NCBI RefSeq assembly: GCF_026410255.1
Contig: NZ_JAPMLL010000002.1
Coordinates: 1-64,000 of the forward strand
Length of the DNA stretch: 64,000 nt
Origin: Xanthomarina sp. F1114
GTDB lineage: Bacteria > Bacteroidota > Bacteroidia > Flavobacteriales > Flavobacteriaceae
Direction: 5' to 3'
The number at the start of each line of letters is the position of its first letter. Positions within the stretch are counted from its first letter, which is position 1. Shown here piece by piece: positions 1-64,000 of the stretch. Below the pieces are notes generated by a model, which saw nothing but the letters and a program-made list of their open reading frames with translations, was not told the origin of the DNA and did not search any database. The position numbers were made by a program, and so were the translations under genes.

Positions 1-3000
1 GCAGTCCAAACTCCTGTTACATTATTATATGTTCCAGATGATGTACTGAAAGACACATAATCAAATCCTGATGGTAATAAATCCACTATCTCTACACCTG
101 TTGCGTCTTGTGGACCATCGTTAGTTACCGAGATTAAGAAAGCGATTTGAGACCCAACTAATGGTGTTGTATTTCCGTTTACTACTTCTTTTGTAAGTGA
201 TAAATCGGCTACTAAATCGATAGGTGTTACAAGCACATTGTCTTCGTCATCTTCACTTTGATCGCCATCATCGTTATTTGGAGTTGAATCAATATCTAAT
301 ACATCTGAAGCAGTAACCTCAGCAATATTTAGATAGTCTCCAGTTTCATTAACAATAACATCAATTAATAAAATTTCTGTGGTTCCAGCAGCTACATTTC
401 CTACGGTCCATAATCCCGTAACTTCGTTATAGACCCCTACAGTAGAGCTATACAATACATACTCAAAGCCAGAAGGTAATAAATCTACTATTTCAACTCC
501 GGTTGCATTATCTGGACCTTGGTTAGTTACTCTAATTTCAAAAGAAATCTGAGATCCAACAAAAGGACTTGTATTATTATTTACTACAGTTTTAGTTAAC
601 TCTAAGTCAGCTATTGCAGGAGTAATTGTAATTGTGTCCTGATCATCTTCATTCTCATCGTCATTGTTTGGAGTAGAATCCGGATCGAATTGATCTGAAG
701 CTGTTACTTGGGCTACGTTTGTAAATTCATCTGTTGCACCTGTTGGGGTATTAACTGTAGCTTCATAAGTAAGTACAACTGTACCGTTATTTGCTGGAAC
801 TGTTAATCCTGTCCAAGTGGCTGTATTTCCTGTTTGAATTCCTCCGTTGTTTACAGCTGTTAAAGTAAAACCTGATGGTAAGATATCTTCTACCGATACA
901 TTGGTTGCAACATCTGGACCTGAATTGGTGACAACTAAAGTAAATATTACTGTATCTCCAACATTTGGTTTTATGTTACTTACACTCTTAATAAGACTTA
1001 AATCTGCTTGTTGAATGGTTACATCTGCATTGTCTTCGTCATCTTCACTTTGATCACCATCATCATTATTTGGCGACGAATCTGGATCAAATTGATCGGA
1101 TGCTGTTACCTGTGCCGTATTTAAATATTCGTTTGCAACACCAGTTGGAGCATTTACAGTTGCGTCAAATGTTAGAGTAACTGTATTTACACCTAAAGGA
1201 ACGATTAAACCATTCCAATCAATCTGGTTACCTGTTACTACTCCTGTTCCACTGATATTGGTAATATTGCTATAACCCACTGGAACCAGATCTTGTACAG
1301 AAACCCCTGTTGCTTCCACAGTACCAGCATTACTCAACGTTATAGTAAAAGCTACTATATCTCCCACATTTGGTCTAGAGTTGCTTACTGTTTTATTAAT
1401 AGAAAGATCTGAAGTTTGTGGGAGTACGGTGAAGTTGTCTTCGTCATTTTCACTTTGATCACCATCATCATTATTTGGTGTACTGTTTGGATCAAATTGA
1501 TCGGATGCTGTTACTTGCGCAGTGTTGGTGTATTCTCCTGCAGCTCCTGTAGGTGCATTAACAACAACATCATACGTTAATGTGATACTCGCTCCATTGG
1601 TTAAAGTTAAGCCAGTCCAATTAATTTGGTTTCCAGTTAAAGTTCCACCATCACTAATAGTTCCACCAGTAAGTGTATAGCCTATTGGTAAAACATCTGC
1701 GATATTAACACCACTAGCGTCGGCTGGGCCATTATTTACAACAGTCACTTCAAAAGTTACTGTATCTCCAATATTAGGAGTGGCACTACTTGTTGCGCTA
1801 ATCCCTTTTGTTAATTCTAAATCTGCCTGAGCTGGATCGACAATTACAGCATCTTCATCGTCTTCACTTTGATCGCCGTCGTCATTATTTGGTGTTGAAT
1901 CTGGGTCAAACTGATCGCTAGCCGTAACTTGTACTGTATTCTTGTATTCGTCTACAGTACCAGTTGGGGCATTTACTGTTACTCGGTAACTAACCGTTCT
2001 ACCAGTTAATGGCACATTAGCTAAATTCCAGGTAATAGTTGTATTTCCTAAGTTGTAAACACCACCGTTATCGATACTACCAGGAATTAAAGTATATCCT
2101 ATTGGTAGAACATCGGCAATACTTACATTAGTTGCTTCTGAAGGTCCGTCATTTGCTATTGCAATGTTAAACACCAATTCATCACCAACATTAACCAAAC
2201 CGCCATTAAGATCTGTTACTGTTTTATCTAATGATAAATCTGCTGTTTGAAGAGATACTTCAAAGAAATCCTCATCATCTTCACTTTGATCTCCATCATC
2301 GTTGTTTGGTGTAGAATCCGGATCAAACTGGTCTGCATCTGTAACCTGAACAATATTTCTGTATTCGTCTGCAGCACCTGTTGGAGCATTAACTGTTGCT
2401 TGGTAGGTTAACACTATATTTCCATTGGCAGGAATAAATAATCCTGACCAATTTGCTGTATTTCCTGTTGCTACTCCACCGCCATTAACGGTTCCTAAGG
2501 TATAACCAATTGGTAATATATCTTCTATTGCGACACCTGTTGCATTATCTGGTCCGGCATTAGAAACAATTAATTCAAACACTAAAACATCTCCAACATT
2601 TGGAGTCGCATTTCCTGAGACCAAGCCTTTTGAAATACTTAAATCTGCTTGTCCTGGTCCAATTGTAATTGTGTCTTGATCATCTTCATTTGGATCATCA
2701 TTGTTTGGAGTAGAATCTGGATCGTATTGATCTGATGCTGTTACCTGAGCTGTGTTTACATATTCATTTGGAGCGCCTGTTGGAGCGTTTACTGTAGCTT
2801 CATAAGTAAGCACAACTGTACCATTATTTGCTGGAACTGTTAACCCTGTCCAAGTAGCTGTGTTTCCTGTTTGTGTTCCTCCGTTATTTACAACGGTTAA
2901 TGTCAAGCCTAATGGCAAAATATCTTCAACCGCAACGTTTGTTGCAACGTTAGGTCCTGAGTTAGTAACAACCAATGTAAATATTATTGTACCTCCAACA

Positions 3001-6000
3001 TCTGGGTTGATATTATTTACACTTTTAACAAGACTTAAATCTGCTTGTTGAATAGTTACGTCTGCATTGTCCTCGTCATCTTCACTTTGATTTCCATCAT
3101 CATTATTTGGTGTAGAATCTGGGTCAAATTGATTGGATGCTGTTACCTGTGCTGTATTTAGGTATTCGTTTGCTACGCCAGTTGGAGCATTAACTGTTGC
3201 GTCAAATGTTAGAGTAACCGTATTTATTCCTAAAGGAACGATTAAACCATTCCAATCAACCTGGTTCCCTGTTACTACTCCTGTTCCACTAATATTGGTA
3301 ATATTACCATAACCAACTGGAACCATATCTTGTACAGAAACTCCAGTTGCTTCCACAGTGCCAGCATTACTCAATGTTATAGTAAAAGTTACAACATCGC
3401 CAACATTTGGTTGGTTATTACTTACTGTTTTGTTTAGGGATAAATCTGCCGTCTCTGGTGCTAAAGTAAAGTTATCTTCATCATCTTCACTTTGATCGCC
3501 ATCATCATTATTTGGTGTTGAATCTGGGTCGAATTGGTCGGATGCTGTTACTTGCGCAATGTTAGTATATTCACCTACTGATCCAGTTGGGGCATTAACT
3601 ACCACATCATAGGTTAATGTGATACTTGCTCCATTGGCTAAAGTTAAGCCAGTCCAATTTATTTGGTTTCCTGTTAAAGTTCCTCCATCACTAATAGTTC
3701 CACCTGTAAGCATGTAACCTATTGGTAAAATATCTGCAATATTAACACCAGTAGCATTGGATGGGCCATTATTTACTAAAGTCAATTCAAAAGTAACTGT
3801 TTCTCCTATATTAGGGGTTGCACTACTTGTAGCACTAATATTTTTAGAAAGTTCTAGATCTGATTCTTCAATTACAAAGGTTACTGCGTCTTCATCGTCT
3901 TCACTTTGATCGCCGTCGTCATTATTTGGTGTTGAATCTGGGTCATCTAAATCACTAGAAATAACTTGAACCGTGTTTGTATAATTTCCAGAAGCATTTA
4001 CAACAGCATTATATGTTAATGTTACCGATAGCCCATTTCCAATAGCTAGACCATTCCAAACTATTGAATTATTTCCTACAGAATAAAAACCTGAATTAGA
4101 AATTGTTCCTGGAACTAAATCAAAGCCACTAGGAAGTAAATCTTCAATACCTACTCCAGTTGCATTACCAGGACCATTATTTTCGACCAAAACGCTAAAA
4201 GTAACTGTATCTCCAACAGAACCAGAAATTGGTAAAACAGATTTAGTTACTTCTAAGTCTGCAAGTTCAAGAATTACTTCGGCGTTATCTTCGTCATCTT
4301 CACTTTGATCACCATCATCGTTATTCGGTGTCGAGTTTGGATCAAATTGATCACTAGAAATCACTTCAGCTATATTTACATATTCATCTGTTACTCCTCT
4401 CGGAGGGTTTACCGTTACAGTAATATTTAAGACTGCAGGAGTTCCTACTTCAACAGTACCAATGTTCCAGATTCCTGAAGCTGAATTATAAGTTCCAGCT
4501 GAATCATCACTTTGATACGTATAACCACTTGGCAACTGATCTAAAACTTGAACATTTGTGGCAGAATCTGGACCAGCATTAGAAACAGTTAAGGTGAAAG
4601 TTACTGAATCTCCAACGCTAACTTCTGTAGAAGACACTGTTTTTTCAAGTGATAAGTCTGCTGCTTCGAAAGAAACTTCAGCAGAATCTTCATCATCTTC
4701 ACTTTGGGTTCCATCATCATTATCCGGAATACTATCTGGGTCTAAATTAGCGCTAGCAGTAACCTGAGCTACGTTAACATAAGGTCCGGTTGCGTTAATG
4801 GTTGCATTAAAAGTTAAGTTTAATGTGTCCCCATTATTTATACTTAGGTTAGCCCAAGTTAACGTTTGAGAAGCCAGGTCGAAAGTACCACCATTAGAAA
4901 CTGATCCAGGTACAAGCGAATAACCTACAGGCATTACATCTTGAACTGTAACACCAGTGGCGTCCGAATTAGTTGCACTAGCGTCATTATTAAAAACAGA
5001 TATTGTAAAAGTAACTATATCTCCAATATTAACATTTGTAGGCGAAACGCTTTTTGTTAATTCTAAATCTGAAACAGGTAATATTGTTATTGTTACTTGG
5101 TCTGCTGCTACACTACAGGATCCATTAGATACAGTCCATTGAAAGATATATGTTCCAACAGTTGTTCCTGCAACTGATGTAGTTGGGTTATTTACGTCGA
5201 TAAAATTCGCCGTATTTGGTCCTGAAATCTGAGTCCAGGTTCCTTCTCCAGATGTAGCAGGTGCTGCCGCTAGAGTTACTGTTGAATATTCAGGCAACGA
5301 TTGGTCTGGACCAGCATAAGCCGTAACTGGATCTGAATAGATAACAATTTGCATACTATCAGACGTTGTACATCCTCCACCTGTAGCAGTCCAAGTAAAT
5401 TCATGAACTCCTGGAGTAAGACCTAAAACCAAACTGTTTGGGTTATTAGGAGATGCAATCACTGCAGAACTCGAATTTGTTACTGTCCATGTTCCAGTTC
5501 CTATACTTAATGGAGTAGCTGCTAGAAAAGCTTGAGTAGAATCGCAGTATTCTTGATCTGGACCTGCAATAGCCTGAGATGGCGGCACTCCTGTAAAGGT
5601 TAAGACAACCGAATCGGATTGAGGTGCACACAAAGATGGGGAGCTAAATGCGCCATTGGATACTGTCCATGTTAAAATATAAACATCGTCAATACCATCA
5701 TTCCCAACATCGTCTGGGATGTTAGATAAAGTAGTTTGCGGATTGTTTGGACTATCAATAACCACTACCCCACCTGAAGGATCGTCTCCAGGATTAGCAA
5801 AAGACCATTGTCCTAACCCAACTGTTGGGGCTGTTGCATTAAGCTGTGTATTTAATTGACAAGCCATAGATTGATCTGGACCTGCATTAACAGGGCCAGG
5901 AGCTGCAAAAACTTCAACTCTTACAATATCGGCATCGTCCGTACAAAATTCACTTTCAAAATTTAACTCAAAAACATAAATACCAGGAACAGTTAAGCCG

Positions 6001-9000
6001 GTTACATCGGTGGTTACGTTATTTATTGGAGTTGTAAAACCAATGGTTGCGCCACCAGGCTGTGCCAATAATCTCCATTGGGATGTAACATCAGCTGGGA
6101 TTGCTGCATTTCCTGCTGTTAACGTAACTGTTGTAGTATCGGCATTACAAATAGTTTGGTCTGGTCCAGCATCGGCATCTTCACTTGGACCGTCTGAAAT
6201 TGTTATTGTTGTTTGTTCAGAATTATTACAAGCTGCTCCTGCTCCGGAGTAATCTGTTGTAAACTCATAAACATAAACACTTCCGGCATCTACTGGAGCA
6301 TTCGCCGTATTACTATTACTAGGCGATTGACTTGGTGCATAAGGCGCAATGGTAGCAGGGTTTGTATTACCATCTACAGATACTATTGTCCATGTTCCAG
6401 TTGTACCTGCTGTTGCTTCTAAGAAAACACTTGAAACTTCACATAGTTCTTGGTCTCCAATTGGCTCTACAGGTGCAAAAACATCTACTGTAACATCGGC
6501 TGAGCTATTAGGACAAATTGGCGAACCACTAACTGTTGTCCATCTAAAAACATAAGATCCCGTAGTTAAGCCAGTAATATTTATTGAATTATTTCCTGGA
6601 TTATCAATTGTTGGAGAATTAGGTCCTGAAACAACAGTCCAAGCTCCCGTTTCTGCATTTGGATTCAATAAAGGATCTGCAACAAGAGTTGTATTAGTTT
6701 CTGCACACAAAACTTGGTCTCCTCCTGGAATAACTGCAGGTGTTGCAGGAATCCCTACTTCAATAACAACTTGATCGGGAGTTCCTGAAACCACGCAATT
6801 TCCGTATGCTATCTCCCATTCAAAAACATAGATTCCATCTAATAAATCTGTAAATGTTGCAGTTGGGCTATTAATATCGTCTACCGTATAACCTCCCAAG
6901 CCAGAAACTAAGTTCCAAGTTCCTACGCCTCCAAAAGGTTCAGGATCGGTTGCATCCATTGTAAACGACATAAGTGCTGGATCTAAGCATAAGGCCTGAT
7001 CTGGTCCAGCTGCTACATTTGCACCCGTATCGGCTACAACAACTTCAACAGTATCCGTAGTGGCATCACATCCATTTGGCGCTGGGGCAGTATAAGCTAT
7101 TTCCCATTGAAATTCATATTGTCCAATTACTAAACCAGTAACTTCTGAGGTTGGACTATTCGGATCTGTAAAACTAACAGCAGACGGACCTGATATTTGT
7201 GTCCATGTTCCTGTTTCGTCTATATCAGGTGTACTTCCAGCCATATTAGAAATGGTTGTAGTTCCCGATGCAAAACAAGTATCTTCTCCAGCATTAGCTA
7301 TAGAAGGCGACTCGTCTGCTGTTGTAGTTATAGTAACATCATCTGTTGCTGCTGGTCCACAGTTTACATAATCATTTAAAATAGACCAAGTTAAAGTATA
7401 TACTGTTGATGGTGAAGAAAACCCAGTTGCAATGGCATTTGGATCGTTTATATCTGAAAATACAATGCCAGGGTCTGAAGCTGTCCATGTTCCTGTTTGA
7501 CTGTCTCGAGGTGTATTAGCGGACAATTGTACTGGTCCATTGTAACAAATAATTTGATCTGCACCAGCTATAGCAGGCTCATTACTTAAAGGTGACACAA
7601 AAATACTTGTATCTGAAGTTGCATAAGGCCTACAGCTTATTCCTGAAGAAACTGTGTATCTAAAAACATATTCGCCTGGAATAAGTCCAGATAAAGTGGT
7701 TGTCTGAGCATAAATATCTCCAATTGTAGCTGTATTTGGTCCTGATACTTGAGACCATACAGATTTCTCACCTAATTGAATAGCACTTCCAGCTAAAGTT
7801 CCATCTACCTGCCCACAAACAAACGTTTGATCAGATCCAGCATTAGAACCAGATGTTGGCGTTGAAACAAAAATATTAAGAGATGCATTAGCAACATCAC
7901 AACCTAATAGTAAATTACCAGAAGCGGTTCTTCTAAAATTAACAGCATAAACTCCTGAAACGTCAAAAACATCAATAACAGCAGTTCCTGTGCTAGAGCC
8001 CCCTAAATTAACATAATCTGTAGGAAATGTTAAGGCAGAATCTGCTGGTCCACTTACAATACTGAACTCGGTTCTATTCCCTCCTGTACTACTATATGGC
8101 ACTTCAATAGAAGTTCTTCCACATAGACCAATAATGTCTCTCCCAGAATTTACATCAATACTCACCGGGGTTACGCTATATCTAATATTAACAGTAGCTG
8201 TAGTTAAACATCCTGTTATTGTATTTGTTATTGTGTATCTAAATTGATAAGAGTTAGGAGAAGAAAGACCGGTTACCTGGGTTGTACTACTTGTAGGACT
8301 AACTATTGTAGCACTAGGACCAGATATTTGTTCCCATAATACAGATTCATTAGTAAAATCTGGGGTGGAACCAATTAAAGTTGTTTCGCTGATTGAAGCA
8401 TCACAAAAACGTTGATTATCGTTAGTTATCACGGCTTGAGTAACATCTTGAGTTGCTGGTGGCACAGTAACTGTAACCGTATCTGTTCCCGTAACACAAG
8501 GTCCTGCTACACTCCATCTAAAAACATAAACTCCTTCTACTAAACCACTAACTCCAGTAGAATTATTATTTGGATCTGCAATATTTGGGTTTGAAGGCCC
8601 GCTAACAAAAGTCCAGGTTCCAACTTGACCATTAATATTATTACCTCCAAAAGAACCATTTAAAGTGGTACTTTCATTTACGGTATAACAATTTGATAAA
8701 ACCTGGTCCGCACCGGCATATACAGGTTGAATCCCACCATAATTAGTTACTGTAATTTCTGAAATAGATTCGCAAAAACGCCCTGGAGCATATTCGGCCC
8801 CAATAATTGTCCAAGCAAGCGTAGTGCTCCCTGCAGATCCTTGAGGTAATGATATAGTTGAAGTTGGAGAGTTTGGCTGATTAATTACAACTCCTGCACT
8901 ATTATCTCCTAGAATGGACCATTGTCCAACTTCACCTGAATTAGCTGGCGTATTAGCACTAATAATTAAGGAGCCCGAACTATCTGGGCAGGAAGACACA

Positions 9001-9395
9001 TCTAATCCTGCATCTGCAATTGTTATAGGTTCCACCGTAAAAGTTACGGTTTGAGCAGGTCTTGCTCCATTAAAACAAACTGCTGATAATTCAAACACAT
9101 AAGTGTTTCCACCAGAGAAACCTGTAATAACAGGGTTGTCAATTGTAGGATCACTAATTATTACAGAAGGCCCGGAAATTTGAGTCCAAATTGGTCCCTC
9201 TGCGTAAGAGTCTGGCGTATTACCATCTAACTGAAAAGAATCGTATGCACAAATAGATTGATCAAGTCCAGCATTTATTGTACAAGATTGCGCGTTTACA
9301 GAATTAATTTTAAAAAGCAAAATAAGAACTAAAAACACAAGTGTTTTTAAACCATTCCAATTAATTCCATTTTTGGTTAAGTAATTTTTGTTCAT
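1..9395 (-). CDS. Giant multidomain cell-surface protein (PKD/Ig-like + DUF11 repeats), 3' end beyond window
   Basis: This is one open frame of about 3131 codons from an ATG at 9395 to the left edge; reading the frame at both ends gives the same phase, so no frameshift is needed. The N-terminus has a signal peptide (hydrophobic stretch ending NAQS). Residues about 30-1430 hold roughly 15 modules of about 95 residues with the pattern AGxDQxLC, GxWxxxSGP, xxVxGLxxGxYxFxW and a second Cys, like PKD/Ig-like domains of flavobacterial adhesins. From about residue 1432 on there are at least 12 modules of about 135 residues of the DUF11 type (SDLELTKxV, VGDxVTFTI, ATGVxVxDxLPxG), joined by acidic linkers such as [13 protein letters not shown] that resemble Ca-binding thrombospondin-3-type sequence. 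Proteins of this build are usually type IX secretion substrates ending in a gliding-associated C-terminal domain; that end lies outside. The gld genes at 26.5-31.2 kb fit that route. The specific function is unknown. Confidence 0.93.
241..4745 (-). repeat. DUF11-module tandem array with acidic linkers
   Basis: Twelve acidic linkers lie about 400 bp apart, near 250, 640, 1040, 1450, 1860, 2275, 2680, 3075, 3485, 3895, 4300 and 4695. Each encodes a variant of [19 protein letters not shown] and separates modules of about 135 residues. Two linkers (near 640 and 2680) lack the GDQS part. Confidence 0.85.
631..1908 (-). repeat. Three-module segment duplicated 2037 bp away (copy at 2668-3945)
   Basis: Several landmarks fall at exactly 2037 bp offset (679 codons, in frame): 631/2668, 811/2848, 1204/3241, 1611/3648 and 1861/3898. 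The last shared run, 1852-1908 against 3889-3945, is identical over 57 bp including synonymous sites, and similarity then drops sharply. This points to internal duplication or gene conversion inside the giant gene. Confidence 0.8.
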
Positions 9396-9790
9396 GAAAT
9401 ATATTTTAAGAGCTGTTTTTTGAGATTACAAAAATAGAAATACTTCCTATTTTCTTAAATTTATCAGAAAATTAATATTTTATTTAGTCAAAATACAAAT
9501 ATCACCGATGAATAACACTTCTTTTTGTGTTTTAAAAAGTTTATTTTCAAATATTTATATAGCTTTAATGAAAACTAAACTTAAAATAATATTAATTACC
9601 TTTTACGTCCTGTATTTTTTATTAGCAATGCTTTTTTTATGCTTAAATTTAAGTTTTAATTGCTTAAATTTCTATTCATTTGTGTAACATAAACACTTTT
9701 TAATATCAGTCTATTTATTTAAATAAAGAATAATTTCTATATCGCAATTATTCCTGTCGATTGCCAACATAAACTCTCATATAAAAAAAT
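9396..9790. other. Divergent intergenic region
   Basis: This AT-rich spacer lies between the giant surface gene (minus) and the GNAT gene (plus). I see the minus-strand -7 element at 9429-9436 and no open frame or RNA gene. No clear TAnnTTTG box is visible for the plus-strand gene. Confidence 0.6.
9429..9436 (-). promoter_or_regulatory. -7 element (TATTTTTG) of the giant surface gene
   Basis: On the minus strand the sequence matches the Bacteroidota -7 consensus TAnnTTTG. It lies 33 nt upstream of the ATG at 9395, which predicts a leader of roughly 25-30 nt. No perfect -33 TTTG is present. Confidence 0.5.
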
Positions 9791-10360
9791 ATGATTCAAA
9801 CTAGAATTGGAAGAAAGGAAGATATAAATGGGATTCTCAGTCTTCAAGAAAAATATCTATTCAAAAACCTTAATAAGATAGAACGACAAGAAGGTTTTGT
9901 AACAACTCCATTTACTGCTAACCAAATTGAAGAAATAATAGAACAAAATGGAGTATTTATTTCCTTAAACGAAAAGAATAAGCTTATTGCATATGCTTTT
10001 GCTGGAAGTTGGACCTATTTTGAGCAATGGGAGATTTTCAATTTTATGGTCTCACGCTTTCCTAAATTATCCTTTCATGGACAAAAAATTACCACAGAGA
10101 ACAGCTTTCAATATGGCCCCGTTTGCATTGACAAAAAGTATAGAGGAAAAGGATTATTAAATTTAATTTTTGAAGAAATGAGAGTTGAATTCCTAAAAAA
10201 GCATCCTATTTCTATAACATTTATAAACAAAGTGAATGTTATTTCTGAAAAAGCACACACCAAAAAGTTGGGCTGGGAAATTATAGATGAATTTGAATTT
10301 AATAACAACTCCTATATTGCACTTGCTTTTAATATGACGCATTCTGTATTAATGTTGTAA
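9791..10360 (+). CDS. GNAT-family N-acetyltransferase
   Basis: The 189-residue product would transfer an acyl group from acetyl-CoA to an unknown amine. The acetyl-CoA binding signature is seen at about residues 110-130: a beta strand (YGPVCID), then KKYRGKGLLNLIFEEM, which fits the GNAT R/Q-x-x-G-x-G/A motif A. N-terminal RIGRKEDINGILSLQ is typical of the family's first strand and helix. It is cytoplasmic and has no signal. The ATG follows an AT-rich leader with no Shine-Dalgarno sequence, as is normal in this phylum. The next gene starts about 75 nt downstream, so co-transcription is possible. The substrate cannot be read from the sequence. Confidence 0.8.
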   Translation: MIQTRIGRKEDINGILSLQEKYLFKNLNKIERQEGFVTTPFTANQIEEIIEQNGVFISLNEKNKLIAYAFAGSWTYFEQWEIFNFMVSRFPKLSFHGQKITTENSFQYGPVCIDKKYRGKGLLNLIFEEMRVEFLKKHPISITFINKVNVISEKAHTKKLGWEIIDEFEFNNNSYIALAFNMTHSVLML

Positions 10361-10436
10361 ATTGTTATAAGTGTTATCAAATTTTTGTTTATTTTTATTT
10401 GACTGCGCTTTTAACTCCAAATCCTTCAAAAAAATC

Positions 10437-10997
10437 ATGAAAACCAGATATATAACTTTTGTATTGTTATTTACTATAATGTCTTTACTTGCTCAGAATA
10501 TTCCTTTTAACCAGAATCCAAAATACACATCTAAACTAAACCCAAATTATAATTCGAACATAAGTCCAAAATACAATTCTCAAATAAACCCTAAGTATAA
10601 TTCTAATTTAAACCCTAAATATAATTCAAGTCTAAACCCTAATTATACGTCCAGTATCGATCCTAGGTATACATCAGGATTAGACCCAAAATACAATTCA
10701 AAAATCAACCCAAAATATCAATTAAATTTAGACCCAAGATATGCTTCATGGGAAGGAAAACATTTATTTAATGAATTAGCAGAGGTTTTAGGTATTCTTG
10801 TTTATGCCAATTCAAGAATTTATTTATTTTATGACATAGATGGCGAATGGATTGGCTACTTTGTTCGAGCAAAAACCAACTACAACCTATTTAATCTAGA
10901 TGGAGAATGGACGGGGCAGTATTTATGCTCAGATTCTGAAGGTGGTTATAACCTCTTTGAAGAAGATGGAGAATGGACTGAAAATTTTGTAAAGTAA
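10437..10997 (+). CDS. Small exported protein with ten 8-residue NPKYNSxL repeats and DGEW repeats
   Basis: I chose the ATG at 10437 over an upstream TTG at 10371 because it begins a clean signal peptide (MKTRYITFVLLFTIMSLLAQ). The mature protein starts with ten tandem octapeptides (residues 27-106) of consensus N/D-P-K/N/R-Y-N/T-S-x-L/I. A C-terminal part follows with three copies of a DGEW motif (DGEWIGYF, DGEWTGQY, DGEWTENF), each preceded by an aromatic YxLF/YLFY strand. The C-terminal pattern is reminiscent of small beta-flower folds, but I cannot assign a family with confidence. The octad Tyr/Pro periodicity suggests an extended or beta-solenoid stalk. The function is unknown. Confidence 0.8.
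   Translation: MKTRYITFVLLFTIMSLLAQNIPFNQNPKYTSKLNPNYNSNISPKYNSQINPKYNSNLNPKYNSSLNPNYTSSIDPRYTSGLDPKYNSKINPKYQLNLDPRYASWEGKHLFNELAEVLGILVYANSRIYLFYDIDGEWIGYFVRAKTNYNLFNLDGEWTGQYLCSDSEGGYNLFEEDGEWTENFVK
10515..10754 (+). repeat. 24-bp coding tandem repeat, 10 copies
   Basis: Ten in-frame 24-bp units encode NPKYTSKL-like octapeptides. Units 1-8 are close to each other, and units 9-10 diverge (PKYQLNL, PRYASWE). Synonymous codons vary between units, so the array is not freshly expanded. Confidence 0.85.
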
Positions 10998-11131
10998 CGT
11001 CCTTCTTATAAAAACAGTGATTCCAGACGCAGTTTAATAAAACCAGAGTTATTTAAAACGAAAAACAATATAGTTCACTATCAATTCCAAGCTTTTTTTA
11101 TAATTTACCACACAATATCTTCTAAAAACGT

Positions 11132-12247
11132 ATGAAAAGAACATTGGTTAGAGTTCGAAATAGTAGATTTCTAAAATTCATAAGAAAGAATGAAAAATAT
11201 GCACCTATCATTTTTTTTATTGGTGGTTTTATTTTCGATTCCTTAACCTTAGGTCGGATAGATCGGGTATATGATTTAACCGTATTATGTTTACACATGA
11301 CCTTTTTAACTATTACATTATACATCTACAATCTAGTAGATGACGGTAAATGGAAAAACACAATACTTGATAGATATAAGGAATATTTACCCCTTGCAAT
11401 TCAGTTTTTCTTTGGCGGACTTTCTAGTGCTTATGTTATTTATTTTTCAAGAAGTGTCTCGCTTTCCAAAACCATTACTTTCTTTATTATTCTATTGGCT
11501 TTACTTTTTGCCAACGAAATACTTAAAAAACGAATTTCTAATAAGTATTTACAATTTGGAGTTTACTTTTTTATCAGCTTTACTTTTTTCACCTTTATGA
11601 TTCCCGTTTTCATCAAAGAAATGAATACGACTATTTTTATTTTTTCGGGCTTAATAAGTTTAGTAATTACGTTACTTTTAATAAGTATTATTTATATAAA
11701 AAGTCCCAGTACACGTGCGGAAATCCGTATTACAAAAATGATTGGAATTATAATTACCATGTATGCAACCATTAATTTATTCTATTTTTTCAATCTTATT
11801 CCACCAGTGCCACTTGCGTTAGATGTCGGAATTGTAGCTCATAACGTTGAAAAAAATAACAATACTTATACAGTTAGTTATGAACGCGATGACTGGTATG
11901 TATTTTGGCGCGATCATAGAATTAAATATATTCATCAACCCAATGAAAGTATTTATATTTTCACTTCCATATTTGCACCAACCGAAATTAAAAAACCCAT
12001 ATTACATCGTTGGAAATGGTATAACAATAACACAGGCAATTGGGATATAATTGAAGATATTGGTTATGAAATTACTGGAGGTAGAAATGCCGGATTCCGA
12101 GGTTATACCTTTAAAAATAATATAAAACCAGGCCTGTGGAAAGTAGATGTTATTACTGAAGAAGAGTTAGTAATTGGCGTTGTTGATTTTGAGGTAATTG
12201 TGAATAACGAGCTGCATCCTAAAAGAGTAATTGAAAGAAGGTTTTAA
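11132..12247 (+). CDS. DUF2914 domain membrane protein
   Basis: The 371-residue protein has about eight hydrophobic segments between residues 25 and 240 (for example APIIFFIGGFIFDSLTL and IGIIITMYATINLFYFF). A soluble C-terminal domain of about 110 residues follows. That domain shows the DUF2914 pattern: FAPTEIKKPILHRW, then GGRNAGFRGYTFKN, then KPGLWKVDV and a closing VVDFEV strand. DUF2914 is found in envelope proteins of unknown function. The N-terminus is basic and cytoplasmic. No partner gene is evident; the gene upstream ends 134 nt before, and the next gene is convergent. Confidence 0.8.
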   Translation: MKRTLVRVRNSRFLKFIRKNEKYAPIIFFIGGFIFDSLTLGRIDRVYDLTVLCLHMTFLTITLYIYNLVDDGKWKNTILDRYKEYLPLAIQFFFGGLSSAYVIYFSRSVSLSKTITFFIILLALLFANEILKKRISNKYLQFGVYFFISFTFFTFMIPVFIKEMNTTIFIFSGLISLVITLLLISIIYIKSPSTRAEIRITKMIGIIITMYATINLFYFFNLIPPVPLALDVGIVAHNVEKNNNTYTVSYERDDWYVFWRDHRIKYIHQPNESIYIFTSIFAPTEIKKPILHRWKWYNNNTGNWDIIEDIGYEITGGRNAGFRGYTFKNNIKPGLWKVDVITEEELVIGVVDFEVIVNNELHPKRVIERRF

Positions 12248-12382
12248 TATTTCCTTATAAAACAATTCTACAAGAGCTAGACACAATAATTACTTCTCTT
12301 TTCGGTTAAATAAAACCATCTAATTACATAGTTCTTATGATGATGAATATTCACCCCATCGCGTATTTCTTTTTAAGAAAGT

Positions 12383-14482
12383 CTATTCTTTAGATTTAAG
12401 AAATTTAGGATTTATATACAGTTTGCCATCTTTTAGTTTCTGCCAGTAAACCTTCATATCTGCATTTATTTCAGGAGCCATAATGTACAATCCTATAATA
12501 TTTGGGAAAGACATAGCTAAGATCATCATATCGGCAAAACTTAATACAGCCCCTAAACTTACAGAAGCACCCAACACCACAAAACCTAAGTACATTAGTT
12601 TATAAACCAATTCAAGTTTCTTACTTCTTCCAAAAAGGTAACTCCAAGAACGCATGCCATAGTAAGACCAGGAAACCATGGTGGAAAAAGCAAATAGAAA
12701 TACAGCTATGGCTAATACTACTGGAAACCAAGTAACAACGCTACCAAAGGCGTCAGCTGTTAATTCCACTCCTCCTAATCCACTACTGGTTACATGTTTG
12801 CCTGTAAATATTAAAACTAAAGCAGTCATGGTACAAACCAGCATGGTATCTATAAATGGCTCTACTAAAGAAGTAAAACCATCTGCAATAGGATAATTAG
12901 TTTTAGAAGCACTATGGGCAATTGCAGCAGAACCAACTCCTGCTTCACTAGAAAAAGCAGCCCGTTGCAGACCTATAATCAGTACTCCAATAAACCCTCC
13001 TTTTAAAGCTTCAGCAGAGAAAGCTCCGTCAACAATAGCAAGCAAAGCACCGCCAAGATATTCAAGATGATGACCTATAACCACTAAACAGCCTAGCACA
13101 TATAAAATAGCCATAACAGGAACTACTTTTGCAGTTACATTAGCAATACTTTTAATTCCCCCAATAATGACTGCTCCTACCAGAGCTGCAAAACCAATTC
13201 CGAACCAGAATCCCTGACCTTGTAAAACTGGAATTTGTTCTGATACTATTTTAAAAGCTTGATTAGATTGCAACATATTACCACCTCCAAAAGATGCTCC
13301 TACTCCAAGAACAGCAAAAAGTATAGCTAAGAATTTCCCCAAACGCTTTAGATTTCTTTTTTCTAAACCATAACGTAAATAATTCATAGGTCCACCAAAG
13401 ATGCGTCCTTCTTTATCAATAAATCGGTATTTTACTCCCAAAGTACATTCGGCAAATTTTAAAGACATTCCGAAGAACCCTGCAAGAAACATCCAAAAAG
13501 TAGCTCCTGCACCACCTAAAGATATTGCAACAGCAACCCCTGCAATATTCCCTAATCCCACTGTAGCCGATACAGCAGTAGCCATAGCCTGAAAATGCGT
13601 TATAGTTCCAGGTGCATTTGGATCGTCGTATTTCCCTCTTGCTAAATCTATGGAATGTCGGAAACCACGAATATTTACAAATTTTAGACGCAGAGTAAAA
13701 AATATACTTCCAAGAATAAGCCAAACAACAATAAATGGAATGGTATTCTTTTTAATATCTCCATTGGGATGTAAGAGAGGTTGAGGAGAATCGAATTCAA
13801 TTAGTCCTAATACAGGAGCTTTATAAGAACCTATTTCAGGCATTCTAGAAATTGTACTTCCTTTTTCTGATACCTGTTCTAAAACACCATCAGCTGGAGC
13901 ATAAATAGGCAATTCTATGTTATTATTACTTTCTAGCAATGCAAGCTTCTCTCCTTGTTTAACTTGTTCTCCTTCGGCTACTAACCATTTTTTTACCTGG
14001 TATTCCTCATTCGTTTTCACATCGCTTGTTTGCAGCGTAATATCTCTATGAGAGGCATAAACAACGGGGTCGTATACACCCAGAGTAGCAAAAGCATCCC
14101 AAAACAGAACAGCTCCTAACACATCTACAGCTGGCTGCACTTTACTATTAAAAATTTCGGTAATTGATTTTGCCGGGATAGTAAATTCCTTAGTAATTGT
14201 ATTTCCTGAAGCATCACTAACAACAACAGAGTGCTCCATACCTTCAATCAACCCAACCGATTCTACTGAATCTATGGAGGTATTTACATTACTCCATTTG
14301 TACTCATATGGTGCTGTACCTCCTTCTACCTGAATAATTGCAACTCCATTATTTATTTCGGAGGACGGATTTATTAGTTCCAAGTTTACAACCATTTCAC
14401 CGGTGGATTGAGCTTGAGCTATAGCATTAGTAAAAGTAAAGAGTAACAGTGCCCAAAAGGCAAAACATCTGGTATTTATCAT
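12383..14482 (-). CDS. AgcS-family sodium:amino-acid symporter with N-terminal Ig-like and barrel-sandwich domains
   Basis: Residues about 245-690 are a normal alanine/glycine:cation symporter: RLKFVNIRGFRHSIDLARGK, then THFQAMATAVSATVGLGNIAG, GPMNYLRYGL and AFSSEAGVGSAAIAH. Ahead of it are a signal peptide (residues 1-24), an Ig/SprB-repeat-like domain (about 35-105, VEGGTAPYEYKWSN) and a putative first membrane helix (about 115-140). A biotinyl/lipoyl-like barrel-sandwich domain follows (about 150-230, VAEGEQVKQGEKLALLES and APADGVLEQV). The place where carrier proteins have the modified Lys in MKM reads NNNIEL, so covalent modification is unlikely. The extra domains should lie outside the inner membrane. 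The usual family length is about 450-550 residues, so 699 is long. The substrate is probably alanine or glycine, by family only. Confidence 0.88.
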   Translation of the reverse strand: MINTRCFAFWALLLFTFTNAIAQAQSTGEMVVNLELINPSSEINNGVAIIQVEGGTAPYEYKWSNVNTSIDSVESVGLIEGMEHSVVVSDASGNTITKEFTIPAKSITEIFNSKVQPAVDVLGAVLFWDAFATLGVYDPVVYASHRDITLQTSDVKTNEEYQVKKWLVAEGEQVKQGEKLALLESNNNIELPIYAPADGVLEQVSEKGSTISRMPEIGSYKAPVLGLIEFDSPQPLLHPNGDIKKNTIPFIVVWLILGSIFFTLRLKFVNIRGFRHSIDLARGKYDDPNAPGTITHFQAMATAVSATVGLGNIAGVAVAISLGGAGATFWMFLAGFFGMSLKFAECTLGVKYRFIDKEGRIFGGPMNYLRYGLEKRNLKRLGKFLAILFAVLGVGASFGGGNMLQSNQAFKIVSEQIPVLQGQGFWFGIGFAALVGAVIIGGIKSIANVTAKVVPVMAILYVLGCLVVIGHHLEYLGGALLAIVDGAFSAEALKGGFIGVLIIGLQRAAFSSEAGVGSAAIAHSASKTNYPIADGFTSLVEPFIDTMLVCTMTALVLIFTGKHVTSSGLGGVELTADAFGSVVTWFPVVLAIAVFLFAFSTMVSWSYYGMRSWSYLFGRSKKLELVYKLMYLGFVVLGASVSLGAVLSFADMMILAMSFPNIIGLYIMAPEINADMKVYWQKLKDGKLYINPKFLKSKE

Positions 14483-14876
14483 CTAAAAATTAAGAATTCG
14501 CAATTTATAAATTGAAAAATCACAATTTAGTGATAAACATAGGTCCTCCCAAGATAATCAAGCTCTTTTTTATAAAAGGATTGGAAACCAAATATAAGTC
14601 AGGCAGTTTAAGCTGCTTGTTTATTTATATTGCATAAAGCACTCTTCTGTTAACCAAGCGCATGGATATACATCCCTATTTAAAAACCTGGACGAAACTG
14701 CTTATTACTAAAAATAATAGGTTGTAGGTTTCTATTTCTTAATATAGATGAATATCAATTTACAATTAGAGCTAATTTATATTAGTGTTTAAAAAATAAA
14801 CCCCTCGAAAACCCATAATTAGGATCAGTTCGAAGGGTATTTTTATATTAGAAAATATATTATTTTATCTAATTGT
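14483..14876. other. Intergenic spacer with terminator
   Basis: This region holds the terminator of the upstream minus-strand gene (14800-14838) and a perfect 14-bp palindrome at 14501-14514, about 20 nt before the AgcS start. I see no open frame, RNA gene or clear -7 box. Confidence 0.5.
14800..14838 (-). terminator. Rho-independent terminator of the glutamate-synthase-like gene
   Basis: Arms of 10 bp at 14800-14809 and 14829-14838 pair on the minus strand with one G-T wobble. A T-rich run follows at 14791-14799. Confidence 0.7.
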
Positions 14877-16472
14877 TTATGGGTGAACTCCCCAGCGCGT
14901 TTTATCAGCAAACATAAAATCCATTTTATATTTCTCTGGAATATTACCGTTAAGCATGCATCCTGGTTTGATAGATGGGAAAAGTTCTTCGTAAGTAATC
15001 ATATCATTAAAAGAAATACGACGATAAATATGAGAACGTGTTAAATTATCCGATTCATCTAAACCGGTAGCCCCTAGGAGTTCAACGAAATTTTTCAAGG
15101 TTTTTTCATGATACTTAGCCACTCGAACTTTTTTATCTTCAGGAACTAATCCAACGGTTAAACTTGGATCCTGAGTTGTTATTCCTGTAGGACATTTATT
15201 TGTATTACATAGTAAAGCTTGAATACAACCTAATGCCAACATCATAGATCGAGCTTGATAACATCCATCTGCACCTAAAGCAATAGCACGAGCTACGTGA
15301 AAAGCAGAGCTTATTTTACCCGAAGCAATAATCTTAATATGTTGTCTAATACCCATACCTCTTAGTATGTTGTGCACAAAATCAAGACCGTCTATTAAAG
15401 GAGCTCCTACATAATTACTAAACTCTGGTGGCGCAGCACCAGTTCCTCCTTCCCCTCCATCTACAGCAATATAATCTGGATATATATCTAAATCCACCAT
15501 GGCCTGACATATGGATATAAACTCACTTTTATAACCAATACATAATTTAAATCCAACTGGTTTTCCACCCGATAAATCTCTCAAAGTTTTAATAAACTTC
15601 ACCATTTCTACTGGGGTATCAAAAGCCGAATGAAAAGGAGGTGACGATACTTTAACATGAGGTTTAATATGTCGGATTCTAGCAATTTCTTCTGAGTTTT
15701 TTTCGGCTGGTAGAATACCACCATGCCCCGGTTTAGCACCTTGAGAAATTTTAAGTTCTATCATTTTAACATGTGGATGTTTCGCTTTTTCTGCAAAAAG
15801 TTCTGGATTAAACTTTCCATCTTCGGTTCTACACCCAAAATAAGCTGTTCCAATTTGCCATATCAAATCTCCGCCATGCTTTAAATGGTAGTCACTCAAC
15901 CCACCTTCTCCTGTATTATGAGCAAAATTTCCAATTTTAGCACCTCCATTCAGAGACTCAACGGCAGCAGCACTAAGAGCACCAAAACTCATAGCAGAAA
16001 TATTTAAAATACTGGCAGAGTAAGGCTGTGCACAATCTTTATTACCAATCATTATTCGAGGATCATGATTTAAGGTATCAAACGCTTTTGGAGCTATTGA
16101 GTGACATATCCATTCATAGCCCTCATCGTAGACGTCTAATTGTGTTCCAAAAGGAATTGTATCCCTTACGTCTTTTGCTCTTTGATAAACCGTGGAGCGA
16201 TCTACTCTATTAAATGGACGACCATCAATATCAGATTCAATAAAGTACTGATACATTTTAGGACGTAATTCTTCTAATACAAAACGCAGTCGTCCAAACA
16301 CAGGGTAATTTCGCATAATAGTATGCTTAGTTTGGAAAATATCATAATATCCTAAGACAGTAAATATTAATACAATTCCAAAAAGCACATACCAGTTTGG
16401 ACTTACATACAAGCTTAAAGCAAGTGTTATCAACAATAAAATAGTTGATATAACATAAAATTGAATACGCAT
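14877..16472 (-). CDS. FMN-binding glutamate synthase family protein (GltB domain 2 type)
   Basis: The 531-residue protein matches the FMN / Fe-S central domain of glutamate synthase (glutamate formation from 2-oxoglutarate and ammonia). It lacks the N-terminal glutaminase domain, as in single-domain GltS-like proteins. Two N-terminal membrane helices (residues about 5-22 and 28-45) would tether it to the inner membrane. Signature pieces are VDGGEGGTGAAPPEF (FMN phosphate site), IASGKISSAFHVARAIALGADG, and the 3Fe-4S cluster region CIQALLCNTNKCPTGI with three Cys. It stands alone, with its own terminator and a 0.5 kb upstream spacer. Whether it makes glutamate or has another substrate is not shown by the sequence. 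Confidence 0.88.
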   Translation of the reverse strand: MRIQFYVISTILLLITLALSLYVSPNWYVLFGIVLIFTVLGYYDIFQTKHTIMRNYPVFGRLRFVLEELRPKMYQYFIESDIDGRPFNRVDRSTVYQRAKDVRDTIPFGTQLDVYDEGYEWICHSIAPKAFDTLNHDPRIMIGNKDCAQPYSASILNISAMSFGALSAAAVESLNGGAKIGNFAHNTGEGGLSDYHLKHGGDLIWQIGTAYFGCRTEDGKFNPELFAEKAKHPHVKMIELKISQGAKPGHGGILPAEKNSEEIARIRHIKPHVKVSSPPFHSAFDTPVEMVKFIKTLRDLSGGKPVGFKLCIGYKSEFISICQAMVDLDIYPDYIAVDGGEGGTGAAPPEFSNYVGAPLIDGLDFVHNILRGMGIRQHIKIIASGKISSAFHVARAIALGADGCYQARSMMLALGCIQALLCNTNKCPTGITTQDPSLTVGLVPEDKKVRVAKYHEKTLKNFVELLGATGLDESDNLTRSHIYRRISFNDMITYEELFPSIKPGCMLNGNIPEKYKMDFMFADKTRWGVHP

Positions 16473-16927
16473 AATAGTGGTTTTACCAAATTAAAAGCTA
16501 CATCTCAAAACATCAACATAGCTATTTATAAACTTAAATACTTAATAACTAACAACTTGAGTTTACTCATTAATTTGTGCAAATTACATTATAATTTGAA
16601 ATAAGCCTAAAATTCAAGTTAAAGAAATAGAAGTGTATTTATAAAAGTATTTCTAAGGTTATTTGAAGGTTTCACGCTTATAAAAGCAACTAACTTTTAC
16701 CATAAGAAAGGTTTTATCTCTTATTAACGTAAACCAATTTTACTAAAACATTCAGATACTAAATATACGAATTAGAGCTACTCCCTGTCAAATATTTTTT
16801 CTAAAAAAAATAATTTCAAACCCCCTCTTTAAGAAAGAATTTTTATTAAAAACCTACCACATACTGCTAATTGCATTCTAAATCCCTCACTTTCAACACC
16901 GTCATACAAGGTTGTTCTAATTTTATT

Positions 16928-16943
16928 TTTAGACTAGACTAAA
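16928..16943. promoter_or_regulatory. Candidate operator 1, TTTAG-N6-CTAAA
   Basis: This palindrome lies just upstream of the -33 element of the di-heme operon, inside a larger inverted repeat (16926-16945, 7-bp arms). The same half sites with the same 6-nt gap recur exactly 43 bp downstream. Confidence 0.55.
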
Positions 16944-16949
16944 AATATA

Positions 16950-16980
16950 TTTGTGTAATTGTATATAATGTTTAGTTTTG
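16950..16980 (+). promoter_or_regulatory. Canonical Bacteroidota promoter of the di-heme/Rieske/porin operon
   Basis: A TTTG at 16950-16953 is followed after 19 nt by TAGTTTTG at 16973-16980. This is the textbook Bacteroidota -33/-7 arrangement. The ATG at 16997 is only 16 nt downstream, so the leader should be very short. A second possible -7 box, TATATTTG, occupies 16946-16953. Confidence 0.7.
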
Positions 16981-16986
16981 TCTAAA
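16971..16986. promoter_or_regulatory. Candidate operator 2, TTTAG-N6-CTAAA, overlapping the -7 box
   Basis: This second copy of the palindrome covers the -7 element and the probable start point, which is where a repressor would act. It shares both half sites with the copy at 16928-16943. Confidence 0.55.
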
Positions 16987-16996
16987 ACTATTAAAA

Positions 16997-18193
16997 ATGA
17001 GAATGAATATTTATTTATTAGCTAGTCTATTACTCTTTCCATTACTTTTTTCTTGCGAGGTCTTAGGTCCTGCAGAGCCTGAAGACTACGAATTATTAGA
17101 TGGTCCAGTAGAAGATTTAACCATGGCGGAGATAAAGCGATTTATTGAAGGAGATGTTGCCTTTAATGATCAAATATTTACCGTTGAAACAGGATTAGGA
17201 CCTATTTTTACCGGAACTAGCTGTGTTAGTTGCCATGCTGGAGATGGTAAAGGACATCCTTTTGTTAAGTTTACACGCTTTGGACAATCCTTCCCAGGAG
17301 TTAATAATTATTTAAACCAGGGTGGACCACAACTACAAAATAAAGCTATTCCAGGCTACGAACCTGAAATTCTACCATCTGGTGCGCCACATTCAAGTTT
17401 AGTCGCTCCCATTGTTACAGGTCTAGGGTTCTTAGACGCTGTTAGCGACCAGGATATTATTGACATGTCTGATCCAGACGATTTAGATGGCGATGGTATT
17501 AGTGGACGTGTACATTGGAACACGCGCCCAGATTATGTTAGCGATCGTCCAGGAACCATAACTTTAGATGGAAAATACATTAGTCGTTTTGGAAAAAAAG
17601 CAAGAGTCTATGATCTCTTACATCAAACAGCAGATGCCTATAATCAAGATATTGGGATTACATCTTATTTTGAACCATATGATACCTATAGTGGAGACAA
17701 ACTTAATCCGGAAATTGATAGGCAAACTATTAGTGATGTTGTTTTCTACTTAAAAACTCTAAAAGCGCCAATCCCTAGAGATCAAGATAATCCGGATGTC
17801 ATAGCCGGAAAAGCTTTATTTCAAAATATTCAATGTGCAAGTTGCCACAAACCAACATTAGAAACGGGATACTCTCCAATAGAAGCTATTTCATTTAAGG
17901 AGTTCCATCCATATACAGATTTACTTTTACACGATATGGGACCCGAGCTCGACGATGGCTACACAGAAGGTTACGCATATTCTAACGAATGGAGAACAGC
18001 TCCATTATGGGGAATTGGATTATCTAAAGATTCACAAGGTGGTCAGTATTATTTGCTTCACGATGGAAGAGCAAGAAGTATAGAAGAGGCTATTTTATAT
18101 CACGGAGGGGAAGCTGAGAATTCCAAAAACATGTATCAGGGCTTAGATCAAAATGAAAAAAGCCAACTTTTAAAATTTATCGAATCTCTGTAA
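16997..18193 (+). CDS. Di-heme oxidoreductase family lipoprotein (thiol-oxidoreductase-like)
   Basis: The 398-residue protein begins with a lipoprotein signal (LLFSC, Cys at residue 20), so it is anchored in the periplasm or outer membrane. It has two c-type heme motifs, CVSCH near residue 76 and CASCH near residue 281. It also has the family's GLGFLDAVSDQDI and WRTAPLWGIGLS blocks and a C-terminal LLHDGRARSIEEAILYHGGEA block. Proteins of this family (PF06537) resemble MauG-type di-heme peroxidases and are often found with iron-regulated imelysin genes. It leads an operon with a Rieske protein (12-nt gap) and a porin, suggesting a periplasmic redox job. The electron donor and substrate are unknown. 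Confidence 0.88.
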   Translation: MRMNIYLLASLLLFPLLFSCEVLGPAEPEDYELLDGPVEDLTMAEIKRFIEGDVAFNDQIFTVETGLGPIFTGTSCVSCHAGDGKGHPFVKFTRFGQSFPGVNNYLNQGGPQLQNKAIPGYEPEILPSGAPHSSLVAPIVTGLGFLDAVSDQDIIDMSDPDDLDGDGISGRVHWNTRPDYVSDRPGTITLDGKYISRFGKKARVYDLLHQTADAYNQDIGITSYFEPYDTYSGDKLNPEIDRQTISDVVFYLKTLKAPIPRDQDNPDVIAGKALFQNIQCASCHKPTLETGYSPIEAISFKEFHPYTDLLLHDMGPELDDGYTEGYAYSNEWRTAPLWGIGLSKDSQGGQYYLLHDGRARSIEEAILYHGGEAENSKNMYQGLDQNEKSQLLKFIESL

Positions 18194-18204
18194 CAACTTC
18201 ACTA

Positions 18205-18645
18205 ATGAATAGAAAAAAATTTATAAAAACTTGTGGAATTGCTTTCGTAGGTCTCCCTTTTGCTTCAGCACTGTTAACATCTTGCGAAAGTATTTATTAC
18301 GCCACAAATAGCATTCAAAACAATAAAATTATTGTACCTCTTTCAGAATTTGAGATTCCTAAAAAAAACTCAACAGCATATAGAAATTTTGTAATGGTTA
18401 AAACTTCCAATCAGGATTTTCCCATTTGCCTTTATAAAACTGGTGAGAATCAATACACCGCTTCATTAATGAAATGTACACATCGAGGCTGTGAACTTAA
18501 TGTGGGAGGTGGAATATATAGCTGCCCTTGCCATGGAAGTGAATTCGACACAAAAGGTGGTTTATTAGAAGGCCCAGCAGATCAAGACTTAAAAACATTC
18601 AAAACACTTATTAAAAATGAAAACATTCACATTGAAATATCTTAA
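18205..18645 (+). CDS. Exported Rieske [2Fe-2S] protein, probable lipoprotein
   Basis: The 146-residue protein carries both Rieske cluster loops, CTHRGC (about residue 93) and CPCHGS (about residue 111), each supplying one Cys and one His ligand. The N-terminus RKKFIKTCG resembles a Tat signal, and LLTSC gives a lipobox at about residue 27. It would therefore be folded before export and then lipid-anchored. It sits 12 nt after the di-heme gene, and its 3' end overlaps the next gene by 29 nt. An electron-transfer role between the di-heme protein and another carrier is inference from this arrangement. Confidence 0.88.
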   Translation: MNRKKFIKTCGIAFVGLPFASALLTSCESIYYATNSIQNNKIIVPLSEFEIPKKNSTAYRNFVMVKTSNQDFPICLYKTGENQYTASLMKCTHRGCELNVGGGIYSCPCHGSEFDTKGGLLEGPADQDLKTFKTLIKNENIHIEIS

Positions 18646-19858
18646 AATTAATCTCATAATTCTTGGAACATTCTGCTTTAGCTCCACATTTTCTCAAGAA
18701 AATGAAGAGCTTATTACCAACAAGAACAATGAGAAAGCAGAATTAAATATGGATGCCGTTTTTAATAGACCAACATTAGGATTCGATAAAATTCCTGTTA
18801 CTCTTGGAGGTTATCTGGAAGCAAATACCATGTATAGAATAGAAGAAGGAATTACTGAAGGCTTGTCTTTCCAAGCCAGAAGGTTAACTATATTTATGGC
18901 AGCATCCATTTCTGATCGCATTAAATTTTTAACTGAAATAGAATTCGAAGATGGTGGTAAGGAAGTTGCAATTGAATTTGCTGCTTTAGATGTGGCTTTT
19001 CATCCTTTATTCAACTTTCGGGGAGGAATTGTTATGAATCCTATAGGTGCTTTTAACGAAAACCATGACGGTCCAAAATGGGAGTTTGTAGAGCGCCCAG
19101 ATGTTTCGGTAAATATGCTGGCTGCAACCCAGTCTAATGCTGGTTTTGGAGCTTACGGAAAAACCTACTCTGGGAATTGGATTTTTGGTTATGAAGCGTA
19201 TTTAACAAATGGATTTAACAGTAAAATTATCTCTAATGAGCAGGATAAAACCTATTTACCTGCCTATAAAGAGGGAGAGGATATATTTGAAGATAATTTT
19301 AGCGGAAAAGCTATGTTTTCGGGAAAATTAGCCATAAAAAACCGAAATATTGGAGAAATCGGACTATCATATATGGGAGGTGTTTATAACAAGTTTGAAG
19401 ACGATGATGAAGAAGTTGAAGATAAAGCGAGAGTTGATGTTTTGGCAATAGATTGGAACACCACCATCAGGGCTACAGGAACATATATTGTTGGAGAAGC
19501 TGCCTGGGTATGGGTTCAAACACCAGATACATACACTCAACAATATGGAAATAAGCAACAGGGAGTTTTTATGGATATTGTGCAACCTGCTTATAAACGC
19601 AAAATTTTTGAATGGGAGGACGCTACCTTCAACCTAGCTGTTAGATTTGATTATGTCGATTGGAACGTGGGAAAATTTACAGAAACAAACACAAATATTG
19701 GAGATCAAATTATAGCAATAACTCCTGCACTTAGTTTTAGACCTACCCCAAAAACAGTATTTAGAATTAACTACAGATACGAATGGCAAAAAGACATTCT
19801 TAATAATCCTGCAGAAAAAGCTGCAACCTGGTATTTGGGCTTTAGCAGTTATTTTTAA
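18617..19858 (+). CDS. Outer-membrane beta-barrel porin (OprO/OprP-like)
   Basis: The 413-residue protein has a signal peptide (to FSQ, about residue 27). It then shows alternating amphipathic strands typical of phosphate-selective-type porins (GGYLEANTMYRI, FQARRLTIFMAAS, GGIVMNPIGAFNENH) and ends in an aromatic strand closing with Phe (YLGFSSYF), the Bam recognition signal. It overlaps the Rieske gene by 29 nt, so translation is probably coupled. An acidic extramembrane loop (EDDDEEVEDKA) lies near residue 265. The solute is unknown; the redox partners upstream and the operators suggest a metal- or redox-linked nutrient. Confidence 0.8.
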   Translation: MKTFTLKYLKINLIILGTFCFSSTFSQENEELITNKNNEKAELNMDAVFNRPTLGFDKIPVTLGGYLEANTMYRIEEGITEGLSFQARRLTIFMAASISDRIKFLTEIEFEDGGKEVAIEFAALDVAFHPLFNFRGGIVMNPIGAFNENHDGPKWEFVERPDVSVNMLAATQSNAGFGAYGKTYSGNWIFGYEAYLTNGFNSKIISNEQDKTYLPAYKEGEDIFEDNFSGKAMFSGKLAIKNRNIGEIGLSYMGGVYNKFEDDDEEVEDKARVDVLAIDWNTTIRATGTYIVGEAAWVWVQTPDTYTQQYGNKQQGVFMDIVQPAYKRKIFEWEDATFNLAVRFDYVDWNVGKFTETNTNIGDQIIAITPALSFRPTPKTVFRINYRYEWQKDILNNPAEKAATWYLGFSSYF

Positions 19859-20187
19859 TCAGCAATATTTAGATAATAGAGCTAATTAGAAATCTTCAAA
19901 AAAAAAAAAAACACAACAAGATTTAATTTTTATTGAATAATAACTAATACATCAGAGTAACTTCTGATGTTTTAGTTTTAAAGAATTTTTCCTTCACAGA
20001 TATGTAATTATTTTTTCTCAGAATTACTCCACCCACAACACAACACACTAACTAACAGTAAGATATATTCATTCTACACAAATTATTTATTAGATTTATA
20101 GAATATAACCTCGAAATGTCGAGGAAATTCATTTTTAAATTAAATTGATTAAATACAATCAGTTAAGATAAATAAAGGCACTATTTT
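19859..20187. other. Intergenic spacer before the sheath gene
   Basis: It holds the porin terminator (19949-19980) and a perfect small hairpin at 20109-20124 (arms CCTCGA/TCGAGG, loop AATG) about 63 nt before the sheath ATG. No TAnnTTTG box is visible. Confidence 0.55.
19949..19980 (+). terminator. Rho-independent terminator of the di-heme/Rieske/porin operon
   Basis: An 8-bp stem (ACATCAGA/TCTGATGT) with a 6-nt loop is followed by TTTAGTTTT. Confidence 0.75.
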
Positions 20188-21567
20188 ATGGCAAAACATA
20201 CAACTCCTGGTATTTATACTCAAGATCATTCAAATTTCCCACCTTCCATTGTTCCGGTTGAAACGGCAATTCCCGTTTTTATAGGTTATACAGAAAAAGC
20301 TAGATTAGAAGAAGACGGAGATTTATTGAACGTCCCTAAAAGGGTAACTTCAATAAAAGAATATATACAACATTTTGGAACAGCATATCCAGAAAAGGGA
20401 ATAACAATACATGTAGACTCTCAAAAGTCGCCTGAAGAGATAAGTTCTAAAATAACCAACCCTAGTAACTATTTAATGTTTTACTCCTTGCAAGCCTTTT
20501 ATTTAAATGGCGGAGGGTCTTGTTATATTGTCTCTGTTGGAGATTATAAAGAAGAAGGAATAATTAACCAGGAAGCCTTACTAAATGGATTAGAGAAAGC
20601 TGGTGATGAAGGTGAGATTACCCTAATTATTTTTCCGGATGCGATTAATCTAACACTATCAGCAGATTATTATTCTATAATTAAACAGGCATTAAATCAA
20701 TGCAGCCATCTAAAAGATAGGTTTACTATCTGCGATGTTTATATGCATAACAACTCAAACATCAACGATATAGATGTTTTTAGAAATACCCTTGCAGGTT
20801 CCGTAAATGAACTAAAGTATGGAGCAGCTTATTATCCTTATCTTGAAATGCAATTGAATTATTTTTATGAAGACAAGGATATAACTGTCAATAAAAACGG
20901 GATAATAACTACCTTGGACACTTTTGAAATAGACGACAACCCTCTTTTCCATAAGCTCAAGGATTCCATTAATACTCTGCCAGTTATTCTCCCTCCTTCT
21001 TCTGCATTAGCAGGAGTCTATACAAAGGTTGACAATAACCGAGGTGTGTGGAAAGCTCCAGCAAACATTAATATAGACTTTATCACAAAACCAAGCCTAA
21101 ACATAACAAACCAAGATCAAGAAACATTAAATGTAGATATCCTCTCTGGAAAATCCATCAATGCTATACGTACATTTTCAGGGCGTGGAACAGCAGTAGT
21201 TTGGGGAGCAAGAACGTTGGCAGGAAATAACCACGAATGGCGCTACATTTCTACACGTCGTTTCTTCAATATGGTAGAAGAGTCAGTAAGAAAAGCAACC
21301 TATCAATTTGTTTTTGAGCCAAATAAAATGAACACTTGGATTAAAATAAAATCCATGATTAATAACTTTCTAACCCTTCAATGGCGGTCGGGAGCATTAT
21401 CAGGAGCAAAACCAGAGGAAGCTTTCTTTATTAAAATTGGGATGGGTGAAACAATGACTGAAAACGATATTTTAGAAAATAAACTAATTGTTGAAATTGG
21501 GATGGCCATTGTACGTCCGGCTGAGTTTATTGTTTTGAAGTTTATGCAAAACATGCAGGAGAATTAA
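20188..21567 (+). CDS. Contractile-tail sheath protein (phage/eCIS type), solitary
   Basis: The 459-residue protein has both ends of the tail sheath family. The N-terminus has TPGIYTQDHSNFPPSIVPVETAIPVFIGYTEKA. The C-terminus has SGRGTAVVWGARTLAG, YISTRRFFNMVEESVRKA, FEPNKMNTW, LTLQWRSGALSGAKPEEAFF and VEIGMAIVRPAEFIVLKF. Sheath subunits polymerise around the inner tube of phages and extracellular contractile injection systems. No tube, baseplate, spike, LysM or AAA gene is present within the window on either side; the neighbours are a porin operon and the initiator tRNA. It is full length with no frameshift, so it does not look like a decaying remnant. The role of a lone sheath is unknown. 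Confidence 0.9.
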   Translation: MAKHTTPGIYTQDHSNFPPSIVPVETAIPVFIGYTEKARLEEDGDLLNVPKRVTSIKEYIQHFGTAYPEKGITIHVDSQKSPEEISSKITNPSNYLMFYSLQAFYLNGGGSCYIVSVGDYKEEGIINQEALLNGLEKAGDEGEITLIIFPDAINLTLSADYYSIIKQALNQCSHLKDRFTICDVYMHNNSNINDIDVFRNTLAGSVNELKYGAAYYPYLEMQLNYFYEDKDITVNKNGIITTLDTFEIDDNPLFHKLKDSINTLPVILPPSSALAGVYTKVDNNRGVWKAPANINIDFITKPSLNITNQDQETLNVDILSGKSINAIRTFSGRGTAVVWGARTLAGNNHEWRYISTRRFFNMVEESVRKATYQFVFEPNKMNTWIKIKSMINNFLTLQWRSGALSGAKPEEAFFIKIGMGETMTENDILENKLIVEIGMAIVRPAEFIVLKFMQNMQEN

Positions 21568-21638
21568 TTATAGCTAAATAAAAGCGTTTCGTATTCATTT
21601 TGTACTTCTTGTGCAAGATAATCGAAAATCGTATGCAT

Positions 21639-21667
21639 AAAAAAACGGTTTGACGAAAGCCAAACCG
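21639..21667 (-). terminator. Terminator of the tRNA gene
   Basis: On the minus strand a 7-bp stem (21646-21652 with 21661-21667) is followed by seven T, directly downstream of the tRNA 3' end. Confidence 0.7.
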
Positions 21668-21693
21668 CTGTTTATAATACGATTACAATTTAG

Positions 21694-21766
<73 letters not shown>

Positions 21767-21885
21767 ATTTAGTATCCAAAAGTTATTTTAGCTTTTAACC
21801 CATTCGCTTCATAATGGCGACATAACTTATTTGGACTGCAAAGATACAATGCTTTTTAGATATAACAAGTATATTTTTAAAAAAA

Positions 21886-22068
21886 TTATTGCTCTATACT
21901 TTTCACTTCAAAACAAACTAATAATTGACTCTCGAATTTAATTAAAACTTGTATGGGATTACAGCAAACTTCACAGTCTTCAATATACTCTTGTTCAGAC
22001 TGCGAGCTATCTAATAACATTGAAACAGTCTCCCAACAATAAGGACATTGAAATAGGTGTTCTTCCAT
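21886..22068 (-). CDS. CPXCG-motif cysteine-rich small protein
   Basis: The 60-residue acidic protein has a CPYC pair near residue 8 and a CEVC pair near residue 32, matching the CPXCG motif family that probably binds one zinc. It is cytoplasmic with no signal. The ATG at 22068 is preceded by an AT-rich leader. It lies 65 nt downstream of the LRR gene but is separated from it by a terminator. The family has no assigned function. Confidence 0.8.
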   Translation of the reverse strand: MEEHLFQCPYCWETVSMLLDSSQSEQEYIEDCEVCCNPIQVLIKFESQLLVCFEVKSIEQ

Positions 22069-22080
22069 AATTTAAAAATA

Positions 22081-22109
22081 AAAAAAAGACCATCTTTTTC
22101 AGATAGTCT
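22081..22109 (-). terminator. Terminator of the LRR protein gene
   Basis: On the minus strand a 9-bp stem with one G-T wobble and a 5-nt loop is followed by seven T. Confidence 0.8.
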
Positions 22110-22133
22110 ATCAATTTATAAATTAATTAGTGT

Positions 22134-22955
22134 TTAATCATTGTCTGTAATAACCGTTTCTACATTGAATTCAATAAATTTATTAGGGTGAATTCCCGTT
22201 CCGTCTACCAAAGAAACATATTCACGGTCAAAATCATTATCGCTCACCATAAAAGTGCTTAGCTTAGTCAAATCTGTGACTTGATAAGGAACCGATCCAG
22301 TTAGCTTGTTACTTGCTAACACCAACTCTTTTAACTCTGTTAATTTACCTATTTCTGAAGGAATTTCGCCAACCAATTTATTGTCTATTAAACTTAAAAT
22401 TTCCAGTTGTTTTATGTTCTCTATTTGTGTTGGAATAGTTCCAGTCAAATAATTACTTCCTAGCATCAATTCTTTTAAATTCACCAAGTTTCCAATGGAA
22501 GTAGGAATCTCGCCAGTTAAACCGTTACTATAAAGTTTTAAAACTTGTAAGTTTTTTAATCCCCCTATTTCGCTAGGTAATTGACCTTCAAATTTATTCA
22601 TAAATAACTCTAACGAAACTAATGCAGATAGACTACCTATTGAAGAAGGCAACTCCCCTTCTATTTGATTAAACCCAAGATTCATTTTTCTCAAGTTTAC
22701 TAAATTTCCTATTTCGTGTGGAAGCGTACCTTGAAGATTATTGAAATGTAGATTAATCTCTACAACTTGATTATTTTCTACTGTAACTCCGTACCAAGTT
22801 TCAATAGAGTCATTTGTATTCCAAGTGTGATTCCATTGTTCGCCATTTGTAGCATTATAAAGTGCTAAGAGCGCATCTCTCTCGCTGTCAGGTACTTCTG
22901 AAAATGAAAAATTAGTTACCAAAAAACAAAAAATTACTAGTGTAAAGTTTCTCAT
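22134..22955 (-). CDS. Exported leucine-rich-repeat protein (plant-type LRR)
   Basis: The 273-residue protein has a signal peptide (residues 1-19) and an N-terminal cap like plant LRR proteins (ERDALLALYNATNGEQW, NDSIETWYGV). It then has about seven 24-residue repeats of pattern LxxLxxLxLxxNxLxGxIPxxIG (for example LKLYSNGLTGEIPTSIGNL). It ends with an acidic tail and shows no sorting domain or anchor. Such proteins are common in marine Bacteroidota and are taken to mediate binding at the cell surface; the ligand is unknown. A -7 box lies at 23012-23019 and a terminator at 22081-22109, so it is monocistronic. Confidence 0.88.
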   Translation of the reverse strand: MRNFTLVIFCFLVTNFSFSEVPDSERDALLALYNATNGEQWNHTWNTNDSIETWYGVTVENNQVVEINLHFNNLQGTLPHEIGNLVNLRKMNLGFNQIEGELPSSIGSLSALVSLELFMNKFEGQLPSEIGGLKNLQVLKLYSNGLTGEIPTSIGNLVNLKELMLGSNYLTGTIPTQIENIKQLEILSLIDNKLVGEIPSEIGKLTELKELVLASNKLTGSVPYQVTDLTKLSTFMVSDNDFDREYVSLVDGTGIHPNKFIEFNVETVITDND

Positions 22956-23011
22956 GGTTGTTAGATTTGAGTGAATTGTCTAACAATAATAGAAGTTTTA
23001 TAGATTATAAA

Positions 23012-23019
23012 CAAATTTA
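23012..23019 (-). promoter_or_regulatory. -7 element (TAAATTTG) of the LRR gene
   Basis: It matches TAnnTTTG on the minus strand, 57 nt upstream of the ATG. No clear -33 TTTG is present. Confidence 0.4.
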
Positions 23020-23064
23020 ATCGATGAACTACATGATTTATAAAAAAAACAAGAAAATTTTAGA

Positions 23065-24969
23065 TTACAAATTCTCTATGGCTTCATGAACATTTTCCCA
23101 ATCTTCCATATGAGTTTCTAATTTTTTCTTTTTAGACTCGTAAGATTCAAAAAAGCTCGGATTAGAAACGGTTTCATCGTAATTTGCAGCTAAATCTGCA
23201 TCCATTTTCTTAATCTCTTTCTCAAGTTGTTGAATTTTTGATTCCAGATTACTCATCTTATTATTTAAAGATTTTAACTTTTTTTGAGATTCATAAGATT
23301 GTTTATTGCTTTCTTTAGGTGTTTCTTTTATAACATCCCGTTTTTCAACTTCACGTAAATTTTCAACATTACGTTGTTGTAAATAGAAATCAATATCTCC
23401 TAAATACTCTTTTATTTTATGGTCTTTAAACTCGTAAACCGTATTCGTTAATCCCTGAAGAAAATCTCTGTCGTGAGACACCAAAATTAACGTTCCTTCA
23501 AACTTTTTAAGCGCATCTTTTAATACGTTTTTAGATTTTATATCTAAGTGGTTTGTAGGCTCATCCATTACCAATACATTAAGTGGTTGAAGTAATAGTT
23601 TTGCCAAAGCCAATCGGTTTCTTTCTCCACCAGAAAGTACACGAACGTATTTATCTACTTCTTCTCCTCTAAATAAAAACGATCCAAGAATATCTCTTAC
23701 TTTACTTCGGTTGGTTTCGTTTGCAGCGTCAATCATGGTATCTAAAACGGTTTTATTACCATCTAAATACTCTGCTTGATTTTGAGCAAAATATCCAATT
23801 TGAACGTTATGTCCAAGCTTTAAATCTCCCTCATGCTCTAATTCTCCAACAATAATTTTTGCCAAAGTAGATTTTCCTTGTCCGTTTTGTCCAACAAAAG
23901 CCGTTTTAGTATCTCTTTCAATAGTTAGGCTAATATCTTTTAATACCTGAACTTGGTCGTAATTTTTAGTGATATTTTCAGCTTCTATAACTACTTTTCC
24001 TGGAATAATAGATACTGGAAAGTTTAGTTTCATTACTGCATTATCATCTTCGTCTACCTCTATCCTATCAATTCTATCTAACTTTTTTATTAAAGATTGT
24101 GCCATTGTTGCTTTTGAAGCTTTTGCTCGGAATTTTTCAATAAGCTTTTCGGTTTGTTCAATTTGCTTTTGTTGATTCTTCTGAGTAGCAAGTTGCTGCT
24201 CTTTAATTTCTTTACGAAGAACTAGAAATTGAGAATAAGGTTTGTTGTAATCGTAGATTCTACCTAAAGAAATTTCTATGGTTCTATTAGTAACATTATC
24301 TAAAAACATTTTATCGTGAGATACAATTACAACAGCTCCCGGATAGGTTTTTAAAAACCCTTCTAACCAGATAATAGATTCAATATCCAAGTGGTTTGTA
24401 GGCTCATCTAGTAATAGAATATCATTATTCTGAAGAAGTAGTTTTGCCAATTCAATACGCATACGCCATCCTCCAGAAAAAGTATCTGTAAGTTTCTCAA
24501 AATCGCTTCTTTTAAAACCAAGTCCTTGCAATATCTTTTCAGTTTCACCTTGATAGTTATAGCCTCCAAGAATTTCGTATTGATGTTGCAGGTCGTTCAA
24601 GTCAACCATTATTTGATGATAGCCTTCACTTTCATAGTCGGTACGGTTTGCTAACTGATAATTAATATCTTCTAGTTTAGCCTCAATAGTTTTAAGCTCT
24701 TTAAAAGCTTCGTAAGATTCCTCTAAAACGGTTCTACCTAAGACAAAATCGATGTCTTGTTTTAAAAAGCCTATGCTTAAGTTTTTATCAGCAGCTATTT
24801 GACCAGAGTCTGGCTCCATTTCCTTGGATAGGATTTTTAGCATGGTCGATTTTCCTGCACCATTTTTTCCAATTAATCCAACACTATCTCCAGGACTTAA
24901 TTTAAAAGTTAGGTCTTCGAATAAATACTCTCCTTGAAAAGAGATGGATAGATTGTGAATGTTTAGCAT
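23065..24969 (-). CDS. ABC-F family ATPase
   Basis: The 634-residue protein has two ABC domains without membrane segments. Domain 1 has GKNGAGKS near residue 36 and FSGGWRMRIELAKLL; domain 2 has GQNGQGKS near residue 363 and LSGGERNRLALAKLL; both have LLDEPTNHLD or VMDEPTNHLD. Between them lies a charged linker of about 80 residues (P-site tRNA interaction motif position), and a coiled coil of about 90 residues closes the protein (KSLNNKMSNLESKIQQLEKEI). ABC-F proteins act on the ribosome in translation or antibiotic protection. The coiled-coil tail is like Uup/YdiF-type members. It is transcribed divergently from the DUF983 gene, with interlocking -7 boxes. Confidence 0.92.
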   Translation of the reverse strand: MLNIHNLSISFQGEYLFEDLTFKLSPGDSVGLIGKNGAGKSTMLKILSKEMEPDSGQIAADKNLSIGFLKQDIDFVLGRTVLEESYEAFKELKTIEAKLEDINYQLANRTDYESEGYHQIMVDLNDLQHQYEILGGYNYQGETEKILQGLGFKRSDFEKLTDTFSGGWRMRIELAKLLLQNNDILLLDEPTNHLDIESIIWLEGFLKTYPGAVVIVSHDKMFLDNVTNRTIEISLGRIYDYNKPYSQFLVLRKEIKEQQLATQKNQQKQIEQTEKLIEKFRAKASKATMAQSLIKKLDRIDRIEVDEDDNAVMKLNFPVSIIPGKVVIEAENITKNYDQVQVLKDISLTIERDTKTAFVGQNGQGKSTLAKIIVGELEHEGDLKLGHNVQIGYFAQNQAEYLDGNKTVLDTMIDAANETNRSKVRDILGSFLFRGEEVDKYVRVLSGGERNRLALAKLLLQPLNVLVMDEPTNHLDIKSKNVLKDALKKFEGTLILVSHDRDFLQGLTNTVYEFKDHKIKEYLGDIDFYLQQRNVENLREVEKRDVIKETPKESNKQSYESQKKLKSLNNKMSNLESKIQQLEKEIKKMDADLAANYDETVSNPSFFESYESKKKKLETHMEDWENVHEAIENL

Positions 24970-25008
24970 TTTTGTGACTCTTGTTACACTTGTTGTTAAA
25001 TAATATTC

Positions 25009-25024
25009 TAATTTTGCAAAAGTA
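25009..25024. promoter_or_regulatory. Back-to-back -7 boxes for the divergent ABC-F and DUF983 genes
   Basis: The plus strand reads TAATTTTG (25009-25016) and the minus strand TACTTTTG (25024-25017). Both fit TAnnTTTG and abut in one near-palindrome. The plus-strand ATG (25037) is 20 nt away and the minus-strand ATG (24969) is 47 nt away. Confidence 0.55.
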
Positions 25025-25036
25025 ATAGTTTTAGCA

Positions 25037-25429
25037 ATGATAAAAAAAGGTAATAAACTTTATAGCATCTTTACAGGAACATGTCCTAAATGTCACCAAG
25101 AATCCATGTATTCCAACAAAAACCCTTATGTGCTAAAAGACGTTTTAAAAATTAAGGATCACTGCTCCAAATGCGAAACAAAATACCGTTTAGAACCTTC
25201 TTTCTTTTTTGGCTCTATGTATGTAAGTTATGGCGTAGGAATAGCTTTTGCCGTAGCTGCTTTTGTTATCAGTTTTTTCTTTTTAGGTAGTAGCCTAACT
25301 ACAGCCTTTATTGCTATAGTTGCTACTTTAGTTGTATTTGCCCCAATTATTATGAGATGGTCCAGAAATATATGGATTAACCTTTTTATGCATTTTGATG
25401 AAAGTTTAGTCAAGGATAAAAACGACTAA
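25037..25429 (+). CDS. DUF983 family membrane protein
   Basis: The 130-residue protein has two N-terminal zinc-finger-like pairs (CPKC near residue 16, CSKC near residue 43). A conserved RLEPSFFFGSMYVSYG segment and two adjacent membrane helices (about residues 65-105) follow. This is the layout of the DUF983 family, of unknown function. Its stop codon lies inside the convergent FAD oxidoreductase gene, a 20-nt tail-to-tail overlap. Confidence 0.85.
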   Translation: MIKKGNKLYSIFTGTCPKCHQESMYSNKNPYVLKDVLKIKDHCSKCETKYRLEPSFFFGSMYVSYGVGIAFAVAAFVISFFFLGSSLTTAFIAIVATLVVFAPIIMRWSRNIWINLFMHFDESLVKDKND

Positions 25430-26456
25430 TGTCACATTCGCTATCAATCTCCTTACCGTCTTCTATATAATTAAATAATTGTTTGGCTACATAAGGTCCA
25501 ATCATTACGCCTCTAGTACCAAGCCCGTTTAAAACATACATATTTGCATGTTCCGGATGTTTCCCTATTAAAGGCCTTCTATCTTTAACTGTTGGCCTTA
25601 TTCCTGCTACTTGATCCACCACTTTAAAAGTACAATTCAAAAAAGTCTCCAGCTTTTTTAAGAGCTCTTCTCTCCCCTCTTTTGTAATACTATTGGTTTT
25701 ATCCTTCCAATTGTAGGTGGCACCAATATGGTACAAATCCTCTCCTAATGGCAAAACAAATACACTGGATTTTAAGACATAATCGATTTTTAAATCGGGT
25801 GCATGTATAGTTAGTAGTTCGCCTTTAGACTCCTTTAAAGGAAGGTAATTAAAAAACGGATTTTGTTTTAATCCAAAGCCTTCAGAGAACACCAGATGAG
25901 AAGCAGAAATGTCTTGATAAGTAATCCTTTTTTCTTTAATTTCTATGTCAGTATAATTAAACCTAGTTTCAATAAGTCGGTCTACTTGTCTTAAATATGC
26001 TTTATATGAAGTAACAAGAACATTTGTATCAATTCTTCCCGTATCTAAAACTTCACCAAAACCAAAGTCAGCAAGAATCGAGGAATTGTTGTTTTTAATT
26101 ATTTTTGAAGAAAGCATTTCTGACAGCATAGGATTATCTGATGCAGCAAACCAATTATTCTGTTCTTCGTGAGAAGTAAACCGTCTATAAACCGGGACTT
26201 TATAATCAATTTTAATTTGGAGCTTGTCTTCAATATTATGATACATAGGCAGAGCTATCTCTAATTGCTCTTTACTTTTCCAAACAGAAGTAAAGCGTTT
26301 TAGAACAACAGGATTGTATAAGCCTCCGGCCACTAAAGAAGACTGTTGTGACGAATTATCGAAAACAATAAAACTTTTATTAGCAGCAATTAGTTGCTCG
26401 CAAAAAGCAATTCCAGCTAGACCACAACCTACTATAATATAATCAACTTGTTTCAT
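25410..26456 (-). CDS. FAD-dependent oxidoreductase (DAO family)
   Basis: The 348-residue protein starts with a Rossmann FAD-binding strand (DYIIVGCGLAGIAFCEQL). It has the DAO-family second signature near the C-terminus (GIRPTVKDRRPLIGKHP and LNGLGTRGVMIGPYVAKQL). It is soluble with no signal, so it is presumably a cytoplasmic amine or amino-acid oxidase. It follows gldN but is separated from it by a strong terminator and has its own -7 box 6 nt upstream of the ATG, so it is not part of the gliding operon. The substrate is unknown. Confidence 0.85.
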   Translation of the reverse strand: MKQVDYIIVGCGLAGIAFCEQLIAANKSFIVFDNSSQQSSLVAGGLYNPVVLKRFTSVWKSKEQLEIALPMYHNIEDKLQIKIDYKVPVYRRFTSHEEQNNWFAASDNPMLSEMLSSKIIKNNNSSILADFGFGEVLDTGRIDTNVLVTSYKAYLRQVDRLIETRFNYTDIEIKEKRITYQDISASHLVFSEGFGLKQNPFFNYLPLKESKGELLTIHAPDLKIDYVLKSSVFVLPLGEDLYHIGATYNWKDKTNSITKEGREELLKKLETFLNCTFKVVDQVAGIRPTVKDRRPLIGKHPEHANMYVLNGLGTRGVMIGPYVAKQLFNYIEDGKEIDSECDISRFYP

Positions 26457-26462
26457 AAGTTA

Positions 26463-26470
26463 CAAAAGTA
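26463..26470 (-). promoter_or_regulatory. -7 element (TACTTTTG) of the FAD oxidoreductase gene
   Basis: It matches TAnnTTTG on the minus strand and ends only 6 nt before the ATG at 26456. The mRNA should therefore be leaderless or nearly so. Confidence 0.5.
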
Positions 26471-26502
26471 AGCTAAAATGAATCTTTGATTGTATGGAAT
26501 AA

Positions 26503-26533
26503 AAAAAACGTTCACTTTTGGTGAACGTTTTTT
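26503..26533 (-). terminator. Terminator of the gldKLMN operon (bidirectional shape)
   Basis: Arms at 26508-26515 and 26521-26528 form an 8-bp stem with a 5-nt loop, flanked by A and T runs on both sides. Confidence 0.85.
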
Positions 26534-26554
26534 AAGTATATTATGAGATTCTAT

Positions 26555-27454
26555 CTAGTAGGCCCACATATCTAATTCAAAGTTTCTAATTTTTTCTTTA
26601 ATTCTATCAGATTCTAATAGTTGCATTAAAGCATTTTCAGAAATATATTCGGTCACCTTACGGTCTCCGTACACATTCTCCTCTTTATAAATATAACCAT
26701 TAAAACGTCTAGAATTTAACAAGTGATCGTAAGAGAAAGGCACCGCACTGTTTTCGTTATTAAACGATTTTGCATCATGCAGGATTTCTCTAGCATCTGG
26801 GAAAAACACCCAAAATAAAGGAATTGGTTCTTTGTTCGCTTCGTCGTCAGAATCTATAAAGTTAACATCTGGTGCTGCTGGTGCAATTCCAAGAAGTCTA
26901 AATTTTAATTCTGCTTGACGCTTATCGAAATACCATAAACCTTTAATTAAATAAGCACTAATATCGTAAGAAGTAATATCACGTTTAATAATATACTCTG
27001 GATCTACATACCCATCTGCATTAAATTGCTCGTAACCAATATCTAGAGTATCTACTTTAGACATAGCTGATCGAATATCTTTTAATGTTCTTTTGGTTGT
27101 AAAATAAGAATCATCATAAATGTTTTCAATATTACCATCTTTAACGTTTTTCCAAAGTACATCGAATAAAGAACGTCTGTCTTTACCAATATTATTGGTA
27201 TCTACAGGATAATATAATGGAAAATTAACACGCTCGTCTAATACAACTCTTTCCCAGGTCATTTTAGAAAACATAATATCTCTATCGTCCACATACCCAT
27301 AATCCAATGGTTTGTCGTTATCTACTTCTCTTTGAGCATCGGTTCTAACACCAATCTCTTCAGGACTTTTAGCATTTAAAATATTAGCCTGAGAAAAGGA
27401 AGCAGATACAAACGATATGCTTAAAACGGTTAATAAAAAACTTTTATAATTCAT
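26555..27454 (-). CDS. gldN: Gliding motility / type IX secretion protein GldN
   Basis: The 299-residue protein has a signal peptide (residues 1-21, ending SFSQA). It carries GldN/PorN features: ADAQREVDNDKPLDYGYVDDRDI-like opening, MFSKMTWERVVLDERVNFPLYYP, RSLFDVLWKNVKDG and WVFFPDAREILHDAKSFN. GldN is periplasmic and forms a ring with the GldK lipoprotein in the type IX secretion trans-envelope complex. It is the last gene of gldK-L-M-N, 52 nt after gldM and followed by a terminator, matching the known order of the locus in Flavobacterium. Confidence 0.95.
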   Translation of the reverse strand: MNYKSFLLTVLSISFVSASFSQANILNAKSPEEIGVRTDAQREVDNDKPLDYGYVDDRDIMFSKMTWERVVLDERVNFPLYYPVDTNNIGKDRRSLFDVLWKNVKDGNIENIYDDSYFTTKRTLKDIRSAMSKVDTLDIGYEQFNADGYVDPEYIIKRDITSYDISAYLIKGLWYFDKRQAELKFRLLGIAPAAPDVNFIDSDDEANKEPIPLFWVFFPDAREILHDAKSFNNENSAVPFSYDHLLNSRRFNGYIYKEENVYGDRKVTEYISENALMQLLESDRIKEKIRNFELDMWAY

Positions 27455-27506
27455 CTTTTTAAATTTAATTATTAGGGCTTATCACTTTTTGAGATGATAA
27501 TTTCTA

Positions 27507-29057
27507 TTAGTTTGCTATCTCAACAATTACAGCTGAAACTCCTTTTAACTTATAAGAAGAATTTCCTCTAATTTGTGCTTTGATATCAAAAATTTGAACG
27601 TTATCTCCACGTCTTGCTTTACGTAAAGCATTTTTCGCTTGACTGTTCAGTTTAGTTCCATTTACGTTAACAGATGGTTGTCCTGGTACTTTAAATTTAA
27701 ACGATGTAACTTGAATTGGTAATTCAAAATCAAAATCGTCTAACATAGCACCAATAGTAGCAATCTCTACAGAGTTACGAGGTAATTTTACAATACCATC
27801 TTGTCCACTAATAGTTCCAGTTGGTTTTGGAATATCTTTAATTCTAAATGTAGCTTTATCGCTAACTTTAGATCCATCAGGTAAAGTACCTGTTACATTA
27901 ATTGATATTTCTCTTCCTGTACCAGGGTTCATTACGTATTTACCAACACCAGATGTTTTGCTTAATCCTGGAGCACTTGCAGATACGTTATTATCTGAGA
28001 TACCCGCGAATGAGATAGTCATTGGGTTAGCAACCCCACGGTATACAACATTCATTTTATCAGCAGAAATAGTTGCTGAATTTGGTTTAGGAACAACAGC
28101 ATAGGTAGATTTTACTGGAATAGAGATAATTGAATCTCCTTCTTTAAATTGAAATTCTCCAGTAATCTCTCTTTCTCCAACAGCACCTGCTGGGAAATCT
28201 AATAGAGTTTTACCTGCTTGCATGGCATCTGCTGATAATTCTTCTCCATTAATAACTACTTTGTCTGCTTTTAAGGTGGTATCCTTTTTTCCTAAGATAA
28301 TTGTACCTGTAAAGTTTTCACCTGAAAAGAAAGCTGTTTTACTAGGTACCACAATCGCGTCAAAGTTTGTTAAAGAAGCTTCAACTTTTAACTTTCCAGC
28401 TAACATAGAAGATAAAACTTCAGATTGTGTCGTTTTTACGTCTGCTTGTAACTGAGTCATTTTGGTTAAAGATGCCACTAATGGAAACCCTTTATAATGG
28501 TAATCTAACCAATCTACCTTAATACCATCTCTATTTGTTACAGGTTCAGTTTCAAATTTATTTTTAACGTCTTCTGCAATACCAGCCATATCAGGGTTTT
28601 GAGATAATACTTCTACAACCCCATCTCTAAAGGTTGCGATTTGATTTAAAAACTCTTGCCCTTCTGGTTTCAATTTATCAGCTTGAAAGAAATTATTATC
28701 TAAATAATCTCCTTTGTCCATAACCTCATAATCTCTAGGATCTTTAACGGTTGCGGTCATATTTCCTTTCAATTCTTCTAAATAACTATTAAAGTTATCA
28801 GATAAGGTACTAATCTGATCAGCTTGTGCCTTTAAAGGCTGATATTTTGCTGGTTGTTCTGAAACCTTTTCTGCTAAACCTTGCATAAATGCTTCGTTTC
28901 TTTCAGAAGCTGCCTGATTGGATTCGGTTAACTTTTCATTCATTAAACCAAATGCCGATAGTACTTCTTTCGACATATTAAGTGCTAGCATGGCTATAAA
29001 CACTAAATACATCAAGTTAATCATTTTCTGCCTTGCGGATAATTTTCCTCCTGCCAT
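27507..29057 (-). CDS. gldM: Gliding motility / type IX secretion motor protein GldM
   Basis: The 516-residue protein opens with GGKLSARQKMINLMYLVFIAMLALNMS, the conserved GldM N-terminus with a single inner-membrane helix. A long helical region (residues about 40-220) and three to four beta-rich periplasmic domains follow. GldM spans the periplasm and, with GldL in the inner membrane, converts proton-motive force into movement and secretion. It lies 53 nt after gldL. The length is as usual for the family and no lesion is seen. Confidence 0.96.
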   Translation of the reverse strand: MAGGKLSARQKMINLMYLVFIAMLALNMSKEVLSAFGLMNEKLTESNQAASERNEAFMQGLAEKVSEQPAKYQPLKAQADQISTLSDNFNSYLEELKGNMTATVKDPRDYEVMDKGDYLDNNFFQADKLKPEGQEFLNQIATFRDGVVEVLSQNPDMAGIAEDVKNKFETEPVTNRDGIKVDWLDYHYKGFPLVASLTKMTQLQADVKTTQSEVLSSMLAGKLKVEASLTNFDAIVVPSKTAFFSGENFTGTIILGKKDTTLKADKVVINGEELSADAMQAGKTLLDFPAGAVGEREITGEFQFKEGDSIISIPVKSTYAVVPKPNSATISADKMNVVYRGVANPMTISFAGISDNNVSASAPGLSKTSGVGKYVMNPGTGREISINVTGTLPDGSKVSDKATFRIKDIPKPTGTISGQDGIVKLPRNSVEIATIGAMLDDFDFELPIQVTSFKFKVPGQPSVNVNGTKLNSQAKNALRKARRGDNVQIFDIKAQIRGNSSYKLKGVSAVIVEIAN

Positions 29058-29110
29058 TTCTAATTAGTTTTGTAGTTAATTGTTAAAATTTAGTTTTAGT
29101 ACTATACTAA

Positions 29111-29761
29111 TTAGTTCTTATTCATAGCAGATAGCATACCACCGTATACACCGTTTAATGATGATAGGTTAGATGCTAAAGATTGCATTTGATCTTTTAA
29201 TTTTGTCGCATTCTCAACTGCTTCTTCATTAATAGAAGCTTGACGGTTTACACTGTCTAATTGTACTTTATATAAACTATTAAGAGACTCCATTTGTGCA
29301 GCAGCTAAAGATAGTTCTTCACCATATTTTTTAGTAGCAGCCATTGAGTCAACTGTTGGGCTAATACCTTTTGCAGCTCCTTCAAAGTTTTTAATGCTAT
29401 CTCCTAAGCTAGCCATTAATTCTCCATCTATTTTAGCCTCTTTTAATAAGTTATCCAATTTTTTAGAAAGTAAACCTTCAGCGTCTTGTGGTTGCTCTTG
29501 TTTTTTGCTAGAAGAAACTCCTTGTGCACCAGCTAATTCTGGATATACTAAAGACCAGTCTAAATCATCATCAACAGGCTCGAAAGCAGAAATTGCAAAT
29601 ACAATAGCCTCTGTTACCAGACCTAAAGTTAACATCACGTTACCTGTTAACGGTCCTATTTCAAAGTGAACGATTTTGAATAATGCTCCAATAATTACAA
29701 TGGACGCTCCAAATCCGTAAGACATTACCATAAATTTCTTAAATGCTCTTGACTGTGCCAT
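29111..29761 (-). CDS. gldL: Gliding motility / type IX secretion motor protein GldL
   Basis: The 216-residue protein has two membrane helices at residues about 10-28 and 38-58 (MVMSYGFGASIVIIGALFKIVHF and GNVMLTLGLVTEAIVFAISAF), including the conserved Glu in the second helix. A cytoplasmic coiled-coil tail follows. GldL forms a pentamer around a GldM dimer and is the proton-driven stator of gliding and type IX secretion. Gene order and 86-nt spacing from gldK are as expected. Confidence 0.96.
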   Translation of the reverse strand: MAQSRAFKKFMVMSYGFGASIVIIGALFKIVHFEIGPLTGNVMLTLGLVTEAIVFAISAFEPVDDDLDWSLVYPELAGAQGVSSSKKQEQPQDAEGLLSKKLDNLLKEAKIDGELMASLGDSIKNFEGAAKGISPTVDSMAATKKYGEELSLAAAQMESLNSLYKVQLDSVNRQASINEEAVENATKLKDQMQSLASNLSSLNGVYGGMLSAMNKN

Positions 29762-29847
29762 AATTTTAGTTTTTTAGTTTTTTAGTTAAGTGTTTAAGTT
29801 TGTACTTAAATTTAATTGATTAAATATTTGTGGTTGATTTATTATTA

Positions 29848-31218
29848 TTAATTAGTTACTGCATTTTGAGTTACTTCTGTTCCCATATAATCTTGAACAG
29901 TTCTAAATCCAATATAACTTCTCGCAGAATCTGCGTATTCGTAATCTCTAGAGCTTACTTGTAAATAGTATTTTACATCTTTCCAAGATCCTCCACGAAC
30001 AACTTTACGTTTGTTATTAATATCGTTAACACTAGGGTTAATAGTAGAAACATATTCGTAAGAAGCAGGATCGTAAGATGCACTTACCCATTCTGACACG
30101 TTTCCAGCCATATTGTATAAGTTAAAGTCGTTTGGCTCGTAAGATTTAGCTTCAACAGTATATAAAGCTTGATCTGCAGCGTAATCTCCTCTTAAAGGCT
30201 TAAAGTTTGCCATAAAACAACCTCTGTCGTTTTTTGTATATGGACCACCCCAAGGATAAGTAGCAGCTTGAAGACCTCCTCTTGCAGCATATTCCCATTC
30301 AGCTTCTGAAGGTAATCTATAAGAGTTTACAAAATGTTGTTTTCTGCTTTTTCTATAAGAATTATGATACAAAGTTCTCCATTGACAAAAAGCTTTTGCT
30401 TGTGTCCAAGAAACTCCAACTACAGGATAATCTCCGTAAGCATCATGCCAGAAGTAATCGTTGTGCATTGGCTCATTATAAGAGTATGCAAAATCTCTAA
30501 TCCAAGCAGTTGTATCTGGATAAATCTCTACTTCCTCCTTAATAATAACATCTTTTCTTTTTAAAGATCTATTTTTAGCGGCTTTCTCGATGTCCATATA
30601 AGTGTATTGAAACTTAAATTTAGTAACATCCCAAGTTCTTTGACCATTATATGATTCCTCAAGTGGAATATACATAGTATCCATTACCTCAGCATAATAC
30701 TCATCTGGATAATCTGCCGTGTCAAATAAAATTTCAACATCGTGATTCAGTTTTCTTCCTTCGTAACCAGTTGGCCCTAGACCACTATAGTTATCATACA
30801 TGTACTTTTCGTAAACAGTCATGTTTTCAGGATCTGAATCTTTAAAAGCGTATTCTCCAATACCTCCGTTTCCAGGAACTTCTCCAATTTCATCAGCAAG
30901 AATAGCTAATTTAGTTCTAATTGTAGAATCTCTTACCCAATTTACAAATTGACGATATTCGCTATTTGTAATTTCTGTAGCGTCCATATAGAATGACCTA
31001 ACAGTTACTGTTTTAGAAGGCGCATCATTAATACCTGCTAAATCGTCGTCTGCTTTACCCATTATAAAGGCTCCACCAGGCACTAACTCCATACCAAAAG
31101 GCTGTTCAGGATGCCACTTCTTTCCTTTAACACCCACTAACTGACCTCTGTCTCCAGAGCCACAACTAGCTAAAAATGTTAAAACTGCGGTTAATAAAAT
31201 AAACTTCTTCATATCCAT
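29848..31218 (-). CDS. gldK: Gliding motility / type IX secretion lipoprotein GldK
   Basis: The 456-residue protein has a lipoprotein signal (TFLASCGSG, Cys near residue 19) and a formylglycine-generating-enzyme-like fold (FGMELVPGGAFIMG, YFWHDAYGDYPVVGVSWTQAKAFCQWR, RLPSEAEWEYAARGG, NLYNMAGNVSEWV, RGGSWKDVKYYLQVSSRDY). It acts as an outer-membrane-anchored ring subunit with GldN, not as a sulfatase activator. It is the first gene of the operon. A Met two codons into the frame is an alternative start. No clear TAnnTTTG box is seen in the 93 nt before the upstream terminator. Confidence 0.95.
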   Translation of the reverse strand: MDMKKFILLTAVLTFLASCGSGDRGQLVGVKGKKWHPEQPFGMELVPGGAFIMGKADDDLAGINDAPSKTVTVRSFYMDATEITNSEYRQFVNWVRDSTIRTKLAILADEIGEVPGNGGIGEYAFKDSDPENMTVYEKYMYDNYSGLGPTGYEGRKLNHDVEILFDTADYPDEYYAEVMDTMYIPLEESYNGQRTWDVTKFKFQYTYMDIEKAAKNRSLKRKDVIIKEEVEIYPDTTAWIRDFAYSYNEPMHNDYFWHDAYGDYPVVGVSWTQAKAFCQWRTLYHNSYRKSRKQHFVNSYRLPSEAEWEYAARGGLQAATYPWGGPYTKNDRGCFMANFKPLRGDYAADQALYTVEAKSYEPNDFNLYNMAGNVSEWVSASYDPASYEYVSTINPSVNDINNKRKVVRGGSWKDVKYYLQVSSRDYEYADSARSYIGFRTVQDYMGTEVTQNAVTN

Positions 31219-31311
31219 AGAAAACTCGAGGTTAATAATTTAATTTTTGTGTCTTAAAAATTTTAAGAGCGTAAACATATCTATATATTTTATAAAAAAC
31301 AACTTTTTTTT

Positions 31312-31336
31312 AAAAAAATTCACGCTTCATCGTGAA
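31312..31336 (-). terminator. Terminator of the topA / arginase-fold operon
   Basis: On the minus strand a 6-bp stem (TTCACG/CGTGAA) with a 6-nt loop is followed by seven T. Confidence 0.7.
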
Positions 31337-31381
31337 AATAATGCGGTTCAACGATGAAAAGAGCGAATTTTAACACAGTCG

Positions 31382-32548
31382 TCATATACAGTTTTTTTGA
31401 TAAGCCTTGTACCACCGATCTGGCAACTTATTATTACAGGCATCTAAATAATCTCCATGCATGCATGGTAATAACGTATGTCTTTTTAGTTTAGTATTCA
31501 CTTCCTCTAAAAAAGGAATTTCAATCCACCAACGTTGTGTTTTTATACTTTTATAAAACACCAATTCTTGATCGTCGACCAAAGTAATGAATTTCTGATA
31601 ACTTTCGTCATTTAAAAAGTCATCATCTTTAATTCTACAATTTACTCCTTCTATAAAGTACCAAATAATTTGCGCAACCATCATAGAAGTAATAGCATCA
31701 TCTGAAGATGGCTTATACTCATATATTCCTATTGAAGAAACTTTATTACTTATTCCGGCGTATCTGGAGATGGCACAAATCTCTTTTCCATCTAATCCGT
31801 TGGGAGAAGATTTTTGTCTAGAACTCAATTCGGAAGCTTTTATGGCAGTTAAATCAATACTAACAATATTAGCATCTCTTAAAACGGGTTCTGCCAAGGT
31901 TATATCATTTGAAACTTGACCTAATCTATAAGATTCAAAATAGAGCTTATCCATTAAATCTATTTCCTCTTGTGAGTTGAAATAGGTCTGGTAGCCTAAA
32001 GTTGCATAATTAAATAGGTTATAAGGCTGGTCTAAAATTATTTTACCCACAAAGCTATCGTTCTTTATAGGTTTAGCAGAATCTCCTAAATCGAATTTAG
32101 AATCTACATTAACTATATTAACCATTGGCGCTAAAGTATCATAAGCACGATAGTTAGCATAAGTTAAATCTTGACTCCCTCCTATTATAATAGGAATAAT
32201 GTTTTTTTGAACTAAAATATTTATAGTTGTCTTTAACGCAAAATACGTATCCTCTACAGATTCTCCCTTATTAATATCTCCTAAGTCGGCGATAGTTTTG
32301 TGCCAACTTCCTGGAAATAAAGAATAAAGTGATTTTCGAATCTCATCTAAATCAAATTCTTCTCCTATATAATTGATATCGTTCCTGTTTTCAAGAACAC
32401 CAATTATAGCCATATCCACATTTTCCAATTCTGGAATACCTTCTTGCTTAGAATGAATCTTGATTTTTTTTCCTAAGGTTTGTTGAGACAATAACTCGTT
32501 ATGAGCTAGGACCATATCGGAAACAGGAGAAAGAAAATTAAAATTCAT
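31382..32548 (-). CDS. Arginase/formimidoylglutamase-fold protein with degenerate metal site
   Basis: The 388-residue protein aligns with the ureohydrolase fold: a central IIPIIIGGSQDLTYA strand, NIVNVDSKFDLGD, ANIVSIDLTAIKASE, and SSIGIYEYKPSSDD near residue 275. In active family members these blocks read GGDH, DAHxD and SxDxDxxD. Here the His of the first is Gln, the His of the second is Lys, and the second Asp of the third is Thr, so three of six manganese ligands are replaced. The annotation formimidoylglutamase would therefore be misleading; a non-catalytic or altered role is likely. It follows topA by 24 nt in the same direction and precedes gldK. Confidence 0.82.
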   Translation of the reverse strand: MNFNFLSPVSDMVLAHNELLSQQTLGKKIKIHSKQEGIPELENVDMAIIGVLENRNDINYIGEEFDLDEIRKSLYSLFPGSWHKTIADLGDINKGESVEDTYFALKTTINILVQKNIIPIIIGGSQDLTYANYRAYDTLAPMVNIVNVDSKFDLGDSAKPIKNDSFVGKIILDQPYNLFNYATLGYQTYFNSQEEIDLMDKLYFESYRLGQVSNDITLAEPVLRDANIVSIDLTAIKASELSSRQKSSPNGLDGKEICAISRYAGISNKVSSIGIYEYKPSSDDAITSMMVAQIIWYFIEGVNCRIKDDDFLNDESYQKFITLVDDQELVFYKSIKTQRWWIEIPFLEEVNTKLKRHTLLPCMHGDYLDACNNKLPDRWYKAYQKNCI

Positions 32549-32572
32549 TAGACCTTATATATATAGCTTTAA

Positions 32573-35077
32573 TTATTTTTTCTTTTTAGTTGTTTTTTTG
32601 GCTGTAGACTTTTTCTTAGTTGCCTTCTTCTTTGGAGCCTTTTCTTCTATAAGAGTTTGAGCTTCCTTTAAAGTCATTTTAGATACATCCACAGTTTTAG
32701 GTAATTCAATTTTAATTTTACCTTTAATAACATTGTGCCTTCCCCATCTTGCCTTCTCTACTTTTATCCCTTCTTCTTCCCAGTGGTGAATTACCTTGTC
32801 TATCTCTTTCTGAATTTTCTCTTCAATAAGTGTTACAATATCTGTGTCTGATAGATTGTCCCAATCGTACTTCTTGTTTACATTAATAAACATATTGTTC
32901 CACTTGATATATGGACCAAAACGACCTTTACCTTTTTGAACTGGTAAATCTTTATACATATATATAGGAGCGTCTGCTTTTTGTTTTTCCTTAATTAAAA
33001 CAATAGCATCGTCTAATTCCACACTTAACGGGTCTACTCCTTTTGGTAACGACACGTATTGAGAGCCAAATTTTACATAAGGTCCAAAACGTCCATTATT
33101 TACAACTACTTCTTCGTTTTCAAAAGTTCCCAGTTTTTTTGGAAGTTGAAATAAATCCATAGCTTCCTCATAAGTAATAGTATTTAATTGTTGTTCTGGA
33201 GAAAGACTAGCAAAGGTTGGTTTCTCTTCATCGTCAACAGTTCCAATTTGAACCATTGGTCCAAATTTTCCTAAACGTACACTTACTTGTTTTCCTGTTT
33301 TTGGATCTTTTCCTAAAATGCGCTCTCCAGATTCTCTATCAGCATTTTCTTGAACATCTACTACTATAGGATGAAAATCTTTGTAGAAATCCTTCATCAT
33401 CTTTGTCCAATTGACTTTTCCTTCTGCAATATCATCAAAGTCTTCTTCAACTTTAGCTGTAAAGTTATAGTCTAGAATATTTTGAAAGTGATTTACCAAG
33501 AAGTCCGTAACAATCATCCCAATATCTGTTGGAACTAATTTCCCCTTATCCGAACCTACTTTTTCGGTAAGCATCTTATCTTTTACTTGACCGTTTTTTA
33601 ATGTTAACTGCGAATAATCGCGCTCAACACCTTCAACAGTCCCTTTTTCTACATAATTTCTATTCTGAATAGTAGAAATTGTTGGTGCATAAGTAGACGG
33701 TCTACCAATACCTAACTCTTCCAGTTGTTTTACTAAAGAAGCCTCAGTATATCTGTATGGAGCTCGCGTATAACGCTCTGTTGCTGTAATATAATTATTA
33801 AGAAGCGCCTCGTTAGATTTCATTGCCGGTAACATACCTTCTTGCTCGGTATCTTCGTCGTCTGTGCCTTCCAAATACACTTTTAAAAATCCTTCAAAAG
33901 TGATTACCTCTCCATTTGCAGTAAAAATTTCTTTGTGGGTTGAAGCACTGATTTTTACGTTCGTCCTTTCTAATTTAGCATCGCTCATTTGCGAAGCAAT
34001 AGCACGTTTCCAGATTAAATCGTATAATCTAGCTTGATCTCTATCTATATCTACAGAGTGTAACGAAAAATCTGTAGGTCTAATAGCCTCATGCGCCTCT
34101 TGAGCACCTTTAGATTTTCCTTTATAATTTCTTGGTTTACTAAATTTTGTACCGTAAGCATTTTCAATTTCGGTTTGAGCGCCTTTTCTAGCTTCGTCAG
34201 ATAAATTGACACTATCTGTTCTCATATAAGTAATTAAACCTGCTTCGTACAAACGCTGTGCTAAAGTCATGGTTTTACTTACCGAAAAATATAATTTTCT
34301 AGCTGCTTCTTGTTGTAAGGTTGAAGTTGTAAAAGGTGCAGCTGGGGATTTTTTAGCTGGTTTTTTCTCTAATTCTGCAACCTTAAAATTGGCTGTTGCA
34401 TTTTTCTCTAAAAAGCTTTGTGCTTCTTCTTTAGCACTAAAGTTTTTTGGTAATTTTGCTTTAAATGCCTGTCCTGCTTCATTAGCAAATTCAGCATCTA
34501 TTCTATATGAACCTACAGGCTCAAAATTTTGAATTTCGCGCTCTCGCTCTACAATTAGTCTTACAGAAACCGATTGCACACGTCCAGCAGAAAGTCCGCC
34601 TTTTACTTTTCTCCAAAGTACAGGCGAAAGCTCGTAACCTACAATTCTATCTAAAACACGACGTGCTTGTTGCGCATCTACCAAATCGTAATCGATTCCT
34701 CTTGGGTTTTCAATGGCTTTATTAATGGCCGTTTTAGTAATCTCGTGAAAAACTATTCTTTTCGTTTTCTCTTCTTCCAAGTTTAGAGATTCGGCTAAAT
34801 GCCAGGCTATAGCTTCTCCCTCTCTATCTTCATCACTTGCTAACCAAACCATATCGGCTTTCTTAGCTAAGTCTTTAAGTTTCTTAACAACTGCTTTTTT
34901 ATCTTTGGAAACTTCATATTTTGGTTTAAAATCTCCATCTACATCTACTCCTAATTCTTTTGAAGGTAAATCTGCAATATGTCCAAAACTAGATTCTACC
35001 TTGAAGTCTTTTCCAAGGAACTTTTCTATGGTTTTAGCCTTTGCAGGTGACTCAACAATTACTAAATTCTTCGCCAT
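32573..35077 (-). CDS. topA: DNA topoisomerase I (type IA)
   Basis: The 834-residue enzyme relaxes negative supercoils. The TOPRIM domain is at the N-terminus (LVIVESPAKAKTIEKFLG; acidic triad in LASDEDREGEAIAWHL). The catalytic Tyr is in GLITYMRTDSVNLS near residue 285. The C-terminus has no Cys zinc ribbons but several GRFGPYVKFG-type Topo_C repeats, then a Lys-rich tail (APKKKATKKKSTAKKTT). This is the usual Bacteroidota form. A -7 box lies 20 nt upstream of the ATG. The arginase-fold gene is co-transcribed downstream. Confidence 0.96.
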   Translation of the reverse strand: MAKNLVIVESPAKAKTIEKFLGKDFKVESSFGHIADLPSKELGVDVDGDFKPKYEVSKDKKAVVKKLKDLAKKADMVWLASDEDREGEAIAWHLAESLNLEEEKTKRIVFHEITKTAINKAIENPRGIDYDLVDAQQARRVLDRIVGYELSPVLWRKVKGGLSAGRVQSVSVRLIVEREREIQNFEPVGSYRIDAEFANEAGQAFKAKLPKNFSAKEEAQSFLEKNATANFKVAELEKKPAKKSPAAPFTTSTLQQEAARKLYFSVSKTMTLAQRLYEAGLITYMRTDSVNLSDEARKGAQTEIENAYGTKFSKPRNYKGKSKGAQEAHEAIRPTDFSLHSVDIDRDQARLYDLIWKRAIASQMSDAKLERTNVKISASTHKEIFTANGEVITFEGFLKVYLEGTDDEDTEQEGMLPAMKSNEALLNNYITATERYTRAPYRYTEASLVKQLEELGIGRPSTYAPTISTIQNRNYVEKGTVEGVERDYSQLTLKNGQVKDKMLTEKVGSDKGKLVPTDIGMIVTDFLVNHFQNILDYNFTAKVEEDFDDIAEGKVNWTKMMKDFYKDFHPIVVDVQENADRESGERILGKDPKTGKQVSVRLGKFGPMVQIGTVDDEEKPTFASLSPEQQLNTITYEEAMDLFQLPKKLGTFENEEVVVNNGRFGPYVKFGSQYVSLPKGVDPLSVELDDAIVLIKEKQKADAPIYMYKDLPVQKGKGRFGPYIKWNNMFINVNKKYDWDNLSDTDIVTLIEEKIQKEIDKVIHHWEEEGIKVEKARWGRHNVIKGKIKIELPKTVDVSKMTLKEAQTLIEEKAPKKKATKKKSTAKKTTKKKK

Positions 35078-35096
35078 TTATCATTTTTTAAGGCTA

Positions 35097-35104
35097 CAAA
35101 TGTA
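35097..35104 (-). promoter_or_regulatory. -7 element (TACATTTG) of topA
   Basis: It matches TAnnTTTG on the minus strand with 19 nt between box and ATG. No -33 TTTG is evident. Confidence 0.5.
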
Positions 35105-35356
35105 TGTGAAAAAAAATATATCTACCTAATTAATAAATTATTCAAGTGCATTTTATCGACATTTTTCTGATTTTACCCTCTAAAAAACACCTTTAATCGG
35201 CTGACAAAATAATAAGCATTAACTCGTACTAATTCAACAGCAGTCGTAATACCAATGATTTCGTTATAAATAAAATAAGTTGGAATTTAAGAAAGATAAA
35301 GAGTGATAAAATTTTCTGAAGGAATAATAATTCTATCTATAATATGGTAAGTTTTA

Positions 35357-36127
35357 TTATTCCAAATTAGATTCAGTATGAATTTCAACAGTTGTATTCC
35401 TGTCATTTTTATGAAATCCAACCACTTCTTTATAAATAAAAAGAGGAGGTAAATAAACTATAGAGATTGTTAACACAACTCCAATTCCACAAGCAATTAA
35501 ACCCAACATACCAATTACTCCGGCAACAAACATGGTTATAAAAGTTAAAAGCCATTTTTTATTACCTAACTGAAAACTTAACTTAATTATAGCTAATTCT
35601 TCTAATTCTGGATTATTAGCTAGTATAACAGCAAAAAAAGACAAAGGTATAAACACATATAAATAAGGTACAAAAAACATAAGTTGAGCAACAACGGCTA
35701 TAGCGGTATAAATAATTCCCAACATAAATACTTTAGAAAAATAGGCCTTATTAAAGAAAAAGAAATAATTTTCATCTATATTTTCTTCTAACATAAACTG
35801 TCTGCACATTCTATAAAAGGCTGCAAGAATAGCAAGTGTTACCGTATTAATTAAAATAGTTTGTGGTATTCCGTAAATAGCACTCAGAAAATAAGTGTCG
35901 TAAAAATTAGCAAGATCGAAGTCCTCTTGGAAGGTTAAATTTTGTGGTGTTAGTCCAATAAGTCCAAAAACCATAATAATTCCAAAAACAAAAACTACAA
36001 TCATTAAAACAGCAATAAACCCCTTTAACCAAATATGTTTAAATAATTCGATAACATCATTAATAAGATTTCCAAAATCTAGTTGCGGAGCATTTTTAAT
36101 TCTGGTTTCTAATTCGTGGTAGGTCAT
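35357..36127 (-). CDS. Multi-pass membrane protein, function unknown
   Basis: The 256-residue protein has about six hydrophobic segments (around residues 35-58, 82-105, 130-150, 150-172, 193-215 and 215-235) after a soluble N-terminal stretch of 30 residues. I do not recognise the family. It resembles the loosely defined integral membrane proteins of Bacteroidota that carry a cytoplasmic N-terminal helix. It is divergent from miaB. No catalytic motif is visible. Confidence 0.7.
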   Translation of the reverse strand: MTYHELETRIKNAPQLDFGNLINDVIELFKHIWLKGFIAVLMIVVFVFGIIMVFGLIGLTPQNLTFQEDFDLANFYDTYFLSAIYGIPQTILINTVTLAILAAFYRMCRQFMLEENIDENYFFFFNKAYFSKVFMLGIIYTAIAVVAQLMFFVPYLYVFIPLSFFAVILANNPELEELAIIKLSFQLGNKKWLLTFITMFVAGVIGMLGLIACGIGVVLTISIVYLPPLFIYKEVVGFHKNDRNTTVEIHTESNLE

Positions 36128-36202
36128 TAATAGCTGATTTATTTAGGGTTTAAAAGTACTTAAATTCTCTTACTTCTTACAATAAATTTAACACACTGTC
36201 AC

Positions 36203-36235
36203 TTTGTCACTTTCCTTAAAATAATTGTATCTTTG
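36203..36235 (+). promoter_or_regulatory. Promoter of miaB (TTTG-N21-TATCTTTG)
   Basis: TTTG at 36203-36206 and TATCTTTG at 36228-36235 fit the Bacteroidota -33/-7 pattern with a 21-nt spacer. The predicted leader before the ATG at 36293 is about 50 nt. Confidence 0.6.
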
Positions 36236-36292
36236 CTGCTTCTTGTTCCAACGGGCAGAAAAATTGACTAAAAATAATTTTTCAAAAGAACT

Positions 36293-37738
36293 ATGAATAA
36301 AGTTATAGACGAAAGTAAACAAGGCGAAAGTCTAGTTTTAGAAAATAAAGAACAAAATTCACGTAAGCTTTATATTGAAAGTTACGGCTGCGCCATGAAT
36401 TTTAGCGATAGTGAAGTTGTAGCCTCCATTCTTTCAGATCAAGGATACAATACCACACAAAATCTTGAAGATGCAGATTTGGTTTTAGTAAACACCTGTT
36501 CTATTCGGGATAAAGCCGAACAAACCATTAGAAAACGTTTAGAAAAATACAATGCCGTAAAACGCACCAATCCTGGCATGAAAGTAGGTGTTTTAGGATG
36601 TATGGCTGAACGATTAAAAAGCAAATTTCTTGAAGAAGAGAAAATTGTAGATTTAGTTGTTGGTCCAGATGCCTATAAAGACTTACCTAATTTGCTTGCC
36701 GAAGTTGAAGACGGAAGAGAAGCTATTAATGTGATTCTTTCTAAAGAAGAAACTTATGGCGATATTTCTCCAGTACGCTTAAATAGTAATGGAGTAACTG
36801 CTTTTGTTTCCATTACTCGTGGGTGCGATAATATGTGCACGTTTTGTGTGGTTCCGTTTACAAGAGGCCGAGAAAGAAGCCGTGACCCACAAAGTATTTT
36901 AGGAGAGATTGACGATTTGTGGACTAGAGGTTTTAAAGAAATTACACTTTTAGGACAGAATGTTGACAGCTACCTTTGGTATGGAGGAGGCTTAAAAAAA
37001 GATTTTGATAAAGCAAGCGATTTACAAAAAGCAACAGCCATACATTTTGCTAATCTTTTAGATATGTGTGCTAAAGCATATCCAAAAATGCGTATTCGTT
37101 TTTCTACTTCAAATCCTCAGGATTTAACTTTGGACGTGATAGAAACCATGGCAAAACACAACAATATTTGCAAGCATATTCATTTACCTGTTCAAAGTGG
37201 AAGCAACAGAATTTTAAAAGAAATGAACCGTTTGCATACTAGAGAAGAATATTTCGCTTTAATAGATAATATTAAAAGAATCCTTCCAGAATGTGCTATT
37301 AGTCAAGATTTAATTGCTGGTTTTCCAACAGAAACAGAGCAAGACCATCAAGATACTTTAAGTTTATTGGACTATGTAAAATACAATTTTGGTTTTATGT
37401 ACACCTATTCTGAAAGACCAGGAACTATGGCAGGACGTAAGCTGGAAGACGATGTGCCAGAAGATGTTAAAAAACGTAGGTTAGCAGAAATTGTTCAGCG
37501 TCAACGCGAACATAGTGCTATTAAAACTGAAGCATATTTAAATACGGTGGTTGAAGTTTTAATTGAAAAGGAATCTAAAAAATCGGATGCTGAATGGTCT
37601 GGAAGAACGTCGCAAAATAGTGTGGCCGTTTTTCCAAAAGAAAATTATAAAATTGGCGATTTAGTCAATGTAAAAATAAACGATTGCACCAGCGCCACTT
37701 TAATTGGGGTAGCTACTGGATTATCGGATAATAATTAG
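36293..37738 (+). CDS. miaB: tRNA-2-methylthio-N6-dimethylallyladenosine synthase MiaB
   Basis: The 481-residue radical SAM enzyme adds the methylthio group to i6A37 of tRNAs. The N-terminal UPF0004 domain has YGCAMNFSDSEVV, NTCSIRDKAE and LGCMAERL, giving the three Cys of the auxiliary cluster. The radical SAM motif is CDNMCTFC near residue 178, followed by PFTRGRERSR. A C-terminal TRAM domain closes the protein. The length is usual for the family. It leads the housekeeping block that continues with the sigma-54 activator. Confidence 0.96.
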   Translation: MNKVIDESKQGESLVLENKEQNSRKLYIESYGCAMNFSDSEVVASILSDQGYNTTQNLEDADLVLVNTCSIRDKAEQTIRKRLEKYNAVKRTNPGMKVGVLGCMAERLKSKFLEEEKIVDLVVGPDAYKDLPNLLAEVEDGREAINVILSKEETYGDISPVRLNSNGVTAFVSITRGCDNMCTFCVVPFTRGRERSRDPQSILGEIDDLWTRGFKEITLLGQNVDSYLWYGGGLKKDFDKASDLQKATAIHFANLLDMCAKAYPKMRIRFSTSNPQDLTLDVIETMAKHNNICKHIHLPVQSGSNRILKEMNRLHTREEYFALIDNIKRILPECAISQDLIAGFPTETEQDHQDTLSLLDYVKYNFGFMYTYSERPGTMAGRKLEDDVPEDVKKRRLAEIVQRQREHSAIKTEAYLNTVVEVLIEKESKKSDAEWSGRTSQNSVAVFPKENYKIGDLVNVKINDCTSATLIGVATGLSDNN

Positions 37739-37744
37739 CGAATT

Positions 37745-37758
37745 CCTGCAATTGCGGG
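37745..37758. repeat. Short palindrome, copy 1 of CCTGC-N4-GCAGG-type repeat
   Basis: CCTGC, AATT, GCGGG: a 5-bp stem with one G-T wobble, directly after miaB. Three related palindromes lie within 3.8 kb. Confidence 0.5.
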
Positions 37759-37907
37759 CATTTTATAAATTAAACTCTGTAGCTGAATTTATTATAGAAT
37801 ACGAAAGGGAAGTAGGTAGAATTAGGTCAACAATCAATGCTTCTTTATCAATCGGTAATCAATTTGAACCAAATAGTTTCACCTACGATTATATAACAAA
37901 GTACTAA
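37752..37907 (+). pseudogene. Possible gene-end remnant (about 51 codons, no start)
   Basis: In the spacer between miaB and the sigma-54 activator one frame stays open to a TAA at 37907. It encodes a plausible-looking C-terminal segment (EFIIEYEREVGRIRSTINAS, then NQFEPNSFTYDYITKY). There is no ATG. The composition looks coding, but I recognise no family. It could be the tail of a lost gene or chance. Confidence 0.3.
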
Positions 37908-37920
37908 TTAAAAATTATTT

Positions 37921-37932
37921 CTGCTTTTGCAG
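37921..37932. repeat. Short palindrome, copy 2 (CTGC-TTTT-GCAG)
   Basis: This perfect palindrome lies 9 nt before the ATG of the sigma-54 activator, so it overlaps the ribosome-binding region. Confidence 0.5.
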
Positions 37933-37941
37933 GGAATTAAT

Positions 37942-39201
37942 ATGGAATCCATTCAAGCAACAAAACAACGATTTGGAATTATTGGTAACGATGCTAAGCT
38001 TAATCGTTCCATAGAAAAAGCTATGCAAGTGGCACCAACAGATATTTCAGTTTTAGTAACTGGAGAGTCTGGGGTTGGAAAAGAGAGCATTCCCAAAATT
38101 ATCCATCAATTATCACACAGAAAACACGGAAAATACATAGCTGTAAACTGTGGAGCTATCCCAGAAGGAACTATCGATTCCGAGCTTTTTGGACACGAAA
38201 AAGGAGCTTTTACAGGTGCTACACAAACAAGATCTGGATATTTTGAGGTAGCCGATGGAGGAACAATCTTTCTAGATGAAGTTGGCGAATTACCGCTTAC
38301 CACACAAGTACGCTTATTGCGAGTTCTAGAAAATGGCGAGTTTATTAAAGTAGGCTCTAGTCAAGTGCAAAAAACCAATGTGCGCATTGTAGCGGCTACT
38401 AACGTAAATATGTTCGAAGCCATTAAAAAAGAAAAGTTTCGTGAAGATCTTTACTACAGATTAAGCACCGTGGAAATTCACTTACCGCCATTAAGAGAAA
38501 GAAAAGAAGATATTCACTTATTATTTAGAAAATTTGCAAGCGATTTTGCATTAAAGTATAAAATGCCAACTATTAAATTAACAGACGATGCCGTAGTTGT
38601 CTTGTTAAAATATAGATGGAGTGGAAACGTTAGACAATTACGAAATATAGCCGAGCAGATTTCAGTTCTAGAGCAAAATAGAACTATTAATGCAAGCACA
38701 CTGGAAGGATATTTGCCAAACGAAGGCAGCAATTTACCTGCCGTTGTTAATACTTCTAAGTCTGAAAGCGATTTCAGCAATGAGCGCGAAATTCTATATA
38801 AAGTCTTATTCGATATGAAAAGCGATATCAACGACTTAAAGAAACTAACCATGGAACTCATGAAAAGCGGAAGTGGCAAAGATGTTCAGAAGGACCAAGA
38901 AGGACTTATTCAAAAAATATATGGAGAAGAAGACGAAGAAGATGTTACTATAGAAGACTTAGAAATTTTAGCTATTGGAGAGAAATCAGAAGACAGTTTC
39001 GAGCCTTCAGCAGAACCACAAGATAAATACCATTTTGCTGAAGAAATTGAAGAAGAAGAAACTTTATCTTTACAAGACAAAGAATTGGAACTTATAAAAA
39101 AATCGTTGGAACGCCATGAAGGCAAACGCAAACTAGCAGCTGCCGAATTGGGAATTAGCGAACGCACCTTATATAGAAAAATAAAGCAATACGACTTATG
39201 A
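37942..39201 (+). CDS. Sigma-54-dependent transcriptional activator without receiver domain
   Basis: I chose the ATG at 37942 over a TTG five codons upstream. The 420-residue protein begins almost directly with the AAA+ domain: Walker A GESGVGKES (the usual T is E), the sigma-54 contact loop GAFTGA, Walker B GGTIFLDEVGELP, and the R-finger region WSGNVRQLRNIAEQ. An acidic linker of about 100 residues follows, then a Fis-type HTH (RKLAAAELGISERTLYRKI). There is no N-terminal sensor, so activity may be set by level or partner. The variant Walker A keeps the essential Lys. Its stop overlaps the lptE start. A sigma-54-like site precedes groES 2 kb downstream. Confidence 0.92.
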   Translation: MESIQATKQRFGIIGNDAKLNRSIEKAMQVAPTDISVLVTGESGVGKESIPKIIHQLSHRKHGKYIAVNCGAIPEGTIDSELFGHEKGAFTGATQTRSGYFEVADGGTIFLDEVGELPLTTQVRLLRVLENGEFIKVGSSQVQKTNVRIVAATNVNMFEAIKKEKFREDLYYRLSTVEIHLPPLRERKEDIHLLFRKFASDFALKYKMPTIKLTDDAVVVLLKYRWSGNVRQLRNIAEQISVLEQNRTINASTLEGYLPNEGSNLPAVVNTSKSESDFSNEREILYKVLFDMKSDINDLKKLTMELMKSGSGKDVQKDQEGLIQKIYGEEDEEDVTIEDLEILAIGEKSEDSFEPSAEPQDKYHFAEEIEEEETLSLQDKELELIKKSLERHEGKRKLAAAELGISERTLYRKIKQYDL

Positions 39202-39704
39202 AATTATTAAAAATACCCCTTTTAGTGCTTGTTTCTATTACCGTTCTGGGGTGTGGTGCCTATTCATTTACTGGAGCTTCTATTCCCGCTAGCACAAAAA
39301 CTTTTCAGGTTAATTATTTTCAAAATAATGCTATTTTAGTAGAACCTGGACTAGATAGAGAGTTTACAAATGAATTGGCAGATTTACTTTTAAATCAAAC
39401 CAATTTAGAGCTAGTTAATTCAGGAGGAGATTTGGTGTACGAAGGAGAAATTATTGAATACAGAGTCTCTCCAACTACAGCAACTGCAGACAATACTGCT
39501 GCTCAAAACAAATTGACCATTACAGTAAATGTACGTTTTTATAATAGAAAAAATGAAGAAGACGATTTAGAACAGCGTTTTTCTTTCTTTAAAGATTATG
39601 CCGGAGATGCTAACCCTGTTGGAGCTCAAAAAGCAGCCCTTATAGAAGAAATATTTGAAAGACTTACACAAGATATCTTTAATGCAACCTTAGCTAAGTG
39701 GTAG
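39198..39704 (+). CDS. lptE: LPS-assembly lipoprotein LptE
   Basis: The 168-residue protein has a lipoprotein signal (VLGCGAYSF, Cys near residue 19). It then has the Bacteroidota LptE pattern: YSFTGASIPASTKTFQVNYFQNNA and EFTNELADLLLNQTNLELV, with a closing helix rich in Ala and Glu. LptE plugs LptD in the outer membrane and helps insert LPS. ATG and the previous stop share an ATGA, implying coupled translation. Confidence 0.88.
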   Translation: MKLLKIPLLVLVSITVLGCGAYSFTGASIPASTKTFQVNYFQNNAILVEPGLDREFTNELADLLLNQTNLELVNSGGDLVYEGEIIEYRVSPTTATADNTAAQNKLTITVNVRFYNRKNEEDDLEQRFSFFKDYAGDANPVGAQKAALIEEIFERLTQDIFNATLAKW

Positions 39705-39708
39705 TAAA

Positions 39709-40677
39709 ATGAATCAAACAGCTTTTATAGACATCCTCCAGAATCCGCAAGACATAAGTTCTGAAAACACTTCAGCCTTATTGGTCATTACAAAAGAGTT
39801 TCCTTATTTTCAAGCGGCTAGAGCATTATATCTTAAAGGACTTAAAAACAAAGAAAGCTTTAAATACAATCAAGAACTTAAAACTACGGCCGCATATACT
39901 TCGGATAGAAGTATATTATTCGATTTTATTACTTCTGAAGAGTTTCTTCAAAATAAAATTTCACTTTATATAAAACAAAATACAGCTCATTTAAGAGATA
40001 TTGCTGTAGAAGTAGAAGATATTTCGGTGGATAAGAATGTAAGTATCGATGACAGCCTAAACAAGCAGATTGAGGATACCACTGGAATATGGGATCCGGA
40101 TTTATTTGAACCTAAAATAAAAAAAGAAAAGCTAGCTCATTTTGGTCCTGAATCTTCAGATGAAGAATTACCAACACATATTCAAGAAAACTTAGAGAAA
40201 AATGTTGCAGAAAATCCAACTTCTCCAGACGACGTTTTACAACTTGGAAAACCCTTAGATTTTAATAAAAATGAAACCCACTCTTTTAACGAATGGTTAA
40301 AAATAGCAAGTTTTAAACAAATAGAAAGACCAGAGTCTAATTCTGAAAAAGAAGTAAATATTGAAGAAACTTTGGAAGAAAACTCGGAAAGCAACCGGGA
40401 TAAAAAATTCGATTTAATAGATAGGTTTATCTCTAAGAATCCTAAATTAAAACCCAAGCAAAAAACAAGTAACACTGGGAATATTGCTGAAGAACAGATG
40501 ATTCAACCCGAATCTTTAATGACAGAGACATTAGCCAGAATTTACTTAGAACAAAAAAATTATAAAAAAGCTATTCAATCTTACAACATTTTAAGTTTGA
40601 AATATCCAGAAAAAAGTGGTTTCTTTGCAGACCAAATTAAAGCAATAAAAAAATTACAAGAACAAAATAACAAATAA
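39709..40677 (+). CDS. TPR-containing protein, function unknown
   Basis: The 322-residue soluble protein has an N-terminal helical domain (PYFQAARALYLKGLKNKES). A long acidic, low-complexity middle follows (residues about 105-260, rich in Glu, Ser and Asn), then a C-terminal TPR (ETLARIYLEQKNYKKAIQSYNILSLKYP). It lies 4 nt after lptE and 2 nt before secG, in a tight operon. A scaffold role in envelope biogenesis is inference from position. Confidence 0.8.
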   Translation: MNQTAFIDILQNPQDISSENTSALLVITKEFPYFQAARALYLKGLKNKESFKYNQELKTTAAYTSDRSILFDFITSEEFLQNKISLYIKQNTAHLRDIAVEVEDISVDKNVSIDDSLNKQIEDTTGIWDPDLFEPKIKKEKLAHFGPESSDEELPTHIQENLEKNVAENPTSPDDVLQLGKPLDFNKNETHSFNEWLKIASFKQIERPESNSEKEVNIEETLEENSESNRDKKFDLIDRFISKNPKLKPKQKTSNTGNIAEEQMIQPESLMTETLARIYLEQKNYKKAIQSYNILSLKYPEKSGFFADQIKAIKKLQEQNNK

Positions 40678-40679
40678 CA

Positions 40680-41039
40680 ATGAGTACGTTTACAATATTT
40701 TTAGCATTAATTGTCGTTGTTGCCTTTTTACTAGTAGTAGTTATTATGGTGCAGAATCCAAAAGGTGGAGGACTATCTTCTTCATTTGGTGGTGGTGGAA
40801 CACAGCAATTAGGTGGTGTAAAAAAGACAACCGATTTTTTAGACAAGAGTACTTGGGCTTTAGCAACATTAATGTTAGTTCTAATTCTATTATCTAATGT
40901 AGCTATTAACAGAGGTTCTGGCGCAGTAGATTCTAAAGCATTAGACATGGATGCAACTACTCAACCAGTTGTTCCTACAACGCCTGCAGCTCCGGCTCCA
41001 ACAAACAATACTGAAACTGAACCAGGATCAGACCAATAA
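40680..41039 (+). CDS. secG: Preprotein translocase subunit SecG
   Basis: The 119-residue protein has two membrane helices (residues about 4-22 and 59-78) around the SecG signature VQNPKGGGLSSSFGGGG. A disordered Ala/Pro/Thr-rich C-terminal tail follows, as is common in Bacteroidota. SecG supports SecYEG-dependent export. The operon ends with a strong terminator 25 nt downstream. Confidence 0.95.
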   Translation: MSTFTIFLALIVVVAFLLVVVIMVQNPKGGGLSSSFGGGGTQQLGGVKKTTDFLDKSTWALATLMLVLILLSNVAINRGSGAVDSKALDMDATTQPVVPTTPAAPAPTNNTETEPGSDQ

Positions 41040-41063
41040 AATTGTTTCAAAAATTTACAATAC

Positions 41064-41094
41064 ATGCCAACTAATTTAGTTGGCATTTTTTTTT
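41064..41094 (+). terminator. Strong terminator after secG
   Basis: A 10-bp perfect stem (41064-41073 with 41077-41086) and a 3-nt loop are followed by eight T. Confidence 0.9.
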
Positions 41095-41122
41095 GAATGA
41101 AAATTTGTCAGCCAACCTATAA

Positions 41123-41138
41123 TGGCACATTTTTAGCA
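41123..41138 (+). promoter_or_regulatory. Sigma-54-type promoter candidate upstream of groES
   Basis: TGGCACATTTTTAGCA has GG and GC exactly 10 nt apart, as in the sigma-54 consensus TGGCAC-N5-TTGCA, with one mismatch (TAGCA). The groES ATG is 52 nt downstream. The site partly overlaps a lone CIRCE-like half site (41133-41141). Confidence 0.55.
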
Positions 41139-41189
41139 CTCTCCAATGGCAGTAAACAATTTATTAACTAAATAAAAAACAATATAACT

Positions 41190-41465
41190 ATGGGCTTAAA
41201 CATTAAACCTTTAGCAGACCGCGTTCTTATAGAACCAGTAGAAGCAGAAACTAAAACAGCTTCTGGAATTATCATTCCTGATAACGCCAAAGAGAAACCG
41301 CAACAAGGTAAAGTTATGGCTATGGGTAAAGGCACAAAAGACGAACCAATGACTGTAAAAGTTGGCGATACCGTTCTTTATGGAAAATACGCTGGAACCG
41401 AACTTAAACTTGAAGGAAAAGATTATATAATGATGCGTGAAAGCGATATTCTTGCAATTATATAA
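41190..41465 (+). CDS. groES: Co-chaperonin GroES
   Basis: The 91-residue protein has the GroES signatures [22 protein letters not shown] (mobile loop), [25 protein letters not shown] and [12 protein letters not shown]. It caps GroEL in protein folding. It lies 100 nt before groEL, with two short palindromes in the gap. Confidence 0.97.
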
Positions 41466-41472
41466 TTATAAC

Positions 41473-41488
41473 TCCTGCTTTTGCAGGA
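41473..41488. repeat. Short palindrome, copy 3 (TCCTGC-TTTT-GCAGGA)
   Basis: This perfect 6-bp-arm palindrome lies in the groES-groEL gap. It has no T tail, so it is not an ordinary terminator. Confidence 0.55.
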
Positions 41489-41532
41489 ACCTCAACAATC
41501 GACTTTCAAAAAATAATATTAAAACAAATAGT

Positions 41533-41550
41533 TTCCTGCACAGCCAGGAA
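41533..41550. repeat. Short palindrome, copy 4 (TTCCTG-N6-CAGGAA)
   Basis: Perfect 6-bp arms end 15 nt before the groEL ATG. The sequence is related to the other three copies. Confidence 0.5.
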
Positions 41551-41553
41551 TAA

Positions 41554-43197
<1,644 letters not shown>

Positions 43198-43230
43198 TTA
43201 GAAAGCTTGACACACATTTTATAATAACAA

Positions 43231-43260
43231 AAACGCCTCAATTTCTTGAGGCGTTTTTTT
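43231..43260 (+). terminator. Terminator of groES-groEL (bidirectional shape)
   Basis: An 11-bp stem (43231-43241 with 43246-43256) and a 4-nt loop are followed by a T run. The complementary strand also ends in a T run and may serve the convergent DUF2007 gene. Confidence 0.9.
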
Positions 43261-43292
43261 ATATCTATTAATTCTTATTAAAAAAAGAAAAA

Positions 43293-43496
43293 TTATTCTA
43301 ACATGTCTTTTAAAAGAGCTTTTGCTTTATGCGCGTCGGCTGTATTCACAAAAACATCAATTTCCCCAAGAATTCCAGGGTAAGAGGAATCTGATTTATT
43401 TATTTCAAAATAAGTAATTCCTGCCTCATCTAGTGCATTTTTAATTCCCGACACTATAACTTGAGAATTTCCCGAATAAATTAATTTTCTATCCAT
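43293..43496 (-). CDS. DUF2007 small protein (putative signal-transducing)
   Basis: The 67-residue protein has the DUF2007 ferredoxin-like pattern: a first strand (RKLIYSGNSQ), a helix (IVSGIKNALDEAGI), and a final strand plus helix (EIDVFVNTADAHKAKALL). It is cytoplasmic and of unknown function. It stands alone, with a -7 box 52 nt upstream. Confidence 0.8.
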   Translation of the reverse strand: MDRKLIYSGNSQVIVSGIKNALDEAGITYFEINKSDSSYPGILGEIDVFVNTADAHKAKALLKDMLE

Positions 43497-43548
43497 ATTG
43501 TTTAATTTTTTTAAGTGTTTCTAAGTTACGCATTTTAGCGTCAATTCT

Positions 43549-43556
43549 CAAAACTA
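43549..43556 (-). promoter_or_regulatory. -7 element (TAGTTTTG) of the DUF2007 gene
   Basis: It matches TAnnTTTG on the minus strand, 52 nt upstream of the ATG. No -33 element is recognisable. Confidence 0.4.
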
Positions 43557-43721
43557 AAAAACAATTTAAAAACTCGAAAATTTCTGTAAAAACTGCTAAC
43601 AAGGTTTTAGCTAGAAATAATGCCAAGGTCTAACCCTAATTCATAATTAACTAACACAGGCAGATAGAATACCGTTAAGATTAAAAAGTTAATTAGAGAA
43701 TTAAAATATAGCACTATTGTT

Positions 43722-44288
43722 TTAGTTTGTTGCAGGTTGTGCGCCTCCTATATAATTTAACTCAGCCCAGTCCACAATATCATAAGATTCAAAAGTTTTC
43801 TTCCATTCTAATTCTTCTCCTTCTGGGACATTAAAATGTATTATCCCTCCGCTTAGTCCAGCATCATATTTCTTTTTTAATTTTAGTAATATCATTGTTG
43901 AAAGCCAATCTTCCTGATATTGTGTATTATTAATTTCAAAGAGCCTGGGAAATACAGAAATTTGATTTGTTTGATAGTGTAAATAACCAGTAACAAACCA
44001 ATCTTCTCCGTCGTTAGTGTATGGTTTATCATTGAGGTAATCCAAAACGTATTGTAAATTAGTAGCAGGCAAATCTGAAGTAAATGTTATAGAATTCAAA
44101 TTCTCAACAGTGTGTTCAAACTCATTGATAAAGTTGAATATTTGATTAATACCTGCTCCGCTCCTAATTCCAACTAGTACATCGGTAGGGACAAACTCTC
44201 TAGTTTCTACCTCTCCTTTTATATCATCATTTTGACAACTAACTACAAGAAGTACTAAAAATAGTAGAAGTATTTTTACGTTTTTCAT
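43722..44288 (-). CDS. Lipoprotein, function unknown
   Basis: The 188-residue protein has a clear lipoprotein signal (LLVVSCQNDD, Cys near residue 18). The mature part is acidic and mixed alpha/beta, starting with VPTDVLVGIRSGAGINQIFN, and contains no motif I recognise. It is monocistronic, with -7 boxes at 44312-44319 and possibly 44332-44339. The surface location is inferred from the lipobox. Confidence 0.75.
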   Translation of the reverse strand: MKNVKILLLFLVLLVVSCQNDDIKGEVETREFVPTDVLVGIRSGAGINQIFNFINEFEHTVENLNSITFTSDLPATNLQYVLDYLNDKPYTNDGEDWFVTGYLHYQTNQISVFPRLFEINNTQYQEDWLSTMILLKLKKKYDAGLSGGIIHFNVPEGEELEWKKTFESYDIVDWAELNYIGGAQPATN

Positions 44289-44311
44289 TTAGATTTGGTT
44301 TTAGTTTCCCA

Positions 44312-44319
44312 CAAATCTA
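44312..44319 (-). promoter_or_regulatory. -7 element (TAGATTTG) of the lipoprotein gene
   Basis: It matches TAnnTTTG on the minus strand, 23 nt upstream of the ATG. A second match (TATTTTTG) lies at 44332-44339. Confidence 0.45.
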
Positions 44320-44463
44320 ATCTTTTTATAACAAAAATAATCCTAGAGAAAGAAAACATTGAGTGTCTGGATGGCTTCATATTATATTTATAATCATATT
44401 AAATACACCAGGGCTAAATTTATTTTTAATCTATAACGCATGCCTTTTAAAACTAATACTAAT

Positions 44464-44503
44464 AAAAAAAGTTGAACAATATTAATATTGTTCAACTTTT
44501 TTT
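44464..44503 (-). terminator. Terminator of the metal/TonB cluster (perfect palindrome)
   Basis: A 26-bp perfect palindrome (44471-44496) is flanked by A and T runs, so it can stop transcription from both sides. Confidence 0.85.
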
Positions 44504-44572
44504 ACAATTTAATCCTTTATTAATCAGCAATCTAATTGAGTTAATATAGGATAATAAGTCCTATTAAAAAGC

Positions 44573-44929
44573 CTAGTCGTCTTTATGATCATCTACCACT
44601 GTTTCATCACGATACTTACAGCAGTCGTGCACACTGTTATATGCCTCTTCTGTTGCTACTACATTTTTAGTATCGTGTCCTACAGCTGCAATATTGTTTT
44701 CAATAGTTTTTAAATCGGTTTTACGTTCGTCATAAATTAAACTTAACTCGTGCGTACTAACATTCCACACAGCCGATTTCACACCTTTAGTTTTAATACA
44801 AGCTTTTTCAATTCGCTCTTTACACATGTTGCAAACTCCATCTACTTCCATGGTGGCTCTTGCGTTTTTGTCTTGCGAAAAAGCTGTCATGCCAATAAGC
44901 ATGACTAATAATATTCCTAGTTTTTTCAT
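44573..44929 (-). CDS. Periplasmic heavy-metal-associated (HMA) domain protein
   Basis: The 118-residue protein has a signal peptide (to FSQ, residue 19) and one HMA fold. The metal site CNMC is near residue 33, followed by KGVKSAVWNVSTHELSLIY and IAAVGHDT. An extra C-terminal metal-binding stretch (VHDCCKYRD, DDHKDD) is present. It would carry copper or a similar soft metal in the periplasm. It is the last gene after the TonB receptor (29-nt gap). Confidence 0.85.
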   Translation of the reverse strand: MKKLGILLVMLIGMTAFSQDKNARATMEVDGVCNMCKERIEKACIKTKGVKSAVWNVSTHELSLIYDERKTDLKTIENNIAAVGHDTKNVVATEEAYNSVHDCCKYRDETVVDDHKDD

Positions 44930-44958
44930 AATATTTAATTTAGGTTGTTCTTGTTTAA

Positions 44959-47196
44959 TTATTGAATTTTAAATCTTAATCCTGCATAATACGTACTTCC
45001 AAATACTGGTCCGTACACAAAAGTAGTATCAAAATATGAACCAAAAGGATCATCTGCTGCTAAAATAGGGTTTTCTTGTCTAACATCTGTAATATTTTCT
45101 CCTCCAAAATATATTTCAAATTTAGGAGAAAACACTTTTGTTATTTGAGCATTTAGTGTTCCAACTGTTGGCGAATATTCTGCCACCTGGTATTCTATAG
45201 GATTCGTTAAAGTTGAGGAATAACGTTGTTTGCTCAACCAATTATAAGTGGCATCAAACTTCCAGTTAGCTCCATTGGATTTAACATGCGTTTGGTAAGA
45301 AGCATTTGCAAACAAACGATGTTGAGGGGTTAACGGGTTTTCTAATTTTCCAGACATATATTCGGTTTTTACATCGTAGAATTTATAAGCCATTCGTACA
45401 TCGAAATGCGTAAATACATTATAATTAAATTCAAATTGAAAGCTATTTGCATAACTATCTCCTTCTAAATTATAAAAATTAACAGCTTGCGGATTTTCAT
45501 AATCTACCACCACTTGATTTTGAAAATCGGTTCTATAAAAATCTACAGCCACATCTGCTTTTTTACCAAACAGATTAAAGCCTTGTAAGAAAGAGATTCC
45601 ATAATTCCATGCTATTTCTGGATCAAGTCCATAAATATCTCCTCCAGAATTCAAAATATTTATAACTCTGGACGTTGCAAACATATTTTGGTTTTCTGTA
45701 AAAATATTAGCACTGCGTTTTCCTCTTCCAACAGATGCTTTTAAAGCCGATTTCTCCCAAGGAGTATAACGGGCATGTACTCTTGGCGTTACAAAAACAC
45801 CGAATAAATTGTGATAATCTACTCTCACGCCTGCTGTAACATTTAGTTTATCTAAATTATCGTAATTATATTCAAAAAAACCACCAAGTGAAGACTCAGT
45901 TCGCCCGTATTCCGTGGTGTTTACCAATTCGTTATAATGATCGTAGGAATAACTCAATCCGGTTTTAACCTTATGTCTAGAATCGCTAATAATTGTATTA
46001 TACACAGCATTTGCATACAAACTATTGTGGACAATATCATAAACATTTAATCCAAAATAGGATTCTTGCTCATGCCAACTAAAAGCAGCCTGTAAACCCA
46101 TACTTTGATAAGGAATATTTGTATTTACGTAGCCCAATTTAGCTGCTGCTTCAAAACGCTGAGTATCTATTTCACTTCCCCATGCATTGGTAGTAAGTTT
46201 ATCGGTGTCTGGATCGAAATCTAGTTGTCCAGTTTGTTTCCCATCATTGAGGTATTTCACATTAATAAAACTTACCAGGCCTTTTTCTGGGTTGGTGTAT
46301 TGCCAACGATTCATTAAATTAATCTGATTATAGATAGGCATATCCATAAAACCATCCTTATTTACATCGTGTTTTTTATTGTGGGTATTTCCATGAATGT
46401 ACAAACCTGTATCCCATTTATCCGAAACTTTGGTATTTAAATGTGTATTTAGTTCCAGTCTTTCATTGCTGCCTGCATAGACATTTACAAACAGCGGACT
46501 ATCCGTTTTTGGCTTTACCAATTCAGCATTAATTTGTCCGGCAATACTTTCGTAACCATTTACAACACTCCCACCACCTTTAGTAATTTGGATACTTTCT
46601 ACCCAGGTCCCAGGAATAAAACTCAACCCATAAGCCTGAGAAGCTCCACGGATGGATGGAATGTTTTCTGTAGTTATTAAAATATACGGACTTGTTAAAC
46701 CTAACATTTTAATTTGTTTGGTACCAGAAACAGCATCTGCAAAATTGACGTCTATAGATGGATTGGTTTCAAAACTCTCTGAAAGATTACAGCAGGCTGC
46801 TTTTAAAAGCTCATCACTACTTATATTCATCACGTTCTGAGACGATAAATAAGATTTAGCTGTTGTTTGCTTTCTGGATTTTACAACTACCTCGTCCAAA
46901 CTGCTGGTAGGTTCTAGTAAATGATGAATATGATCGGTGTTTTTTACAGTTATTGTATCCGTTTTATATCCAACAAAACTAATAACCAGTTTTTTATAAT
47001 CGGGTTTATATGGAATGGTGAATTTTCCATCAAAATCGGTTACGGTTCCAACAGTTGTATCTAACCAATATACGTTAGCTCCTGTTACAGGAATATGTTT
47101 ATTTGCTTCGTTTACTTCCATAATCATTCCTTTAATTTTATCTTGAGAAAAAGATAAAACAGGAAGAAAAGCTAATAATATGGCTATTTTTCTCAT
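44959..47196 (-). CDS. TonB-dependent outer-membrane receptor
   Basis: The 745-residue protein has a signal peptide (to FSQ). A carboxypeptidase-like regulatory domain follows (residues about 20-100: GANVYWLDTTVGTVTDFDGKFTI), then a plug (about 110-230) containing a CC pair (LLKAACCNLSESFETN) and VNGYESIAGQINAEL, and a 22-strand-type barrel ending YYAGLRFKIQ. It imports a ligand using TonB energy. The CC pair, the adjoining HMA genes and the HYC_CC_PP gene suggest a copper or other soft-metal ligand. The start overlaps the small upstream gene by 4 nt. Confidence 0.9.
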   Translation of the reverse strand: MRKIAILLAFLPVLSFSQDKIKGMIMEVNEANKHIPVTGANVYWLDTTVGTVTDFDGKFTIPYKPDYKKLVISFVGYKTDTITVKNTDHIHHLLEPTSSLDEVVVKSRKQTTAKSYLSSQNVMNISSDELLKAACCNLSESFETNPSIDVNFADAVSGTKQIKMLGLTSPYILITTENIPSIRGASQAYGLSFIPGTWVESIQITKGGGSVVNGYESIAGQINAELVKPKTDSPLFVNVYAGSNERLELNTHLNTKVSDKWDTGLYIHGNTHNKKHDVNKDGFMDMPIYNQINLMNRWQYTNPEKGLVSFINVKYLNDGKQTGQLDFDPDTDKLTTNAWGSEIDTQRFEAAAKLGYVNTNIPYQSMGLQAAFSWHEQESYFGLNVYDIVHNSLYANAVYNTIISDSRHKVKTGLSYSYDHYNELVNTTEYGRTESSLGGFFEYNYDNLDKLNVTAGVRVDYHNLFGVFVTPRVHARYTPWEKSALKASVGRGKRSANIFTENQNMFATSRVINILNSGGDIYGLDPEIAWNYGISFLQGFNLFGKKADVAVDFYRTDFQNQVVVDYENPQAVNFYNLEGDSYANSFQFEFNYNVFTHFDVRMAYKFYDVKTEYMSGKLENPLTPQHRLFANASYQTHVKSNGANWKFDATYNWLSKQRYSSTLTNPIEYQVAEYSPTVGTLNAQITKVFSPKFEIYFGGENITDVRQENPILAADDPFGSYFDTTFVYGPVFGSTYYAGLRFKIQ

Positions 47197-47375
47197 AACT
47201 GAACAGTATTAATCGCTACCGTTAACATGATGATGTTTGCAATAAGCCTAGTTTTTGGAATAGTATATGAACCTAATTCGGTCTTAAAATGTTTATTTAA
47301 CTTCAGGAAATTGTCTATAACTGCTTCTTTATAATTATTACAGGTAACACCTGCAACGTGATATTTACTTGTCAT
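47193..47375 (-). CDS. Small degenerate HMA-like protein, coupled to the TonB receptor
   Basis: The 60-residue product starts like a cytoplasmic HMA domain (KYHVAGVTCNNYKEAVIDNFLKL), but the second Cys of CxxC is Tyr. The later strands of the fold are replaced by a hydrophobic C-terminus (LIANIIMLTVAINTVQL). It shares ATGA with the next gene, which argues that it is translated. It may be a decaying HMA chaperone kept as a leader for coupling. Confidence 0.5.
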   Translation of the reverse strand: MTSKYHVAGVTCNNYKEAVIDNFLKLNKHFKTELGSYTIPKTRLIANIIMLTVAINTVQL

Positions 47376-47504
47376 TATTAAATTTATATTTGATGAAAAA
47401 TTATTTTACATTTCCGCAAGGACGAAAACCGTCACGAAAATCGTCAGAAATTCTCTTGCCATCTGTAGTCAGAAAAGCTCGAGAGAATAAAAACAATCTA
47501 TGTA

Positions 47505-47918
47505 TCAAATTATAAATACCTGATCGCGCAGATGTATATTGGCAATCAGTTTAGGGGGAGTATAATGTTTAAAAGGGATAATCTGTTCTGCTAACCCTTC
47601 AAAAAGATTTAAATAAGAATAGACAAAAGTACTAAGAAATAATTGTTGCTCGAATTGCAAGTCTTCAAAAGAAGCCTTTTTAAGTTGGTCTTGTCCTTTT
47701 AGAACCTCAACTTCGTCTTTACAACAAGATATTTTTTCTTTATAATTATCTGTTATAGCTTCCATATCCATCCCACAATTACTGGCATTGCTAAAGATGG
47801 CAACATCAATTAAATTTTCGCCACAATAGTGTTTTTCAACCGTAAAAGACATGGTTGAAAACAACACCAAGCAAGCTAAAGCTGATGATAGAATTTTATG
47901 TAAAATGGCTTTTATCAT
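47505..47918 (-). CDS. HYC_CC_PP family protein
   Basis: I chose the ATG at 47918, because the longer frame begins with a TTG inside the -7 box. The 137-residue product has a signal or anchor helix (ILSSALACLVLFSTMSF) followed by the three diagnostic motifs: HYCGE near residue 31, a CC pair near residue 65, and YTPP near residue 118. The family occurs in Bacteroidota beside metal-transport genes; its biochemical role is unknown. It probably heads the metal cluster, with 129 nt before the next gene. Confidence 0.85.
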   Translation of the reverse strand: MIKAILHKILSSALACLVLFSTMSFTVEKHYCGENLIDVAIFSNASNCGMDMEAITDNYKEKISCCKDEVEVLKGQDQLKKASFEDLQFEQQLFLSTFVYSYLNLFEGLAEQIIPFKHYTPPKLIANIHLRDQVFII

Positions 47919-47933
47919 TTTATTTATAAGTGA

Positions 47934-47941
47934 CAAATCTA
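47934..47941 (-). promoter_or_regulatory. -7 element (TAGATTTG) of the HYC_CC_PP gene
   Basis: It matches TAnnTTTG on the minus strand, 15 nt before the chosen ATG, and decides the start against the upstream TTG. Confidence 0.5.
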
Positions 47942-48030
47942 CAAAAAAAGCAATTGAAAATATGAAGTTTAAACCAGGTTTAACACTTGTTCAAAATAAA
48001 CTTAAAAATTACGAGCCTATTTAATTAACA

Positions 48031-48459
48031 CTACAAACGCTGTTTGTGGTAATAAAAAGCAGGAATAAGCAGCAAAGCAATTAATGGCTGAATTAAAAAT
48101 CTACGTGAATTAAAAAACAGGTAGTAATCTTCTTGTTTCGGGTTTATTACAAAATAGAGAAATAAGGACATAAACACGACATAAGCCACGGTATAAATAA
48201 GGACTGAAAATTTAATAATACTCTTATCTTTAAACAGTACGAATAAGATGGCTAAAGAAATTACGGTATTTAACACATAACGCAGCGTTGTATAGGCTGC
48301 TAATTTAAACACTTCCCGTCTTGGGGAATCTATATATAAATAATCGTTTTTAAAGAATGTCAAATATGGATCGTAGAAAAGTTGTTCTTCAAAAACCCTG
48401 ATTAGCACTAATAAACAAACTAAAACAAAAAATGATATGTACTTAAATAACTTATTCAT
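48031..48459 (-). CDS. Exosortase F system-associated membrane protein
   Basis: The 142-residue protein has four hydrophobic segments (about residues 8-24, 55-75, 80-105 and 120-138) and a conserved loop with RVFEEQLFYDPYLTFFKND. That loop is characteristic of the protein encoded next to XrtF in Flavobacteriia. The start overlaps the end of xrtF by 8 nt, so the two are translated together. The exact role in the exosortase system is unknown. Confidence 0.85.
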   Translation of the reverse strand: MNKLFKYISFFVLVCLLVLIRVFEEQLFYDPYLTFFKNDYLYIDSPRREVFKLAAYTTLRYVLNTVISLAILFVLFKDKSIIKFSVLIYTVAYVVFMSLFLYFVINPKQEDYYLFFNSRRFLIQPLIALLLIPAFYYHKQRL

Positions 48460-49003
48460 TCTTTTTCGCGCTATTAGAAAACCTATTCACCCAAAACAGC
48501 CAAAGCAAACAAACCATTCCGTAAATAATGGCGGGAAAAATAACCGTATGTAAAATATCTTTTCTCCATGGATAATGATACAAGCCTACCGCTAGAATAA
48601 CTACTCGAACTAAATTAGCAATATATATTAAAACACTTCCTGCCAAAATATAGAAAAACGTAGTTTTAAACTTACCAGCAAAGGCAATAATAAAAGACGT
48701 AAATAGAATAATAACGCTTACCGAGTTACAGCCTTCAATAACCCGAGCAACATATTTATTATTAATTATTAGCTTCATAGAATCTTCTTTTGGGTGCGGT
48801 AATACCTGCGCATTATACCCCAAAGCTTCTAACAATTCTTTACTTTGTTTGCCCACCAAATTTGTCATATAATCTGGATAATAAGTCCCGCTAGAACCAA
48901 ATTGCAAATACAATTTATACGAAAAAGTCAAAACAGTATAAACCAAAATAAAGGTCAAAATAAATTTGATAACTGTTCTATATTTTAAAATGAGTTCCTT
49001 CAA
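48452..49003 (-). CDS. xrtF: Exosortase XrtF
   Basis: The 183-residue integral membrane protease/transpeptidase has the catalytic triad in its usual places. Cys is in EGCNSVSVIILF near residue 88, Arg in ANLVRVVILAVGLYHY near residue 128, and His in KDILHTVIFP near residue 147. XrtF is expected to process exported proteins with a C-terminal sorting signal. No such target is recognisable in this window. The gene is paired with its associated protein and divergent from the GAF gene. Confidence 0.9.
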   Translation of the reverse strand: MKELILKYRTVIKFILTFILVYTVLTFSYKLYLQFGSSGTYYPDYMTNLVGKQSKELLEALGYNAQVLPHPKEDSMKLIINNKYVARVIEGCNSVSVIILFTSFIIAFAGKFKTTFFYILAGSVLIYIANLVRVVILAVGLYHYPWRKDILHTVIFPAIIYGMVCLLWLFWVNRFSNSAKKNE

Positions 49004-49069
49004 AAAAAACGAGTTTGATTCCAGCGTTAAACTTATACAAATTAGAAAGGATTTTGCTGCCTTTTTAAA

Positions 49070-49077
49070 TACTTTTG
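49070..49077 (+). promoter_or_regulatory. -7 element (TACTTTTG) of the GAF/fRMsr gene
   Basis: It matches TAnnTTTG, 17 nt before the ATG at 49095. A TTTG 13 nt upstream is too close for a normal -33 element. Confidence 0.45.
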
Positions 49078-49094
49078 CTAAAAATTTTTAAACA

Positions 49095-49550
49095 ATGAAT
49101 TTTACATCTTTAAAACCACAAATAGAAACCATAATTTCTCTAACAGAAAAATCGGTTGATGAACGTTTAAAAAACATTTGCGAACTTCTAGAAAAGAACA
49201 TTCCACATTACAATTGGGTGGGCTTTTATTTTAAAAATGGGGATAAAAACGAATTAAAATTAGGACCGTATGTTGGAGAACCTACAGACCATACCATTAT
49301 CCCATTTGGGAAAGGTATTTGCGGACAAGTAGCGCTAAGCAACAAGAATTTTGTAGTTCCTGATGTGGCCGCACAAGATAATTATATTGCATGTAGTATA
49401 ACAGTAAAAGCGGAGATTGTAGTTCCTATTTTTGTTCATGGAGAAAATATTGGACAGATAGATATAGACTCGAATACCCCAGATCCATTTAGCGAAGAAG
49501 ACGAACGACTATTAGAATTTGTATGTGAGAAAGTTGCAACCATTCTATAG
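49095..49550 (+). CDS. GAF-domain protein, free methionine-(R)-sulfoxide reductase type
   Basis: The 151-residue protein is one GAF domain (HYNWVGFYFKNGD, ELKLGPYVGEPT) with the Cys positions of fRMsr enzymes: GKGICGQVA near residue 76 and NYIACS near residue 98. The strand IVVPIFVHGENIGQIDIDS follows. These enzymes reduce free Met-R-sulfoxide. The two Cys blocks favour activity over a purely sensory GAF. It is cytoplasmic and monocistronic. Confidence 0.82.
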   Translation: MNFTSLKPQIETIISLTEKSVDERLKNICELLEKNIPHYNWVGFYFKNGDKNELKLGPYVGEPTDHTIIPFGKGICGQVALSNKNFVVPDVAAQDNYIACSITVKAEIVVPIFVHGENIGQIDIDSNTPDPFSEEDERLLEFVCEKVATIL

Positions 49551-49629
49551 TTGTTGATAACTTTTTATTTAAGTTGAAAAAACTGTTGTTTTTAGCTCTT
49601 ATATCTAGGTTTTTTTTGATTGAAATCCC

Positions 49630-49637
49630 TACTTTTG
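49630..49637 (+). promoter_or_regulatory. -7 element (TACTTTTG) of purH
   Basis: It matches TAnnTTTG. It lies inside the longer open frame that begins at a TTG at 49620, which supports the ATG at 49719 as the true start. Confidence 0.45.
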
Positions 49638-49718
49638 TACGCATTAAAAACAACTTGCATTCTCAGATTTAGAAAAATCAATTTTCCAAAGAATGTCCAT
49701 GCACACAACACAACTAAA

Positions 49719-51251
49719 ATGAGCAACAACAAAACCATTAAATCGGCTTTAATTTCTGTTTTCAGTAAAGACGGATTAGAACCTATTGTAAAACAATTAC
49801 ACGAACAAAACGTAACAATCTACTCAACAGGAGGAACAGAGAAATTTATTAAAGATTTAGGCATTCCGGTAGTTCCTGTAGAAGATGTTACGTCTTACCC
49901 ATCTATTCTTGGCGGACGTGTAAAAACTTTACACCCAAAAGTATTTGGTGGAATTTTAAACAGACAAAACAACGAAAGTGATGCAAAAGAACTTATAGAT
50001 TTTGAAATTCCGCAAATTGATGTCGTGATTGTAGATTTATATCCTTTTGAAAAAACCGTTGCTTCCGGAGCTGACAATCAAGATATAATTGAAAAAATTG
50101 ATATTGGTGGCATTTCATTAATTCGTGCAGCAGCTAAAAATTATGCCGATGTTATTTGTGTATCTTCAGTGGATGATTATAGCGAATTTTTAGAATTACT
50201 TAAAACTAAGAACGGAGAAACTTCTGAAAACGATAGAAAAACCTTTGCAGCGAAAGCGTTTAATATATCTTCACATTACGATTCTGCTATTTTTAATTAC
50301 TTCAATAAAAATCAAAAACTAACCACTTTAAAAATTAGCGAAACTCAAGGTCAAGTGTTACGTTATGGAGAAAACCCACATCAAAAAGGATTTTTCTTTG
50401 GAGACTTCGATGAAATTTTCACTAAACTTCACGGAAAGGAATTAAGCTATAACAATCTATTGGATGTAGATGCTGCCGTTAATTTAATGAACGAATTTAA
50501 AGGAGAAGCACCAACTTTTGCTATTTTAAAACATAATAACGCCTGTGGTTTTGCTCAAAGAGACACCATACATCAAGCGTATTTAGATGCTTTAGCTGGA
50601 GACCCTGTTTCTGCTTTTGGAGGAGTTTTAATAAGTAATACCGAAATAGATTTAGCAACGGCTCAAGAGATTCATAATTTATTTTGTGAAGTAGTAATTG
50701 CACCCGCATTTTCAAAAGAAGCAGAAGAATTACTAAAAGGTAAAAAGAATCGTATTCTATTAGTTTTAAAAGATGTTGAAGTAGCCAAAACTTCTGTTAG
50801 AACATGCTTAAACGGAATTTTAGTTCAAGACAAAGATAATATCACAGATAAGCTTTCAGATTTATCTTATGCTACTAACAATAAACCAACAGAAAACGAG
50901 TTAGATGACTTAATATTTGCTTCAAAAATTTGTAAGCATACAAAATCGAACACAATTGTTTTAGTAAAAAACAAGCAATTATGTGCCAGTGGAACCGGAC
51001 AAACCAGTCGTGTAGACGCTTTAAACCAATCCATACACAAAGCCTTGTCTTTTAATTTCAATTTAAAAGGAGCTGTAATGGCGAGCGATGCGTTTTTTCC
51101 TTTTCCAGACTGTGTAGAGATTGCAGATAAAGCGGGTATTTCGGCAATTATTCAACCAGGTGGTTCTATTAAAGACCAATTGAGTATTGATTATTGTAAC
51201 GAAAACAACCTGGCTATGGTATTTACTGGAACAAGACATTTTAAACACTAA
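49719..51251 (+). CDS. purH: Bifunctional AICAR formyltransferase / IMP cyclohydrolase PurH
   Basis: The chosen ATG gives 510 residues, the usual size; an upstream TTG would add 33 residues unlike any PurH. The N-terminal MGS-like IMP cyclohydrolase domain has STGGTEKFIKDLG, GGRVKTLHPKVFGGIL and DVVIVDLYPFEKTV. The C-terminal transformylase domain has RYGENPHQKG, KHNNACGFA, DPVSAFGG and ASDAFFPFPD. It catalyses the last two steps of purine synthesis to IMP. It is followed by a weak hairpin (51256-51269) and then mreB. Confidence 0.95.
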   Translation: MSNNKTIKSALISVFSKDGLEPIVKQLHEQNVTIYSTGGTEKFIKDLGIPVVPVEDVTSYPSILGGRVKTLHPKVFGGILNRQNNESDAKELIDFEIPQIDVVIVDLYPFEKTVASGADNQDIIEKIDIGGISLIRAAAKNYADVICVSSVDDYSEFLELLKTKNGETSENDRKTFAAKAFNISSHYDSAIFNYFNKNQKLTTLKISETQGQVLRYGENPHQKGFFFGDFDEIFTKLHGKELSYNNLLDVDAAVNLMNEFKGEAPTFAILKHNNACGFAQRDTIHQAYLDALAGDPVSAFGGVLISNTEIDLATAQEIHNLFCEVVIAPAFSKEAEELLKGKKNRILLVLKDVEVAKTSVRTCLNGILVQDKDNITDKLSDLSYATNNKPTENELDDLIFASKICKHTKSNTIVLVKNKQLCASGTGQTSRVDALNQSIHKALSFNFNLKGAVMASDAFFPFPDCVEIADKAGISAIIQPGGSIKDQLSIDYCNENNLAMVFTGTRHFKH

Positions 51252-51467
51252 ATTTCTCACCTAAGTGAGGATTTCAAGTGAAAGTCTTATAAAGTAAATA
51301 CCTTAGGAAACTTAATATTTTATCCATAAACTGAGGTCAACTTATTTAAATATAAGCATCTCATCGAAAAAACAAGTTTCAAAAAGAAAACCGAAGTTAA
51401 TTATTGCATAACTTTTATTACATTTACAAGATTTGATTAACAACCCTCAAATAAACGATTAAAGCAC

Positions 51468-52496
51468 ATGGGATTTTTTGATTTCCTAACGGAAGAAATT
51501 GCCATAGATTTAGGAACTGCAAACACGCTTATTATACATAACGATAAAGTGGTAGTAGACAACCCTTCTATAGTAGCACGAGATAGAGTTTCTGGTAAAA
51601 TAATTGCTGTTGGTAAAGAAGCCAGCATGATGCAAGGAAAAACCCACGAAAACATAAAAACTATTAGACCATTAAAGGATGGGGTAATTGCAGACTTTGA
51701 TGCCAGTGAGCAAATGATAAGTATGTTTATTAAAAACATTCCTGCATTAAAAAAGAAATTCTTTACTCCGGCTTTACGTATGGTTATTTGTATTCCATCT
51801 GGAATTACAGAGGTAGAAATGCGTGCCGTAAAGGAAAGTGCCGAACGTGTTAATGGAAAAGAGGTTTATTTAATTCATGAACCAATGGCTGCTGCTATTG
51901 GTATTGGCGTTGATATTATGCAACCAAAAGGTAACATGATTGTAGATATTGGTGGTGGTACTACCGAAATTGCAGTTTTAGCTTTAGGTGGTATTGTTTG
52001 CGATAAATCTGTTAAAATTGCCGGCGATGTTTTTACAAACGATATTATCTATTATATGCGTACACAACATAACTTATATGTTGGAGAACGTACTGCCGAA
52101 AAAATAAAAATTCAAATTGGAGCAGCTACTGAAGATTTAGAACTTCCACCAGAAGACATGAGTGTTCAAGGTCGTGATCTATTAACTGGAAAACCTAAAC
52201 AAGTAAACATCTCTTATCGAGAAATAGCAAAAGCTTTAGATAAATCTATTCTACGTATTGAAGATGCTGTTATGGAAACCTTATCACAAACTCCTCCTGA
52301 ATTAGCAGCAGACATTTATAATACTGGTATTTATTTAGCTGGTGGTGGTTCTATGTTAAGAGGTTTAGACAAGCGTTTATCTCAAAAAACAGATTTGCCT
52401 GTATATATTGCAGAAGATCCATTACGTGCTGTTGTTCGTGGTACAGGAATTACTCTAAAAAACTTACCTAAATACAAAAGCATCTTGATAAAATAG
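51468..52496 (+). CDS. mreB: Rod-shape-determining actin homologue MreB
   Basis: The 342-residue protein has all actin-fold phosphate loops: IDLGTANTLI near residue 13, VDIGGGTTEIAVLALGG near residue 160, and AGGGSMLRGL near residue 288. EPMAAAIGIG is also present. It polymerises under the membrane and directs cell-wall elongation. It is the first gene of mreB-mreC-mreD-mrdA-rodA, whose members overlap or nearly touch. No -7 box of standard form is visible upstream. Confidence 0.97.
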   Translation: MGFFDFLTEEIAIDLGTANTLIIHNDKVVVDNPSIVARDRVSGKIIAVGKEASMMQGKTHENIKTIRPLKDGVIADFDASEQMISMFIKNIPALKKKFFTPALRMVICIPSGITEVEMRAVKESAERVNGKEVYLIHEPMAAAIGIGVDIMQPKGNMIVDIGGGTTEIAVLALGGIVCDKSVKIAGDVFTNDIIYYMRTQHNLYVGERTAEKIKIQIGAATEDLELPPEDMSVQGRDLLTGKPKQVNISYREIAKALDKSILRIEDAVMETLSQTPPELAADIYNTGIYLAGGGSMLRGLDKRLSQKTDLPVYIAEDPLRAVVRGTGITLKNLPKYKSILIK

Positions 52497-52504
52497 CCTA
52501 ACAC

Positions 52505-53326
52505 ATGCAGCAAATAATAAACTTCATCATAAGAAACAAAAGTTTTTTGTTTTACTTATTGTTGTTTTCAATTGCTTTTGTTTTTACTATTCAATCGCAT
52601 TCGTATCATAAAAGTAAATTTATAAATTCGGCCAATTCTTTATCAGGAGGTATTTATAGTTCTGTAAATAACGTTAATGAGTATATTCATCTAAGAGCTC
52701 AAAACGAATTGCTTCAAGAAGAAAACAATCAATTAAGATCTGTTTTGTTTAATCAGAAAGATTCTCTTCAAACAACTTTTACGGATAGTACGTATTCGGG
52801 AATTTCATATAAATTCTCACCTGCTATAGTTATAAAAAACAGCTATTCGTTAAGTAATAATATGCTTTTACTTAACAAGGGAAAAAGAGACAGTATTCAA
52901 CAAGATTTTGGTGTAATTTCTTCAAAAGGAATTGTAGGCATAGTAGATAATACCAGTAAAAAATACGCAACTGTAATTTCTATTTTAAATACTACAAGTA
53001 GAATTAGTGCTCAATTAAAAAAATCTAATCATTTTGGTTCTTTAATATGGAATGGAAAATCGCCACATATTGTACAATTAACCGAAATTCAAAAAATTGC
53101 ACCTATACAAAAAGGAGATACCATTATTACTTCTGGACGTTCGGCTATTTTTCCTAAAAATATTCCTGTTGGTACTGTAGAAAGCTATCATCTAGATGCT
53201 TCAGAAAACTATTATACCATGCAAGTGCGTTTATTTACAGATATGACAAGTTTAGAACATGTGTATATAATTGAGAATAAAGATGTGGAAGAAATCAACG
53301 CTCTATTAAACAATCCGCATGAATAG
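52505..53326 (+). CDS. mreC: Rod-shape-determining protein MreC
   Basis: The 273-residue protein has an N-terminal membrane helix (residues about 12-28), a periplasmic coiled coil (LRAQNELLQEENNQLRSVL) and the two-barrel MreC domain (FGVISSKGIVGIVDN, KGDTIITSGRSAIFPKNIPVGTV). It links MreB to the periplasmic wall synthases. It starts 8 nt after mreB, and its end overlaps mreD by 8 nt. Confidence 0.94.
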   Translation: MQQIINFIIRNKSFLFYLLLFSIAFVFTIQSHSYHKSKFINSANSLSGGIYSSVNNVNEYIHLRAQNELLQEENNQLRSVLFNQKDSLQTTFTDSTYSGISYKFSPAIVIKNSYSLSNNMLLLNKGKRDSIQQDFGVISSKGIVGIVDNTSKKYATVISILNTTSRISAQLKKSNHFGSLIWNGKSPHIVQLTEIQKIAPIQKGDTIITSGRSAIFPKNIPVGTVESYHLDASENYYTMQVRLFTDMTSLEHVYIIENKDVEEINALLNNPHE

Positions 53327-53822
53327 TATAGTTTTAACACATAGCTTTAGATTTATTATCCTTGCCTTACTTCAAGTGCTGGTGTTGAGCCATATTAATT
53401 TTTTAGGCTATATCAATCCATATCTATACATTTTATTTATTCTATTATTTCCTTTAAAAAATAATCGAATAATATTTCTATTCTTAAGTTTTTTATTAGG
53501 CTTAACTATAGATATGTTTTTAGATTCCGGAGGAGTTCATGCTGCAGCTTCTGTTACCATTGCATATATAAGACCCTTTATCCTAAAATTCTCTTTTGGT
53601 GCAGTTTACGATCATCAAACTATGAAGTTTAGCAATGTAGAATTTGGGTCAAAACTCACCTATATTACCATATTAACGGTGGTTCATCATTTTGTGCTGT
53701 TTTCATTAGAAATATTTAACTTCTACGAGATAATTTTAATCCTTAAAAACACGTTATTCTCTAGTATATTTACTATTATACTTTGTATTCTAACAACCAT
53801 TATCTTTAACAGGAGAAAGTAA
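53319..53822 (+). CDS. mreD: Rod-shape-determining protein MreD
   Basis: The 167-residue hydrophobic protein has five to six membrane helices and the MreD-like segment NPYLYILFILLFPL with FLLGLTIDMFLDSGGVHAAAS. It belongs to the elongasome. Its stop and the next start share the sequence TAATG. Confidence 0.9.
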   Translation: MNSIVLTHSFRFIILALLQVLVLSHINFLGYINPYLYILFILLFPLKNNRIIFLFLSFLLGLTIDMFLDSGGVHAAASVTIAYIRPFILKFSFGAVYDHQTMKFSNVEFGSKLTYITILTVVHHFVLFSLEIFNFYEIILILKNTLFSSIFTIILCILTTIIFNRRK

Positions 53823-55681
53823 TGCGACAATTTTTACTTTTTATAATAATTATTCTTGTTGGCCTTAGTTTTATAGGCAGACTCTTCTATCTACAGGTTT
53901 ATAATTCTGAAGAGCATAGTTTGTACGACGATAATGCCATTAGAAAGGTTTACGACTACCCTAAACGTGGGTTTGTTTACGATAGAAATGGAACGCTTTT
54001 GGTTTCCAATCAGCCTTCTTACGATGTGATGGTTATTCCTCGTGAAGTAAAACCATTAGATACTTTAGAGTTTTGTACGCTTTTAAAAATAGATAAGGAA
54101 CAATTTAAAAAAATTTACAAAAGGGCCTATCATTATTCCCCTAGATTACCATCAGTATTTGTAGCTCAACTTTCCAAGGAAGATTACGCTGTACTTCAAG
54201 AAAAAATGAGAAAATACGAAGGTTTTTATATTCAAAAACGTTCCTTACGTGATTATCAAACTGGAGTTGGCGCCAATGTTTTGGGGTATATTGCCGAAGC
54301 TACACCCTACCAAATAGAAAACAACCCATACTACAATATGGGTGATTTAGTGGGAAAGCAAGGAGTTGAACTCTCTTACGAAGAAGAATTAAGAGGTGTA
54401 AAAGGAATTAAATTTATTCAGAAAGACCGCTTTAACAGAGACCTGGGTCCTTATAAAGACGGTATCTACGATACAATTCCACAGCAGGGAAAAGATATTA
54501 CCATTTCTATTGACTCTAAACTTCAGGAATACGGCGAAAAACTGATGCAAAATAAACGTGGAGGTATTGTTGCCATAGAACCTGCCACAGGAGAAATTTT
54601 AAGTTTAATCTCCGCTCCTACCTATAACCCCAATTTATTGGTAGGAAGAAAACGATCTAGAAATTTTACGAAATTATACAACGATACTTTAAGTCGCCCG
54701 TTAATAGATAGAGGTTTGCTACGCATGCACGAACCAGGCTCGCCATTTAAGGTACTTGTAGCTTTAGAAGCGCTTCAAGAAAATGCCATATCGCCAGAAA
54801 CAACCATTACCTGTAGTGGTGTTTATCACTATGGAAGAAGAGGAACTATGGGTTGTCATTGTGGTGGTGGAAGACGCGATTTAGTGTTAGGAATAGCAAA
54901 GTCTTGTAACTCTTATTTTGCAAATGCTTTTAGAAAAAGTATCGATAAATATCCAGACGCTCGCAAGGGTGTAAATGTATGGAGTGATCATATGAAAAGC
55001 TTTGGCTTAGGAAATTTCCTTGGCTACGATTTACCCATCGGGAAAAAAGGAAATATTCCAGATGCGGACTATTATGATAAATGGTATCCAGATTTTAAAT
55101 GGGGCTCTACAACCATTATTTCTAATTCTATTGGTCAAGGTGAAGTTTTAGTTACACCTATTCAATTAGCAAATGTAACAGCTGCAATTGCCAATAGAGG
55201 TTACTACTACACGCCTCATATTATAAAAGACATAAAAGGAGATACTATAAGTAAAAAATATACCACCAAAAACCATACAACTATAGAACCTAGACATTTC
55301 GAGCCTATTATTGAAGGACTATATGATGTATACGAACATGGAACCGCAAGATTTTTACAAGTTCCAGATATTGAAATTTGTGGTAAAACAGGAACGTCAG
55401 AAAACTTTACAATAATTGATGGTAAAAGAACCCAATTAACAGATCATTCCATTTTTGTTGCTTTTGCTCCAAAAGATAATCCTACAATTGCTATAGCCGT
55501 GTTTGTAGAAAATGGATATTACGGTTCGCGTTGGGCTGGAAGAATAGCAAGTTTAATGATAGAAAAGTATATCAAAGGAGAAGTTACGTTAAAACAAATG
55601 GAAAAACTTGTATTAGAAAAAAGCTTAGAAGATGAGTATGCTAAACCATATTCTGGCAAACCATTTACCATAAATAGATAA
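53822..55681 (+). CDS. mrdA: Penicillin-binding protein 2 (elongation transpeptidase)
   Basis: The 619-residue protein has an N-terminal membrane helix (residues about 4-22) and a pedestal domain (RGFVYDRNGTLLVSNQPSY, KQGVELSYEEELRG). The transpeptidase domain has SPFK as the SxxK active site near residue 310, SCN near residue 362 as SxN, and KTGTSE near residue 522. It crosslinks peptidoglycan during elongation together with RodA. The usual STFK is SPFK here, which keeps Ser and Lys. Its stop overlaps the rodA ATG. Confidence 0.95.
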   Translation: MRQFLLFIIIILVGLSFIGRLFYLQVYNSEEHSLYDDNAIRKVYDYPKRGFVYDRNGTLLVSNQPSYDVMVIPREVKPLDTLEFCTLLKIDKEQFKKIYKRAYHYSPRLPSVFVAQLSKEDYAVLQEKMRKYEGFYIQKRSLRDYQTGVGANVLGYIAEATPYQIENNPYYNMGDLVGKQGVELSYEEELRGVKGIKFIQKDRFNRDLGPYKDGIYDTIPQQGKDITISIDSKLQEYGEKLMQNKRGGIVAIEPATGEILSLISAPTYNPNLLVGRKRSRNFTKLYNDTLSRPLIDRGLLRMHEPGSPFKVLVALEALQENAISPETTITCSGVYHYGRRGTMGCHCGGGRRDLVLGIAKSCNSYFANAFRKSIDKYPDARKGVNVWSDHMKSFGLGNFLGYDLPIGKKGNIPDADYYDKWYPDFKWGSTTIISNSIGQGEVLVTPIQLANVTAAIANRGYYYTPHIIKDIKGDTISKKYTTKNHTTIEPRHFEPIIEGLYDVYEHGTARFLQVPDIEICGKTGTSENFTIIDGKRTQLTDHSIFVAFAPKDNPTIAIAVFVENGYYGSRWAGRIASLMIEKYIKGEVTLKQMEKLVLEKSLEDEYAKPYSGKPFTINR

Positions 55682-56958
55682 TGTATAGAGATACTAATAA
55701 ATATTTTCAATTCGACTGGCTTACCATCATCCTCTTTTTACTTTTGGTAGGTTTTGGCTGGCTAAATATATTATCGGCTTCTCATGTTGGTGAGAGTTTT
55801 GATTACTTTAATTTAAATCAGCCCTACGGTAAACAGTCTGTATTTATTCTCTTAACCTTTGGTTTAATTATCCTTATTTTATCTATTGAATCTAAATTTT
55901 ACGAACGCTTTTCTAGCGTTATCTACATAGTCTCCATGCTATCCATGGTGGGATTATTCTTTTTTGGAAAAAATGTAAATGGAGCAACAGCCTGGTACGG
56001 AATTGGAGGAATGACTTTACAGCCCAGTGAATTTGCAAAAGCAGCTACTGCATTAGCTCTAGCTAAGTTTTTAAGCGATTTAAATACCGATTTAAAATAC
56101 TTTAAAGATCAGGTTAAAGCTTTAATAATTATTGCTATTCCTGCCGTTTTGGTCGTACTTCAAAACGATACTGGAAGTGCATTGGTTTACGCAGCATTCT
56201 TCTTTGTGTTCTACAGAGAGGGCTTACCTAAAATATATTTAATTATAGGGGTTTTACTAGCTTCAATATCTATAAGTTCTTTGAAATTTGATGATATTTC
56301 AACAAGTATTGTTATAAGCCTTGTTATTCTAACCTATCACTTCACACGGCGTAAAAAACCAGCTATTATAAAAACTGTATTTGCCATATTAGCTTGTGTA
56401 ATTTTAAGCTCAGGTGTAGAATTTCTGTATGATAATATTCTTCAAGCCCATCAAAAAGATAGAATTAGTCTTTGGTTACGCATAGAAAAAGACCCTGCTA
56501 AAATTGCTGAAATGCGCCGGGATATTTTATACAATCTCTACGAGTCTGAAAAAGCTATTAGCTCTGGAGGTTTAACAGGAAAAGGCTTCTTACAAGGTAC
56601 AAGAACAACAGGTAAATTCGTTCCAGAACAACATACAGATTATATTTTTAGTACAGTTGGAGAAGAATGGGGATTTGCCGGAACGACCTTTGTAGTCATA
56701 CTTTTTGTATTATTATTATTACGGATCTTACATCTAGCCGAGTTACAAAAATCACAATTTAGTAGGGTTTATGGCTATAGTGTGGCCTCCATTCTATTCT
56801 TTCATTTTTTAATTAATATAGGCATGGTTATGGGCTTAATTCCTACTATAGGCATTCCACTACCCTTCTTTAGTTATGGTGGCTCTGGACTATGGGGTTT
56901 TACTATTCTGCTCTTTATCTTTATAAAACTGGATTCTAATAGAATCAATGAGTGGTAA
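55681..56958 (+). CDS. rodA: Rod-shape SEDS glycosyltransferase RodA
   Basis: The 425-residue membrane protein has about ten helices and the SEDS signatures LQPSEFAKAATALALAKFL, VVLQNDTGSALVYAAFFF, PEQHTDYIFSTVGEEWGF and IPLPFFSYGGSGLW. It polymerises glycan strands for wall elongation with PBP2. It overlaps mrdA by one base and closes the operon. No clear terminator follows within 30 nt. Confidence 0.95.
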   Translation: MYRDTNKYFQFDWLTIILFLLLVGFGWLNILSASHVGESFDYFNLNQPYGKQSVFILLTFGLIILILSIESKFYERFSSVIYIVSMLSMVGLFFFGKNVNGATAWYGIGGMTLQPSEFAKAATALALAKFLSDLNTDLKYFKDQVKALIIIAIPAVLVVLQNDTGSALVYAAFFFVFYREGLPKIYLIIGVLLASISISSLKFDDISTSIVISLVILTYHFTRRKKPAIIKTVFAILACVILSSGVEFLYDNILQAHQKDRISLWLRIEKDPAKIAEMRRDILYNLYESEKAISSGGLTGKGFLQGTRTTGKFVPEQHTDYIFSTVGEEWGFAGTTFVVILFVLLLLRILHLAELQKSQFSRVYGYSVASILFFHFLINIGMVMGLIPTIGIPLPFFSYGGSGLWGFTILLFIFIKLDSNRINEW

Positions 56959-56982
56959 ATTACCCAAATCTTTAATAAGGTT

Positions 56983-57213
56983 TTATAAAGAAGTAATATA
57001 CGCCTCTAAACCAACCCCTTTCTTAATAGCCAGTTTTTTTCTTAGTCTATAGCGTTTCTTTTTAAGTCCATCTTTAGAGATATGCAGCACAGCACAAAAA
57101 TTGTTAGGAGACATATTAATTTTTAAATAAGCACAAAATCTAATGTCGATTTTATTATAAACAGCGAACCACAATATTCTATCTATGTAGAAGGTGTGCA
57201 ACCTGTTTTTCAA
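56983..57213 (-). pseudogene. Remnant of a flavobacterial HTH transcriptional regulator (C-terminal end only)
   Basis: The frame encodes CAYLKINMSPNNFCAVL, then HISKDGLKKKRYRLRKKL and a GLEAYITSL end. This is the C-terminal LuxR-like HTH found in Bacteroidota sensor-regulators with beta-propeller and Y_Y_Y domains. Nothing of the rest of such a gene (usually more than 900 codons) is present upstream. There is no ATG start; only TTG or an internal ATG exists. I take it as a decaying fragment. Confidence 0.6.
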
Positions 57214-57532
57214 GTTCTGAATGGCATTAATTTACTGTTTATGAAGTAAAATTGTATGTATTCAAAGAACTATTACTCTCAAAACAGTTCTTTTTGTTTC
57301 CTAAATTTATTTTAATCTAAAATGAAATATAATTTAAAAAACCCTTCTAATTATAAAAGCTCAAAATGGTCAGAATTTGTTTTAACTATATTAATACCTA
57401 AGTCTTAAAATATGTGCGTATTACTTAACTACATAAAAAACGCAAAATAATTACTAATTTAAAATTCATTATTTCGTACTTTTAATGTAACGTTTACTAA
57501 AAACGAATTATATTATAATTAAAAAAGAAATT
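57214..57532. other. Intergenic region without recognisable genes
   Basis: This very AT-rich stretch lies between the regulator remnant and the DUF4136 gene. No open frame, TAnnTTTG box or stable hairpin was found. Confidence 0.5.
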
Positions 57533-58108
57533 ATGAAAACACTATTTAAAACCCTTAGCATTCTATTTGCTACCCTTATGTTTACTGCAAATGCTCATGC
57601 ACAAGTTAAAAGCGATTACGACAAAAACACGGATTTTTCTAAATATAAAACCATTTCTTTTAAAGGATGGCAAGAAGACAGCGATAAAAAATTAACCGAT
57701 TTCGATAAAAAAAGGATTACAGATGCCTTGACTTCAGAATTCTCAAAACGAGGTGTTACCCTAGTTGAAAGTGATGCCGATGCAGCAATAACGCTTTATA
57801 TTGTAGTAAACAAAAAAACCAGCACAACTGCTTATACCACTTTTAATGGAGGTATGGGCTACAGAGGTCGATGGGGCTGGGGAATGGGAGCCGGAATGGG
57901 AATGGGTGCAGCTTCAACTACCTATAACAATAGCGATTACTTAGAAGGCACTTTCGTGGTAGATATGTACGACACCAACAACAAAAATCTTATATGGCAA
58001 GGCGTTATAACTTCCGAAGTAAACGAAAAACCTAAAAAAAGAAAAAAATCTACACCAAGAAAAATAGCTAAACTCATGAAGTCTTACCCTGTTAAACTTA
58101 AGAAATAA
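57533..58108 (+). CDS. DUF4136 domain protein (exported)
   Basis: The 191-residue protein has a signal peptide (to AHAQV, residue about 24). The DUF4136 pattern follows: DYDKNTDFSKYKTISF, DKKRITDALTSEFSKRG and DADAAITLYIVVNKKTS. A Gly/Met/Trp-rich loop (about residues 103-125) is next, then DYLEGTFVVDMYD with LIWQGVI. A basic Lys-rich C-terminus closes it. The family is found in envelope lipoproteins of unknown function; this one lacks a lipobox Cys, so it should be periplasmic. It is monocistronic. Confidence 0.85.
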   Translation: MKTLFKTLSILFATLMFTANAHAQVKSDYDKNTDFSKYKTISFKGWQEDSDKKLTDFDKKRITDALTSEFSKRGVTLVESDADAAITLYIVVNKKTSTTAYTTFNGGMGYRGRWGWGMGAGMGMGAASTTYNNSDYLEGTFVVDMYDTNNKNLIWQGVITSEVNEKPKKRKKSTPRKIAKLMKSYPVKLKK

Positions 58109-58127
58109 TATTTAAAACAGCCAATAT

Positions 58128-58160
58128 AAAAAACGACTAAAATAAATTTAGTCGTTTTTT
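58128..58160 (+). terminator. Bidirectional terminator between DUF4136 gene and batD
   Basis: An 8-bp stem (58134-58141 with 58147-58154) and a 5-nt loop are flanked by A and T runs, so it serves both convergent genes. Confidence 0.85.
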
Positions 58161-58164
58161 GTTT

Positions 58165-59511
58165 TTAACCTGTTGGGTTTAACCAATCCGTATCTAATTT
58201 TGCCTTACTTTTTTCTTCCAAGGTTTCAAAGTACTGTTTCCTGGAAGCTTTTAAGGCAGATAAAAGCGCACTAGAATTACTTAATGCTGGTCTTTCATTT
58301 TGAAATAAATTTGCCATTAGCTGACTGTATTCCCTTTTTAAATCTTCGGTGCCGTAGGTCTTTAAAAAATAATCAAAACTCTGCTCCTCGAGATCTAAAT
58401 GCAACATCCATTTTGTAAGCTGTTCTAAAAATCCTCGCGCATTTTTTTGTCTTAAAGCACGTGTTACCTTGGTAAATAAATATTTTTCTGAATGCAAATA
58501 AGCTTGATACTTCTTTTTACTAAACGGGATAAACCATTTCAATAATTTAATCAGTACATAAATTGCAAGCAATCCAAAAATAACCAGCAGCAAAAACCGT
58601 TTAGGCGTCATCCCTAAAATTAAAAATGGTTTATCTTCAGCTACTTCTGGCTCTGTTGTTTCTGCTTCTAATTGTTTTTTAATACTGGCTAACATTTCCA
58701 AATCTGCGTTTGGCGCTACTTGTATAACTGTGGAATCAATTGTTTTTTTATAAAAGCGTTTGTTATAATAATTCCAATACACAAATTCAATTTTTGGTAA
58801 TACCACTTCGCCTTCTTTTTCAAAAAGGTAATTAGCCATTTCCACCCGACTAGCAGAAACTGCTGTTTTAGACTTATGGGTATTGGTTTTAGGTCGGGTA
58901 TTATAAATACTTACTCCTGGCACAGAATCCCATGTAACGGCTGGAATAAATTCTGAAAGTGTTCCAGCTGCAGAACGGGTAATAGTTCTTTGTAAAACAT
59001 CTCCAACCTTAACATTTTTAAGAGAGGTATTCCATCTTTCAGTAATATTAAGCGAACTGGACACCAACCAATTATTTGGATCATAACCTACTGGTACATC
59101 ATTAACTTGAATAGATTTTGGCTTGGTATGTATGGTATGTTTAATGCCTTTATAACCTCCAGGTTTAGGAGATTCTACATGAATAGTCAGTTCAGGAACA
59201 GTAATCTTCCCTGCCCTAGTTGGAAATACATTATAAATAAAATCTACTCCCGAAAATTGTTTCCCACTAAAGGTTCTCGAATTAGAAACCGAACGAAAAT
59301 AAACGGTTAAAGCACCTTCCACCTGAATATTTCCAACATCAATCCCTGTGGTAAACCAAGTATTAGAATATACCGAAACTGTCATCTGTACGGGTTGACC
59401 TATATAAGCGGTATCGTGGTTTAGCGAAACATAACTAATAAGTTGTTGCCCATAAGTTTGAACACTTATAGCAAACATCACAAAAACGATATATTTTAAT
59501 TTGCCTACCAT
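58165..59511 (-). CDS. batD: BatD family protein
   Basis: The 448-residue protein has a signal peptide (to TYGQQ) and beta-rich BatD/oxygen-tolerance-type domains (YIGQPVQMTVSVY, FIYNVFPTRAGKITVPELTI, GDVLQRTITRSAAG). It has one membrane helix (about residues 305-328) and a cytoplasmic helical tail. It is the fourth gene of the Bat operon, whose members are thought to act together in envelope stress or aerotolerance. Its ATG overlaps the end of the batB-batC gene by 7 nt. As the IS lies upstream, its expression may be reduced or driven from within the IS. Confidence 0.85.
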   Translation of the reverse strand: MVGKLKYIVFVMFAISVQTYGQQLISYVSLNHDTAYIGQPVQMTVSVYSNTWFTTGIDVGNIQVEGALTVYFRSVSNSRTFSGKQFSGVDFIYNVFPTRAGKITVPELTIHVESPKPGGYKGIKHTIHTKPKSIQVNDVPVGYDPNNWLVSSSLNITERWNTSLKNVKVGDVLQRTITRSAAGTLSEFIPAVTWDSVPGVSIYNTRPKTNTHKSKTAVSASRVEMANYLFEKEGEVVLPKIEFVYWNYYNKRFYKKTIDSTVIQVAPNADLEMLASIKKQLEAETTEPEVAEDKPFLILGMTPKRFLLLVIFGLLAIYVLIKLLKWFIPFSKKKYQAYLHSEKYLFTKVTRALRQKNARGFLEQLTKWMLHLDLEEQSFDYFLKTYGTEDLKREYSQLMANLFQNERPALSNSSALLSALKASRKQYFETLEEKSKAKLDTDWLNPTG

Positions 59512-60580
59512 TCGTTAGGTGTTTTTTCTGCTTCTACCTGTTTTTTCTTTATCTGATATTTAAACTTTTTTGTTAAAAACAAAGCGGGATCATCATCGAC
59601 TTTTCGCATTAATACGTTTTTTGGAACGCCTCCTTCTCCAGCTTTAAAATCGTCTGGTAATTCATCTAATTCTTTTCCTTTGCGTTTATCAGTTGTGGTT
59701 TCTTCTTCCAAACGTTTTTTCTCCATATCCTTTTTGGTGGCTTCCTGCCCTCCACCACTTAAGTCTTCCTGAGATGTATTCTTCTCGTTCTTAGCATTGG
59801 GTTTTTCTTCATTTAATTGCGCATCCTCAGGCATAGAGCTTTCCATACTGGAGATAGCTTGCTTTATCTCATTTAAATTATTTTGAGCCTCTTCAAAATT
59901 CGGGTCTCTCTCTACCAAAGATTCAAAAACCTCTTGAGACTTTTCAAGGTTCCCCAATTTGGCATAGGTCAATCCTAAATTATATAAACCCACATTAGAA
60001 CTGTCTTTTTCGAAAGCAGTTTTGGCACTCAAATAATCACCTTGTTTAAAATAGGATACACCTTGATGCAACGGGTCTTCATATAATTTGGCTGCAGACG
60101 CATAATCGCCTGCATCAAAAGCTTGTTGTCCTTGATACCCTTTTGTGTACCATAAATCTTTAAAACTAGTCTTATCTGTTACCTCATCATCAGAAGCTTT
60201 GGTACATGAGGAAAAACTTATCAAAAACAATACACTATAAATAGCCCAGCCTTTTCTAAAACTGAAAGCAAATAATATTAAAACCGGAATAATAAGCCAG
60301 AAGCCATTGTCTTGCCAATTCTCTTCATCGTCTTTAGGTTTTTCTTCAAAAACCAGATGTTTGCTAATATCTTCAGCTAATAATCTCACGTCGCTATTGT
60401 CTAAAGACATATCTAAAACATGTACGTTTTCAATACTTTTTAAATTGTCTGCTACGGCTTGATTACGTTGTGAACTAACAACCTTTCCTTTATTTTTTAA
60501 GGGAATTTTATGGTTGTAAAATGAAGGGATCGTTCCGCCAGACATGGTTGCCATAGGATACACGTTTAAAACCACATTGT
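59505..60580 (-). pseudogene. batB: 3' part of the IS-split batB-batC fusion gene
   Basis: This is the remainder of the gene interrupted at 60581. It begins in the VWA domain (VVLNVYPMATMSGGTIPSF), passes a membrane helix (NGFWLIIPVLILFAFSF) and continues without a stop into a BatC part. The BatC part has FSSC, then TPR repeats (residues about 145-235: QQAFDAGDYASAAKLY, GLYNLGLTYAKLGNLEKSQEVF) and a charged tail. A GTG at 60575 is the only early start, so it may still be made as a truncated protein. Removing the IS and one target copy restores a single frame of 582 residues with the 5' part. Confidence 0.9.
60577..60580 (+). repeat. Target-site duplication TTGT, left copy
   Basis: This 4-bp direct repeat matches 61834-61837 on the other side of the IS3-family element. 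Confidence 0.85.
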
Positions 60581-60639
60581 TGGAGTGTCTATATTTGTTG
60601 TGACAACTTAATTAAGCCCTAAATGATTAAATTTAACAT

Positions 60640-60921
60640 ATGGCAAGAAAACATGAAAACGATTTTAAGGTTCTAATCGTAGAATTAGTAAAATCAGGTA
60701 GACCAATTAAAGAGGTATGTACTGAGTACGATCTAAATGACAGTATGGTTAGGCGATGGAGAAGAGAATACGAAGCTAAATCAGGTGACTTTACTAAGAA
60801 AAAGGAGTTGTCTCAAGAAGAAATAGAATTGAAGGCCTTGAAAAAGGAGCTTCGAGAAATAACCATGGAACGCGATATATTAAAAAAGGCAGTAAGCATC
60901 TTCTCCAAGAACGACAGGTAA
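60640..60921 (+). CDS. IS3-family transposase OrfA (HTH protein)
   Basis: The 93-residue protein has an N-terminal HTH (FKVLIVELVKSGRPIKEVC, LNDSMVRRWRREYE) and a leucine-zipper-like C-terminus (QEEIELKALKKELREITMERDILKKAVSIF). It binds the IS ends. The slippery heptamer A-AAA-AAG at 60882-60888 lies in the correct phase near its end and would shift some ribosomes into the OrfB frame. Confidence 0.92.
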   Translation: MARKHENDFKVLIVELVKSGRPIKEVCTEYDLNDSMVRRWRREYEAKSGDFTKKKELSQEEIELKALKKELREITMERDILKKAVSIFSKNDR

Positions 60922-60968
60922 GGTATCAATTTATTTCAAATAACATTGATAACTATACAGTCGAGAGG

Positions 60969-61802
60969 ATGTGTAAATGCATGGAAGTTAGTAGAAACGC
61001 TTATTATAATTGGGAAAAAACAAAAGATCAGATTCTTGAGAAAGCATCTCGTGTTCTATTGAAAGAACACATACGCTTGATTTTTAATAAAAGCAGACAA
61101 ATCTATGGTAGTTATAGAATTCAAAAAGCGCTGGAGAGAGAAAAGCTTTTCTATAGTCGTTCATATATAGCCATATTAATGAAAGAAATGGGTTTGAAGA
61201 GTGTTTTAAGAAGAAGGCACAAAATAACAACGGACTCCAATCATTCATTTGGGATTTCAGAAAACAAGCTAAATAGGGAGTTTGATAGCTCGAAACTTGG
61301 GCAGAAATGGGTCTCTGACATAACATACATTAGAGTTAACAATGATTGGAACTACTTAACGACAATAATAGATTTGGCTGATAGGAAAGTCATAGGTTGG
61401 TCATTAAGTGAGGATATGACCACCGAAAATACGATTATCAAAGCATGGCTTCACGCTAGATCAAGCAGAACTATTAGTCCTGGGCTTATTTTTCATTCGG
61501 ATCGTGGAGTACAATATGCATGTAATAAAATGGTTAACCTCTTTTCTTTCAACAAAAAAGTTGTCCAGAGCATGAGTAGAAAAGGAAATTGCTGGGACAA
61601 TGCTGTGGCTGAGAGCTTTTTTAAAACAATTAAAAATGAATGGTTATACCGTTTTAAATACACCACTTACTCCCAATTGCATAGTTCTGTAGAAGATTAT
61701 ATAAATTGGTATAATAATGAAAGACTACATTCATCTCTAGGGTATATTTCCCCTCTAGAAATGGAAATTAAATTAAGAGGGAAAACTAATAAAGTGGCTT
61801 AA
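60969..61802 (+). CDS. IS3-family transposase OrfB (DDE integrase core)
   Basis: The 277 residues from the first ATG carry the HTH_21-like region (HIRLIFNKSRQIYGSYRI) and the DDE core. The catalytic residues are Asp in WVSDITYI near residue 117, Asp in FHSDRGVQYA near residue 178, and Glu in DNAVAESFFKTIKNE near residue 214. The frame is open back to the slippery site at 60882, so the working product is probably the OrfAB fusion made by -1 frameshifting. The stop codon lies within the right inverted repeat. Confidence 0.93.
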   Translation: MCKCMEVSRNAYYNWEKTKDQILEKASRVLLKEHIRLIFNKSRQIYGSYRIQKALEREKLFYSRSYIAILMKEMGLKSVLRRRHKITTDSNHSFGISENKLNREFDSSKLGQKWVSDITYIRVNNDWNYLTTIIDLADRKVIGWSLSEDMTTENTIIKAWLHARSSRTISPGLIFHSDRGVQYACNKMVNLFSFNKKVVQSMSRKGNCWDNAVAESFFKTIKNEWLYRFKYTTYSQLHSSVEDYINWYNNERLHSSLGYISPLEMEIKLRGKTNKVA

Positions 61803-61833
61803 AAAAAATGTCACAAAATTAGTAGGAATTCCA

Positions 61834-61837
61834 TTGT
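61834..61837 (+). repeat. Target-site duplication TTGT, right copy
   Basis: This is the right flank of the IS, identical to 60577-60580. Confidence 0.85.
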
Positions 61838-62510
61838 TCTGCTGCATAAAAGCACTGACTTTCTGAGTTTCCAAACCCTCTAAGTCGTCCGTAAATAAGA
61901 GGATTTTACCTTCAGCTTGATTATCCACAAATAGACTGTCCAAATTTGTAAACAGATTATCGAAGCCTGTGCCTCGTTTGGGCATCATACTAGGTTTTAA
62001 ACCGTCTAAATGATCTAAAATAATTTTATAATCGGTTGTAAATGGCACTACCGTATGGGTAGAAGCTGCAAACACCTGAAGTGCTGTTTCTGCTCTGGGA
62101 TTGGCCTCTAGAAAATCCTGTATTTTAAATTTAGCACGTTCCAAACGGGTTGGAGACACATCTGTAGCCATCATACTTTGAGATAAGTCTAAAGCAATAA
62201 CTAGCTGCGATTCCAACTTTTTTGTAGGTTGTTTTACTTCTTCCCAGGTAGGACCTAAAAAACCTATAAAAGCAATTCCAAATAGTAAAAACAAGGATAA
62301 ATGAATCATTCTTGATTTCCAAGACGTTCCTTTCTGAATAACATAGGGCCTTAAGTGTTTTGCAATATGTTTTTTCCAACTTGATTTTTCTGAATACACC
62401 AAGACACCCAAAAGTAAGATAATAGCCAAAGGAATAGCCAACCACATATATTCTGGTCTTAAAAAATGGAATTTCTCCCAATCGATATGTTTTAATTGCT
62501 CTATCATCAA
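61834..62510 (-). pseudogene. batB: 5' part of the IS-split batB-batC fusion gene
   Basis: This part has two membrane helices (about residues 18-38 and 70-88) and the start of a VWA domain. Its metal-dependent adhesion site DLSQSM is near residue 110, with FAASTHTVVPFT and LLFTDDLEG downstream. The reading frame runs 20 codons into the IS and stops at 61773. It starts with an ATG that shares ATGA with the end of batA. The last native residues are QQNN, which join directly to VVLNV of the 3' part when the IS is removed. Confidence 0.92.
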
Positions 62511-63499
62511 TCTCGCCTAAAACGTTTAAACAGTAAGATTAAATTATTCATCAAAACAATAAAAGCCGCTAAAGCCAAAGCTGCTCCCAACGGAATGTAG
62601 TATAATAAGGTTTTGGGTATAAAGCTCTCTTCTTCATATTCTATAGGTTCTAGAGTATCTAATTCGGTATAAATATTTTCTAACCCTTTGGTGTCTTTTG
62701 CTCTAAAGTATTTTCCCCCAGTCATCTCTGAAATTTCCTGTAGCGTGCGTTCATCTAAATCAGAAGATGAACTTCCTGGATCACCTATTCCAATAGTATA
62801 AATTACGGTCGAATCTTTTTTAGCCAGATTAGCTGCATCTAAAGGTAAAATAGCTTCTCCACTATCCACACCATCGGTTAAAAGTAACATGACTTTGCTT
62901 TGGATAGTATCTCTTTGAAACAAGTCCATCCCTTTAACTATGGCTTTTCCAATGTTGGTCATTTGTCCAGCCATGCCAACATCGGCTTCATCCAGCATGG
63001 TTTGAATGGTTTTTAAATCGGACGTAAAAGGCGCTTGTATATAAGCGTTACTTCCGAAGAAAACCAAGCCCATTCTATCACTTTTTCGATTTCCAATAAA
63101 TTCGTGCATGATGTCCTTTACGGCCGCCCAGCGCGTGACGCGTTTACCATCCAAAACCCAATCGGTATTAGCCATACTAAAACTAATATCGGCTACTATT
63201 AAAAAATTCCTCGCTGTTTTAATCTTTTTTTCTGGTTTGCCTACTAATTCTGGGGAAGCTAAAGCTATGAGCAACAATAGCCAGATTGTATACATAAGAA
63301 TCCAACTAAACCAATTTCTTTTTTTTATATAGGATGCTCTCTTTGGTTTTTGATTGGTGACTTCTGCAGCCCGATGAAAATAAGGAAATTTTAGGGCAGT
63401 ACTTCTGTTTTTTATAGGTGGTAACAACCAATAAATTATGAGTGGCAACGGAATTAAAAGTGCCACTAATGGATATGCAAATTGAAAATTATCAGGCAT
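62507..63499 (-). CDS. batA: VWA-domain membrane protein BatA
   Basis: The 330-residue protein has two N-terminal membrane helices (about residues 8-25 and 62-80). The VWA domain has an intact MIDAS (VADISFSM near residue 99; LLLTDGVDSG near residue 205), and a final membrane helix lies near residue 305. BatA and BatB are paired VWA proteins of the Bat complex. The gene overlaps both neighbours by a few bases (8 nt upstream, 4 nt downstream), so the operon is tightly coupled. Confidence 0.92.
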   Translation of the reverse strand: MPDNFQFAYPLVALLIPLPLIIYWLLPPIKNRSTALKFPYFHRAAEVTNQKPKRASYIKKRNWFSWILMYTIWLLLLIALASPELVGKPEKKIKTARNFLIVADISFSMANTDWVLDGKRVTRWAAVKDIMHEFIGNRKSDRMGLVFFGSNAYIQAPFTSDLKTIQTMLDEADVGMAGQMTNIGKAIVKGMDLFQRDTIQSKVMLLLTDGVDSGEAILPLDAANLAKKDSTVIYTIGIGDPGSSSSDLDERTLQEISEMTGGKYFRAKDTKGLENIYTELDTLEPIEYEEESFIPKTLLYYIPLGAALALAAFIVLMNNLILLFKRFRRD

Positions 63500-64000
63500 G
63501 ATGTTTAATCCATTTTAGTGACATTTGAAAAAATGCTTCTTTATTAAAATTCGTATTATTAAAAGTTTCTTTATATACAGCATTAGCAATGTCTTCCTTA
63601 TAGGTTTTAAAATGACTACCTCTAACCTCAGCATCTAAAAATTCCAACCAGGCATCGCCTTCTAAAGAAGCCACTTTTTCACGTTGATAAGACTGTAAAG
63701 CTGTACGTTTTAAAATAAAAACACATTTGGTAATAAACAGCATTTCCGGAAGTTTAGGATCTTGCTTTAAAGTCTTTATTTCAGCAACAGCATCGCGTCT
63801 GTATTGATTGTGCTTGTATTTTAAATAAAGTCTATAAATACCGTAAAGAATCAGTACGCCTAAAATAACAAATACTACTTTCCAACCTATGGTATTAAAA
63901 GAAAAAGCAATAGGATCTGGTTCCATGATGTTCCCCAATTCTAATGGAGCAACTTCCGGATCTTGAATTAAAGCGATATGTGCTAAATAAAAACTCAAAT
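63492..64000 (-). CDS. DUF4381-like membrane protein of the Bat operon, 5' end at or beyond window edge
   Basis: At least 168 residues are visible, open to the right edge. The only start inside the window is a TTG at 63998, so the true start probably lies outside. The visible N-terminus looks like the end of a signal peptide (FYLAHIALIQDPE). A membrane helix follows (GWKVVFVILGVLILYGIYRLYL), then a basic cytoplasmic helical domain (RRDAVAEIKTLKQ, WLEFLDAE), the layout of DUF4381 proteins encoded ahead of batA. Confidence 0.8.
   Translation of the reverse strand, partial: LSFYLAHIALIQDPEVAPLELGNIMEPDPIAFSFNTIGWKVVFVILGVLILYGIYRLYLKYKHNQYRRDAVAEIKTLKQDPKLPEMLFITKCVFILKRTALQSYQREKVASLEGDAWLEFLDAEVRGSHFKTYKEDIANAVYKETFNNTNFNKEAFFQMSLKWIKHHA

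Follow-up and report, generated by a model that had tools for sequence, protein, structure and literature searches.

A likely sulfatase helper lost to an IS3-family insertion: the accessory MoxR/VWA operon of Xanthomarina sp. F1114

The interruption of a bat gene by an insertion sequence raises the question of which function the host has lost. The case considered here lies in the window, the stretch of 64,000 nucleotides of Xanthomarina sp. F1114 that was analyzed, and an earlier note on this DNA took it as a loss of functional BatB-BatC from the strain. Our analysis of the locus, its relatives and its neighbors leads to a different answer. An IS3-family element has entered batBC of a diverged, accessory operon, and we consider it likely that it thereby disabled a MoxR/VWA helper of a sulfatase, while aerotolerance stays with a canonical operon elsewhere in the genome.

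The element occupies positions 60581 to 61833 on the forward strand (1253 bp) and is bounded on both sides by TTGT (60577..60580 and 61834..61837), in agreement with the size, the family and the target duplication given in the earlier note. At its termini, 19 of 30 positions match in inverted orientation. Its limits are independently fixed by a copy in another genome (G041, locus L003), the closest one found outside the host when 299 family genomes were searched, which begins and ends at the same bases and is 80% identical over 1256 columns. No second copy was found in a search of the host's 56-contig draft assembly. The element carries orfA (60640..60921, forward strand, an open frame with an HTH_Tnp_1 match) and orfB (60798..61802, forward strand, an open frame at 60798-61799 plus stop, with an ATG at 60969), which encodes an rve-type transposase. 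The two frames overlap at 60798-60918 in a -1 relation, and the A6G run at 60882 inside the overlap suggests that they may be fused by -1 frameshifting. The transposase matches the NCBIfam model NF033516 (transpos_IS3) with 278 bits against a cut-off of 160, as well as the Pfam families rve (PF00665) and HTH_21. An IS3-type transposase, two overlapping frames, inverted ends and a short duplication thus place the element, as judged from its sequence, in the IS3 family. With known members it shares the orfA/orfB arrangement, the A6G run in the overlap, the rve-type transposase, the inverted ends and the 4-bp duplication, and nothing about it is unusual, the closest copy found being the 80% identical one. 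Shorter ends of the form TGTGACA...TGTCACA were also considered and were rejected, because no target duplication would remain and the L003 copy ends further out. The insertion itself is therefore routine, and the interesting part is the sulfatase-linked operon that received it.

The gene that was hit encodes a fused BatB-BatC protein on the reverse strand and is cut after about residue 225. Its N-terminal part (61834..62510) carries the bulk of the VWA domain together with the membrane helices, and its C-terminal part (59505..60580) the last VWA strands, a membrane helix and the TPR region. When the two halves were aligned separately to the intact genes of relatives, they abutted, the N-terminal part running to residue 226 and the C-terminal part starting from its residue 1 (for example L068 7998-8675 / 8676-9749, and L069 likewise). 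The resulting 226 + 356 = 582 residues agree with the uninterrupted 582-residue frame predicted on removal of the element, and neither half contains a stop or a frame break. Toward the element, the N-terminal frame reads 20 residues into it before a stop, and the C-terminal frame is open from within it, with a GTG at 60575 as the first in-frame start. The product would now be a VWA protein truncated near residue 225 with 20 element-encoded residues added, and synthesis of the downstream TPR part would require re-initiation. It had also been claimed that the insertion splits the VWA domain. The Pfam VWA_2 core match (103-208) ends before the insertion point, and the claim therefore rests on an AlphaFold2 model of the uninterrupted protein from B. 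echini, in which the site falls within the VWA fold, between a helix (214-223) and a strand (226-232). The model was built from an 11-sequence alignment and has a mean pLDDT of 64 and a pTM of 0.40, with a block pLDDT of 86-88 around the site. With the site inside the fold, as modeled, the upstream part would stop short of completing the VWA fold and would have neither the later membrane helix nor the TPR region.

The accessory batD (PF13584, 58165..59511, reverse strand) overlaps the end of the fused gene, and a polar effect of the insertion on it, also raised in the earlier note, is possible. A scan over the element yielded no terminator-like site, and promoter-like sites across it numbered 9 versus 6.8 expected (sd 2.4), which is near the chance level. 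Zero stops in the flanks limit neutral divergence since the insertion to about 3% at most, counting substitutions only and assuming unconstrained flanks; the bound becomes lower when indels are counted too, at assumed indel rates. A recent insertion, as had been proposed, is thus plausible, the dating giving an upper bound only. The pN/pS ratios were alike with or without the host's own sequence (0.11-0.14 for the N-terminal part and 0.19-0.28 for the C-terminal part), a weak comparison since synonymous sites are near saturation.

Had all relatives carried the same insertion, a recent event in this strain would be hard to maintain; batBC was uninterrupted in 20 of the 20 other family genomes with an assessable accessory operon, and in a genome of the same genus (G302) it is a single frame of 584 aa. 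Carriers were recognized by a short DUF4381 gene with a strong match (over 78 bits), which marks the accessory operon in 22 of 299 family genomes, including G066, where a contig end truncates batBC, and the host, where it is split. In a Bacteroidota-wide sample of 395 genomes this form occurred once, in the host itself. DUF4381 matches under 37 bits, with frames mostly of about 550 aa, were left out of these counts, and most of them are probably the corresponding gene of the canonical operon. A BatA/BatB-type match was present in 39 of 40 genomes searched, the host included, and the fused BatB-BatC form in 8 of the 40, counting the broken one; among eight genomes of the genus the fusion is confined to the host and G302.

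The host also possesses a canonical Bat operon. On contig C11 (locus L063), moxR, DUF58, a 560-aa gene, batA, batB, batC, batD and batE follow one another with open frames, the names batC and batE being given from gene order and TPR matches. The strain should therefore not lack ordinary Bat proteins, and the loss of all Bat function was rejected. What survives of the proposed loss of BatB-BatC is that the fused accessory gene is broken; it does not extend to Bat function in general. In the window, batA (VWA domain matches, 62507..63499) and the DUF4381 gene (63492..63998), both on the reverse strand, precede batBC, and DUF58 (64001-64936) and moxR (64965-65933) lie on the same contig (C22) just past the window edge, giving the order moxR-DUF58-DUF4381-batA-batBC-batD. 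Like the canonical Bacteroidota operon moxR-DUF58-batABCDE, the accessory operon encodes MoxR, DUF58, two VWA proteins, a TPR region and BatD. However, BatB and BatC are fused, a short DUF4381 gene stands where the canonical operon has its 560-aa gene, BatD is shorter (448 versus 593 aa), no batE was found in the operon, MoxR belongs to a separate lineage, and a sulfatase gene lies beside the operon. The host's accessory MoxR is 49% identical to its own canonical MoxR and 92% to the accessory MoxR of B. echini, and identities between accessory and canonical counterparts drop to 32% for BatA and 23% for BatB. A tree of 45 MoxR proteins was built with 21 from the 22 accessory family loci (all but G246), 14 from the 15 plasmid loci (all but L155, which lacks moxR) and 10 from the 20 canonical loci. 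In this tree the 10 canonical proteins were split from the 35 others with a support of 100/100 and a branch length of 1.9. Several plasmid branches of this tree are long and their placement is unsure. By gene set and MoxR grouping, both of which differ from the canonical ones, the window operon is classified as a diverged accessory operon.

The neighbor that sets the accessory operon apart is a sulfatase gene. In the host, the gene for a 503-aa sulfatase (PF00884, C22:66064-67575) immediately precedes moxR and lies on the same strand, and its translation shows CTAGR, which we take to be a formylglycine-type motif. The host genome matches PF00884 three times in all; besides this sulfatase there are two proteins of 785 aa on contig C54. 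A same-strand sulfatase within 5 kb upstream of moxR was found at 14 of 22 accessory loci, compared with 0.32 expected at random placement, an expectation that ignores clustering and kinship; six loci had no same-strand sulfatase in about 10 kb upstream, and at two the contig ended after 0.2 and 2.7 kb. Upstream of canonical moxR it was found at none of 20 loci, taken from the same 22 genomes, with 4.2-9.8 kb viewed, four of them showing only 4.2-4.7 kb and G066 and G194 not being included. The difference is significant when kinship is ignored (Fisher p = 7e-6). The sulfatase profile was home-made from 12 sulfatases at accessory loci and may for that reason favour such loci; it recovered 10 of 12 PF00884-positive loci and missed two weak ones. 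Furthermore, a HAD-family hydrolase homologous to those of the plasmid clusters described below is encoded near 12 of the 22 accessory loci (C22:71205-72284 in the host), and a homologue of the formylglycine-generating enzyme (FGE) near 4 of the 22.

In the host itself, a genome search found no PF03781 protein scoring like the operon-adjacent ones of G107 and G126 (261 and 267 bits), the PF03781 matches being GldK, GldJ, an FGE-like protein of 258 aa and a frame of 403 aa. Nor did any anaerobic maturase exceed the cut-off. Activation of the host's sulfatase may therefore depart from the usual route. The sulfatase module of the strain may thus have been reduced already, a possible reason for the tolerance of the insertion.

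A similar neighborhood was encountered on plasmids of other taxa. The accessory BatA matches 109 plasmid records, and 15 loci, hand-chosen for taxon spread from the best 25 of the 109, were examined within 9 kb on either strand and side. Sulfatases were found at 10 of the 15, HAD homologues at nine and FGE homologues at seven, and all three were absent within this distance at four loci (Catenovulum, Photobacterium, Paracoccus and Sagittula). On one plasmid each of Rhizobium and Agrobacterium, the genes run in a single direction as arylsulfatase-moxR-DUF58-DUF4381-VWA-VWA-BatD-FGE-HAD, and homologues of FGE and HAD turn up repeatedly next to the module in Alphaproteobacteria and in a Betaproteobacterium.

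We infer a helper role for the linked sulfatase, or for its maturation, from this gene order and from the analogy with NorQ/NorD. MoxR-type ATPases work with VWA partners on a client that is remodelled, and in NorQ/NorD this serves the insertion of metal into nitric oxide reductase (PMC13036017). The accessory MoxR is an AAA_3 ATPase (PF07726) with a lid domain (PF17863) encoded together with VWA proteins (PF00092/PF13519), and the client-remodelling logic that we propose is alike. Unlike in NorQ/NorD, the VWA proteins of the accessory operon are membrane proteins and have TPR and BatD as partners, and the putative client is suggested by gene order. The accessory operon would thus encode an AAA+ MoxR/VWA machine that uses ATP to remodel a client through a VWA adaptor, the client being the neighboring sulfatase or its maturation. 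A single-copy IS3-family element entered its batBC, duplicating TTGT, and would have disabled the helper, while the canonical operon would keep aerotolerance. The most likely effect is accordingly the loss of a sulfatase-module helper and not of aerotolerance, and the phenotype would be sulfatase-related or none. Against a helper role speak the accessory and plasmid loci that have no sulfatase, the repeated gain or loss of the sulfatase label on the MoxR tree described below, and the absence from the host of a PF03781 protein scoring like those of G107 and G126 and of an anaerobic maturase over the cut-off. A wider reading, which we advance tentatively and think rather less than probable, is that DUF4381-type MoxR/VWA/BatD operons are dedicated assembly or activation machines for formylglycine-type sulfatases in Bacteroidota and Proteobacteria, often plasmid-borne, and that the strain is a natural knockout of the VWA-TPR subunit. 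Our search of the open-access literature brought up no description of sulfatase linkage for a Bat-type or MoxR operon, which is only a weak sign that none exists, and no experimental link between a Bat-type protein and a sulfatase.

It could be argued that the operon and the sulfatase genes merely travel together in polysaccharide-use or plasmid-borne clusters and do not work jointly. PF00884 genes are indeed numerous in several genomes (2 to 67 matches per genome among the accessory-operon genomes counted), the module resides on plasmids in several taxa, and SusC/SusD genes lie near it at one plasmid locus. On the MoxR tree the sulfatase label requires 9 changes versus 15.3 after shuffling; it is thus clustered, yet it has been gained or lost repeatedly, which favors passive linkage. 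However, a sulfatase adjoins the operon even in genomes that have few to offer, namely in three of the three assessable genomes with 2 to 4 PF00884 matches (a fourth low-count genome, with 5 matches, is cut by a contig end), and the recurrence of FGE and HAD homologues beside the module in Proteobacteria also speaks against mere co-travel. We thus regard this explanation as unlikely, while granting it some weight.

Somewhat less probable still, in our opinion, is that the accessory operon serves as a second Bat operon for aerotolerance or envelope stress and does the work of the canonical one, so that the insertion was tolerated through redundancy. The protein families are the same (MoxR, DUF58, two VWA proteins, TPR and BatD), and in R. 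anatipestifer MoxR is reportedly associated with thermal and oxidative stress resistance via the bat operon (PMC11834572). However, the low identity of BatA and BatB to their canonical counterparts, the separate MoxR lineage and the lack of sulfatase linkage at the canonical loci argue for a different role. In addition, deletion of all bat genes in Leptospira biflexa revealed no protective role against oxidative stress (PMC3557215), which speaks against such a role for Bat proteins in general. Finally, an assembly artefact, or an insertion present in only part of the culture, is very improbable: the evidence comes from one draft assembly (56 contigs, 99.87% complete), but the target duplication is clean, the ends are those of an independent copy, the element is single-copy and the flanks are continuous with relatives.

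A sulfatase-linked helper thus remains our preferred reading of the accessory operon. In spirochaetes, a specific function of Bat proteins was described as lacking experimental demonstration (PMC3557215). The present locus is an example of an accessory, sulfatase-linked operon of Bat type, for which the label 'aerotolerance' misleads. The recurrent neighborhood of sulfatase, HAD hydrolase and FGE homologue offers a concrete and cheap test of the target of this MoxR/VWA machine, and the strain provides a natural loss-of-function case for the accessory operon.

Many of the family (Flavobacteriaceae) genomes also contain a roughly 550-aa frame that weakly resembles DUF4381. This frame is probably the canonical-operon gene located between DUF58 and batA, and it possibly corresponds to the short DUF4381 gene; the host frame of this kind lies at 11062-12744 of the canonical Bat locus L063. 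In another family genome, G205, the canonical batA and moxR (locus L140, C1:2383000-2402000; 9333-10195 and 12918-13933) are each represented by two overlapping frames, as if both genes were frameshifted, whether by real decay or by sequencing error.

Regarding the formylglycine-generating enzyme family, no PF03781 protein with a score like those of the proteins near the accessory operons of G107 and G126 was found in the whole host genome, where PF03781 instead matches GldK and GldJ, along with a 258-aa FGE-like protein and a 403-aa frame. The window itself carries a gene for GldK/PorK, a component of the machinery for type 9 secretion and gliding (29896-31092, minus strand; 596 bits against a cut-off of 350).

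In Persicobacter psychrovividus the accessory module was observed on three different plasmids (L149, L150, and L151), and an arylsulfatase gene is found near it on all three. On a Paracoccus plasmid (L155, 4078-8911), IS66 and IS3 transposase genes lie immediately upstream of the first VWA gene, and moxR, DUF58 and DUF4381 are absent within the stretch retrieved. The Paracoccus locus is perhaps a second example of damage to the module by mobile elements.
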